The notes below the pieces were generated by a model that worked only from the letters and a program-made list of their open reading frames with translations, made no database searches and was not told where the DNA came from. A stretch of 41,577 bases of DNA from Candidatus Zixiibacteriota bacterium (GTDB lineage Bacteria > Zixibacteria > MSB-5A5 > GN15 > FEB-12): NCBI GenBank assembly GCA_029858555.1, contig JAOUEU010000003.1, forward strand, positions 1 to 41,577. Reading direction: 5' to 3'. How positions within the stretch are numbered: position 1 is the stretch's first letter; each line of letters opens with the position of its first letter. This document shows, one piece after another, positions 1-41,577 of this stretch. The translations under genes and the position numbers were made by a program.

Positions 1-279
1 GCGCGAAGACAGATTCATGGCGAAAAAACCCGATTCCAATCGGATGTTTTCCCAGTAAGACGTGTGGCCGAAGGTTGCCGTAAACCGGCTGATGTCGACT
101 GCCCCGGCGGGATTATACATCGATGATGCGACATCGGCCGGCACGCCCACAAAAGCTCCGCCCATTGCCGCCGGTCGCGCGCCCTGCTCGATCTTCATCA
201 AAGCCAGACCGTCGTCCGCGGCCACGGAGTAGCCCAATAAAGAGGCAAATACCGTCAGAACAAGAGGCCGCCATTTCAT
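1..279 (-). CDS. PorV/PorQ-like outer-membrane protein, 3' truncated by the window edge
   Basis: The first 93 residues of a secreted protein are visible; the C-terminus lies beyond base 1. The start is the ATG at 277-279. It opens with a signal peptide of about 20 residues (MKWRPLVLTVFASLLGYSVA). Then come the family hallmarks GARPAAMGGAFVGV and SSMYNPAGAVDISR. These are the N-terminal strand and the YNPAG turn of PorV/PorQ (UPF0164) outer-membrane beta-barrels, which in Bacteroidota work with the type IX secretion system. It lies 13 bp downstream of a paralogue at 293-1276 that carries the same GARPAAMGGA and YNPAG motifs, so the two look like a tandem duplication in one operon. The family call is well supported; a role in secretion is inference. 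Confidence 0.8.
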   Translation of the reverse strand, partial: MKWRPLVLTVFASLLGYSVAADDGLALMKIEQGARPAAMGGAFVGVPADVASSMYNPAGAVDISRFTATFGHTSYWENIRLESGFFAMNLSSR

Positions 280-292
280 GAATCAATCACCC

Positions 293-1276
293 TCAATAAA
301 GCAGGTCAAAGGAGAATATATGCTCCGAGCCTTCGTCGGCCTTGTCAGTCGAAAAAGCGTAATCAATCGTAATCGTCTTTCCGGCAAGGCGGAATAGATA
401 ACCGGTCCCGGCCGTCAGCCGGCCGTCCGAGTAGCCGCCTCTTACCGCAAACTCGGGATACAGCCTGTACTCGGCGCCGGCATGCAAAAAAGGCGACTGC
501 TTGATATTCTTGAGAATATCGGCCGCCACCAGAAGCTTTCTGTCAAAAAAGAGCGCGGCTCCTCCCAACCCGATCTCCCATGGAATTGTATCATCCTGCT
601 CCGAACTCAGCGCCGAAGTGGTATACTTGGCAAGATAATCTTCGTTGGTCCAGCGGTACTTGGCGCCTATGCGCCGGACGGTCAGGCCCACCTGAATATC
701 CTGTATCGGCACGAGATCCCGCTTCTCGCGGTCGACCAGTTCACTCAAGTAGAGCATGGCACCAAAATCGAAACTCACCGTAAACGCCGACATCTCCGCA
801 AAGGTCGCGTGCAAGTAGTTCGCTTTGATGCCGACGGCGAACAATTTCTCAAACCGTTTGGCGAAGAAGACCGAAAAATCGTGGTCGTTCTTGTTGATTT
901 CCCAGCCCAGCTCACGGCCGTTCGTATCCCGCGCCTTCAGTCCTTTGTCCCCGGCGTACAGATAGTGCACACCCAGCGCCGAATTCCCCCTCGTGGGTAC
1001 GACAAACGTGGCGTAGCCCAACTGACGGTCCAGCTTCATCAGGCGATAAGCCGTCGCGAAACGTATATTGGTGATGTTGGCCAGCCCGGCCGGATTGTAA
1101 AGCGGCCCGGCGCCGTCATCAGATACCGCCAGGTACGCTCCACCCATAGCCGCCGGACGAGCTCCGATAGGTACGTAGTAAAATGCTCCGGCCCAACCGC
1201 CGTCACCGTCCTCAGCCATCGTCGGCACGGCCCCTAGGATTATCAGCAGCACTGTCAACCAGACAAGGTATCTCAT
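293..1276 (-). CDS. PorV/PorQ family outer-membrane protein
   Basis: This is a complete 327-residue protein with a signal peptide of about 21 residues ending near TMA. The family signature follows: PIGARPAAMGGAYLAVSDD, then PLYNPAGLANI. The rest alternates short hydrophobic and polar stretches as expected of an outer-membrane beta-barrel, and it ends in aromatic strands (IFSFDLLY) with a terminal aromatic. PorV-type proteins bind the C-terminal signals of type IX secretion cargo at the outer membrane. Here the gene immediately follows (10 bp gap) a secreted protein with a FlgD-like C-terminal domain, which fits a cargo/shuttle pairing, but that is inferred from order alone. The ATG at 1274-1276 has an SD-like AAGGAG shortly upstream. 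Confidence 0.82.
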   Translation of the reverse strand: MRYLVWLTVLLIILGAVPTMAEDGDGGWAGAFYYVPIGARPAAMGGAYLAVSDDGAGPLYNPAGLANITNIRFATAYRLMKLDRQLGYATFVVPTRGNSALGVHYLYAGDKGLKARDTNGRELGWEINKNDHDFSVFFAKRFEKLFAVGIKANYLHATFAEMSAFTVSFDFGAMLYLSELVDREKRDLVPIQDIQVGLTVRRIGAKYRWTNEDYLAKYTTSALSSEQDDTIPWEIGLGGAALFFDRKLLVAADILKNIKQSPFLHAGAEYRLYPEFAVRGGYSDGRLTAGTGYLFRLAGKTITIDYAFSTDKADEGSEHIFSFDLLY

Positions 1277-1286
1277 CAGTAACTCC

Positions 1287-3935
1287 TTACGGTATCACCG
1301 CCAGCTTGCCCCAGCGGACCTCGCCCGTGGAATATTCTACTTTAAAATGATACATGCCCACCGCCACTTTTTCCGCCTGGCCGTTGTAGCCGTCCCAGGT
1401 GGGCCGGAACGAACCGACGGTGGGGTAAATCCCCTTCGGATACAACCTATTGTCTACGATGCGCCTGACCAGGTTCATGGCAAAGTCGTATATCTCGATA
1501 GTGATATTTGCGTCCTGCTCGACCGTGAAGTGGAAATCGATGCCGGCGTGCCGGGAAAAACTGAAGGGCGCCGGAAACGCATAAACAACATCCGCCGCGC
1601 TGGCCGAATCGATAAAATAAAACGTCTCGGCGTCCCCAAGACCGACAACGTTCATGCGGACAGTGCGGTCGCCGGTGCCGATCCAAAGATGATTGCCTAT
1701 GACCTCGGCCGCATACACCGGCGTCCCCGGCTCCACCAGCGTGATACCGTCGTTGTTGACCAGGGAGACGGTGTCCCACTCCGAACCGAGCTGTGCATGG
1801 TTTATCAAAAGCCCGGCATCGGTCGCGGCAAAAATCGTATCACCGTTAAAGGCGAAGTTCCAGGCAAAACCGCCGTGGTAGGCGGTCGCCCAACTGCGAA
1901 CATAGCCGACCGTGTCAGAGGTCTCCGTGTCAACCAGCGGCACCACCACTCCGACCGAGATACCCGGCGCGCCATACGTTAAGTCGTTGGGATTATTTGA
2001 ACTCCAGATGCGGGCATAGTCACCGTCAATATACTGTACTCCCAGCGCCGGAATGAAATCACCCGTAATGGCACTGCCGGTATTCGTCTTGGTATAACTT
2101 ATCACGGCGTCGGCGCCAAGTGTATCCCGGTTGATCCGGTTAATGTCGTAGCTCACACCCCGGTCCGTGGAAACGGCAAAACCCTTGGTGGAACCGACCA
2201 CGACAGTGTCACCGAGCACTTCAAATACGGTTATGGTATCGTTGGTCATGGCAGTCGCCGATGTTCCGCCCGGGTCCTTTATTTCGTGAATGAAGGTCTG
2301 GTTGCGGATTCCGTTTTCACCGTCGCGGCTGAATCTCACTCCAGCCGACGTCGCTACAAACACGGAATCGCTGAAGAAGTTGATGTCGTAGGATACCACC
2401 CCTATCTGCGATCTGTTATCGGAAAACTGCCGGTCGTCGTCGCCAATCGAGCGCATCACGCAGTACTCTCCCTGATCCGTCAGCGGCCAGTTGATGGTCC
2501 ATACGCACAGCGAGTCGAACGTGGTGTCGGCCGAGTTCAAAAACTCCTCCACTTTTACGCGCATCACCTTCGTGGAACTGGAGTCATCCTCGGGGAATAC
2601 GTAATTCCAGGACGAATCAATGGCGCCGGCCGGGTCCAGATAGAGCGTCACCAGGCCCGAATCGGTACCCAGGCGAAGGGTATCAGCCCGGGTATGTACG
2701 GCGTGGACGACATTGCGGCGATTGGCCGCGGTCGTGTCTGCATCGAATAACAGCCGGCCCCACGTCTGACCGGTGTCCGCCGACACCCATAACCCGGCCT
2801 CCTCGGCGGCCATATAGAGCCGCTCCCCGATGCTCGCAAAATCCGATATCGTGCGATCGGGGCCAATAACCTCCGTAAATAGGTCCTGAGCCTGGTAGCT
2901 CTCTCCCAGGTCGGTCGAGACGGCCAGACCTGCCGAGACTCCGCGGCTCTGATTCGCCCCGGCAAAAGCAACGCCCCTGAACACATGCACCGCCGATATA
3001 AACGGACCCGGCAGACCGTCGTTGGGACCGTTGGGATCGCCGTCTGCGAAACGCGACATGTACGGCCCACCTGTCTTAAAACCCCGCGTCACGCCCAGAT
3101 CACCAGCATAGAAGACGTAGTTATCCTCGTCGCCGGTCACATCATCGTTGAACGCCACCCGGCTGACATACTGATTGGCGTAGGCTTTTTGACGGGGAAT
3201 GGCATACACGTACTGAAAAACCCCCGCCGCTGTGCCCACCCAGACGTACAGCGAGTCCCCATGGGACGTATCCGCAGCGCACGAGAAGTACCGGTTGCTG
3301 TAAGCCGGATAAGACGGGTTGGCATAGAAATCATTCTCCAGACTCTTGCTGGCAAAAATCCGGCGCCAGTTCTGTCCCCCGTCACGCGATGCCATAAACC
3401 CGGATGCAAAGGCACTGAAGAAAAGCCAGTCGTCGTGGGCGTATACATCATCGGGGTCATAGTACCCCGCGATATCATATACCGTCCGATTAACTCCCCA
3501 CAACCCGACGCTGTCGGGATCGGTGAACCCCAGACTGGGAAAATCGACCTGCGTCCAGGTCTGGCCGTTATCGTCGGAGAGGGATACGCCGTCGGACCAG
3601 GTCTGCAAATCCCCTCCGATCGACACGTCGTGATTGGTTCCCGTCCAGATACGTCCCTTGATCGAAAATAGAGCCGAGATGTTCTCACTGACCAGGCCAT
3701 TCGACGAATTGTACAAAAGCCACGTCCGCCCGGAATCGTAGCTGAAATTCAGCCCTTCTCCCGTCGCGCACCACACCGCACCGTTATGCTCGATGATATC
3801 CACCACCGTGTTACTGGCAAAGGCCGAATCAGGGGCATCGTAGGACGAGGCCAGTTCCCCCCGCGACGGCGATGTCAGGGCCGCAAGCAATCCGGGTAAT
3901 AGCACTGCAAATTTGAACAAAGTTCTGTATGTCAC
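1287..3935 (-). CDS. secreted Asp-box (BNR-like) beta-propeller protein with C-terminal FlgD-like domain
   Basis: This 882-residue protein has a signal peptide of about 26 residues (ends PSRGE). Much of its length is built of Asp-box type repeats, for example SYDSGRTW, SDDNGQTW, SRDGGQNW, STDLGESY, SADTGQTW and STDRGVSY. These usually form a beta-propeller (sialidase/BNR or photosystem-stability-like fold). The last 90 residues or so form a FlgD Ig-like domain: ITIEIYDFAMNLVRRI, then a PTWDG turn, then VAVGMYHFKVEYSTG and WGKLAVIP. That arrangement is typical of type IX-like sorting or cell-surface domains. The start is a GTG at 3933-3935 with TGGAGT just upstream. No catalytic residues can be assigned, so enzymatic function is unknown. 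It is followed closely by two PorV/PorQ genes, probably one operon. Confidence 0.75.
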   Translation of the reverse strand: MTYRTLFKFAVLLPGLLAALTSPSRGELASSYDAPDSAFASNTVVDIIEHNGAVWCATGEGLNFSYDSGRTWLLYNSSNGLVSENISALFSIKGRIWTGTNHDVSIGGDLQTWSDGVSLSDDNGQTWTQVDFPSLGFTDPDSVGLWGVNRTVYDIAGYYDPDDVYAHDDWLFFSAFASGFMASRDGGQNWRRIFASKSLENDFYANPSYPAYSNRYFSCAADTSHGDSLYVWVGTAAGVFQYVYAIPRQKAYANQYVSRVAFNDDVTGDEDNYVFYAGDLGVTRGFKTGGPYMSRFADGDPNGPNDGLPGPFISAVHVFRGVAFAGANQSRGVSAGLAVSTDLGESYQAQDLFTEVIGPDRTISDFASIGERLYMAAEEAGLWVSADTGQTWGRLLFDADTTAANRRNVVHAVHTRADTLRLGTDSGLVTLYLDPAGAIDSSWNYVFPEDDSSSTKVMRVKVEEFLNSADTTFDSLCVWTINWPLTDQGEYCVMRSIGDDDRQFSDNRSQIGVVSYDINFFSDSVFVATSAGVRFSRDGENGIRNQTFIHEIKDPGGTSATAMTNDTITVFEVLGDTVVVGSTKGFAVSTDRGVSYDINRINRDTLGADAVISYTKTNTGSAITGDFIPALGVQYIDGDYARIWSSNNPNDLTYGAPGISVGVVVPLVDTETSDTVGYVRSWATAYHGGFAWNFAFNGDTIFAATDAGLLINHAQLGSEWDTVSLVNNDGITLVEPGTPVYAAEVIGNHLWIGTGDRTVRMNVVGLGDAETFYFIDSASAADVVYAFPAPFSFSRHAGIDFHFTVEQDANITIEIYDFAMNLVRRIVDNRLYPKGIYPTVGSFRPTWDGYNGQAEKVAVGMYHFKVEYSTGEVRWGKLAVIP

Positions 3936-4173
3936 ACTCTACTCCAGACACAAAAATAACCGTACCAAGGCAGCTTACCTTAAACTGTACGGTCATCTAT
4001 AAACTAACGTATATCCCTCAGCAATATTCAAATCAATTAGCTGTTTTTCTACCGTACCTCCAGAGTTCAGGGTCAAAACATAGCCAAAACCTTATCTCAA
4101 GGCAAGTTAATTCGCGGTCTCGCCAGGCGTGTTTTAGTCTTATAACCTGTTAGGAAAGATATGGTTCCAGATT
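3936..4173 (-). promoter_or_regulatory. AT-rich leader with promoter and attenuator-like hairpin upstream of the Asp-box gene
   Basis: This intergenic stretch is clearly more AT-rich than its surroundings. On the minus strand a possible promoter is TTGATT (4031-4036) and TATACG (4008-4013), 17 bp apart; the match is moderate. The predicted transcript quickly enters a hairpin. Outer arms are ACCGTAC and GTACGGT (3987-3993 with 3959-3965) and inner arms AAGG and CCTT (3978-3981 with 3967-3970), followed directly by TATTTTTG. That is the layout of an intrinsic terminator or attenuator sitting ahead of the TGGAGT ribosome site. Direct observation covers the inverted repeats and T-run; promoter use and attenuation are inference. 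Confidence 0.4.
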
Positions 4174-5685
4174 TCAAGCAAGTACGTTCTTCTCGAAAGT
4201 AATGTTTCCCAGCACCGAATCCACAAAGAAGTAGCTCTCGGGGTGGAACGGTGCGTAGAAGAGATCCGCCTGCACCGGGATAACGCTCTCTCGTGCCGGC
4301 ATTCCTGAAATGCCCTCGGCCACCATGGCCACCTGCCTGCGATAGATCACAATCTCGGCCAGCGCAAAGGCTTCGCTCATACTCACGCTCACCGGCGTGA
4401 AATTGCGATCGAAGGCTTCCACCGGCGTCAATTCGAGTTGGGGATAGGCTGCCGAAATTCGCCGGGCCAACCGGTACAGGGCTTCGAAATTCCGGGTCCG
4501 AAAGGCCGGAACAACTATCCGCTCCGAGCGGTGTATCCCGCCCAACATCCGCTGCAGCTTGGCTGCAACCGGGTTGGGCATTTTCAAGGCCCAGAAAGGA
4601 AACATGCTGTCCGGGTTCTTCCCCCGGGCCGCTATCCTGTAAATTTGGTTCACGGGCAGGGGTGTCCGCTCTACGGTCTTTATCTCCTGGCAGTTTTTGC
4701 ATACGTACAGGTACGACTTCTCGTCCGGCAGATCGACGCCGCAGGTGGTGCAGCGATGAAACTCGATATCAAGCCTGCCAAACTCCACGCGGGGGCCGCC
4801 GGCCTCCTCCTCCGGCTCTTCGGTCATCTCGACCGACATGACGCTGGCTGCATTCTCGAACACCATCGACGGTGTCAGAAGCTCATCGGCGCTATCAACG
4901 TGATCGCCGTCGGAACCCGCCACGCTGCCTTCGGCGGCCTGCAACTGAAGGATCCGCGCGGAAGCGCCGTCGACCACAAAACGCCGGTAACCCTCACGAT
5001 ATGACTCCACTATGTAAAATGGAAAGAAGACCAGCGAAAAAACCGGATTGAACATCTCAGTGAGGTTGTCTCCGAACGCGGCCTGCTCTATTTCGTCTAC
5101 TGTCGCCAGGGATCGGCCGAGGTTGCTCCTGACTTTGTCCCAGGACCTGACCACGGGGAGCGAGTCAAAACCGGAGGCAACGTGTTCTTCCGAAAACGGC
5201 ACCAGCTTGACTACATCCCCGCGCACGCCCAGGGAATCGGGCACACCGTCCAGGGCCGGTCCGGCCCGTAGAGTCAGCGAATACGGAACGACGGCTATAT
5301 CGGTTTTCTCCGTCTCGGTGGTGACTTCCGACTGATATTCGGTCTCGGCCAGGATAACCCGTCGGTGGACACGATTACGCACCTTCAGCAAGAGTGAATC
5401 AATTTTCCAGAATGGGTAGTAGACTGCCTTGATCTGAAGGTCGGCATCCGTCAGCGGCAGGGATCGTTTTTTCAGATACCGGTCCAGATTGAAACGGATT
5501 TCGCGCTTGGCCAGCGTCTTGGGGGCGAGATACGCAGTCGGGCAGTCGGGCATGACCAGGCGCAGAACCGAACCGCAGTGCGAACAGGTCGTTACGAAGA
5601 AGTTCTCCTCGACTTCCAGTTCTCCACCGCAGCCGGGACAGCCTACCTCGATGTAAAAGCCGGGTTTCCTTTTCTTACTGTGCAT
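4174..5685 (-). CDS. cytosolic zinc-ribbon protein of unknown function, partner of the SPFH gene
   Basis: I do not recognise a named family for this 503-residue protein. It has no signal peptide or clear membrane segment. A zinc ribbon sits at the N-terminus (C16-P-G-C19 and C34-S-H-C37). A second follows around residues 313-335 (CTTC ... CKNC). Between them is a mixed alpha/beta region containing [18 protein letters not shown] and an acidic stretch rich in Glu. The start ATG at 5683-5685 has AGAGGGAG directly upstream and overlaps the end of the SPFH gene by 11 bp, so translation is probably coupled. Zinc ribbons in both partners suggest they act together, perhaps as a membrane-associated scaffold, but this is inference. 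Confidence 0.6.
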
Positions 5686-6799
5686 CTCCCTCTATTCTCT
5701 TGCCGCAGGATCCGCAGAATTTGGAGCCTGGAATAATCTCTTCCGAACAGTGCGGGCAAACCGGTTTTGCATCGAGCTTGTACCCGCAGTGCAGGCAGAA
5801 GGCGGCCTCGGTGGGCAGTTCCTTGTGGCACGACGGGCAGGTGTTCTGAGTTACCATCTGGTGGCCGCATCGGTAACAAAACCGCGACTGTTCGGGAGTA
5901 TCGGTATGACATTTCGGACAGGTGACGGTGCTGACCGATTCACGCTTCAATTCCGTCTGCTCAGGCGAGAAAACGCGAGAAAGCATCCCCGGGGCCAGAA
6001 GACCGACACCGGCGGCAACGCCGGCGCCGGAAGTAGCCGCGGTACCGGCGCTGGTCGACCCCATGCCCTGGGCCATCTCAAACTTCAAAAACTTGTCCAG
6101 GTCGCCCACGGCCTCCATACCGGAGCGCTTGTCGATGAGTCTGGCGACATCCTCGGGAGGCGTGACCGAAGAAATATAAAAATCCACCAGTTCGAGTCCG
6201 TACTTGTCGAACTCCACCTTGACGGTCTGCTTGAACTCCTCAGCCAACTCCGTGTAGATGGCCGGCAACTCCAGAATTGTATCGAGCTTTTCACCCAGCA
6301 TGTCGTTCATACGGGCCACAATGACATCGCGCAGATAGTCCTGAATATCCTGCGTGGTGTAACGCGCCTGGCGGCCGACAATCGAGTTGAGAAACAGCGC
6401 CGGGTTTGCGATGCGCATCGTGAAAGCACCGTGCCCTCGAAGCCGAATCAGCCCCAGCCTGCTGTCCTGGAACGTGACGGGGTATTTGGTCCCCCACTTG
6501 AGATCCGTGAAGACCTTGAGGTTGACAAAGTAGACTTCGGCCCGGAAAGGTGATTTGAACCCATAAGGGAAGGCCAGAAGTCTGGTCAGGATAGGTATGT
6601 TCAAAGTCGAAATGGTGTGGCGCCCGGTCGTAAAAGAGTCACAGGCATGACCGTCCTTGAAGAACATGGCCGTCTGGCTGTCCCGGACGATGAGTTGAGC
6701 ACCCCACTTGAAATCGGCCGATCCCTCCTGCGGGATCCGATGAATCATCTCTTCCCCGGCGGGGTCGAGCCACTCGATTACCTCAATTAATAGTGACAT
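5675..6799 (-). CDS. SPFH/band 7 domain protein with three C-terminal zinc ribbons (YdjI-like)
   Basis: This is a 374-residue protein. Residues of about 20-220 match the SPFH/band 7 type found in YdjI and so-called virion core-like proteins: [20 protein letters not shown] at the start, then [13 protein letters not shown] and [15 protein letters not shown] Gly/Ala-rich linker ([16 protein letters not shown]) follows. The tail holds three zinc ribbons in a row: CPKC/CYRC, CPSC/CLHC and CPHC/CGSC. Family members lack a signal peptide and are thought to associate with membranes or stress-linked scaffolds; nothing in this sequence assigns an enzyme activity. The ATG at 6797-6799 has ACGGAG about 8 bases upstream. 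It is the first gene of a two-gene unit with the zinc-ribbon protein downstream. Confidence 0.8.
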
Positions 6800-6954
6800 G
6801 ATTGCTCCGTGATTTTTGAAAAAAGGCTTTTAACTTGGTTTTCGTCATTACCGTCCCAGACTTAACTGCCCGCCGCCGGCCTCTTGTGCACCGGCCCGGC
6901 CGGTCGCAAAAAGAACAGCCGATTTGGGCGTATAAGGCGCTGCCAAATAAACGA

Positions 6955-6983
6955 TTGACGTTTCCCGCGGGCGGTGATATACT
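6955..6983 (+). promoter_or_regulatory. sigma70-type promoter for the cytochrome-PKD gene
   Basis: TTGACG (6955-6960) and TATACT (6978-6983) are separated by exactly 17 bp, each matching five of six consensus bases. A TG one base before the -10 makes it an extended -10 promoter. Transcription would begin near 6990, giving a leader of under 30 bases before the ATG at 7018. Confidence 0.7.
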
Positions 6984-7017
6984 AAATCCGAACCCTAAAG
7001 AGATGGGATAACACCGG

Positions 7018-8862
7018 ATGATATACCGTAAAGCCGTTCCACTTTTCTTTGTCGGCATGCTGGCGCTTCTGCTGACTTTTCCCGGCTGTGATGACCTTAT
7101 CACAGAAACCAATAATATCACGGTTTACGATACTACTTTGGGTCTGGCCTGTTTCGACTGCCATAGTGATGAAGATAACCGGCTGATACGGCCGAAAGCC
7201 CAGTGGGCGAATTCCGCCCATGCCTCCGATTCGCTTCTCGACATCCTTCACGACCTGAACGGCAGCAATTATACCGTCAACGACTGCGGCCCGGAGTGTC
7301 ACAGCCATGAAGGGTTTATCCGCGAGTTTGACAGTCTGCCTCTGGGGGCGATCCAGCATTACAATGTCATCGGCTGCTTCACTTGCCATATGCCGCATAC
7401 CGGCAATTATGGTACCTGGAGTGACTCCACTCTGCGTGCTCTCGGCGAGTTTGTCTATCTGGCGAACGACTCCACCTTCGTCATGGGCAAATCGAACATG
7501 TGCGTTCACTGCCATCAGGCTGTAAACCCGGCGCCGGCCGCCGGTATTACCAGTGATGTCCTTCTAACAGCTACTTTCGGCCCTCATTATAGCGGCCAGG
7601 CGGACGTGCTGTCCGGCAAGGGCGGCTTTCGCTTCGCCGACAGCGTCGTGGCGTCCTCGCACCGGTCGGTGGCGGATTTGAACGGTTGCTTGCGCTGTCA
7701 CTATCTCAATGGACAGGGTTACTCCTTCGGCGAGCATACTTTCCGACTGGAGCACATTGACGGTGTCGACACTACGCAATATCTGGCTGCCTGCCTCGGC
7801 TCGGGCTGTCATGCATTGCTGGAAAACTTCCATGACGTGATCGGATCCGGATTGGGCTATTATCGTCTCGACTCGATAGTCTCCCTGGCCGACAGTCTGG
7901 AAACACTGCTGAAGGACCGGGCCTTCCTCGACCCCGCGGACCCTGCCGGAATGCGCCTTATGGCCGATTCGGTCATCCCGGCGGATGCGGCTCGTATTCT
8001 GTACAACTACCTGCTATACAAGGGCGACGGCTCCCGTGGGATTCACAATCCCAGATTCGTCCAAGCCCTTCTTACCGAGTCGGTAGTCCGGTTTGATTCC
8101 CTGCCGCCGGCCGCCGCCTTCAGCGCGTCCGTGACCTCCGGTTGCGCGCCCCTGACGGTCGATTTCACGGACGAATCGAAGGGTAATGTCGCCACCTGGA
8201 ACTGGACCTTCGGCGACCTGACCGGCACCTCGGATCAACCTAACCCCACTTACACATATGACACGGGCGGTATCTATACTTGCAGCCTCATCGTAGCCGG
8301 CCCGTCCGGGGCCGCTGATTCGCTGGTCAGGGCAAGTTACATCCAGGTCTACTCAACAATAGCGCTTTTCACCGCCAGCCCGCTTTCCGGCTGCTCCACC
8401 CTGGTGGTGGACTTCCAGGATCTCTCGCCCAGTGACAGTATACTGACCTGGGAGTGGGATTTCGGTGACGGCGTCACGTCGATGGAACAGAGCCCGCAGC
8501 ACAACTACGACAGCACCGGCATTTTTGATGTCCGGCTTATCGTTTCGGACTCCTGCGGCTGGGACACCCTGACCTATCCGGGCTACATCACCATCGCTGA
8601 TGCCGTCCCCGTGGCCGGGTTCTTCGCTTCCGATACCCTCGGCGCACCCGGCCTGACGGTTTTCTTTACCGATACCTCGAGCGGCCTGATCACATCATGG
8701 CAGTGGGATTTTGGTGACCCCAATTCGGACGACAACAGCTCCACCGAACAGAATCCCCAGCATACTTACGACGAGGTGGGCACCTATACCGTGGTGTTGA
8801 CTGTCAAAAACGAATGCGGCCAGGGCGTGAGGTTCGAGACGGATCTCATCAAAATTGAATGA
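7018..8862 (+). CDS. multiheme c-type cytochrome lipoprotein with three PKD domains
   Basis: This 614-residue protein starts with a lipoprotein signal (lipobox-like TFPGC, Cys24). The N-terminal half carries heme-attachment motifs. CFDCH (45-49), CFTCH (120-124), CVHCH (162-166) and CLRCH (224-228) are standard. CGPECH (90-95, CX3CH) and CLGSGCH (259-265, CX4CH) are non-standard. From about residue 362 come three PKD domains with the WNWTFGD, WEWDFGD and WQWDFGD hallmarks and NPxHTYDxxGxYTV-type ends. PKD domains usually act as surface spacers or binding modules. A surface electron-transfer role is likely but the redox partner is unknown. No cytochrome maturation genes are nearby. It stands alone, with its own promoter and terminator. 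Confidence 0.85.
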   Translation: MIYRKAVPLFFVGMLALLLTFPGCDDLITETNNITVYDTTLGLACFDCHSDEDNRLIRPKAQWANSAHASDSLLDILHDLNGSNYTVNDCGPECHSHEGFIREFDSLPLGAIQHYNVIGCFTCHMPHTGNYGTWSDSTLRALGEFVYLANDSTFVMGKSNMCVHCHQAVNPAPAAGITSDVLLTATFGPHYSGQADVLSGKGGFRFADSVVASSHRSVADLNGCLRCHYLNGQGYSFGEHTFRLEHIDGVDTTQYLAACLGSGCHALLENFHDVIGSGLGYYRLDSIVSLADSLETLLKDRAFLDPADPAGMRLMADSVIPADAARILYNYLLYKGDGSRGIHNPRFVQALLTESVVRFDSLPPAAAFSASVTSGCAPLTVDFTDESKGNVATWNWTFGDLTGTSDQPNPTYTYDTGGIYTCSLIVAGPSGAADSLVRASYIQVYSTIALFTASPLSGCSTLVVDFQDLSPSDSILTWEWDFGDGVTSMEQSPQHNYDSTGIFDVRLIVSDSCGWDTLTYPGYITIADAVPVAGFFASDTLGAPGLTVFFTDTSSGLITSWQWDFGDPNSDDNSSTEQNPQHTYDEVGTYTVVLTVKNECGQGVRFETDLIKIE

Positions 8863-8886
8863 CGAAAAATCACGCTGCAAATAAGA

Positions 8887-8917
8887 AAAACCGCCGACCC
8901 TGACAGTCGGCGGTTTT
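8887..8917. terminator. bidirectional intrinsic terminator
   Basis: A perfect 12-bp stem (AAAACCGCCGAC, 8887-8898, with GTCGGCGGTTTT, 8906-8917) encloses a 7-base loop. T-runs lie on both sides. It separates the convergent cytochrome and etfA genes and can serve both. Confidence 0.88.
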
Positions 8918-8940
8918 GTGTTTTCAGAATAGCCCTCACC

Positions 8941-9903
8941 TTACGTCGCAAGTTCCTGTTTGAACTTCCTGGTCAAGGCCGGAACGATTTCAAAAGCGTC
9001 GCCGACAATGCCGTAATTGGCGATATTGAATATCGGCGCATCTTTGTCTTTGTTCACCGCCACAATCGTTCCCGAGGTTCGCATACCCACCAGATGCTGA
9101 ATCGCCCCGGAAATACCCACGGCTACATACAGCTTGGGGTTCACGGTCTTCCCGGTCTGCCCCACCTGGTGCGAGTAAGGAATCCAGCCAGCGTCGACGA
9201 TAGCTCGCGACGCGCCGAAGGCCGCCCCCAGAACGTCAGCCAATTCCCGCACTATGGGCAGGTGCTCCGGCCCCTTCATTCCGCGCCCGGCTGACACAAT
9301 GATGTCGGCCTCGGTCAGACTGACCGCGCCCGTCGCCTCGATCTTTAACTCCTTTACGACCATTTTTGATTGCAGCAGAGACGCGTCGACCGTTTCAACT
9401 ACAACCCGTCCGTCGCCGTCTTTCGACTCGGGATATATCTTGGGTCGCACCGTCACCAGAAACGGCTTGTCGCTGTTCCTGACCACGTTCGAGATTACCG
9501 AGCCGCCGTAGTGCGACCTGGCGACTACTACATCGTCGCCGTTGCGACTGACATTACTCACGTCCGAAGCCATGGGCGCGCCGTTCCTGGCCGCCAGGCG
9601 ACTGACGAGTGACTTGCCATAGAAGGTCGCTGGTCCGAGCACGAGATCCGGAGTGTGCTTCGATATCAGCGACGACAGAACGTTCACATAGATTTCATCG
9701 TTGAAGTATTTCAACTCGTGACTGGATACCGCCAGAACCTGTCCGCCGCCGCGCTGGGCCAGTTCACCGGCCAACGCCTCGGCGTTTTCGGCCAGTACGA
9801 CCGTAGTCACCTCTCCCCCCAGAGATTTGGCGACTTCAATCAACTCAAATGACGCCGGGACCAGCTTTCCGTCTTTTTGCAGGGCGATGATAAGCGTCTT
9901 CAT
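8941..9903 (-). CDS. etfA: electron transfer flavoprotein, alpha subunit
   Basis: This 320-residue protein has the usual length of EtfA. The N-terminal alpha/beta domain has the LGPATFYGKSLVSRLAAR pattern. The C-terminal FAD domain holds the family signature: VSAGRGMKGPEHL, then SHQVGQTGKTVNPKLYVAVG, then ISGAIQHLVGM and the IVAVNKDKDAPIFNIANYG end. EtfA with EtfB shuttles electrons from acyl-CoA or other dehydrogenases to the quinone pool through a membrane oxidoreductase. The partner etfB is normally adjacent, but the next gene upstream is a dus gene and no etfB is in the window. The gene has its own promoter, so it appears to be expressed as a single-gene unit. The start is the ATG at 9901-9903. 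Confidence 0.93.
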   Translation of the reverse strand: MKTLIIALQKDGKLVPASFELIEVAKSLGGEVTTVVLAENAEALAGELAQRGGGQVLAVSSHELKYFNDEIYVNVLSSLISKHTPDLVLGPATFYGKSLVSRLAARNGAPMASDVSNVSRNGDDVVVARSHYGGSVISNVVRNSDKPFLVTVRPKIYPESKDGDGRVVVETVDASLLQSKMVVKELKIEATGAVSLTEADIIVSAGRGMKGPEHLPIVRELADVLGAAFGASRAIVDAGWIPYSHQVGQTGKTVNPKLYVAVGISGAIQHLVGMRTSGTIVAVNKDKDAPIFNIANYGIVGDAFEIVPALTRKFKQELAT

Positions 9904-9941
9904 ACCAATACCTTAAACTCATGTTAGCTGAATTTCCGGTT

Positions 9942-9970
9942 AATATAAAGGCCGTCATGCCGCCTGGCAA
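9942..9970 (-). promoter_or_regulatory. sigma70-type promoter for etfA
   Basis: Read on the minus strand, TTGCCA (9965-9970) and TATATT (9942-9947) lie 17 bp apart, each five of six to consensus. Transcription would start about 30 bases before the etfA ATG. Confidence 0.65.
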
Positions 9971-10030
9971 GTCTTTCATTGAGTCTTTTTTGAAGGATTG
10001 CCTGCGGCTGTCACAGGCGCGGTGACGCGG

Positions 10031-11008
10031 CTAAGCGTCAGGCGTCGCATCCCGCAGAGCATGCAGGATCCTTTCGACATCGGCCAACGTATTCACCTGT
10101 GTCACATCCCGCCGCAACTCCGTGGCTCTTTCAAACCCTTTGAGGTAGCGAACGAGGGAGCGCCGCATCATCCTGATGCCACGCTCCTCTCCGTAAGTCT
10201 CAGCCATCAGCCGGGCGTGGAGACAAGCCAGCTCCATTCTCTCCGACAAGAGAATGTCGCCGGGCTGACGCCCCGTCTCGAGATACTCGTTAATCTGTCT
10301 GAAGATAAGCGGGCTGAGCATCGCCGCCCGCCCCACCATGACGTAATCGCAGCCGGTCTCATCTATCATGCGCCGGGCATCCTGGGCGGTGAAGACATCA
10401 CCATTGCCTATGACCGGAATGCCGACAGCTTGTTTCAGCAACTTTATGGCGGACCAGTCGGCTCGCCCGCCATACCCATCGGCCCGGCTGCGGGCATGCA
10501 GACAAACGCCGCCCACGCCGGCTCTCTGGGCAATCCGCCCTACTTCAAGGTATACCGGGCTTCTGTCATCCCAGCCGGTTCTCATCTTTATCGTGACGGG
10601 CGTTCTGCCGGCGGCCTCCACAACCGCGCGGATGATATCCTCCGTCAGGTGCAGATCCTTGAGTACGGCGGCGCCGCCATTCTTGCGCACGACTTTCTTG
10701 ACCGGACAGCCGAAATTGATGTCGATCAAATCGGGATGAAACTGTTCGACAACAACTCCGGCGGCCTGACCCATTACTTCCGGCTTAGCACCAAACAATT
10801 GTATCCCAATCGGTTGCTCATCCGGCTTGAATTCCATCATGGTCAGGGTCTTACGTTGGTTGCGAATAATACCCTCCGAGGAGACCATTTCAGTATAGGT
10901 CAGAGCGGCTCCCGATCTTATCGCCAGGACTCGGAACGGACGGTTGGAAACCCCCGCCAGGGGCGCTAAAACAGCTCTTCCTTTCAAGTTTAAGTTTCCT
11001 ATTGGCAT
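10031..11008 (-). CDS. dusB: tRNA-dihydrouridine synthase, DusB type
   Basis: This 325-residue protein has typical DusB length. It reduces specific uridines in tRNA to dihydrouridine using FMN and NAD(P)H. The TIM barrel starts with GRAVLAPLAGVSNRPFRVLA. It contains the catalytic-loop motif INFGCPVKKVVRKNGGAAVL with the active-site Cys in GCP, then PVTIKMRTGWDD, CLHARSRADGYGG, and PVIGNGDVF followed by the phosphate-binding GCDYVMVGRAA. The usual catalytic neighbourhood reads VRKNGGAAVL here rather than the more common KxxGSALL, a small variation. The ATG at 11006-11008 is the only good start. It lies between a divergent FHA gene and etfA and appears monocistronic. Confidence 0.92.
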   Translation of the reverse strand: MPIGNLNLKGRAVLAPLAGVSNRPFRVLAIRSGAALTYTEMVSSEGIIRNQRKTLTMMEFKPDEQPIGIQLFGAKPEVMGQAAGVVVEQFHPDLIDINFGCPVKKVVRKNGGAAVLKDLHLTEDIIRAVVEAAGRTPVTIKMRTGWDDRSPVYLEVGRIAQRAGVGGVCLHARSRADGYGGRADWSAIKLLKQAVGIPVIGNGDVFTAQDARRMIDETGCDYVMVGRAAMLSPLIFRQINEYLETGRQPGDILLSERMELACLHARLMAETYGEERGIRMMRRSLVRYLKGFERATELRRDVTQVNTLADVERILHALRDATPDA

Positions 11009-11070
11009 GCCGATAAAATAACAGAACTGGCCTTTCGCAACAAGATTTGGACATAGAAAAAAACGGAGGT

Positions 11071-11099
11071 TTGAAGTCGGGTTTGTTGTCTGTTAAAAT
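11071..11099 (+). promoter_or_regulatory. promoter for the FHA-phosphoesterase-kinase operon
   Basis: TTGAAG (11071-11076) and TAAAAT (11094-11099) are 17 bp apart, with an extended -10 TGT directly before the second box. The AAAGGA ribosome site is at 11121-11126, ahead of the ATG at 11134. Confidence 0.55.
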
Positions 11100-11133
11100 T
11101 GCCTTTTTACAAATATTTTGAAAGGACCCTCTT

Positions 11134-11826
11134 ATGCCCGAAATTATCGTCAAATATGATGACAAGGTCATTGAGAGAATTGTCACGGAAAAAAAGCGGA
11201 TTACCATCGGACGCACCAACGATAATGATATCGTCTTAGAAAACCGCGGGGTATCAAGAAAGCATGCCCTTATCGAATTCAATAACAACGCTGCCGTCGT
11301 AATCGACAACGAGTCCCTGAACGGCACCTTCGTCAATAATCGAAAGATTACGGAGGAAGTACTGCGCAACGATGACACCATCACGATCGGCAAGTATTCG
11401 CTCGTGTACCGCTCCGAGGCTTCACAGGATCACGACGGTGCCGCCAATTTCGACGGGACAATGGTGCTCAATACAAAAAAACAGAAGAAATTGCTGGAAA
11501 ACGACAAAGTTGAGCGACAGATCGTCGGCAAGTATGGCGGATCGGTCCTCGTGGGCGAAGAAAACGCGGAATTCTCGGAATTCCACCTCGATCGCGACGT
11601 CGTCACAATCGGCAAGGCCAAATTCGTTCACGTAAAGGCCAAGGGATTCTGGATTTCCGGCATCCAGGCCAAGATAGTAAAGGAGAACCACTGCTATTCG
11701 TTGGTCAACCTCGGCCGCAGTGGAAAAACCAGGGTGAACGGTGAGGAGATCAGCAATTACGTTCTGAAGAATGGTGACCTGATTACGGTCGGTAACAGCA
11801 CCTTTAAGTTTATCGAAGGGAAGTAA
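11134..11826 (+). CDS. double FHA-domain protein
   Basis: FHA domains bind phosphothreonine peptides. This 230-residue protein has no signal peptide and appears cytosolic. The first FHA domain (about residues 20-90) has all the expected contacts: ITIGR, SRKHALIEF and NGTFVNN. The second (about 145-228) keeps the fold, with VTIGK at the start and GKTRVNGEEI and LITVGNSTFKF at the end. However, its SxxH-like motif reads WISGIQA, so phosphopeptide binding may be lost. It is the first gene of a three-gene unit, 3 bp before a phosphoesterase, which is 12 bp before a Ser/Thr kinase. A role as a reader of that kinase's phosphorylation is likely but inferred. Confidence 0.88.
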   Translation: MPEIIVKYDDKVIERIVTEKKRITIGRTNDNDIVLENRGVSRKHALIEFNNNAAVVIDNESLNGTFVNNRKITEEVLRNDDTITIGKYSLVYRSEASQDHDGAANFDGTMVLNTKKQKKLLENDKVERQIVGKYGGSVLVGEENAEFSEFHLDRDVVTIGKAKFVHVKAKGFWISGIQAKIVKENHCYSLVNLGRSGKTRVNGEEISNYVLKNGDLITVGNSTFKFIEGK

Positions 11827-11829
11827 TGC

Positions 11830-12558
11830 ATGCGAGTGGCTTTAATTTCGGACATCCACGCTAATCTGGAAGCCCTGACCGCGGTAATAGAGAATATCGC
11901 CGACCAAAACATAGAGAGAATTTTATGCCTCGGTGACGTCATCGGGTACGGCAGCGATCCCTCCCCGTGCCTCGAACTGGTGAACAGGACATGCGACGTG
12001 AAACTGATGGGTAATCATGAATATGCGGCTCTGGGAATGTTGTCCAGTGAGTACTATCATGATGATGCCAAAAAATCGGCCGAATGGACACACCAGTGCC
12101 TCACCGATTACGATTTGTCCATCATTTCCACCTTCGAGATGGATCATACGTTTGAAGAGCTATATCTCGTTCATGCTTCTCCTCACGAACCGCAAAGGTG
12201 GCACTATATTCTGCAGCCCGAGATGGCTCAGCAGGCCTTTCAACACTTCAACACCGGTCTCTGCTTTTTTGGACATTCCCACCTGCCGATGATTTTCGTC
12301 GAGTCGCCCGGGCGGCTGCCGCGCATCAAGGCAGGTCATGACTTTGTACCCGATCGCGACAACCGCTATCTGATCAATGTGGGTTCGGTGGGCCAGCCCC
12401 GTGACGCCGACCCCCGAGCCTGCTATACCATTTTTGACCTTGAGCAGTACGACGTCACCTTTGTCCGGGTCCCGTACGACATCGAGGCAGCTCAACGAAA
12501 AATGGAAAAAGCGAAACTACCGAAGATGCTTATAGAACGACTCTCCGTAGGGAGATGA
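11830..12558 (+). CDS. calcineurin-like metallophosphoesterase
   Basis: All metal-binding blocks of the metallophosphatase fold are present in this 242-residue protein: ALISDIHANLEAL, CLGDVIGYGSDP, LMGNHEYA, FFGHSHLP and INVGSVGQPRD. This is the Metallophos_2 (PF12850-like) subgroup related to diadenosine tetraphosphatases and YfcE phosphodiesterases. The substrate cannot be read from the sequence; phosphoprotein, nucleotide or diester substrates are all possible. It lies between the FHA gene and a Ser/Thr kinase and could oppose the kinase, but this is only contextual. The start ATG is at 11830-11832. Confidence 0.88.
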   Translation: MRVALISDIHANLEALTAVIENIADQNIERILCLGDVIGYGSDPSPCLELVNRTCDVKLMGNHEYAALGMLSSEYYHDDAKKSAEWTHQCLTDYDLSIISTFEMDHTFEELYLVHASPHEPQRWHYILQPEMAQQAFQHFNTGLCFFGHSHLPMIFVESPGRLPRIKAGHDFVPDRDNRYLINVGSVGQPRDADPRACYTIFDLEQYDVTFVRVPYDIEAAQRKMEKAKLPKMLIERLSVGR

Positions 12559-12570
12559 GGAAAGATCATT

Positions 12571-15072
<2,502 letters not shown>

Positions 15073-15101
15073 ACGCTGTCACTCGAATTGTGCCCCTGAA
15101 A

Positions 15102-15131
15102 AAGGCCGCTGCCTGCCCCGGCAGCGGCCTT
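15102..15131. terminator. bidirectional terminator between the kinase and the pur/feo gene run
   Basis: A 12-bp perfect stem (15102-15113 with 15120-15131) encloses the loop TGCCCC. The minus-strand side is followed by TTTTTC, so the hairpin ends the long minus-strand gene run best; it may also end the kinase transcript. Confidence 0.85.
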
Positions 15132-15177
15132 GCTGTTGCTTGCCCTCTCCAGCCCGAGAAACCCCGTTGATGACTGT

Positions 15178-15636
15178 CTATGGCTCTTCCTGGTCGTCTG
15201 TCTGGGAGAGTATCTCCTCCGCCAGCGACAGGGCCACCCCCGAAAGCATCACCTCGACTCCCAGGCGCGTAAAATCCGATGAAATCAAATCGCGGTTGAT
15301 GGAGGCATACAAAGAACACGAAGCGCCTCTTTCGACAACCAGGCCGGAAAGCTTCTTCCCGGTCTCGGAAACGAATGTCACCTCGCCGAGTTCGTCGGAG
15401 ACAACGTAGCCGGTGCAATTATGAAGCTGCAGATGCGAATTGCCGGTATAGACGACGACAAGCATCCCGCGCGTCTTGCCCAGCGTAGCCTCCGGGAAAA
15501 GCTCCAGCACCAGGTTTCGCCTCTCCTCGGCGTTGGCCACTTTTAGACGGTAATGATCCTTGTGGAAGGACACGCTGGCGGCGCCGAGTATAGCACCGAT
15601 TTTGTCGATATCATCTTTACTGAAGCCTGTACTCAT
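15178..15636 (-). CDS. conserved-looking protein of unknown function
   Basis: This is a 152-residue soluble protein with no signal peptide, membrane segment or motif that I recognise. It begins MSTGFSKDDIDKIGAILG and contains a beta-rich middle (MLVVVYTGNSHLQLHNCTG, DELGEVTFVSETGKKLSG). An upstream GTG at 15646-15648 would add four residues but has no ribosome site, so the ATG at 15634-15636 is preferred. It lies 26 bp after tatA and ends before the terminator, so it is probably the last gene of the long operon. Function is unknown. Confidence 0.6.
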   Translation of the reverse strand: MSTGFSKDDIDKIGAILGAASVSFHKDHYRLKVANAEERRNLVLELFPEATLGKTRGMLVVVYTGNSHLQLHNCTGYVVSDELGEVTFVSETGKKLSGLVVERGASCSLYASINRDLISSDFTRLGVEVMLSGVALSLAEEILSQTDDQEEP

Positions 15637-15662
15637 GTTCCAGCCCACCGAAAAGAAAACGA

Positions 15663-15890
15663 TTATTTGCTGTTCTCGCTTTTCTTTTCTTCCTTCTGCG
15701 GCGGCTTCGCCGCCTCATCGTCCAGCTTCACCGAACCCTTAATCTCGTCGGTGGTGTCCTTCATGGCCTTCTTGAATTCCTTGATTCCCTTCCCCATGCC
15801 CTGAGCGATTTCCGGCAGTCTTTTGGCGCCGAACAGCAGCAGGATGGCCAGAAACACCAGCAACAATTCCCACGGACCCAGGCCAAACAT
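15663..15890 (-). CDS. tatA: Sec-independent protein translocase TatA/E
   Basis: The whole 75-residue protein fits TatA: a short periplasmic start, one membrane helix (ELLLVFLAILLLFGAKRLP) with the FG hinge, the amphipathic helix (PEIAQGMGKGIKEFKKA), and a charged tail rich in Lys, Glu and Asp. TatA oligomers form the passage for folded proteins carrying twin-arginine signals. No tatB or tatC is in the window. AGGAGG just upstream of the ATG (15888-15890) is a strong ribosome site. It follows a DUF4321-like gene by 27 bp. Confidence 0.92.
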   Translation of the reverse strand: MFGLGPWELLLVFLAILLLFGAKRLPEIAQGMGKGIKEFKKAMKDTTDEIKGSVKLDDEAAKPPQKEEKKSENSK

Positions 15891-15917
15891 ATGAAAACCT
15901 CCTAGATTTGGTCTAAA

Positions 15918-16184
15918 CTACAGGTACCACCATCTAAAATAGATTATGACCAGCAGTACCACCATCATCGACATGAAATTGATCTTCAACTTCAGACCAA
16001 ACGTGAATGCAATCGAGAAAAAATCCACCTTGACCGTGTCGAAGCCAATCTCGATTGTCTTTGTAAAAACCGTCTTTGCCGCTCCGGGCGGCAAAAAAGT
16101 CCCTATAATATCTCCAATCAACCCGCCGATTACTGCTCCCAGCAACAGGGCCACAATAATAAATGTCAACTCACGCTTTTTCAA
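15918..16184 (-). CDS. small membrane protein, DUF4321-like
   Basis: This 88-residue protein has two clear membrane segments: residues of about 6-30 ([20 protein letters not shown]) and about 68-86 ([19 protein letters not shown]). The glycine pattern and size resemble the DUF4321 family; my confidence in the family name is moderate. The start is a TTG (16182-16184) that overlaps the purQ stop by 3 bp (TTGA) and has GGCAGGAC just upstream. This indicates translational coupling to purQ. The function is unknown. Confidence 0.7.
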
Positions 16185-16894
16185 GTCCTGCCCGCCGTCA
16201 CCGTCGAAGAAAACGATGCCCGCACCGACTCAAACACGCGCAGCCCGTCGGCCGAGCCCAAAATAGGCTCGACCGATCGCTCCGGGTGCGGCATCATTCC
16301 CAGAATGTTTCCCTGCTCGTTGGTTATTCCCGCTATGTTGTTCAACGAACCATTAGGATTGGCCTGCCGTGTCGCCTCGCCCGCCGCGTCGACATAGCGG
16401 AAAACAACCTGACCGTTATCCTCCAGCCTCTTGATATCATCATCAAAATGGTAATAGTTCCCCTCGTTGTGGGCAATCGGAATTTTCAGTATCTCACCGC
16501 GCGAGCAGGCGCGAGTGAATATACTCGAACTCGTCTCTACCCGCAACCGGACGAATTTGCAGCTGAACCGAAGGTGCTCATTGCGCATCAGGGCACCGGG
16601 CAACAGACCGCACTCGGTCAGAACCTGAAAACCGTTACAGATGCCCATCACGATGCCGCCGCTCGCCGCAAATTTCAACACTTTATTCATTATCGGCGAG
16701 AACTTGGCGATGGCACCGGCCCGCAGATAATCCCCGTATGAAAAACCGCCCGGCAAAACAATGGCATCACAACCCAAAAGGTCCTCCGACTTATGCCAGA
16801 GAAATTCCACTTCCTCCTTGAGGATGAATTTCAGCGCCGCGTAAGCGTCATAATCACAATTGGACCCGGGAAAGGTCACGACACCGAATTTCAT
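16181..16894 (-). CDS. purQ: phosphoribosylformylglycinamidine synthase subunit PurQ (glutaminase)
   Basis: PurQ supplies ammonia from glutamine to the PurL-PurS complex in step four of purine synthesis. The 237-residue protein has the class I glutamine amidotransferase triad: nucleophile Cys86 in [10 protein letters not shown], His203 and Glu205 in [11 protein letters not shown]. The N-terminus [16 protein letters not shown] and [20 protein letters not shown] are PurQ-specific. Its ATG overlaps the purS stop by 4 bp (ATGA). The large subunit purL is not in the window. Confidence 0.96.
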
Positions 16895-17142
16895 TTGGTC
16901 CTTTCCACCGTATACCGCTCGATCACCGGATTAGCCAGCAGCTTGGCGCAAACCTCTTCGATCTTCCGGTCAATATCGCCGCTGTCACTTTTTATTTCCA
17001 GCTCGAAAAAGCGCCCCGTGCGCACCGATGCGAATTCGTCGTAGCCCATCTGAGTTAGGGCCTTGTGAATCGTCACCCCCTGAGGGTCAAGAACACCGTC
17101 CTTCAACCTCACATAGACCACTGCTCTACTGTTCTGACTCAT
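16891..17142 (-). CDS. purS: phosphoribosylformylglycinamidine synthase subunit PurS
   Basis: An 83-residue protein typical of PurS, the small dimeric bridge between PurQ and PurL. It has the [21 protein letters not shown] pattern and the C-terminal [18 protein letters not shown]. The gene lies between pssA (17-bp overlap) and purQ (4-bp overlap). The start is the ATG at 17140-17142. Confidence 0.94.
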
Positions 17143-17893
17143 CGATAATATCCTTATCCGTTCTGCGCCGCCGATAACCGCGCCCTGTCACCTTACCCAC
17201 TCCTACGTGGAACAAACGGTAAAGTTCTCTGACGATACCATACAATATATATAATGACACTATCGGAAACAATAAGAGTCTGGGTTTGAAAATTACGGCC
17301 GGGATTATCGCCAGGAGTATGAGCAGCTTGATCCGGCTCTGGCGGGACTCGAATCGATCCGGAAATATCTCGTACTCGATCTGTGAAACCATCAGGAGGG
17401 CCAGCACTACGATCATGGAAACAAACAGCTCCGCATGCTCCAGCCGACCCCACACCTTGTACGAAAATATGATATAGGTCACCAGGGCAAAGGCCGCCAC
17501 CGGCACCGGCAGGCCGAGAAACTCCTTTTTTTCTTCGGTGTCCGCCAAAACATTGAAACGAGCCAGCCGGTAGGACGCGGCCATGATGAAGACTATGGCG
17601 ATAATCCAACCCCAGCGCCCCAGGGTGTTCAGCCTGATAGCATGGACAATTACGGCCGGGGCCACGCCGAACGAAAGGAAATCAGCCAGCGAGTCCAACT
17701 CAATCCCGAACTGACTGGAGCCGCCGCTCAGGCGGGCAACTTTGCCGTCCAGAACATCCAGAAAGCCGGCCAGGATGATAAACCAGCAGGCGGTCGTTAT
17801 GTGACCCTCGAAAGCCGACAATATCGCCAGGAAGCCACAGACGACATTACCCATGGTGAACGTGCCCGGGAAGATACCCCTATATCTGGACAT
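17126..17893 (-). CDS. pssA: CDP-diacylglycerol-serine O-phosphatidyltransferase
   Basis: This enzyme joins CDP-diacylglycerol and serine to make phosphatidylserine. The 255-residue integral membrane protein has many hydrophobic helices. The CDP-alcohol phosphatidyltransferase motif is complete: DG at 49-50, AR at 53-54, Gly63, Asp67 and Asp71, in the DG-x2-AR-x8-G-x3-D-x3-D spacing. The tail is polar and basic. It overlaps psd by 14 bp upstream and purS by 17 bp downstream. The pssA and psd pair gives the two steps to phosphatidylethanolamine. Confidence 0.93.
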   Translation of the reverse strand: MSRYRGIFPGTFTMGNVVCGFLAILSAFEGHITTACWFIILAGFLDVLDGKVARLSGGSSQFGIELDSLADFLSFGVAPAVIVHAIRLNTLGRWGWIIAIVFIMAASYRLARFNVLADTEEKKEFLGLPVPVAAFALVTYIIFSYKVWGRLEHAELFVSMIVVLALLMVSQIEYEIFPDRFESRQSRIKLLILLAIIPAVIFKPRLLLFPIVSLYILYGIVRELYRLFHVGVGKVTGRGYRRRRTDKDIIDESEQ

Positions 17894-18584
17894 GACCCTC
17901 CTCGGTCGCTTCGTGACTTTCGCTGTCAGCGGGACTACCCTTCAAGTAGCCTATAATCGTTTGGCCGCCGAGAACGTGTTCTCCCTGCTTGACCCTGATC
18001 TCGCTGGCCGCCGGTACGATCAAGTCCGCTCGCGACCCGAATCTAATCATGCCGAACCTGTCGCCCGCCGAAACCTTGGCCCCGTGCGTCAACCTGCAGA
18101 CAATGCGGCGGGCAATCAGCCCGGCAATTTGTTTGACGACGATTTTCTCCCCCCCCGATGTCACGATACCAATTTCGGTCTGCTCGTTTACCTCCGACGC
18201 CTTATCCACATACGCGGCCAGGAATTTCCCGGGATTGTACCTGACATATTCCACCGTACCCGCGGCCGGAATACGATTGACGTGGACATCGAAGATGGAC
18301 AGAAAGATGGAGACCTTGAGGGCCTTGCCGCCGGTGTAAGGATGGTGTTCGAGACTGTCGATTGACACGATCCGTCCATCGGCCGGGGCTAAAAGAATAT
18401 TCGGGCCCCGCGTGAAACTGCGCGGCGGGTCCCGGAAAAAGAAGGTTGTGAAGACCGTCAGGACGGCCGTAATCAAGGTGAACGCAAAAAGCCAGCGGCT
18501 GTCCATCCGGGTTGCCAGGACTATCAGCAGAACCGTCAGGACGAGCCCAACTGCAATAAACGGGATTCCCTCGCGTGCAATCAT
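17880..18584 (-). CDS. psd: phosphatidylserine decarboxylase (short, archaeal-type form)
   Basis: This enzyme decarboxylates phosphatidylserine to phosphatidylethanolamine and carries a pyruvoyl group made by self-cleavage. The 234-residue protein is of the short class. It has an N-terminal membrane region (residues of about 8-50), then APADGRIVSID, FLSIFDVHVNRIP, and the cleavage motif RFGSRADLIVP with Ser184 as the residue that becomes pyruvoyl. It overlaps purB by 4 bp and pssA by 14 bp. The start is the ATG at 18582-18584. Confidence 0.94.
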   Translation of the reverse strand: MIAREGIPFIAVGLVLTVLLIVLATRMDSRWLFAFTLITAVLTVFTTFFFRDPPRSFTRGPNILLAPADGRIVSIDSLEHHPYTGGKALKVSIFLSIFDVHVNRIPAAGTVEYVRYNPGKFLAAYVDKASEVNEQTEIGIVTSGGEKIVVKQIAGLIARRIVCRLTHGAKVSAGDRFGMIRFGSRADLIVPAASEIRVKQGEHVLGGQTIIGYLKGSPADSESHEATEEGHVQI

Positions 18585-19876
18585 TTTCCAAACACCCGCT
18601 CGAAGACCTTATCCACGTTCCGCGTGTAATAGCTTAACTCAAAACAACTGTCGATATCTTTCTCGGACAGATAAGCGCGAATGTCCCGGTCCCTCTTAAC
18701 CAGCTCCCGGAACGAGCCCCTGCCTTCAGCCGCCGCCAGCCCGTGGCGCTGTACCATGCCGTAAGCTTTCTCGCGCGAACCCACGGGCCCGGTCAATTTC
18801 AGCAGCAGGCGTTGCGAGAATACCAGCCCCCCGCGGTAGTATATGTTGTCCAGCATCCGCTTTTCGTTGACTACCAGGTTTTGCAGGACGGTGGCAAATT
18901 TCTCGAGAGCGTAGTCGGTGATTATGGCGGCGTCGGGAATTATCACGCGCTCTACCGACGAGTGGGCGATATCCCGCTCGTGCCACAGCGGTATGTTCTC
19001 CATCGCCGAAACAGCGTAACCCCGGACCAGCCGGGCGATGCCCGTTATCCGCTCCGCCGTGATCGGGTTTTTCTTGTGCGGCATGGCCGAGGAGCCTTTC
19101 TGACCTTTGGCAAATCCTTCCGCCATCTCGCCGACCTCGGTGCGCTGCAGGTTGCGAATCTCGGTGGCGAACTTCTCCAGAGACGACGTCAAAAGAGCCA
19201 GCGCCGAGATATAGTGAGCGTGCCGGTCACGCTGCAGAACTTGCGTTGATACTTTGGCAGGTTGAAGGCCCAGCGTCCGGCAGACCGCCGCCTCCACCCG
19301 CGGGTCCAGGTTGGCAAAATTGCCCACCGCTCCGGACAACTTGCCCACTGATATCGCCCGGGTAGCCTCTTTAAACCGCTCGCGGGCCCTCTCAAGCTCG
19401 GTGAACCAGACGGCGAACTTCAGGCCCAGTGTCATCGGCTCCGCCAGCACGCCGTGTGTCCGTCCCATACACGGGGTCGCCCTGTACTTCAGGGCCAGTC
19501 TGCGAATCTGTTTTAGAACCACCGCGATTTTTTTGTCAATAATCGCCGCGGCCCGTTTCATCAGCAGTGACAGCGACGTATCCAATACGTCAGACGACGT
19601 CATACCGTAGTGCAGGTACCGGGCATCATCGCCGACAAACTCGGCCACCGACGTCAGAAAGGCGATGACGTCATGATTAACCTCGGCTTCGATCTCGTTT
19701 ATGCGCTTCACATCGAAGCGAGCTTTTTTCTCAATGGTCTTGAAAGCCTGTGCCGGAATGATTTTGTACCGGGCCATTGCCCGGGCCGCCTCGATTTCCA
19801 CTTTCAGCCAGGTTTCAAAGCGACTCTCCTCCGTCCACAGTGCGCCCATCTCCGGCAACGTGTATCTTGTAATCAT
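18581..19876 (-). CDS. purB: adenylosuccinate lyase
   Basis: PurB cleaves SAICAR in the main purine pathway and adenylosuccinate in AMP synthesis. The 431-residue protein has family length. It contains MTSSDVLDTSLSLLM, the GRTHGVLAEPMTLGLKFAVW block with the histidine of the catalytic set, and the fumarate-lyase signature GSSAMPHKKNPITAERI with Ser262/Ser263. The start is the ATG at 19874-19876, which shares one base with the transaldolase stop. The gene sits two cistrons before purS and purQ, with pssA and psd between. Confidence 0.96.
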   Translation of the reverse strand: MITRYTLPEMGALWTEESRFETWLKVEIEAARAMARYKIIPAQAFKTIEKKARFDVKRINEIEAEVNHDVIAFLTSVAEFVGDDARYLHYGMTSSDVLDTSLSLLMKRAAAIIDKKIAVVLKQIRRLALKYRATPCMGRTHGVLAEPMTLGLKFAVWFTELERARERFKEATRAISVGKLSGAVGNFANLDPRVEAAVCRTLGLQPAKVSTQVLQRDRHAHYISALALLTSSLEKFATEIRNLQRTEVGEMAEGFAKGQKGSSAMPHKKNPITAERITGIARLVRGYAVSAMENIPLWHERDIAHSSVERVIIPDAAIITDYALEKFATVLQNLVVNEKRMLDNIYYRGGLVFSQRLLLKLTGPVGSREKAYGMVQRHGLAAAEGRGSFRELVKRDRDIRAYLSEKDIDSCFELSYYTRNVDKVFERVFGK

Positions 19877-20523
19877 CAGCCTCTCTGAGCCTTTTTGAAA
19901 TCTGAAATAAACTTCTCCAAGCCAATATCTGTAAGCGGATGCTTGATGAGTTGGCCAATCACTTTATAAGGCATCGTCACCACATCGGCACCGATAAGGG
20001 CGGCCTCGACCACGTGCATCGGGTGCCGCACCGAGGCCACCAGGACCTGAGTTTCGAAGATATAGTTGTGGTAAATCGTCACAATCTGGTCGACCAGGTC
20101 CATACCTGAAGTCGAGATGTCGTCGAGGCGGCCGATAAATGGCGAGACATAGGTGGCCCCGGCTTTGGCCACCAGAATGGCCTGTGTCGGAGAAAAAACC
20201 AGCGTGGCATTGGTAGCGATCCGCCGCGCTGTCAGAGTCTTGATTGCCTTGAGACCCTCAAGAATGGTTGGAATCTTGATGACGATGTTGTCGGCGATTT
20301 TCGCCAGTTCCTCCGCTTCCCTGACCATACCGTCATGATCGGTGGCCAGGACTTCGGCCGAGACCGGGCCGGACACGACCTTGCAGATTTCGCCCAGAAG
20401 TTCTCTGTATGGAGTGGTCTCTTTGGCCGCCAGCGAGGGATTGGTCGTCACGCCGTCAAGAACCCCCATCTGGGCTGCTGACTTAATCTCTTCAAGATTA
20501 GCGGTATCGATGAAGAATTTCAT
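19876..20523 (-). CDS. transaldolase (short, FSA/TalC-type)
   Basis: The 215-residue length identifies the short transaldolase/fructose-6-phosphate aldolase group. It starts [20 protein letters not shown], followed by [12 protein letters not shown]. The Schiff-base lysine is Lys83 in [16 protein letters not shown]. It also shows [27 protein letters not shown]. Whether it acts as transaldolase or F6P aldolase cannot be told from the sequence. It sits between truA and purB with a 4-bp overlap to truA, and feeds the pentose phosphate pathway that supplies ribose 5-phosphate for purines. Confidence 0.9.
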
Positions 20524-21293
20524 ATTCCCGTTCCTTTTTCATAATTTACCGACACCAAGTACAGTCCCTGGGGCGGTGCCGTGAATGTTGCTCGTGCCTC
20601 CGATGGAGCCTTTATAATATCCGCAAACCGGTCTAAAGTCAAGTTCAGCTTGTTCTTATCCGGGTTTTCGCAAGCCAGGTTGACCATCGCTCCCACCAGC
20701 GACCGTACCATGTTGTGCAGGAAGCGATTTCCCCGAATCTCGAAAACCAACAGCTTACCTACCTGTCGCCAGCGAGCGTTGTATATGTTACAATTATTGT
20801 TCTTTTTCCGCGACGATACCACGCAGAACGGTGAGAAATCGTGCTCTCCGACAATCTCCTGTGCTGCCCGCTTGAGTTTCTCCACCGACAATGGATACGT
20901 TACATCCCACCGCAGTTGCCGGTAAACGGCCGATTTCTGCAGGCCCACCAGATAGCGATAGCGTTTCCAGCGAGCGTCCCGGCGGGCATCGAAGTCGGCG
21001 GCGGCCTCGCTCGATTCCCTGATCCGTATATCCGAAGGCAGGTAGAAATTAATCGCATCCTTGAATCGCACTGGCTCCAGATCGTGATCGACGACGAAAT
21101 TGGCTACCTGGCCCAGAGCGTGCACACCAGCATCCGTTCGACCGGCACCGATCAGTGTCACGCGCCGGCGGGTTACGCTCTCAATGGCTTTGATCAACTC
21201 GCCCTGGACGCTATTCAGGTTTTTTTGCACCTGCCACCCGGCATAGGCGGTCCCGTCATATTCGATCAGGAGTTTGATGTTTTTTTGGGCCAT
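20520..21293 (-). CDS. truA: tRNA pseudouridine(38-40) synthase
   Basis: TruA isomerises uridines 38-40 in the tRNA anticodon stem-loop. The 257-residue protein has the N-terminal [19 protein letters not shown], the catalytic Asp54 in [31 protein letters not shown], and [17 protein letters not shown]. It overlaps the transaldolase by 4 bp and lies 3 bp after ecfT. Pairing of ecfT with truA is a known arrangement in Firmicutes. Confidence 0.96.
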
Positions 21294-21296
21294 CTG

Positions 21297-22100
21297 TCAG
21301 TCAGTCAGATAAAAGACAATTGCCACAAACAGCGACGATAGCACCGCAAATCTCAGTTCGTTTCTGCCAAAGCGCGACCGGGAGTAGCATGTCCTCTCGG
21401 GGGCACGGTTGTAACCTCGGGCCTGAATGGCCAGGGCAATGTCGTCGGCGCGCTGAACTGCCGCGACAAAGACCGGAATGATAATATAGGCGGTCTTTCT
21501 GGTGCGGTTCACCAGCGACCCGGAGAAGTTCACACCTCGCATGATCTGGGCGTTGCGAATGGCCACGAATTCCTCGTACAGCACCGGAATGAAGCGAATC
21601 GCCATAAAAAGAATCAACGACAGGTCGTGCACTGGCACTCTTATCACCTTCAGCGGTTTTAGCATCTTGGAAAAGGCCTCGGCCAATTCCGACGGTGAAT
21701 TGGTCAGCGTCATCAGAAAGGCGACCGTGATAAACAGAACCAGCCGCAGCGAATAGAAGCCGGCCATCTCCAGTCCGCCGCTTGTAATGCGCCAGCCGAA
21801 CACTTCAAGCAGTGTCTCCGTATCCTTTCCGGAAAAGGCCAGGTGGTACAGGGCCGTCACCGCCACCAAAATGAGCAGCGGCTTGAAATTCCTGAGCAGA
21901 GCCCCCAGTCCAACCTGTGCATATAGAAGAACCGCCAGAAGCGAGGCCAGAATCACCACATAGAACAAAAGTGAACCGGTCATCAGGGCCAGGACCAATG
22001 CCAGCGTAATCGGAATCATCTTTGATCTCGCGTCCAGCCGATGCAGGTAGGTATCGAGAGGACGGTACTGCCCAAGCAATATCGGGCCCGATTGAAACAT
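21297..22100 (-). CDS. ecfT: energy-coupling factor transporter transmembrane protein (EcfT/CbiQ family)
   Basis: EcfT is the membrane scaffold that links ECF ATPases to substrate-binding S-components in vitamin or metal uptake. The 267-residue protein has about five or six membrane helices and the conserved cytosolic coupling motifs AQIMRGVNF and AIQARGYN, which contact the ATPases. No EcfA ATPase or S-component gene lies in the window, so the substrate is unknown. It lies 3 bp before truA and 38 bp after the FeoB-associated gene. The start ATG is at 22098-22100. Confidence 0.88.
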   Translation of the reverse strand: MFQSGPILLGQYRPLDTYLHRLDARSKMIPITLALVLALMTGSLLFYVVILASLLAVLLYAQVGLGALLRNFKPLLILVAVTALYHLAFSGKDTETLLEVFGWRITSGGLEMAGFYSLRLVLFITVAFLMTLTNSPSELAEAFSKMLKPLKVIRVPVHDLSLILFMAIRFIPVLYEEFVAIRNAQIMRGVNFSGSLVNRTRKTAYIIIPVFVAAVQRADDIALAIQARGYNRAPERTCYSRSRFGRNELRFAVLSSLFVAIVFYLTD

Positions 22101-22138
22101 AGTTATTTAAAACAAAGAAGGCGGGCGGAAAGCAAGGC

Positions 22139-22315
22139 TTAATTCTCCCGTGCCGACTCCGCCTTGCGGCGCAGCGTCTTAACCTGCAGCAGACGCGCCC
22201 GACAGGCCGGGCATTCGCCTTTCCCTCGCCGCGAACGGAAATAACGGATAACCAGGAAGGCGACGGCCGCGCAGACCAGAAAGGCGATTATCAGTTGCTG
22301 CCAGAGTACACTCAT
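22139..22315 (-). CDS. FeoB-associated Cys-containing small membrane protein
   Basis: A 58-residue protein from the ATG at 22313-22315, which overlaps the feoB stop by one base (TAATG). It has one membrane helix (LIIAFLVCAAVAFLVIRYF), a basic stretch (RSRRGKGE) and one CPAC motif. This is the layout of FeoB-associated Cys-rich membrane proteins (PF12669-like), although those often have more cysteines. A longer in-frame reading that starts inside feoB is not supported by a ribosome site. Its role in ferrous iron uptake is inferred from its position next to feoB. Confidence 0.72.
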   Translation of the reverse strand: MSVLWQQLIIAFLVCAAVAFLVIRYFRSRRGKGECPACRARLLQVKTLRRKAESAREN

Positions 22316-24735
22316 TACAAACCCATCCCGCTTAGTATCTGGTATGCGACCAGCGAAAACAGATACGCCAGCGTTGTCATATACGCGAAGACAACCGCCG
22401 GGTAGAGCCAGCGGGCGGTCTCCTGGCGTATAGTGACCAGCGTCGCCCCGCACTGGCAGCACAGGGCGAAGAAAACCATTATAGACAGGGCTACTGCCGG
22501 TGTGAATACCGGTCGGCCCACCTTGGCCCCACTATCCCACTTCGCGTGACGCATCTTCTGTACCAGCGATGCCGACTCCTCGTCGACCTCGGACCCCAGG
22601 TTATATATTGTGCCCAGAGTCGCAATGATTACCTCTCGAGCGGGAAATCCGGCCAGGACCGACATGGTGATTTTCCAGTCCCAACCGAGGGGCCTGAAAA
22701 CGGGTTCGATTATCCGTCCGATTCTGCCAAAAAAGGACTGCCGCAGAAACTCGCCGGCTCGGCTGTTGGACAACTCGCGCACAGACCGGGCGTGAGCCAG
22801 GTCAAGTGCCGAGGATTCCATCACCGCGTCGACCAGGGCTGCCCTGTCGGGTTTTGCGCTGACGGCGACGTCTCTTATTCCCCTCAATCCAGCTTCGTCC
22901 CCGGCCTGAGCAGCCCGCTTACGAAGCGATGCCACCCAGATGGACTCGTCCGCCGACAAACCGTTTAAGGCAGACACCAGGCGTGTTTCCAAAACGGCCC
23001 GGTCATATTCGTTACGGGCACTTAGTTCTGCAGCTTGTTGTTCGTATTTGTCGGCCAGCTCAGCCGGGCGGGGATAGTAACTGAGAGCCCAGATAATGAT
23101 AGTGATGGCCAGAATGACCGTCCCGGCCCTGATGACAAAGGTCTTGAGACGATTGACGACACGGACGACAACCGATTTCCAGGTGGGCAATTTATACGAC
23201 GGCATCTCCATCAGAAAAGTTCCGCGCTCCGTCTTCAAAAGCGTTTTGCTCAGAATAAACGACACCACCACGGCTACGATCACACCCAACAAGTAGAGCA
23301 GTGACAGCACCGCCCCTTGAAGGTTAAACACGCTCCAGTATGTTTTGTACGGAATGAACGCAGCGATCATGATAGAGTATACCGGAAGGCGCGCCGAGCA
23401 TGTCATCAGGGGCGCCACCATAATCGTTATGAATCGCAATTTACGGTCCTCTATGGTCCGCGTCGCCATGATGCCAGGCACGGCGCAGGCAAACGAGGAA
23501 AGCATGGGGATAAACGACTTTCCCGACAGGCCGCACCAGCGAAACATCCGGTCAACCAGAAAGGCCGCTCGGGACATGTAACCGGAGTCCTCGAGAATCG
23601 ATATAAAGATAAAGAGAATAGCTATCTGCGGAATGAAGATCAGCACCGAACCGACACCACCAATAACACCGTCGGCAAGCAGGGAACGCAGCGGCCCTTC
23701 AGCCATCGAACCGGCGACCAGCCCGGCCAGGCCACCGAAAGCTGTGTCTATCAGTTCCATGAACGGCTCCGCCCAACTGAATATGGAGTGGAAAATGAAA
23801 ACCATGGCCGCCAGAAGCACCAGCGGGCCGAGAACCGGATGCAGCAAGAAACGGTCAACCTTTTCGGATGTCGTCCTGTCACGCCGGCTCCTGACTCTAA
23901 GAACCTGACGGCAGACGTCCTCGGCTTTTTTCCCCAGAAAACTCGTCTCCGCCGCTGATAATGAACCATAAGTAGCAATCAGGCGCTTGCGCCCCCTGTC
24001 AACCACATCCAGCAGGTTACTGTCGGCCTTGCCCAGAAACCTTTCTTCAAGGGGACCATTAACATCAAAAATCACTCTCAAGTATTCCGCGCGCGTGAAA
24101 TGACCGTTATCCCTGCTTTGTCTTAAGGTGGTCAGCAATTCCTCAGCGATAGGATCGTAATGGTGATTGAGCGGGCAGAACGGCCTCTCTATTATTTCGG
24201 CAACTTCCTCCTTTAACCGGCTGATCCCGTGTCCCCTATTGCCCACAACCGGCACCACCGGAACACCCCCTAAGAGATACTGAAGTCCGGGAATGTCAAT
24301 CTCGATGCCTTTGCGACCGGCCAGGTCGATCATATTCAGGGCTACCACCACCGGCTGGCCGATCTGCAGTATCTGGTAGAGAAAATACAACCCGCGCTCG
24401 AGGTTCGTGGCGTCGATGACACACACGATGGCGTCGGGCAGACTGCTCCCATCAAGGCTGCCGTGCAGGGCGGAGACGGCGATACGCTCATCGGGGGAAA
24501 ATGCCGACAGCGAGTATGAACCAGGGATGTCTACCAGGCAGAGCCTGCGGCGCACCGGCTTATCGACGGTGAAGTATCCACTGACCTTTTCAACCGTCAC
24601 GCCCGGGTAGTTAGCCACCTTCTGCCTGAGGCCCGTCATGGCATTAAAAATAGTGGTCTTCCCACTGTTGGGATTACCACAGACAGCGATCGTTTTAGGC
24701 CGTGTGGAAGATTCTATGTTGGCTCTGATTCCCAT
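22315..24735 (-). CDS. feoB: ferrous iron transport protein B
   Basis: FeoB is the GTP-dependent inner-membrane ferrous iron transporter. The 806-residue protein has an N-terminal G domain with G1 GNPNSGKTTIFNAMTG (from residue 20), G3 LVDIPGSYSLSAFSPDE and G4 NMIDLAG. The membrane domain contains the two gate-like regions, with SSFACAVPGIMATRTI and LAGFPAREVIIATLGTIY. Between the helix IIIWALSYYP and the motif FFGRIGRIIEPVFRPLGWDW is an insert of about 125 residues, helical, rich in Ala/Glu/Arg; this loop is longer than in short FeoB forms. It follows feoA by 30 bp. The start ATG is at 24733-24735. Confidence 0.95.
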   Translation of the reverse strand: MGIRANIESSTRPKTIAVCGNPNSGKTTIFNAMTGLRQKVANYPGVTVEKVSGYFTVDKPVRRRLCLVDIPGSYSLSAFSPDERIAVSALHGSLDGSSLPDAIVCVIDATNLERGLYFLYQILQIGQPVVVALNMIDLAGRKGIEIDIPGLQYLLGGVPVVPVVGNRGHGISRLKEEVAEIIERPFCPLNHHYDPIAEELLTTLRQSRDNGHFTRAEYLRVIFDVNGPLEERFLGKADSNLLDVVDRGRKRLIATYGSLSAAETSFLGKKAEDVCRQVLRVRSRRDRTTSEKVDRFLLHPVLGPLVLLAAMVFIFHSIFSWAEPFMELIDTAFGGLAGLVAGSMAEGPLRSLLADGVIGGVGSVLIFIPQIAILFIFISILEDSGYMSRAAFLVDRMFRWCGLSGKSFIPMLSSFACAVPGIMATRTIEDRKLRFITIMVAPLMTCSARLPVYSIMIAAFIPYKTYWSVFNLQGAVLSLLYLLGVIVAVVVSFILSKTLLKTERGTFLMEMPSYKLPTWKSVVVRVVNRLKTFVIRAGTVILAITIIIWALSYYPRPAELADKYEQQAAELSARNEYDRAVLETRLVSALNGLSADESIWVASLRKRAAQAGDEAGLRGIRDVAVSAKPDRAALVDAVMESSALDLAHARSVRELSNSRAGEFLRQSFFGRIGRIIEPVFRPLGWDWKITMSVLAGFPAREVIIATLGTIYNLGSEVDEESASLVQKMRHAKWDSGAKVGRPVFTPAVALSIMVFFALCCQCGATLVTIRQETARWLYPAVVFAYMTTLAYLFSLVAYQILSGMGL

Positions 24736-24765
24736 CTCGCCCCGGTCACAGTTTCTCGCGACAGG

Positions 24766-24996
24766 TCACTCCTCAAGCTCGACACTCACTACCGATGCCT
24801 CTGAGTGCCTCAGCGAAAGAGAATTGTCGCCGACCCTGATCTGCATCGGATCGCTCAGGGGTGCATTGCGCACATACTCGATTATCCGCCCCGGCATCAA
24901 TCCCAGTTCCATTAGACGACGGGCTAGAGGACTGTCATTTACAAAACCCAGGACCCTGCCACGCTGGCCGGGAACCATTTTATCAAGGTAGGTCAT
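24766..24996 (-). CDS. feoA: ferrous iron transport protein A
   Basis: FeoA is a small cytosolic SH3-like protein that assists FeoB. The 76-residue protein carries the family pattern: VPGQRGRVLGFVNDSPLARRLMELG, MPGRIIEYVRNAP and IRVGDNSLSLRHSEASVVSVEL. It lies 120 bp after fur and 30 bp before feoB. Its ribosome site is weak (AAGAG). No independent promoter with both boxes was seen in the 120-bp gap, so it is probably transcribed from the fur promoter. Confidence 0.92.
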   Translation of the reverse strand: MTYLDKMVPGQRGRVLGFVNDSPLARRLMELGLMPGRIIEYVRNAPLSDPMQIRVGDNSLSLRHSEASVVSVELEE

Positions 24997-25116
24997 TTTT
25001 TGCTCTTGCTTTCACTTGTCAACTCATTTTTTTCTCACGGTCGGCCATTTGGCGGCGCCGTTGTTGTCTCGATCGCACTGGTCGGAGTCGCCGCAACTTT
25101 TCTTTCCGCTAGCTCC

Positions 25117-25530
25117 TTATCGATTTTTCTTGCGGCATTTACGGCAGTATCCCTGAATCTCGATCTTGAACCCATCCGCTTCGAAATCGAGGTCGCGAGC
25201 CTTATCAGCCAGGAATTGCGCCATAGTCTCCGCCTTGAATTCTACGACATCCTTACAACTCACACAAAACAGGTGACCATGAAGATCGCGGGTAATGCGG
25301 TCGTAACGAGTAATTCCATCACCCATATTGACCTCCTCAGCCAGCCCCACTTTACAGATGAGCTTCAAGTTCCTCCAGACCGTGCTGTAACCGATCGAGC
25401 GGTCTTTCTGCCGGACTCTTTCGTACAACTCGTCGACCGATACGTGACGGCCCAATTCAAAGAAAGAGCGAAAGACAAGCTCCCTCTGGGGGGTCATCTT
25501 GAAACCTTTTGTTTTCAGAAATTCCTTCAT
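25117..25530 (-). CDS. fur: Fur family ferric-uptake regulator
   Basis: This DNA-binding metalloregulator most likely senses iron, given its position before feoAB. The 137-residue protein from ATG 25528-25530 has a winged-helix domain (KMTPQRELVFRSFFELG; SIGYSTVWRNLKLICKVGL). The C-terminal half has HGHLFCVSCKDVVEF, with metal-binding histidines and the first CxxC pair. A second pair (CRKC) near the end completes a structural zinc site. A TTG 63 bases upstream would extend the frame to 158 residues, but the extension covers the Fur-box-like site and would put it in coding sequence, so the ATG is preferred. A PerR or Zur role cannot be fully excluded. Confidence 0.9.
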   Translation of the reverse strand: MKEFLKTKGFKMTPQRELVFRSFFELGRHVSVDELYERVRQKDRSIGYSTVWRNLKLICKVGLAEEVNMGDGITRYDRITRDLHGHLFCVSCKDVVEFKAETMAQFLADKARDLDFEADGFKIEIQGYCRKCRKKNR

Positions 25531-25552
25531 AAATACCCTAGCCCAAGCCGGA

Positions 25553-25567
25553 TGAAAACGATTTTCA
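25553..25567. promoter_or_regulatory. candidate Fur box in front of fur-feoAB
   Basis: TGAAAACGATTTTCA is a 15-bp inverted repeat, six bases each side. It matches 11 of the 14 fixed positions of the 7-1-7 Fur site TGATAATNATTATCA. It sits 23 bp before the fur ATG and just downstream of possible promoter boxes on the minus strand (TTGACT at 25595-25600, TTTAAT at 25574-25579, with a short 15-bp gap). Binding there would block transcription, giving iron-dependent autoregulation of the whole run. Confidence 0.55.
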
Positions 25568-25660
25568 ATTTCAATTAAACGTATTTCGGCCAAAAGTCAA
25601 GTGGATTTGACAATAATTTGAGAAATTTTTCACTTTGCTAACGCTATAGACACCAATAAA

Positions 25661-25684
25661 ATAGCCGCCCGACGGGGCGGCTAT
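25661..25684 (-). terminator. intrinsic terminator after the M6 protease gene
   Basis: A perfect 10-bp stem (ATAGCCGCCC with GGGCGGCTAT) encloses a 4-base loop. On the minus strand it is followed by TTTATTGG. It begins 25 bp after the M6 gene stop and insulates fur from that gene. Confidence 0.88.
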
Positions 25685-25708
25685 ATAGAGAAGCAGTTGT
25701 GGACCTTA

Positions 25709-28498
25709 CTACTTCAGAAGAATCATTTTTCTCGCCTGAGCGTCGTTACCGCGAGTCAATTTGTAGAAATAGACACCCGACGCCACTTTCTTACCGGTGG
25801 TGTTGGTGCTGTTCCACTCCACCGAGTAATTCCCCGGCAACTGCACTTCATCCACCAGGGTTTTTACTTTCTGTCCCAGCATATTATAGACTGCCAGGTT
25901 TGTTTTGGCCGGTCTGGTGCCATACTCGCTGTCAGTCCGCAAAGTGTATGAAATCACCGTACTGGGGTTGAACGGGTTGGGATAATTCTGGTTCAGATCA
26001 AAGCTTATGGGAAGTGCTGCAAAGGGCCGACCATCCCACACGGACGTAAGTGTACCGCCAAAAAAGCCGATCACACGGTTTAAAAGGGTGTCTTTGGTGG
26101 CGTAGCCGCTACTGACAAAAAGGTCACCAATGTACTCGAATGGAAAGGTCATGAGAAAAGTCTTGTAGGCGCCGTCATAGGTCACGGCGGTTACCCAGTC
26201 GGGTCTATCCTCTTTTGCAGAGCCGAAATCACCCACATATAAGGCGCCCTGGGCATCGCCAAGGGGTTCCAGTAGCGCGAATGGTTTCGGAAGGACCGTA
26301 CCGTACCTGTACTTGGTGCCGCCTGTCACCGGGTTATCGCTGAAACTCTTAAACACGTACCAGTTGCTCGTAGAGCTGCTATTAGTGTGCAGGTAGTCGG
26401 TGAGAAACGAAGGGTCGTTAGCCTGGATATCGGGAACGGCGGCAAAACCCGAGAGGAAGAGCTGGCCATCGTAAGTGCCCAGGTACTCCTTGAGAGCGCT
26501 GATGTCAGAGGAGCCAAGACTGCCGCTTGCCTGCTGCCCGGTATGCCAGAATACCATGGGATAACGGCCCAACTCGGTGCCGGTGGGTGAACCGCTCGCG
26601 TCAGAATGCCAGACCTGGTGCGGAATGCGCCGCAGGTAGACCATCTCCCGGTATATCTCGTCATAGTCGTCACCCTGGTCATCATCGACGATCAGAATCT
26701 GCGGAGCGCCCAGTGAGACTTCGATTCCGAAAGTTTTGCTGTAATTTTCGCTCCCGGCAACGCCGGCCACCGAGTCGGCTGTTATTGTCAGGATGAAAGA
26801 ATCGATAATCGGTGTAAATTCATCCGCCATTTTGAACTTTATCGGAAGACCCGTATCAAAATTACTGCGGGCAACCGCATCCAGATCGGTGGCAAAGGGC
26901 ACATCGTTGGTCAGTAGTTGTACGTCGGGATTGGATGACGATAGTGAGGCTCGCGGGTTATATGCATGGCGCATCAGGTTCTTTACCGTGAAGTAAAAGT
27001 TGACCGTTTCGCCGGCAGTGATTATTCCGTCACCGTTTCCCTCCTGCGAATCATCAAAGATGATGGAATCCGGACCCGTCAGAACCGTGTAAGGTCGCGA
27101 GTACTCTACGTCGAAATCCGCCGTCATCAACGAATCGGGGTTGGATATGTTCCACACACCTATTTGCGTCGTAACTCCGGTCACGTTCAGTCGCGAATTG
27201 GGCGATGACAGGTCGTGGAAATTCCTGTTGTTGGAGGAGCCGGGCCAGGGGTCCGAAGCGTCACCGTAGTTGCCCACAGTGTATGCCAAATCGTCGTTGC
27301 CATCAGCCTGCTCCAGCGCCACACGGTATCTTTCCGGGTCGTTATTGGGCAGCGGACCGGCCATGTCTATGTGATATATGCACAGCCCCTCTCCGGGCAG
27401 GGCCAGATCAAAACCGGTTTTCTGTCTGTTTTCTACAACCCAGTACTGTGAACCTCCGCCCACGGCATTACCAAGGAAGTAGATCACAGGATCAGTCTCA
27501 ACCTGGGGTATCACCACACCGCTGAGATTTTCGTTGACTATCGTATAGCTGGCAAAATTCGCGACTACTTTTGACCAGCCATCCAGGTGCGCCGGCCTCT
27601 GGCTGCCGCCGTTGTAGTTGCCGCTGGCCATCAAAGACCACTTGCCCAGGCCGTATGAACCGGGTGGGTCATAATTGACGTCATAAAGATCAGAAAGACC
27701 CAAAAAATGCCCGTATTCGTGACAAAAGACACCGATCGGTGACAGATCGCCGCCGCTTTCTTCCGGATTCATGGTGTACGCCTCCACGGTCACGCCGTCA
27801 TACACTCTGGGTGGAACTATGTTAGCCTTGTGCGACCAGATACCGTAAGCTCCCTCTTCGGCGCCCGGACCGGCATGAATGATAATCACGCCGTCGCAAT
27901 ACGTGTCCCCATTCCGGTCGTATTTGCTGAAATCGGCCCCGTTGGCGTAGGCGCTGTCAAGCGCCTGCTTGGCAAGGACCGAGCTATTGACAGCGCCGTC
28001 GTCCGCGCCCACATACCAGGCATACGTCTCCGGCATAGTGTACCAGCCGTATATGTCACCCTTAACATAGAACTGCCCGTATGAGTTCTCGAGGTAGTAG
28101 TCGGTCATAGAACCGGTGGGATTGATTATAAGGTCGGTCTCTCGGTTCGAGAAAAGCAGAGAATCAAAATCCTCCGGCCCTGAATTGACCCCGCCGCCGG
28201 TATGCGGATTATCTGTGAAATCCACCAGTATAACGATCACGTACGCCGTATCGGCGGCTTGTTCGCCGAGTGCCATTCTGTCAAAGCGCTTGGCTCTGTC
28301 GAAGGGAGTATGTATCTCCGGGCTGCATCCGCCGGCCTTCTTAAAAGCGTTCCAGTTGGCGACCTTCTGTTCCCAGACGCCTTCTGCCTTCCACTTTTCA
28401 ACCGCCTCAGGCGTGGGGGCTACGGCCAGCACATGTGAGGCAACAAGAAAAAGCAGCATGAACACGCCAAGTATCGCAGTCAATCTCGTTGTTGACAT
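25709..28498 (-). CDS. secreted M6 family metalloprotease with C-terminal sorting domain
   Basis: The gene encodes a 929-residue zinc-dependent endopeptidase (M6, immune inhibitor A-like). The start is ATG 28496-28498, preceded by AAGGA; an in-frame TTG further up lacks such a site. A signal peptide of about 25 residues is followed by a propeptide-like region. The catalytic motif FCHEYGHFLGLSDLYD has His260, Glu261 and His264, then Asp as third metal ligand. After the protease core come a beta-rich region and a stretch starting PQILIVDDDQGDDYDEIY that resembles a GATase-like fold. The C-terminus has QNYPNPFNPSTVISYTL, LAVYNMLGQKVKTLV and ends ARKMILLK, a type IX-like sorting domain. It follows the S8 protease gene by 85 bp. 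Confidence 0.88.
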   Translation of the reverse strand: MSTTRLTAILGVFMLLFLVASHVLAVAPTPEAVEKWKAEGVWEQKVANWNAFKKAGGCSPEIHTPFDRAKRFDRMALGEQAADTAYVIVILVDFTDNPHTGGGVNSGPEDFDSLLFSNRETDLIINPTGSMTDYYLENSYGQFYVKGDIYGWYTMPETYAWYVGADDGAVNSSVLAKQALDSAYANGADFSKYDRNGDTYCDGVIIIHAGPGAEEGAYGIWSHKANIVPPRVYDGVTVEAYTMNPEESGGDLSPIGVFCHEYGHFLGLSDLYDVNYDPPGSYGLGKWSLMASGNYNGGSQRPAHLDGWSKVVANFASYTIVNENLSGVVIPQVETDPVIYFLGNAVGGGSQYWVVENRQKTGFDLALPGEGLCIYHIDMAGPLPNNDPERYRVALEQADGNDDLAYTVGNYGDASDPWPGSSNNRNFHDLSSPNSRLNVTGVTTQIGVWNISNPDSLMTADFDVEYSRPYTVLTGPDSIIFDDSQEGNGDGIITAGETVNFYFTVKNLMRHAYNPRASLSSSNPDVQLLTNDVPFATDLDAVARSNFDTGLPIKFKMADEFTPIIDSFILTITADSVAGVAGSENYSKTFGIEVSLGAPQILIVDDDQGDDYDEIYREMVYLRRIPHQVWHSDASGSPTGTELGRYPMVFWHTGQQASGSLGSSDISALKEYLGTYDGQLFLSGFAAVPDIQANDPSFLTDYLHTNSSSTSNWYVFKSFSDNPVTGGTKYRYGTVLPKPFALLEPLGDAQGALYVGDFGSAKEDRPDWVTAVTYDGAYKTFLMTFPFEYIGDLFVSSGYATKDTLLNRVIGFFGGTLTSVWDGRPFAALPISFDLNQNYPNPFNPSTVISYTLRTDSEYGTRPAKTNLAVYNMLGQKVKTLVDEVQLPGNYSVEWNSTNTTGKKVASGVYFYKLTRGNDAQARKMILLK

Positions 28499-28583
28499 TT
28501 TCCAGTCCTTTTTATCTTTAGCACTTTTCATCTTTAACATAAGCTTTGCAGCCGGGTTCCTGGACAATATAGCCAAATCCGTG

Positions 28584-31499
28584 TCACTTCAAAAGAGTCA
28601 TTTTTTTGCTGCTAACATTCCCGCCGGACTCCAGTCTGTAGAAGTACACCCCATTAGCGGCTGTACGCCCGTCACTAGCGGTGCCATCCCAGACAACCGA
28701 GTGCGTACCCGCTGACAGGATTCCCGAGTGAAGGGTTTTGACTTCGCGTCCCAAAATATTTATCACTGTCAGGTCCGTCTCTGCTGCCCTCGGCAGCGAA
28801 AATGTGATGGTCGTAGCAGGATTGAATGGGTTGGGGTAATTCTGCAACAACTCAAACTTGTCGGGGACGCTGGGATCGACAAATGTCACATCCGTGGCGA
28901 CATCATACTTGTCCCGGGCGCGGTCTGCATTTGCGAACAGAGTACTCAAATCATTCCCGCAAACAAGGGCAAACGCAATGTCCGCCGACTCCCGCGGCCG
29001 CAGAGTAAACGCCCCGCCATGCGCGAGGAAGAGCATATCGCCCAGGCGCGTGCTGTCTACATCACTGCCGGTCGCGGATACCATCTTATACAACTGGACG
29101 CGTGTGAATCCGGCTTTGTTCAGCCCATTTTCCAGGCTCGTGAAATTCGTTATTCCGTCCAGAGCGACCAGTCCGACCAGCGGTGAACCATCGCCGGATT
29201 GATAGACGATTCCTCTATCTCGATCAAGGGTTACTCGATCGCCGTCCGAACTCAGATCCAGATCAACCATAAACCCGAAGCACAGACCGGTGAGTGTCTC
29301 AACGGATTCGTTTCTCAGTTGAAACTTGAACAGGATATAACCGGTTTCGCCCGACGAGTTGTAGCTGATAGTTTCGTGGCCGACGCTGATAGGGATTGGA
29401 ATATCCGAGTAAGTATCTGCAGAAGAAGATTCGAGCCGGAAGCCCCCCTCCGCATCCGCCAGGCCGGCGGAAAGAGCCTCGACGGGCGTAAAATCGGATG
29501 GCGCGTACTGACCGAGACTGTCACGAACCGAACTCGATATCTGCAGGCTGTTTCGGCCGACTATCATTCCGGCTTCGTACAGAAGGTTGTTGCTGCCCTG
29601 GTAGCGCAAACCCTGACTGCTGAGATTATATATTGATCCCGGAGCAAACCCAAACTGGCCGAAATCCGAAACGCAGAGGCTGATTTCCCCGTTTTCATGC
29701 GCCGCGATATTGCCCGCCGGCGGTATCCCAACCGTCAGACTGAACTCGAAAGTCTGAAAGACAGTATCACCGGGAAGACTGATATCCAGCTTGAATGGCA
29801 CCAGCAGACCGTTACGCAGATATGGCTCAAACCGCACCAGGCACGGCATCTCGCTGACAGCATGTATACCGCCTTCCCCAAATACAAAATTCGCCACCCC
29901 ATTTAGTATCTGCACGCCGCTGTCACCCACAAACCTGAGAGTGCCGACAATTTCCTCGACACTGCCACCCGAATTAGTCAAGCCTATCTCCAGCTCGAAG
30001 GTCTCGGAAGGGAAAGCCACGCCGTCACCGAGAATCTGGGCGGCCGACAAATTCATCTCCGGGGCCAGCGGCACCGGGAGATAGGCCAGGAGTCTTGCGG
30101 CATCGGGCAGTCCATATCCGTATGCATTGTCTTCGCCGGTCACTCCCAGATCGGTGGCAGCCTGTATGAAGGCATACTTAATTTGCTCCACGGTCGACTC
30201 CGGGCTGTACTGCCGCATCAGGGCCACCAGACCCCCAATGTAAGGCGCTGCCATGGAAGTGCCGCTCATGTACTTGTAGGTGCCGTCTTTATAGGAGGAA
30301 CGGATGGAGACACCGGGGGCGACAATTTCCGGCTTTTTCTGGGAGTGATCGCATGACGACGGACCCCGACTGGAGAACGATGCGATCAGACGATTGTTGT
30401 CAACGGCTCCCACTGAAAACGTATTGGTTGGAGTCGTGGCCATATCGGCCGGGTATCTCAGTGTCATCTCGGCCGGGCCCTCGTTGCCGGCCGAAAACAC
30501 CGTGACGATACCAGCCGCTTCGACGTTGGCAATGGCAGCCGTAAAGAGGTTGTCACAAGGGGTAAACAATCCCTTCGGTACTCCCCAGCTGTTCAGTATC
30601 ACATCCGGCACGTCGTCAGTTGTACTCTCATTGCCGTCCGGGTTAAGGGTCCACTCGAAAGCTTCGAGAATATCATTCAACGTCGCCGGGAGAGTTTTCC
30701 CCTGGTCTATAACACCGGCTGCGATCCACTCGGCCTGCGGGGCGACTCCGAAGGTGTCCGCCTCCACTGCGCCGACCATTACACCCATCGTGTGGGTGCC
30801 ATGTCCCACGTTGTCGATCGGCCCGTCGTTCGGCGACACCGTGGAAAACCAGGTGGCCGAGAGACTGGCGTGATTGCCGCGCCATTTGCCGGACAGGGCC
30901 GGGTGGGTGCCTTCGACGCCCGTGTCGAAGGAGCAGACCAGACGTCCCTGACCGTAAAGGCCGCGATCCCACAAGGCCGGCACATTCAACAACTGCAACT
31001 GTTCCGACACGGCTACGGCAGTTGCGAACGGTGCCGGGTCCGTCTTAACGGGCTCCGGATACGTCAACCTAACATTCTCGACCACTCTCTTAACGCCAAC
31101 CAGATCACTTAAAACCTCGATTCGAGAAACCGAAATTGTGGCCACATATGCCGGAACAATCCAGCGTTGAACAACAGCGACGGACGAATGCTCCTCAAGG
31201 TATTTTTTGATCTCTGCTGCTCGAGGGGCCTCGTAGCTGCGAAGATATCGAGTGACCTGCTTGATGCGTTCGGCCCGCGTCTGGCTGGCTTGACTTGTCC
31301 GCGTTACGGCATCCTTGCCCGGACCGTTATCGAGAAAGACCACAACCTCGACAAGACTGTCCCGGCCGTCCTCCTGATAATCAGCAATGAGTCCCTCCAG
31401 GGACGGGGACAGCATCTGGCCGGAAGCCGATGAAGTCGAGATGGTTAATATGAGGAAGTAACAGCCGATTGCCGCGAAATTGCCGATCTTTGAAGTCAT
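28584..31499 (-). CDS. secreted S8 subtilisin-like protease with C-terminal sorting domain
   Basis: This 971-residue serine protease starts at the ATG 31497-31499, which has GGGAG seven bases upstream; the ATG four codons before it lacks such a site. A signal peptide is followed by a propeptide of about 130 residues. The catalytic triad is Asp192 (LVCSFDTGVEGTHP), His233 (NVGHGTHTMGVMVG) and Ser415 (SGTSMAAPYIGGLVAL). A 500-residue beta-rich region follows. The end is QNYPNPFNPATTITFSL, then LTVINILGREVKTL and VSSKKMTLLK, a sorting domain like that of the M6 protease. The catalytic set is intact. The two protease genes share strand, tail type and probable operon, so they may process extracellular substrates together. 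Confidence 0.9.
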   Translation of the reverse strand: MTSKIGNFAAIGCYFLILTISTSSASGQMLSPSLEGLIADYQEDGRDSLVEVVVFLDNGPGKDAVTRTSQASQTRAERIKQVTRYLRSYEAPRAAEIKKYLEEHSSVAVVQRWIVPAYVATISVSRIEVLSDLVGVKRVVENVRLTYPEPVKTDPAPFATAVAVSEQLQLLNVPALWDRGLYGQGRLVCSFDTGVEGTHPALSGKWRGNHASLSATWFSTVSPNDGPIDNVGHGTHTMGVMVGAVEADTFGVAPQAEWIAAGVIDQGKTLPATLNDILEAFEWTLNPDGNESTTDDVPDVILNSWGVPKGLFTPCDNLFTAAIANVEAAGIVTVFSAGNEGPAEMTLRYPADMATTPTNTFSVGAVDNNRLIASFSSRGPSSCDHSQKKPEIVAPGVSIRSSYKDGTYKYMSGTSMAAPYIGGLVALMRQYSPESTVEQIKYAFIQAATDLGVTGEDNAYGYGLPDAARLLAYLPVPLAPEMNLSAAQILGDGVAFPSETFELEIGLTNSGGSVEEIVGTLRFVGDSGVQILNGVANFVFGEGGIHAVSEMPCLVRFEPYLRNGLLVPFKLDISLPGDTVFQTFEFSLTVGIPPAGNIAAHENGEISLCVSDFGQFGFAPGSIYNLSSQGLRYQGSNNLLYEAGMIVGRNSLQISSSVRDSLGQYAPSDFTPVEALSAGLADAEGGFRLESSSADTYSDIPIPISVGHETISYNSSGETGYILFKFQLRNESVETLTGLCFGFMVDLDLSSDGDRVTLDRDRGIVYQSGDGSPLVGLVALDGITNFTSLENGLNKAGFTRVQLYKMVSATGSDVDSTRLGDMLFLAHGGAFTLRPRESADIAFALVCGNDLSTLFANADRARDKYDVATDVTFVDPSVPDKFELLQNYPNPFNPATTITFSLPRAAETDLTVINILGREVKTLHSGILSAGTHSVVWDGTASDGRTAANGVYFYRLESGGNVSSKKMTLLK

Positions 31500-31792
31500 C
31501 AGGTCTCCCATTCATAAGGTCCACATGGGAGCTTGAAGCAAAGGTTATGCCGCAGCCGGTGTATATTCGGCGGCTTGCGGGTTATGCAACCGCCTGCGTG
31601 ACAGCGTTGGCGTGCACAGCTAAGCCCTTATGATATAACAACATGGAGTGGGAGGGCTCATGCCCCCGGCGCGAATTCCAAAAACCCCTGAATTTGCATA
31701 GTCTGCAAAACGTGATTTCCGTTTCACAGTGTCCGCCGATGGGGCGCAAAATTTTACAGGATTATTGGCACTGAAAGCTCTATATTGACCCG
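31500..31792. promoter_or_regulatory. divergent intergenic region between S8 protease and glycosyltransferase genes
   Basis: No gene is seen. The region holds the start signals of two divergent genes. A perfect 6-bp inverted repeat TTTGCA-TAGTC-TGCAAA lies at 31693-31709 and could be an operator. A repeated GGTTATGC occurs at 31543-31550 and 31580-31587. On the plus strand TATATT (31781-31786) lies six bases before the ATG at 31793, a position expected for a leaderless transcript; no ribosome site is present. For the protease, TTGCAT and TATACA 18 bp apart are a weak promoter match. Confidence 0.4.
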
Positions 31793-33970
31793 ATGTCTTC
31801 ATCCCTGACCGACAAGTGCAGGACCAACTGGGGGCTCCTGCTTGTCCTGGCGCTGGCCTGCCTCATCCGCGTTTATTACCTTCTCGAATATCAGTCCCTG
31901 CCCGATTGGGATATGCTGACCGTCGACAACAACTATCACCACCACTGGGCGCTCTCGATTGCCGGCGGCGATATCCTCGGAGACACCACTTATTTCAGAG
32001 CCCCCTTCTATGTCTTCTGTCTCAGCTTTCTCTACTGGTTATTCGGAGCTTCTCTCTGGGTAGGCCGCATCTTCGGTATGACCCTTGGGCTTGGCTCGAT
32101 AGTCGTCACCTGCCTGTTGACCCGGCCCCTCTTTGGCCGCAAAGTGGCCCTGGTGGCAGCGGTACTGCAGGCCGTCAATCCTGTCATGATATACTTCGAG
32201 GGAGAATTGCTGCTGGATCCGCTCTTCATGTTACTCCTTCAACTGGCGGTCTACCGCCTGGTGCACTGGCTCGACGGGCACCGCCCGAGCGACGCCTTTT
32301 GGACAGGATTGTTTTTAGCTTTAGCATCGATTACCCGGCCCACCGCGCTGATGTTCATCGTCATCATCCCGCTGAGTGTGCTGCTGTTCAAACGGCCCGA
32401 AAAACGACTTGCAGTTCAATTTATGAGCTTTCTGCTCCCGCTGGTTGTTATTGTCGGTGCCGTCTTTGTCAGGAACCTTGCCGTCGCCGGTGATCCGGTC
32501 ATCGTCGCATCGCAGGGTGGAATAAACTTCTATATCGGGAATAACCCTGATGCTGATGGACTGTCCGCCGCTTTGCCGGAGCCCCTGGGTCACAACTGGA
32601 AAGTTCAGGACATATCCTATGTCGCCCAAAAAGAAACGGGTGAAAAACTTCTTCCGGGGCAGGTGTCAGCGTTCTGGACGAGCAGGGCGATGGAATGGAT
32701 TGCAGGTCAGCCCGGACAATTCCTCAGTCTTTATGGCAAGAAACTATACCACAACTTTTCCAATAGAGAGATATCCAACAACCGCTCGTTGGCGGCCTTT
32801 TTCGCAAAGATGCCCATCCTGAAATACAGCCCGGTAACATTCGGCCTTCTGCTGTCCCTGGCTGTTGTCGGTCTTATGGCCGGCTGGCGGAGCCGTTTTG
32901 AGACGAAACTGCTGCTCCTTCTAATGGCGGCCTATCTCGCGGCATCTTCGCTCTTCTTCTTCAACAGCCGCTTCCGATTACCCCTTTTGCCCTTCTACGT
33001 GACCCTCGCCGCAAACGGACTCTGGTTCCTGGCAAGGGCCGTCGCCACCAGGCCCCGAGCCGTCATAACTCCGGCTCTCATCGGTGCAGTGACGGCGGTC
33101 TTTTCGTTTTACCCGGTGATACCGTTGCCGGAAGGGCAGATTACAATGCGATTGATGACGGAAGGCCTGTACGCCTACACCGAAGGCCGCTACGGGCAGG
33201 CGCTGAGCGATTTTCGCAGCGCCCTGGCCGCCGAGCCGTCCTTCCCGGAGATAAATCTGAACGTCGGGGCCTGCCATTTCCGGCTGGGACACCAGGATTC
33301 CGCCTACTATTACTTCAATCGTGAAAAACAACTTCACCCGGGACGACACAAGGCCTACACCAACATCGCCTCGCTGCTCCTTCTGAACGGCCGCTACCGC
33401 GAGGCCGTCGCCGAAGTGTCGCTGGCCCTGCAAAGGCGTCCCTATGATATCCAGTCGCACATGATCCGTCTGCGCGCCGCTGCGGCACAGCCCGAAATTA
33501 CCGGCGACAGCCTGCTCGGACTCGTTTTCGACGCCGTCGACAAGGCCGGAAATGATATCTTCCTGCTTGACGACGCAGCCGCGCTTTTCTCCCAGCGGGG
33601 CGACCAGGCCCGGGCCGAATCCGTGCTGTTGATAGCCAGGAACGCCGCGCCGCCGCCTATCGAGACTGATGACGCCGCCTTTGAACGTCATTTCAGAAAC
33701 AGCCGGGAAAACTGGAAGAAGGAGAGAGCTAAAACTTTCTACCAGCTTGGCTATATTGCAGGCCTGGACGGACGCTTCGATGAATCACTCGATTTCAGTC
33801 GACGGGCCATAGACGGCGATCCTGATCTCGTCGGCGCCTATGTCAACCTGGCCAGCGGCTTCATGTCCACCGGCCGGTTCAGCGAGGCTGACTCCATTCT
33901 GACAATCGCCACTGAAAAATTTCCCGACGATGAGCAAATCCGCTGGATGCTCAACAGTCTTGACAGATAA
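31793..33970 (+). CDS. ArnT/PMT-like membrane glycosyltransferase with C-terminal TPR region
   Basis: The first 440 residues of this 725-residue protein form about ten membrane helices with the GT39/GT83-type (PMT/ArnT) layout: an early acidic loop with DWDMLTVDNNYHHHWALSIAGG, then YFRAPFYVFCLSFLYWLFG, and LNPVMIYFEGELLLDPLF-type helices. These enzymes use polyprenyl-phosphate sugars on the outer face of the inner membrane. From about residue 455 the protein is helical and TPR-like (ALSDFRSALAAEPSFPEINLNVG; EKQLHPGRHKAYTNIASLLLL; AIDGDPDLVGAYVNLASGFM), probably periplasmic. The TPR tail may select the protein or glycan substrate. It is a single gene closed by a hairpin terminator. The acceptor cannot be told. 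Confidence 0.8.
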   Translation: MSSSLTDKCRTNWGLLLVLALACLIRVYYLLEYQSLPDWDMLTVDNNYHHHWALSIAGGDILGDTTYFRAPFYVFCLSFLYWLFGASLWVGRIFGMTLGLGSIVVTCLLTRPLFGRKVALVAAVLQAVNPVMIYFEGELLLDPLFMLLLQLAVYRLVHWLDGHRPSDAFWTGLFLALASITRPTALMFIVIIPLSVLLFKRPEKRLAVQFMSFLLPLVVIVGAVFVRNLAVAGDPVIVASQGGINFYIGNNPDADGLSAALPEPLGHNWKVQDISYVAQKETGEKLLPGQVSAFWTSRAMEWIAGQPGQFLSLYGKKLYHNFSNREISNNRSLAAFFAKMPILKYSPVTFGLLLSLAVVGLMAGWRSRFETKLLLLLMAAYLAASSLFFFNSRFRLPLLPFYVTLAANGLWFLARAVATRPRAVITPALIGAVTAVFSFYPVIPLPEGQITMRLMTEGLYAYTEGRYGQALSDFRSALAAEPSFPEINLNVGACHFRLGHQDSAYYYFNREKQLHPGRHKAYTNIASLLLLNGRYREAVAEVSLALQRRPYDIQSHMIRLRAAAAQPEITGDSLLGLVFDAVDKAGNDIFLLDDAAALFSQRGDQARAESVLLIARNAAPPPIETDDAAFERHFRNSRENWKKERAKTFYQLGYIAGLDGRFDESLDFSRRAIDGDPDLVGAYVNLASGFMSTGRFSEADSILTIATEKFPDDEQIRWMLNSLDR

Positions 33971-33977
33971 GAAAAGA

Positions 33978-34003
33978 CCGGGGTCGCGCATCGGCGACCC
34001 CGG
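33978..34003. terminator. bidirectional terminator between convergent genes
   Basis: A 10-bp perfect stem (CCGGGGTCGC with GCGACCCCGG) encloses GCATCG. The minus-strand side runs into TTTTCTT, so it fits best as the end of the TonB-PorV-lipoprotein operon; it also lies 7 bp after the glycosyltransferase stop. Confidence 0.85.
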
Positions 34004-34045
34004 CCGTTATTCACACACTATGCTTAAACAATCGATCAGCGAACG

Positions 34046-36232
34046 CTACCTCAAGACAGGTTCGTTCGCCGCCTCTCGCAACCGCTCCAGGTATTCCTTT
34101 CTGTGCTCGATGAAGTTGGCGCGGGCTTCCTCAAGAGTCATTCTGACAGGTGCATCCTTATATCGATTAACGGACATAGCCTCCGCCGCGGATTCCCCGT
34201 TCTCAGGATAGAGCCAGTCAAGGACACTATCGGCCAGTTGCTGCATCTGCGTCGTATCGACACCCAGCGGCGTGAAACAGAAGTGTACCGTCCGGAACAA
34301 CCCCGTATTCAGCCGATGCCCCACCGGTGAGCCCTCGAATGTAAGGTCGAACCCGAGCGGGTGGCTGTTGCCGTAGAATGACTTGTACAGGTACATAATC
34401 TCGGTACCGAAGCGCCGGGAGCACCAGTTCACCTCCGGCAGAGCCGGGACCCCTGGCCTCCATACGGGACGGCCGAGAATATCTTTCCAGATGTAGTTCG
34501 CGTGCAGAAGCGCCGTGTCAACGTCAAGGTTGGGCCATTTGGTGGAGTCAATACTGTAAGCCCCGACCCAGTCGGCGCTGTTATTGGGGAAATAAGCACA
34601 GTAATTCAGCACCATAGTACCAAGCCAGCCGGAATACACCGTACCGGCAACACCGAAATATAACTGATAGGTCGCCGGAATCTGTATGAAGAACTGCTGG
34701 CACTGGTTCCAGACGCGGTTCAGCATACCGCGCTCAAGAACCCAGACATTGATGCCGGCGTCGATGGCGGTGTAGATTGGGTCGGCGTTCTCGAAGAAAT
34801 TCGGATACTGAATATGATCATGAAAGACAATCAAGACTTTGTGCTTGAGCAACTCTACCAGCCTCAGACCGCCATCCGAAACGATATACTGGGGTCGGAA
34901 ATAGTCTCTCGCCTGTTGCCGGAAAGGCCCTGACTCTTCAGTAATGACCGTCGTATCAAAATCAATGCCGGGCTTCCAGCGCTCCATTGTCTTGGTCCAG
35001 AACTGCCTGGACACACTGATGCTAGTAGGCGCCGTGCTATTTCTGGCTGTCGGCAGCGTGAAATCAATAACCGCAACATCGCGCTCCCGGCGCGGGTCGA
35101 TAACCGTAAACGTCTTGAATGACGGCGCCAGGTCCGCCACCTGAGCATCGTCACGGCTTTTCACTTCAAACACAAAATACATCTCCACCGTCGTATCGAT
35201 GCCCGCTCCTCCGGGCGACAGGTAATACTTGGTGAAAACGTCATATATGGTGTCCAGACTGTCGGGCACCCACGGGTTCAGTTCATTTCCGGAAGACTGG
35301 GCCACGCGGTTGAATCCCTCATAGCCCGAATTTATGAAATCCTCGTCCTCTGAACGGAAGAAGGGTTCCAGGCCGCCGAATGCCGTCGTCGGCGTCGAGG
35401 CGTTGACAACAATCGTATCGCACTGAATATCCGTCGAATCGGCCGAAAAGAACGTGTCACACCGGAGAATCGTGTCCCCCATTCTGAAAACGCGGGCGTC
35501 CCTTGTCACGTAAACCTCCGTGAAAAAGGAATCGGCCAGCGCCGTAAACTGGGCCGCCGTGTAGGGGCCGAAAAGTTTCCATTTGAACTCAAACGGCGGC
35601 GGATCGGACGGATAGTCAATCGGGTCGGTACCACCCCACCGCAGCTTGACTCCCGTAATGACACCACCCGGTGTAATCGAGTTGACGAAGGGCGAGTCGA
35701 GAGTTACGCCGTAGACAACCGTCTGAGGCGGATTGTCATTGCGCGAGAAAAGACGATAGACGATGGTGCTCTCTTTGCCCTCCTCGTCGAAAGCCTGAAG
35801 GAACACGTACTGGGGGACGTAGGTGTTGACAGGATCGGACAGGTCCGCGGACATTTCAATCGTGTTGGTTGTCCTGGGATCGGCCTCGGTAGGATCTACG
35901 TCAAGGTATATCCAGCGATCGCCCGCAACGGTGGCGATGTACTCCTCGGGAGTCATCTCTCCGACCTCGGCCAGCGTGGTCACATGGTAACGGAAATAGT
36001 CAATCTGTCCGTCGCGGTCCGTTCCCACCCAGTAAACCACCGGGTTGCGCGAAAAAGTCTGTCCCTCCGGAGGGATGTTGACAAAATAGACGATCGGCGC
36101 CTGATTCGGAGTCTTATCACCTTTGAGTGTCTCGGTGCACCCGGAAAAGAGCAGGACGGAAGCCGCGGTAATTGTCAGTAGCAGAACTGCTAAAGAAATC
36201 TTTGTTTTCATATTGCTTTGCATTTTCCACAT
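34046..36232 (-). CDS. large lipoprotein of unknown function, linked to TonB receptor and PorV/PorQ
   Basis: I do not recognise a family for this 728-residue protein. It starts with a lipoprotein signal (SVLLFSGC, Cys32 from the ATG at 36230-36232; a later ATG at codon 8 is possible). Ig-like beta-sandwich regions seem likely in the first 200 residues, where PEGQTFSRNPVVYWVGTDRD resembles the start of a fibronectin-like fold. A middle alpha/beta region (VAVIDFTLP, VLIVFHDHIQYPN, INVWVLERG) resembles a GATase-like fold but lacks an obvious catalytic Cys. It follows the PorV/PorQ gene by 21 bp and ends before the terminator. It is probably the surface partner of the TonB receptor, which is inference. 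Confidence 0.6.
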   Translation of the reverse strand: MWKMQSNMKTKISLAVLLLTITAASVLLFSGCTETLKGDKTPNQAPIVYFVNIPPEGQTFSRNPVVYWVGTDRDGQIDYFRYHVTTLAEVGEMTPEEYIATVAGDRWIYLDVDPTEADPRTTNTIEMSADLSDPVNTYVPQYVFLQAFDEEGKESTIVYRLFSRNDNPPQTVVYGVTLDSPFVNSITPGGVITGVKLRWGGTDPIDYPSDPPPFEFKWKLFGPYTAAQFTALADSFFTEVYVTRDARVFRMGDTILRCDTFFSADSTDIQCDTIVVNASTPTTAFGGLEPFFRSEDEDFINSGYEGFNRVAQSSGNELNPWVPDSLDTIYDVFTKYYLSPGGAGIDTTVEMYFVFEVKSRDDAQVADLAPSFKTFTVIDPRRERDVAVIDFTLPTARNSTAPTSISVSRQFWTKTMERWKPGIDFDTTVITEESGPFRQQARDYFRPQYIVSDGGLRLVELLKHKVLIVFHDHIQYPNFFENADPIYTAIDAGINVWVLERGMLNRVWNQCQQFFIQIPATYQLYFGVAGTVYSGWLGTMVLNYCAYFPNNSADWVGAYSIDSTKWPNLDVDTALLHANYIWKDILGRPVWRPGVPALPEVNWCSRRFGTEIMYLYKSFYGNSHPLGFDLTFEGSPVGHRLNTGLFRTVHFCFTPLGVDTTQMQQLADSVLDWLYPENGESAAEAMSVNRYKDAPVRMTLEEARANFIEHRKEYLERLREAANEPVLR

Positions 36233-36253
36233 CGTTTGTTACCCCGCCTTCCT

Positions 36254-37246
36254 CTAAAATGCGACCGTCATGGTGAAACGGTGAACCTGTGTCAACACGC
36301 CGAAATCCTGGAAGGCGTAATCGAAACCCATCTCGCGGTCTTCCCCGAAGGGTAACCTCAGACCGCCGCCAGCCGTAAAGCCATCGACGTCATAATTGAA
36401 TCGGCCGCCCGCGCGAAGTATGAAGCGGTCCTTGAAAATGTACTCGAGGCCGGTGTTGTACTTTTCAAGATTATCGGAAGGGTGCGAGCCCTCCGCCGCA
36501 AAGGTCATCAGATGATCCTCGGCTTCGACAACGTTGATACAGCCGCCGAACTTGAAGTTGATTGGAAGGGGGTAGGTTTTCTGGATGAATTTCATGTCCG
36601 GACCGAAATTAGTGATGACCATCGCAATCTTGAATCCCCTGAATCCGGTGTCATAGATGGTCCCGACGTCGGCGCTCCAACCGTTGGCGCTGTAGTCGTG
36701 AGCATACTCACCAATGTACTTGACCGAGAAACCGATGGAGAAACGGTCCGTCAGATAACGGCCGTAACTTACCGACGCGGCAAAGTCATTGTACGAGAAA
36801 ACACGCCCGGTACCCTCGTAGGTGCCGTCATTGTAATCCCGTTCTATCATATCTCCGGACCAGAGGGAGTACACACCGATACCCAGCACGCCGCCGACCG
36901 ATTCCAGCGGAAAGCCGATTCCGCCAAAACCGTACTGGATGCCGGCCGGCATGTCGATGTAAGTAGCGATAAACTCGCGACCGTACAGGGACGTCAATCC
37001 CGCCGGATTGTAATAAACGGCCGAGATGTCATCCGAAACCGCCGTGAAGGCCTCCGCCATACCCATAGCGCGCGCGGCAACACCCAACTCCAGAAACTGC
37101 GCCCCGGTCGTGCCGACCTTGGCCTGTCCCATCACCGGCGCCGGAAATAGAAAGATCACCAGACAGATTAGAACAGCGACACCAGCCAAGCCAGCTTCGC
37201 GACGATGCCTCCGGGTTGTGTATGACCAACTACCTTTGAAAAACAT
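36254..37246 (-). CDS. PorV/PorQ family outer-membrane protein
   Basis: This is a 330-residue protein from ATG 37244-37246, which has GAGGA six bases upstream; a TTG further up lacks one. The signal region is long and starts with a basic stretch (TTRRHRR), then a hydrophobic helix ending VMGQ. The family hallmarks follow: LELGVAARAMGMAEAFTAV, then AVYYNPAGLTSLYGREF. The remainder is alternating beta-barrel sequence ending HRFTMTVAF with a terminal Phe. It is the third PorV/PorQ-type gene of the window and lies between the TonB receptor (47 bp) and the lipoprotein (21 bp). Confidence 0.85.
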   Translation of the reverse strand: MFFKGSWSYTTRRHRREAGLAGVAVLICLVIFLFPAPVMGQAKVGTTGAQFLELGVAARAMGMAEAFTAVSDDISAVYYNPAGLTSLYGREFIATYIDMPAGIQYGFGGIGFPLESVGGVLGIGVYSLWSGDMIERDYNDGTYEGTGRVFSYNDFAASVSYGRYLTDRFSIGFSVKYIGEYAHDYSANGWSADVGTIYDTGFRGFKIAMVITNFGPDMKFIQKTYPLPINFKFGGCINVVEAEDHLMTFAAEGSHPSDNLEKYNTGLEYIFKDRFILRAGGRFNYDVDGFTAGGGLRLPFGEDREMGFDYAFQDFGVLTQVHRFTMTVAF

Positions 37247-37293
37247 GGTGTCCTCGTTACGTATATACTGTGAACTTATCTTCAACCTTACCC

Positions 37294-40200
37294 TTAGATA
37301 TTAACCTCCACGCCAACCCTGATCTGACGGCCGTAATCCCAGTTCTCGGGATCAAGGTCGTAAGGAGTGCCGCCCTTGATGACCTGACTCTGATTTTGCT
37401 GCGTGTCAGGACGGCCGGTATTTTCATAGACTTCTACCACGTTGCGGCTGTCAAATACATTCTCCACCCAGAGAATGAAACTGTAATCAAGCCCGGCCAG
37501 CTTGAAATCCTTGGTTAAACGAACGTCAAACGTTACTATGGCCGGTTTCCTCAGCGAGTTCGTCTGAATATCCTCGCCCGTGCTGGCCGATATGTTCGGG
37601 TACGAGCGATCCGGCGTGAAGGGGCGACCGCTCTCGATAAACGTTTCAATCGCCAGCGACCAGCCGTTTGGTATCGGCAACCCGAACAGCCTCGGCTTCA
37701 CCGTACTCGGGATAAAGATCTGAATGTTCGATTTCAACGAGTGCCGGACGTCGTTGTCGAGAGCCGCCTCGGACAGGGGTTCCCGTGACAGTTGGAAATC
37801 AGACATATAGTTCTCGTTGGTCTGCGAGGCCTTGCCGAACGCAAACGCGTAGGTGTAACTGACCATGCCGTTGACATACCCGCCGCCGCGCTTCTCCAAC
37901 TGCAACTCAAAACCGCGGCTCCGGCCGTAGTCGCCGTTGCGGTACTGCTGGCGGGTCAGGCCGCCGACACGCACCGACTTGGCGTTGATCTTGTCAAATT
38001 CGTCCTTGAAATAACCGGAAATGTCAACCGAGTAATTCTCCGACATGGCGTATTTGACGCCGAAGGAATATTGAATCGTCTTCTGATAATCGAGATTGTA
38101 GTTGCCGACAATCGTGTTCTCATTCACGGCCACCGTATTCCGGGCATACATCCATCTCAACGACGGCAATTGGAAGAAGTGACCGTAGTTGAAGTGGACT
38201 TTCGCCTTGTCGGATATCGGGTACGAGAAACCGATACGCGGCGAGAATTTCTGGCGATCGCCGTAGATGATGCCGGAACCGAGATCGTCGGCCTTGGCGA
38301 CGTCCACCAGGTCCCACTTATCCTGAATGAAGAAATCCCACCGGAAGCCCAGAGAGGCGATCATCGAACCGTACTCGATCTTGTCGCGAAGGTAAACGGT
38401 CCCGCCCCATGGCGAGTAGCTGAACATATCACGGAAAGCGCCGCGATTGGCATATGTGCCGCTGTCCGAACGACCCGTGTAGAGAATATACGGCTTCTCG
38501 ATCTCCTGATAATTGAAGTCGTCCCGGTGAACAGCCACACCGCCCTTCAACTCATGATTGCCCAACTGCCAGAACAGCTTCAACTCGCCGCGGACGGTCT
38601 TGGTGATCCGGTCATGCCAGGTAGCATCCTCGTCGTAAGAGACCGGGTCGAAAAACGTCGACGTTCCACCGCCATCCCAGGCGCCGTTGCCGTTGACGTC
38701 TATAAACGGTTCACCCTGGTCATATTCGAAATTCGGGGCATCGTAGATGCCGTTCCCGTTGCGGTCGACATACGGCGTGCCGATTGACCAAAAGTCGTTC
38801 GGCCCGTCATAACGGCCGTTATAATTGTAATCCATGTTATCCGGGCCGACCGACTTGATGAATATATCGATGCCCGCGTCGTAAATGTTGTTGCCGTTAA
38901 TGTCGACGAAGGGCTCGCCGATGACCGAATCGCCATCGATGTAGGGCTCCGGATTGCGCTGGTTGATGCGCGACAGCCGATAATCATCAAGAAGGCCGTT
39001 GCCGTTCTTGTCATGGAGATAGTCTCCGGCGTCCCAGATGCCGTTGCCGTTCAGATCGATGAACGGTTCGCCCTCCAGGCTGTCGATGATGCCGTTGTCA
39101 TTGAAACGGAAAGTCGAGGAGTCGAACCCGCCTCCCTGCTGAACCACCACCTCAAAGAGACCCGTTTCACCGAAGGTGTAACCGGGACCCGTGAAATTGT
39201 CGCCGTAGACCGCCGTATCCGGGAACAGGTTGATAATCGGCTCCGGAGGATCATAGACGCCGTTGCCGTTTCTGTCTTCGAAATCCTCCCACTGGTAATC
39301 GAACAAAAAGTCATCCGGCTCCAGGCCGTGCCCCGGACGATTGGGATCGCCCGGCTTCTGTGTCAGGCCGTTCTCAGTATAAGATAGGACCAATTCGTAG
39401 TTCATCCGCTTGGTGACCGACTGCGAAACCTCCAGCGAAAGCGAATTCCAGGTAACCTCCTGAACCGGAGCTGTGATGGCGCTGTAACGATAGTCCCAGT
39501 CAAAGACGGTCGCCAGCGTCTTGGATTCTTTGTACGAAACAATGAACTTCAGGTTCTGCTTGGGCCGAAACTTGAAGTTGGCCATCCAGTAGTACTTGTT
39601 GATCCGCCGGTCGGGGATGTCTAGCCCGAAGAGGTTGAAGGAACCGGTCGGCCGCACCGTGCTGGGAGTGTCGTACCGCTCGTATTGATAAACACCGTCG
39701 CTCTTATCGATCTCGCCGTAAAGGAAGTATGTAAACTCCTTATCTTCCAGGAAGTTGATTCCCAGCGCCGGCAGTATCTTCGATTTAAATATGGGATCGG
39801 GTCCCTTCAGCGTGACTCTCAGATAATCGTTATTGCGCGAATACTTGTTCAACGCCTCGTTGCCGAAATCGTCGGTCAGAAAATGAATATTGAGATTCGT
39901 GTTGTCCTTGGACCCCGTCTGCGTGGTGATCTTGACAATACCCGACAGCGCGTCTCCGTATTCGGGATCGAAACCATCTTTAATCACCGTAAATTCCTGA
40001 ATCGAGCCCGACACCAATGAAAGATTGGCGCCGGCCGCCTGGCCCAACCCCCCCAGCGGATCGCCAATGGGAACACCGTCTACGATATACGAAATCTCAC
40101 CGGCTCGGCCACCGCGAATAAATACCTCACCGGACGTGTTAGTCACCACGCCGGCTACCTGCGTCAGCAACTCGTCCACCGTGGTCACCGGCTGCCTCTC

Positions 40201-40638
40201 AATAACTTCCTTCGTTATCGATATCTGGTTGGAAACCTCAAAACGGTCAATAATATCGACCTCACCGCGGACGGTAATCGTCTCATCCAGTTCGGAAACC
40301 TTCTTTTCCAGGTCCCGCGATATTTCGGTCGTCAAGTCGGCTTTGACCATCACATCGAGGACCTCCACCGTCTTGTACTCGATGTGCGAAATTTTGATGG
40401 TGTACGAGCCCGGCTCAACCTGGTAAATCATGTAATTGCCGTCGAGATCACTCTGCGCACCCAGCCTGGTGCCCACAATGAACACCGAAGCTCCGATCAC
40501 CGGCTCCTTAGTCTCCGCATCTATCAACGTTCCCTTGACCTTACCGGTCGCGGCCGCGTAGACATTTAACGGAAGGACGGCCAGACACGCCGCCACAACG
40601 ATCAACCACTTCAACAGCTTCCCGCGACTTGACAACAT
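37294..40638 (-). CDS. TonB-dependent receptor with calcium-binding-like repeat insert
   Basis: This 1114-residue outer-membrane receptor takes up a ligand powered by TonB. The start is ATG 40636-40638 with GAGGAG upstream. A signal peptide is followed by a carboxypeptidase-regulatory-like domain (GKVKGTLIDAETKEPVIGAS), then the plug (SQISITKEVIERQP-like region, EVFIRGGRAGEISYIVDGVP, EYGDALSGIVKITT), then the barrel. Within the barrel region (38668-39285) is an insert of Asp/Asn-Gly repeats such as DRNGNGVYD, DLNGNGIWD, DKNGNGLLD, DINGNNIYD and DVNGNGAWD, each often preceded by GEPF. They resemble EF-hand or type 3 thrombospondin calcium loops. The barrel end is YGRQIRVGVEVNI. It heads an operon with PorV/PorQ and a lipoprotein. 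The substrate is unknown. Confidence 0.88.
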   Translation of the reverse strand: MLSSRGKLLKWLIVVAACLAVLPLNVYAAATGKVKGTLIDAETKEPVIGASVFIVGTRLGAQSDLDGNYMIYQVEPGSYTIKISHIEYKTVEVLDVMVKADLTTEISRDLEKKVSELDETITVRGEVDIIDRFEVSNQISITKEVIERQPVTTVDELLTQVAGVVTNTSGEVFIRGGRAGEISYIVDGVPIGDPLGGLGQAAGANLSLVSGSIQEFTVIKDGFDPEYGDALSGIVKITTQTGSKDNTNLNIHFLTDDFGNEALNKYSRNNDYLRVTLKGPDPIFKSKILPALGINFLEDKEFTYFLYGEIDKSDGVYQYERYDTPSTVRPTGSFNLFGLDIPDRRINKYYWMANFKFRPKQNLKFIVSYKESKTLATVFDWDYRYSAITAPVQEVTWNSLSLEVSQSVTKRMNYELVLSYTENGLTQKPGDPNRPGHGLEPDDFLFDYQWEDFEDRNGNGVYDPPEPIINLFPDTAVYGDNFTGPGYTFGETGLFEVVVQQGGGFDSSTFRFNDNGIIDSLEGEPFIDLNGNGIWDAGDYLHDKNGNGLLDDYRLSRINQRNPEPYIDGDSVIGEPFVDINGNNIYDAGIDIFIKSVGPDNMDYNYNGRYDGPNDFWSIGTPYVDRNGNGIYDAPNFEYDQGEPFIDVNGNGAWDGGGTSTFFDPVSYDEDATWHDRITKTVRGELKLFWQLGNHELKGGVAVHRDDFNYQEIEKPYILYTGRSDSGTYANRGAFRDMFSYSPWGGTVYLRDKIEYGSMIASLGFRWDFFIQDKWDLVDVAKADDLGSGIIYGDRQKFSPRIGFSYPISDKAKVHFNYGHFFQLPSLRWMYARNTVAVNENTIVGNYNLDYQKTIQYSFGVKYAMSENYSVDISGYFKDEFDKINAKSVRVGGLTRQQYRNGDYGRSRGFELQLEKRGGGYVNGMVSYTYAFAFGKASQTNENYMSDFQLSREPLSEAALDNDVRHSLKSNIQIFIPSTVKPRLFGLPIPNGWSLAIETFIESGRPFTPDRSYPNISASTGEDIQTNSLRKPAIVTFDVRLTKDFKLAGLDYSFILWVENVFDSRNVVEVYENTGRPDTQQNQSQVIKGGTPYDLDPENWDYGRQIRVGVEVNI
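38668..39285 (-). repeat. Asp/Asn-Gly calcium-loop-like coding repeats inside the TonB receptor
   Basis: About eight copies of a D-x-N-G-N-G-x-x-D unit lie in this stretch, and four share the longer form GEPF-x-D-x-NGNG-x-x-D-x-G. Spacing is about 25-35 residues. At DNA level the repeats show as GCCGTTGCCGTT-like strings. Similar loops bind calcium in dockerin and thrombospondin type 3 repeats; calcium binding here is inferred. Confidence 0.8.
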
Positions 40639-40946
40639 CACTGTATCTCCTCAAACGATTGCAGATTTTAGTCACATGGTCACGCGCGTGCCCGATTATG
40701 GCCGCCGGACACGCACAATATCCTGTCATGTAACGGCTTGGAGGTGTTCGTGGGATATGAACTACCTGCTGTACCAACCTTCCCAAATAGCAAAAGTCCT
40801 CTACCTACCTCCGGTAGCCTCAAACATTTAATGCTGTGCTTACAGACGAGAAAGATAGTCCTGCTCCTCCTGGTAAGTCAAGCGATTTTTTGGCTCAGTC
40901 CGCCTTCAACGCTACTACTTATAGACTGTTACGGTGATAAACGTGT
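40639..40946 (-). promoter_or_regulatory. long leader region of the TonB receptor operon
   Basis: No coding gene is seen in these 308 bp. On the minus strand TTGACT (40876-40881) and TATCTT (40852-40857), 18 bp apart, are a possible promoter. It would give a leader of about 205 bases before the ATG. I recognise no riboswitch motif in it; the cobalamin-type box was looked for and not seen. A small inverted repeat CTACC/GGTAG lies at 40805-40817. Confidence 0.3.
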
Positions 40947-41577
40947 TTAATAAATTCCGCGGCGTGACAGACTGTTTTTTTGCAGAAAAGCGACCTCCTT
41001 TGTCAGTTCCGTGCGCTCCTGTTCGCTCAGTGTTGCCTCTTCGATATCAAGATCAAACCAGGAACTCACTACGTCCCGAAACAGGTCGGCTAAGATATTA
41101 AATTCCGCGGCGTTAAGGGCTTCCAACTCATTCGCGGCCTTTGTGCTGACACGCGCCCGTCCCAGGGCTGGGTGCCAGGCCGCTCCCCGAATTTTCAGCG
41201 ACCCGTGCTGCAGAAAGCTGCCGCCGATGCGACGCTGGGCGGAGGCTGCCACCTTTTGCCCTCCCGCCACCAACTCGTGCCGCGATGCCGAGGCGAAACA
41301 GGGTGCCTTGTGAAAGAAGCCGGGCTGCCCGTCGGGCACTCCGGCGTCACGTGCGAAGCTGCATGCAATCCCGAGACGCTGCAAATAGACTTTGAGCGCG
41401 GCCGCCACTGCCTTTGAGGACGCCGACAGCGACCCGGCCAGGCTGTCCCTTTCCGAGCCCGCCGTATTGACGGCAATGGCGTACGTCACTTCGGAAGGAT
41501 CGTGAAAAAGCGCCCGGCCGCCGGTCACACGCCTGATAACGGTCGTGTCGCCTGTCTTGGAAAAGTCGAGAGCCGTC
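40947..41577 (-). CDS. lipoate-protein ligase A-like protein, 5' end outside the window
   Basis: The visible 209 residues are the C-terminal part of a biotin/lipoate ligase-fold protein. The frame runs open to base 41577, so the N-terminus is missing; the GTG at 41526-41528 lies inside the conserved motif and is not the start. The motif RRVTGGRALFHDPSEVTYAIA is the lipoate-binding RRxxGGGxxxH signature. GQKVAASAQRRIGGSFLQHGS carries the conserved Lys and the GSFLQHG end of LplA/LipB-like enzymes. It could be a ligase, an octanoyl transferase (LipM/LipL) or a related acyl-transfer protein. The end (ERTELTKEVAFLQKNSLSRRGIY) is polar. Confidence 0.8.
   Translation of the reverse strand, partial: TALDFSKTGDTTVIRRVTGGRALFHDPSEVTYAIAVNTAGSERDSLAGSLSASSKAVAAALKVYLQRLGIACSFARDAGVPDGQPGFFHKAPCFASASRHELVAGGQKVAASAQRRIGGSFLQHGSLKIRGAAWHPALGRARVSTKAANELEALNAAEFNILADLFRDVVSSWFDLDIEEATLSEQERTELTKEVAFLQKNSLSRRGIY

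Follow-up and report, generated by a model that had tools for sequence, protein, structure and literature searches.

An SPFH protein and the zinc-ribbon protein encoded directly after it (hereafter the partner) form a conserved two-gene unit in the phylum of Candidatus Zixiibacteriota bacterium. Profile comparisons indicate that the N-terminal half of the partner is homologous to YdjG-type proteins, which are known neighbours of YdjI-type SPFH proteins, and we lean towards a model in which the pair acts as a scaffold and a dedicated adaptor at the inner-membrane surface, without PspA.

An SPFH gene and a zinc-ribbon partner gene overlap on the minus strand

The window analysed here is a stretch of 41,577 nucleotides (GenBank assembly GCA_029858555.1, contig JAOUEU010000003.1), and all coordinates without a locus prefix refer to it. 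The SPFH gene (5675-6799, minus strand; 374 aa) comes first, and its reading frame overlaps that of the partner gene (4174-5685, minus strand; 503 aa) by 11 bp (5675-5685, minus strand, by ORF coordinates). The overlap, the three zinc ribbons of the SPFH protein and the two of the partner had all been read in a preliminary description, and all were recovered. A chance pair of open reading frames was ruled out because both proteins are conserved across the phylum.

The SPFH protein has a Band_7_1 domain (PF13421) at residues 19-228 (6116-6745, minus strand; E 3e-65, 220 bits vs a cut-off of 24), followed by three C4 zinc ribbons at residues 294-366 (5702-5920, minus strand). All 12 cysteines of these ribbons (C294 to C365) are unchanged in 18/18 aligned proteins (chosen from 61). 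With its PF13421 domain, C-terminal ribbons and no clear membrane helix, it belongs with the Band_7_1 or YdjI-type SPFH proteins. Its hydropathy peaks at 1.44 (19-residue window), in a stretch rich in Gly and Ala at residue 259; among 61 relatives, three reach 1.6 and none reaches 2.0. This hydrophobic stretch, at about residues 259-277, could contact the membrane. Searches of the PDB with the SPFH sequence and with the SPFH profile returned no match.

Upstream of the SPFH gene lies a divergent gene (7018-8862, plus strand) with three PKD domains, four CxxCH motifs, one CxxxCH and one CxxxxCH, whose product is likely a multihaem surface cytochrome. The next gene downstream of the partner (1287-3935, minus strand) begins about 240 bp away; its product has a C-terminal FlgD_ig domain just at the Pfam cut-off and weaker BNR-type matches, and is probably secreted or at the surface. 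Since the upstream gene is divergent and about 240 bp separate the partner from the downstream gene, the unit looks like two genes, SPFH and partner. Promoter and terminator scans gave results at chance level. Further upstream, 8941-9903 (minus strand) encodes an electron transfer flavoprotein alpha subunit, and members of its gene cluster lie near the pair in 20/61 loci. A family that by eye is Ppx/GppA-like (representative L109:5412-6347) lies directly 3′ of the partner in 11/61 loci.

The two genes are conserved as a unit across the phylum

Among 132 genomes of the phylum, the partner was found in 93 and an SPFH match in 97. Three of the latter were dropped before the co-occurrence test because their matches are not this gene: G008 and G009 have ribbon-only matches and G100 has a weak match on an unusual contig. 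With absence determined by elimination from the matches listed, both genes occur in 91 genomes, the partner only in two, SPFH only in three and neither in 36, so presence and absence agree in 127/132 (Fisher p 2e-26, uncorrected for phylogeny). In four of the five singletons (G051, G085, G040 and G108) a contig ends where the missing gene should lie, and in the fifth (G005) the SPFH frame is truncated to 113 residues. Both genes are missing in genomes at least 96% complete, including G038, G055, G032, G033, G069, G073, G074 and G010, and within one genus G038 lacks the pair while G037 has both; these absences suggest repeated joint loss of the pair.

An SPFH match was present in 96 other genomes, and 60 of these contributed one SPFH-centred locus each, which with the window make 61 loci read. 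The partner is the next gene downstream of SPFH in 61/61. The reading frames overlap in 46, although these values use longest-ORF starts and some are probably exaggerated (to -161); 13 loci have gaps of 2-84 bp and two have larger values (766 and 985). The two larger values come from G124 and G067, where the partner frame has an internal stop and its first piece adjoins SPFH. Each of these frames (L106 in G124, L100 in G067) is broken by one stop codon, through either an assembly error or a broken gene. The SPFH protein is the better conserved of the two, with 55-83% identity among near-full matches compared with 17-48% for the partner. The earlier view of the two genes as a real unit is therefore borne out by their co-occurrence, adjacency and overlaps. 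The refutation that it named, a partner found widely without the SPFH gene, came true in part: outside the phylum, partner-type modules also occur away from SPFH, though in genomes that have an SPFH gene.

The partner has two ribbon-and-domain modules and no clear membrane helix

The partner has one zinc ribbon before each of two domains. Ribbon 1 (C16, C19, C34, C37; 5575-5640, minus strand) precedes the N module domain (residues 45-250; 4936-5553, minus strand), and ribbon 2 (H310, C312, C315, C329, C332; 4690-4758, minus strand) precedes the C module domain (residues 338-503; 4177-4674, minus strand). Both ribbons follow the pattern CxxC...CxxC and are kept, with all eight cysteines, in 53/53 relatives longer than 440 aa, the window protein included. 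An acidic linker (residues 251-300; 4786-4935, minus strand), with 13 acidic residues and one basic among 50, separates the modules. It lies where YdjG-type and B-type proteins (described below) have membrane helices, and no hydrophobic helix was found in this zone in the 53 relatives (hydropathy maximum 1.15). Over its whole length the window partner reaches a maximum of 1.45; 1.6 is reached by 8/53 relatives, five of them at the same place in the C module (residues 429-434), and 2.0 by none of the 53, all by hydropathy scan only.

Database searches with the partner gave no match over a cut-off in Pfam or NCBIfam; the best Pfam E-value among 52 family members was 1.8e-5, mostly to ribbon families, and ribbons alone match many families. 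A PADLOC search and a search of plasmids with the partner also returned no match. Against the PDB, the single partner sequence matched designed 'Pizza' propellers at E 6e-6 over a stretch of about 32 residues, which we took as chance because the profile of 52 relatives did not reproduce these matches. With the profile, ribbon 1 resembled RNA polymerase subunit P and LysW and ribbon 2 resembled the ribosomal L37Ae type, both weakly (best E 0.003). Structure prediction of the partner was too poor for a fold search (pLDDT 30.4 alone, 35.4 with three relatives).

Homology of the N module to YdjG-type proteins

The gene after SPFH on plasmids of Paracoccus, Vibrio, Tsukamurella, Comamonas and Enterococcus encodes a protein of 352-428 residues that has two ribbon regions and one domain, plus a hydrophobic helix at the C-terminus; in the Tsukamurella protein one cysteine of the first ribbon is absent. 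Hydropathy exceeds 2.0 near the C-terminus in 6/6 of the YdjG-type proteins compared. In Enterococcus a TPM gene follows; of the YdjG-type proteins, this one has the most YdjG-like neighbours. An SPFH gene followed by a gene of this type was also found in G209, G240, G283, G211 (cut by a contig end) and G279. Among plasmid records, 23 had an SPFH match and 12 a YdjG-type match, all 12 among the 23; 11/23 had no YdjG-type match, and plasmid SPFH genes have other neighbours in Bacteroides, Nocardia, Novosphingobium and Butyrivibrio. We regard the plasmid proteins as probable YdjG-type proteins on the basis of their neighbours, their plan and the published description of YdjG as two zinc ribbons, a YpeB-related NTF2-like domain and a TM segment (PMC11237479); Bacillus subtilis YdjG enters the comparison via this description only.

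The preliminary description could not place the partner in a family and supposed that it may be a new component. This did not survive profile comparison. In hhalign, the N half aligned with six YdjG-type proteins at E 6e-16 over 233 columns, and with the ribbon removed at 1e-8 over 198 columns (E-values of single comparisons). None of 100 column shuffles reached either score, and reversed profiles gave noise. The partner profile aligned with the Paracoccus protein over 232 columns and with the Enterococcus protein over the ribbon only (31 columns); the Paracoccus and Enterococcus proteins match each other in BLASTP at E 1e-39, which ties the latter in. Searches of Pfam and NCBIfam with the YdjG-type domain returned ribbon-type or chance models only. 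The C half matches the N half of the partner at E 5.5e-11 with the ribbon and 9.5e-5 without. It was rejected as a direct second YdjG-type domain, with a ribbon-less score of 22.6 against a best shuffle of 19.5-20.3 and no ribbon-less match.

The N half of the partner thus has the homologous domain after a zinc ribbon, and its likeness to B. subtilis YdjG, as a zinc-ribbon neighbour of SPFH with a homologous domain, is drawn through the YdjG-type proteins P0003 and P0004. Unlike YdjG, the partner has one ribbon per module instead of two before one domain, a second module, and no clear membrane-spanning segment by hydropathy scan. The Paracoccus, Vibrio, Comamonas and Tsukamurella pairs (L128, L132, L134 and L133) resemble the window pair in being adjacent in the same order, SPFH then partner, in the homology of the N module and in having no PspA annotated in the stretch; they differ in the shorter, single-domain, helix-bearing partner described above.

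The two modules match separate proteins of an unfused cassette

A search for PF13421 covered 288 genomes, 132 of the phylum and 156 outside it. Matches below E 1e-18 occurred in 23 outside genomes, and SPFH loci were read in 22 of these (G270 was left out). G188 and G238 each have a two-module partner directly after SPFH, of 408 and 438 aa respectively. Three genes come after SPFH in G246 (L194:7016-9556); we name their products A (252 aa), B (377 aa) and C (213 aa), names coined in this analysis. Each has a ribbon and a domain; A and B also have hydrophobic helices, and C has none. The same three-gene cassette lies away from SPFH in G234 (L220:4419-6930, minus strand) and G160 (L222:3991-6198, minus strand). 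Also away from SPFH, G165 and G260 have B and C (A only as a profile match) and G245 has A and B, with no C-type gene found; G266, G221 and G270 likewise have modules away from SPFH. Among the 23 outside genomes, no partner-profile match was found in G182, G249, G219, G158, G279, G240, G233 or G251, although G279 and G240 do have a YdjG-type gene.

The N half of the partner matched best to five B proteins, at E 1.6e-23 over 230 columns with the ribbon and 2.4e-12 over 195 columns without it. For the C half against five C proteins the corresponding values were 3.7e-17 over 189 columns and 9.2e-9 over 103 columns. The best of 40 shuffles scored far lower. Without ribbons, the crossed comparisons were weak: the N half against C-type proteins gave 11% probability over 15 columns, above the best shuffle, and the C half against B-type proteins gave 1%, under it. 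The ribbon-less N half was intermediate against A-type proteins (71%, 145 columns). In a tree of 44 SPFH proteins, G188, G238 and 12 phylum rows form one clade (96/82), which is nested in a larger clade of window type (23 rows; 99/89) and surrounded by unfused lineages; several rows elsewhere in the tree are on long branches, and G270 is not included. The simplest reading is that B and C fused once, with the helices lost, to give the window partner. The window differs from the cassette in that A, B and C are separate genes there and adjoin SPFH only in G246.

Rather than a structural adaptor, the partner could be a nucleic-acid-binding or regulatory zinc-ribbon protein that reports the state of SPFH or of the membrane to gene expression, as the weak resemblance of its ribbons to RNA polymerase subunit P, LysW and L37Ae-type proteins might indicate; the zinc ribbon of YdjG is likewise described as a type known to bind DNA (PMC9239133). 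However, each module has a further conserved domain with invariant positions outside the ribbons (P91, G153, P222, D239, P363, W365 and P393), and hydrophobic segments of membrane type occur both in A and B from outside the phylum and in the six YdjG-type proteins. We therefore regard a regulatory role as unlikely, though worth keeping in mind, and continue to prefer the scaffold adaptor.

PspA and TPM were not detected with the pair

No genome of the 132 in the phylum reached the PspA cut-off (PF04012), compared with 9 of 14 control genomes. Weak matches below the cut-off occurred in 6/132, and the window genome had no match. Likewise, the window genome had no TPM/YdjH match (PF04536). TPM is present in 34/132 phylum genomes, and wherever both places were listed it was either over 280 kb away from SPFH or on a different contig. 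Outside the phylum, PspA over the cut-off was found in 1 of 11 genomes with a window-type SPFH (G251) and 7 of 12 others, grouped by the SPFH tree, which does not contain G270. With neither PspA nor TPM/YdjH detected in the window genome, membership of the pair in the Psp system was rejected.

Alternatively, the pair could be an ordinary part of the Psp response and cooperate with a PspA-like protein from another locus. The B. subtilis proteins YdjI, YdjG, YdjH and PspA are encoded in one operon and depend on each other for localisation (PMC8581546), and the weak matches in six phylum genomes could be read in this way. Set against this are the contrast between phylum and control genomes and the missing PspA and TPM/YdjH matches in the window genome; a very divergent PspA would be missed by this search. 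We consider such a dependence improbable, and the PspA-independent scaffold remains our working model.

A helical gene of about 170 residues lies directly 5′ of SPFH in eight of the 11 window-type genomes outside the phylum (L194:5348-5845, L186:5107-5607, L187:4905-5420, L191:5457-5972, L192:5333-5851 and L196:5159-5653; L188:4140-4685 and L190:6678-7199, minus strand), unlike in the window, where no such gene was found. All eight products match the NCBIfam model NF047596, LIMLP_15305 (best E 8e-17); the first member scored 61.7 bits against a cut-off of 210. Five of them were searched against Pfam, with no family model over its cut-off, and PDB matches of the family were set aside as likely coiled-coil noise. 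LIMLP_15305 appears as a gene neighbour in a table on Leptospira and peroxide (PMC7567364). Within the phylum the helical gene occurs in 1/132 genomes, on the odd G100 contig; this locus (L147, G100:C117) has a different SPFH gene with the helical gene upstream and by eye is archaeal or misbinned. The helical family may be a stand-in for PspA. Tentatively, a distinct SPFH clade might run a PspA-independent system at the membrane surface, with a fuller form, complete in G246 (a LIMLP_15305-like helical protein, SPFH, membrane-anchored A and B, and soluble C), that was reduced in the window lineage to two genes by B-C fusion and loss of the anchors, A and the helical protein; the helical protein may act as PspA does elsewhere. 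We hold this wider scenario to be possible but doubtful.

A proposed PspA-independent scaffold and adaptor

The closest characterised counterpart is B. subtilis YdjI, which has a PF13421-type SPFH domain and a zinc-finger region at its C-terminus, lacks a predicted membrane anchor and is predicted to be soluble (PMC8581546). Deletion of ydjG or ydjH abolishes the membrane foci of YdjI and PspA, PspA needs YdjI, and two-hybrid contacts were reported for PspA-YdjI, YdjG-YdjH, YdjH-PspA and YdjH-YdjI (PMC8581546); a direct YdjG-YdjI contact is not among the two-hybrid results in the part of that report available. YdjI is described as linking PspA to YdjG or YdjH (PMC9239133), and the rings and domes that SPFH proteins build mostly abut a membrane (PMC12624060). 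The window pair differs from pspA-ydjGHI in having no PspA and no TPM/YdjH, in the SPFH gene coming first, and in the three ribbons of its SPFH protein.

We propose, with a confidence a little above even, that the window encodes a scaffold and its dedicated adaptor. The SPFH protein would build the scaffold as an oligomer on the inner surface of the inner membrane; its zinc-ribbon partner would bind it through the ribbon modules and bridge it to client proteins or to the membrane. On this view the pair would be a pared-down version of the YdjG-YdjI portion of the envelope-stress machinery that does without PspA, in which one soluble fused adaptor replaces the membrane-anchored subunits. Membrane association is inferred, because neither protein has a clear membrane helix, and a cytosolic role is possible. 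That the genes are merely co-transcribed neighbours is very improbable: although modules and SPFH lie at different loci in some other phyla, presence and absence agree in nearly all genomes, adjacency is complete, the one singleton that does not reach a contig end has a truncated SPFH, and SPFH beside a YdjG-type gene recurs in distant phyla.

In the available portions of the literature on SPFH proteins, zinc ribbons, Psp, YdjI and YdjG, we recognised no description of this pair, of the B-C fusion or of the A/B/C cassette. Rather than a new family, the partner looks like a fused, anchor-less variant of the known YdjG type, and the role of the YdjG-type domain rests on the B. subtilis deletion and two-hybrid work (PMC8581546). 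In a phylum where PspA was not detected, this fused and apparently soluble partner goes with SPFH throughout, which suggests that the SPFH-YdjG part can work without PspA. The pair offers a simple two-protein system for structural work and reconstitution, and the separate A/B/C cassette shows which parts may belong together.

What the first reader, a model, noticed from the sequence alone, without database searches (positions are those of the whole stretch)
7018..8862. Multiheme cytochrome fused to three PKD domains, with two non-standard heme motifs
The sequence shows four CXXCH sites plus CX3CH (CGPECH) and CX4CH (CLGSGCH) in one lipoprotein that ends in three PKD domains. Standard maturation recognises CXXCH; CX3CH and CX4CH hemes are known but uncommon. 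The PKD tail suggests a surface-exposed electron carrier that also binds a polymer or mineral. It stands alone, with a strong extended -10 promoter.
Basis: partly seen in the sequence, partly recalled or inferred. Interest (0 to 1): 0.6.

Follow-up and report, generated by a model that had tools for sequence, protein, structure and literature searches.

The report
Surface hexaheme cytochrome with stretched heme motifs
The gene encodes a surface-anchored electron-carrier protein that very probably holds six hemes, not four, and its many relatives suggest that bacteria of this group can attach heme to cysteine pairs spaced one to six residues apart, where the textbook spacing is two.

Summary
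The ORF, its six motifs and its three PKD domains are real. The genome is a Candidatus Zixiibacteriota MAG. All six heme sites are conserved in about 104 non-redundant relatives (C and CH at every site). Only the cysteine spacing varies: site 2 is CX3CH in most of this gene's clade and CX2CH elsewhere; site 6 runs CX1, CX2, CX3, CX4, CX5 and CX6. In 89 of 103 modules no cysteine is left over beyond the 12 heme cysteines and the lipobox cysteine. Six hemes are therefore well supported. The fold matches OcwA (6I5B), a cell-surface terminal reductase related to NrfA, by sequence profile (E 7.5e-13) and by structure (Foldseek first hit). The sister clade sits where MtrC would in an MtrA-barrel-cytochrome operon, including one copy in this genome. 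The PKD form is instead a single-gene unit at its own conserved locus (etfA downstream, propeller and PorV-like genes divergent upstream). I read it as a second outer-surface electron-transfer lipoprotein with a PKD stalk. Surface location, redox function and PKD role are inferred. CX3CH and CX4CH are known; CX5CH and CX6CH at an orthologous heme site, in bacteria with Cys-type CcmE and no CcmH, are the newer part.

The parts
6955..6983 (+). promoter-like site TTGACG-17 nt-TATACT with TG before the -10
   Evidence: consensus match 10 of 12; not tested functionally
7018..8862 (+). hexaheme lipoprotein with three PKD domains (614 aa)
7018..7089 (+). signal peptide with lipobox; cysteine C24 would be the lipidated residue
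   Evidence: C24 conserved in nearly all relatives
7150..7164 (+). heme site 1, CFDCH (CX2CH; CX3CH in 8 relatives)
7285..7302 (+). heme site 2, CGPECH (CX3CH); aligns with OcwA heme 5, the open active-site-like heme
7375..7389 (+). heme site 3, CFTCH
   Evidence: CX2CH in all complete relatives
7501..7515 (+). heme site 4, CVHCH
   Evidence: CX2CH in all relatives
7585..7587 (+). His190 of GPHxxxQADxL; aligns with the distal His-His of OcwA heme 5
   Evidence: H in 103 of 104 relatives; alignment; active-site pair from PMC6703420
7687..7701 (+). heme site 5, CLRCH
   Evidence: CX2CH in all relatives
7792..7812 (+). heme site 6, CLGSGCH (CX4CH); spacing 1-6 in relatives
   Evidence: at least 20 changes on the tree
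7867..8097 (+). C-terminal three-helix bundle of the cytochrome module (residues 284-300, 322-337, 345-360), as in OcwA and NrfA
   Evidence: AlphaFold2 models; Foldseek
8101..8859 (+). three PKD domains
   Evidence: Pfam; beta-sandwiches with block pLDDT 90-97
8887..8917 (.). bidirectional terminator-like stem between this gene and etfA
8941..9903 (-). etfA, conserved convergent neighbour (22 of 26 orthologous loci; the loci without it are mostly contig ends)
   Evidence: Pfam; synteny
1287..3935 (-). ~880-aa propeller-like protein with FlgD Ig-like domain, conserved divergent neighbour (21 of 26 loci)
   Evidence: Pfam; synteny
293..1276 (-). PorV/PorQ family outer-membrane protein, conserved neighbour
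   Evidence: NCBIfam; synteny

Best explanation
A lipid-anchored outer-surface c-type cytochrome with six covalently bound hemes in an OcwA/NrfA-like fold, carried with a stalk of three PKD domains. Shown by sequence and comparison: six conserved heme sites, two with non-standard cysteine spacing; a conserved lipobox; an OcwA-type fold; a sister branch encoded next to an MtrA-like 11-heme cytochrome and a porin-like barrel, including one copy in this genome. Inferred: electrons leave the periplasm through the MtrA-barrel conduit, pass to the paralogous hexaheme at the surface and then to this protein, which hands them on to an extracellular acceptor, much as OmcA works beside MtrC; the PKD domains are spacers or contacts that position the heme head. 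Inferred: all six hemes are attached by the genome's single CcmF, fed by a cysteine-type CcmE and without CcmH, a System I* machinery that accepts cysteine spacings of one to six residues.
For: Six sites, C and CH conserved throughout. No spare cysteine in 89 of 103 modules. Spacing at site 6 changed at least 20 times on the tree while the site was never lost. Six conserved or near-conserved non-motif histidines, H68, H127, H190, ~H215, H240 and H343, one per heme. OcwA is the best relative by profile (7.5e-13) and by fold (4.8e-5, probability 1.00). The MtrA-barrel-hexaheme operon occurs in most sister-branch loci and at G000:C321. The barrel is in 71 of 130 phylum genomes, among them most genomes with the PKD-type locus. 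One CcmC and one CcmF in the genome; CcmE with CPSKY in 16 of 16 and CcmH absent in 19 of 20. System I* definition and CPSKY motif: PMC3601427.
Against: No heme count, redox or localisation data. The residue after the lipobox cysteine is acidic in 71 of 81 relatives, which in E. coli (Asp) would favour inner-membrane retention; whether that rule holds here is unknown. Some PKD-type genomes (G014, G015, G035, G054, G056) show no barrel, several of them incomplete, so dependence on the conduit is not universal. TM-score to OcwA is only about 0.5. The AlphaFold models carry no hemes.
Confidence: 0.62

Rival explanations
1. It is a surface or periplasmic reductase of small molecules (nitrite, hydroxylamine, sulfite or similar), with heme 2 as an open, catalytic heme and His190 in the distal pocket.
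For: Heme 2 aligns with OcwA heme 5 and NrfA heme 1; nearly invariant H190 aligns with the OcwA distal His-His. OcwA itself reduces nitrite slowly (PMC6703420).
Against: No CXXCK catalytic motif; six extra histidines suffice for six bis-His hemes; the sister branch is encoded with a trans-outer-membrane conduit, which fits a relay better.
Confidence: 0.2
2. Only the four CXXCH sites carry heme and the two odd motifs are decayed sites.
For: Standard System I acts on CXXCH, and altered spacing can give aberrant products (PMC3601427).
Against: No decay seen: C and CH kept in every complete relative at both sites; the spacing goes back to CX2CH and on to CX4-6CH without loss; CX3CH and CX4CH are reported to bind heme covalently (PMC4245776).
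Confidence: 0.04
3. The PKD domains are the functional end: they bind an extracellular polymer or surface, and the cytochrome serves a local redox step there.
For: PKD domains of collagenases are the nearest solved relatives of the tail; the neighbours include a secreted propeller protein and PorV-like genes.
Against: The PKD tail is absent in the bare relatives at the same locus (L080, L084-L088) and varies from two to three domains, so it is not essential to the family; nothing shows binding.
Confidence: 0.14

Closest known systems
OcwA, nonaheme cell-surface terminal reductase of Thermincola potens (PDB 6I5B, PMC6703420)
   Same: Best profile and fold match; hemes 2-6 align with OcwA hemes 5-9; three-helix bundle; conserved GxHN; His aligned with the distal pair of the open heme 5
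   Different: Six hemes, not nine; lipobox and PKD tail; Gram-negative type envelope; non-CX2CH spacing at two sites
NrfA pentaheme nitrite reductase
   Same: C-terminal fold and SxGxHN motif
   Different: No CXXCK catalytic motif; one heme more; its sister branch is linked to an outer-membrane conduit
MtrC/OmcA/UndA decaheme outer-membrane cytochromes
   Same: The sister branch holds the gene position of MtrC next to MtrA-like and barrel genes
   Different: No MtrC-family chain appears in the PDB profile searches; six hemes; different fold class
Pcc outer-membrane cytochromes with atypical motifs (Geobacter, Ignavibacterium album; PMC4245776)
   Same: Porin-cytochrome clusters with CX3-15CH motifs in outer-membrane cytochromes; Ignavibacteria hold members of the present family
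   Different: There the atypical motifs were listed protein by protein; here one orthologous site shows the whole series CX1-CX6, and the MtrA-type partner also varies
System I* cytochrome c maturation (Desulfovibrio, archaea; PMC3601427)
   Same: CcmE with CPSKY, no CcmH in 19 of 20 genomes tested
   Different: Tolerance of cysteine spacing was not described for it in the papers I could read

Membership tests
OcwA/NrfA fold superfamily of multiheme cytochromes | significant profile match over the pentaheme module | tested here: met
   6i5b 7.5e-13, 6qvm 4.9e-8, NrfA 5e-8
OcwA/NrfA fold superfamily of multiheme cytochromes | fold match, C-terminal three-helix bundle | tested here: met
   Foldseek 6i5b first, E 4.8e-5; helices
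OcwA sensu stricto | nine hemes, two penta-coordinated with distal His-His | tested here: not met
   six heme sites; coordination cannot be read without hemes
NrfA nitrite reductase | CXXCK catalytic heme | tested here: not met
   all six sites end in CH in about 104 relatives
NrfA nitrite reductase | nitrite reduction to ammonium | not testable with these tools
   needs enzyme assay
MtrC/OmcA family | sequence match to MtrC/OmcA chains or curated model | tested here: not met
   Pfam MtrC-MtrF_II-IV below cut-off for the window protein (21.7 of 30 bits); no MtrC chain or 63
porin-cytochrome (MtrCAB-like) outer-membrane partner | gene beside periplasmic MHC and barrel | tested here: not met
   not for the window gene; met for its paralog G000:C321 and most of the sister branch
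porin-cytochrome (MtrCAB-like) outer-membrane partner | surface location and electron transfer through the barrel | not testable with these tools
   needs protease shaving and mutants
System I* maturation | CcmE with Cys in place of His | tested here: met
   CPSKY in 16 of 16, own genome included
System I* maturation | CcmH often missing | tested here: met
   no PF03918 in G000 and 18 of 19 relatives
PKD domain proteins | Pfam PKD above cut-off | tested here: met
   154.8 bits against 27

The most novel reading that the evidence does not exclude
One orthologous heme site in one protein family accepts every cysteine spacing from one to six residues, in bacteria whose heme-attachment machinery lacks CcmH. 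CcmH would thus be the part that enforces the CX2CH spacing, and System I* would be spacing-tolerant. In line with this, all 8 genomes with CcmH among 31 checked have CX2CH at the site, while 14 of the 23 without it have CX4CH or CX5CH (Fisher p 0.0035, not corrected for shared descent).
Probability: 0.3. Interest if true: 0.72.

Novelty: new variant of a known kind. Interest (0 to 1): 0.52.

Why it matters
PMC4245776 states that it remained to be determined whether motifs with more than four residues between the cysteines bind heme. Here CX5CH and CX6CH stand at a site where the relatives have CX2CH or CX4CH, so the question can be tested with matched natural sequences in one protein. Motif counters that look for CXXCH alone undercount hemes in this phylum: four instead of six here. 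It also names a likely terminal cytochrome of Zixibacteria porin-cytochrome conduits and ties it to the OcwA fold of Gram-positive surface reductases.

Tried and rejected
IMG/VR scan for relatives: none. Foldseek with the full-length model: mainly Ig-like and PKD hits, because the tail dominates, so the heme module was modelled alone. MtrC membership: rejected (see membership test). A dedicated second heme lyase for the odd motifs: the window genome has a single CcmF, and G036 and G037 with CX5CH also show only two PF01578 hits each, so it is not needed; some other genomes (G018, G058) have a second CcmF-like gene. CcmH rule: G136 has a His-type CcmE, no CcmH hit and CX4CH, and G127/G128 have weak CcmH-like hits with CX1CH, so the correlation is not clean, and the genomes share descent. 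Papers on PKD plus multiheme: none in the library. Goddard 2010 was not held. Model coordinates could not be read, so heme placement was not attempted.

Full report
Observation. The ORF at 7018-8862 is as described: 614 aa, lipobox cysteine C24, motifs CFDCH, CGPECH, CFTCH, CVHCH, CLRCH and CLGSGCH, then three PKD domains. It is flanked by a convergent etfA with a bidirectional terminator-like stem between them, and by divergent genes upstream, so it is a single-gene unit.

Family. The own genome (95% complete, 403 contigs) holds one cytochrome paralog, G000:C321:9600-10622, 36% identical and without PKD. Of 133 genomes of the phylum 78 hold relatives. Titles of matched records name the group as Candidatus Zixiibacteriota; further members lie in MAGs labelled Eisenbacteria, Krumholzibacteriia, Ignavibacteria, Acidobacteria and Proteobacteria. 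Three architectures occur: PKD-tailed, bare, and C-terminal module of longer proteins with 14 (or, in Acidobacteria, 9) motifs.

Heme sites. In 53 aligned full proteins all six C..CH sites are invariant. Over about 106 modules the spacing at sites 3, 4 and 5 is always two. Site 1 is two (96) or three (8). Site 2 is two (84), three (21) or four (1). Site 6 is one (2), two (35), three (1), four (63), five (3) or six (2). On a tree made without those columns, site 6 needs at least 20 changes, site 2 five and site 1 four; every CX3CH at site 2 lies in one clade of 26 that includes the window gene. Of 103 modules 89 have no cysteine beyond the 12 heme cysteines and the lipobox cysteine. Therefore the odd motifs are most likely working heme sites whose loop length drifts, and the heme count is six.

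Context of the two clades. The sister branch lies in an operon of an 11-heme DmsE/MtrA-like cytochrome, a ~520-aa barrel-like protein and the hexaheme lipoprotein, in this genome and in most loci. The barrel assignment rests on sequence pattern and gene position; no Pfam or NCBIfam model hits it. The window's clade sits at another locus conserved across the order: ~880-aa propeller/FlgD-Ig protein and PorV/PorQ-type genes divergent upstream, etfA and often dus downstream. The PKD tail has two or three domains in 18 members and is absent in the basal members of the clade.

Fold. The family profile matches OcwA (6i5b, 7.5e-13), then the undecaheme cytochrome of Carboxydothermus (6qvm) and NrfA. 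The AlphaFold2 model of the heme module (pLDDT 84, pTM 0.85) returns the same two first in Foldseek. Hemes 2-6 align with OcwA hemes 5-9. OcwA heme 5 is penta-coordinated with a distal His380-His381 pair (PMC6703420). With a 29-residue numbering offset, which is my inference, that pair is the HH in the alignment that faces the nearly invariant His190 of GPHxxxQADxL. So CX3CH falls on the heme that is catalytic in NrfA. Whether heme 2 is open here is unknown; the family has six conserved or near-conserved non-motif histidines, enough for six bis-His hemes.

Maturation. The genome has one CcmC and one CcmF. CcmE carries CPSKY in 16 of 16 relatives that have it, and CcmH is missing in 19 of 20 and in nearly all of 130 phylum genomes. 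This is System I* as described in PMC3601427, which also says System I recognises little more than CXXCH and that altered spacing gives aberrant products. Among 31 further genomes (some of them Zixibacteria), all 8 with CcmH have CX2CH at site 6, and 14 of 23 without it have CX4 or CX5. This is a lead, not a proof: lineages are few, MAGs are incomplete, and exceptions exist (see tried and rejected).

Mechanism. Shown: anatomy, conservation, fold class, locus, machinery. Inferred: outer-surface location, electron flow from the MtrA-barrel conduit to this protein, PKD as stalk. Porin-cytochrome operons in a Zixibacteria genome were reported before (PMC7005843), and atypical CX3-15CH motifs in Pcc outer-membrane cytochromes too (PMC4245776). 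The same paper says that no atypical motif had been found in Mtr or periplasmic Pcc cytochromes and that heme binding of CX>4CH was open. Here the last heme of the MtrA-like partner is CX4CH in 37, CX1CH in 13 and CX2CH in 3 of 53, while the other 527 motifs are all CX2CH.

Verdict. Real, six hemes, a new variant of a known kind. The single protein is moderately interesting; the spacing series at one orthologous site is the part worth a bench test.

Noticed in passing
L036:12215-13150 and 52 further MtrA-like partners: The last (11th) heme motif of the MtrA-like periplasmic cytochrome is CX4CH, CX1CH or CX2CH, all others CX2CH: a second spacing-variable terminal heme site.
   Followed up: partly
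L042, L050, L052, L054, L062-L068, L089: The hexaheme module is fused behind an N-terminal eight-motif part to give 14-heme lipoproteins in the MtrA-barrel operon; this arises in several places of the tree.
   Followed up: partly
G000:C26:14.7-18 kb (L096, L097): ccmC-ccmE-ccmF of System I* type (CPSKY CcmE, no CcmH found in the genome).
   Followed up: yes
window 7087-7107 and relatives: The residue after the lipobox cysteine is D or E in 71 of 81 relatives, followed by a loosely conserved [RE]-[KL]-[VI]-T pattern; possibly an export signal of its own.
   Followed up: no
window 4174-6799: A zinc-ribbon protein and an SPFH protein are inserted between the propeller gene and the cytochrome in 7-8 of 26 loci.
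   Followed up: no
L153 and L162 (Ignavibacteria): Tandem hexaheme paralogs behind a 14-heme and a 7-heme cytochrome, apparently of the Pcc type known from Ignavibacterium album.
   Followed up: no
L070 and L095: Contracted CXCH motif at heme site 6.
   Followed up: no
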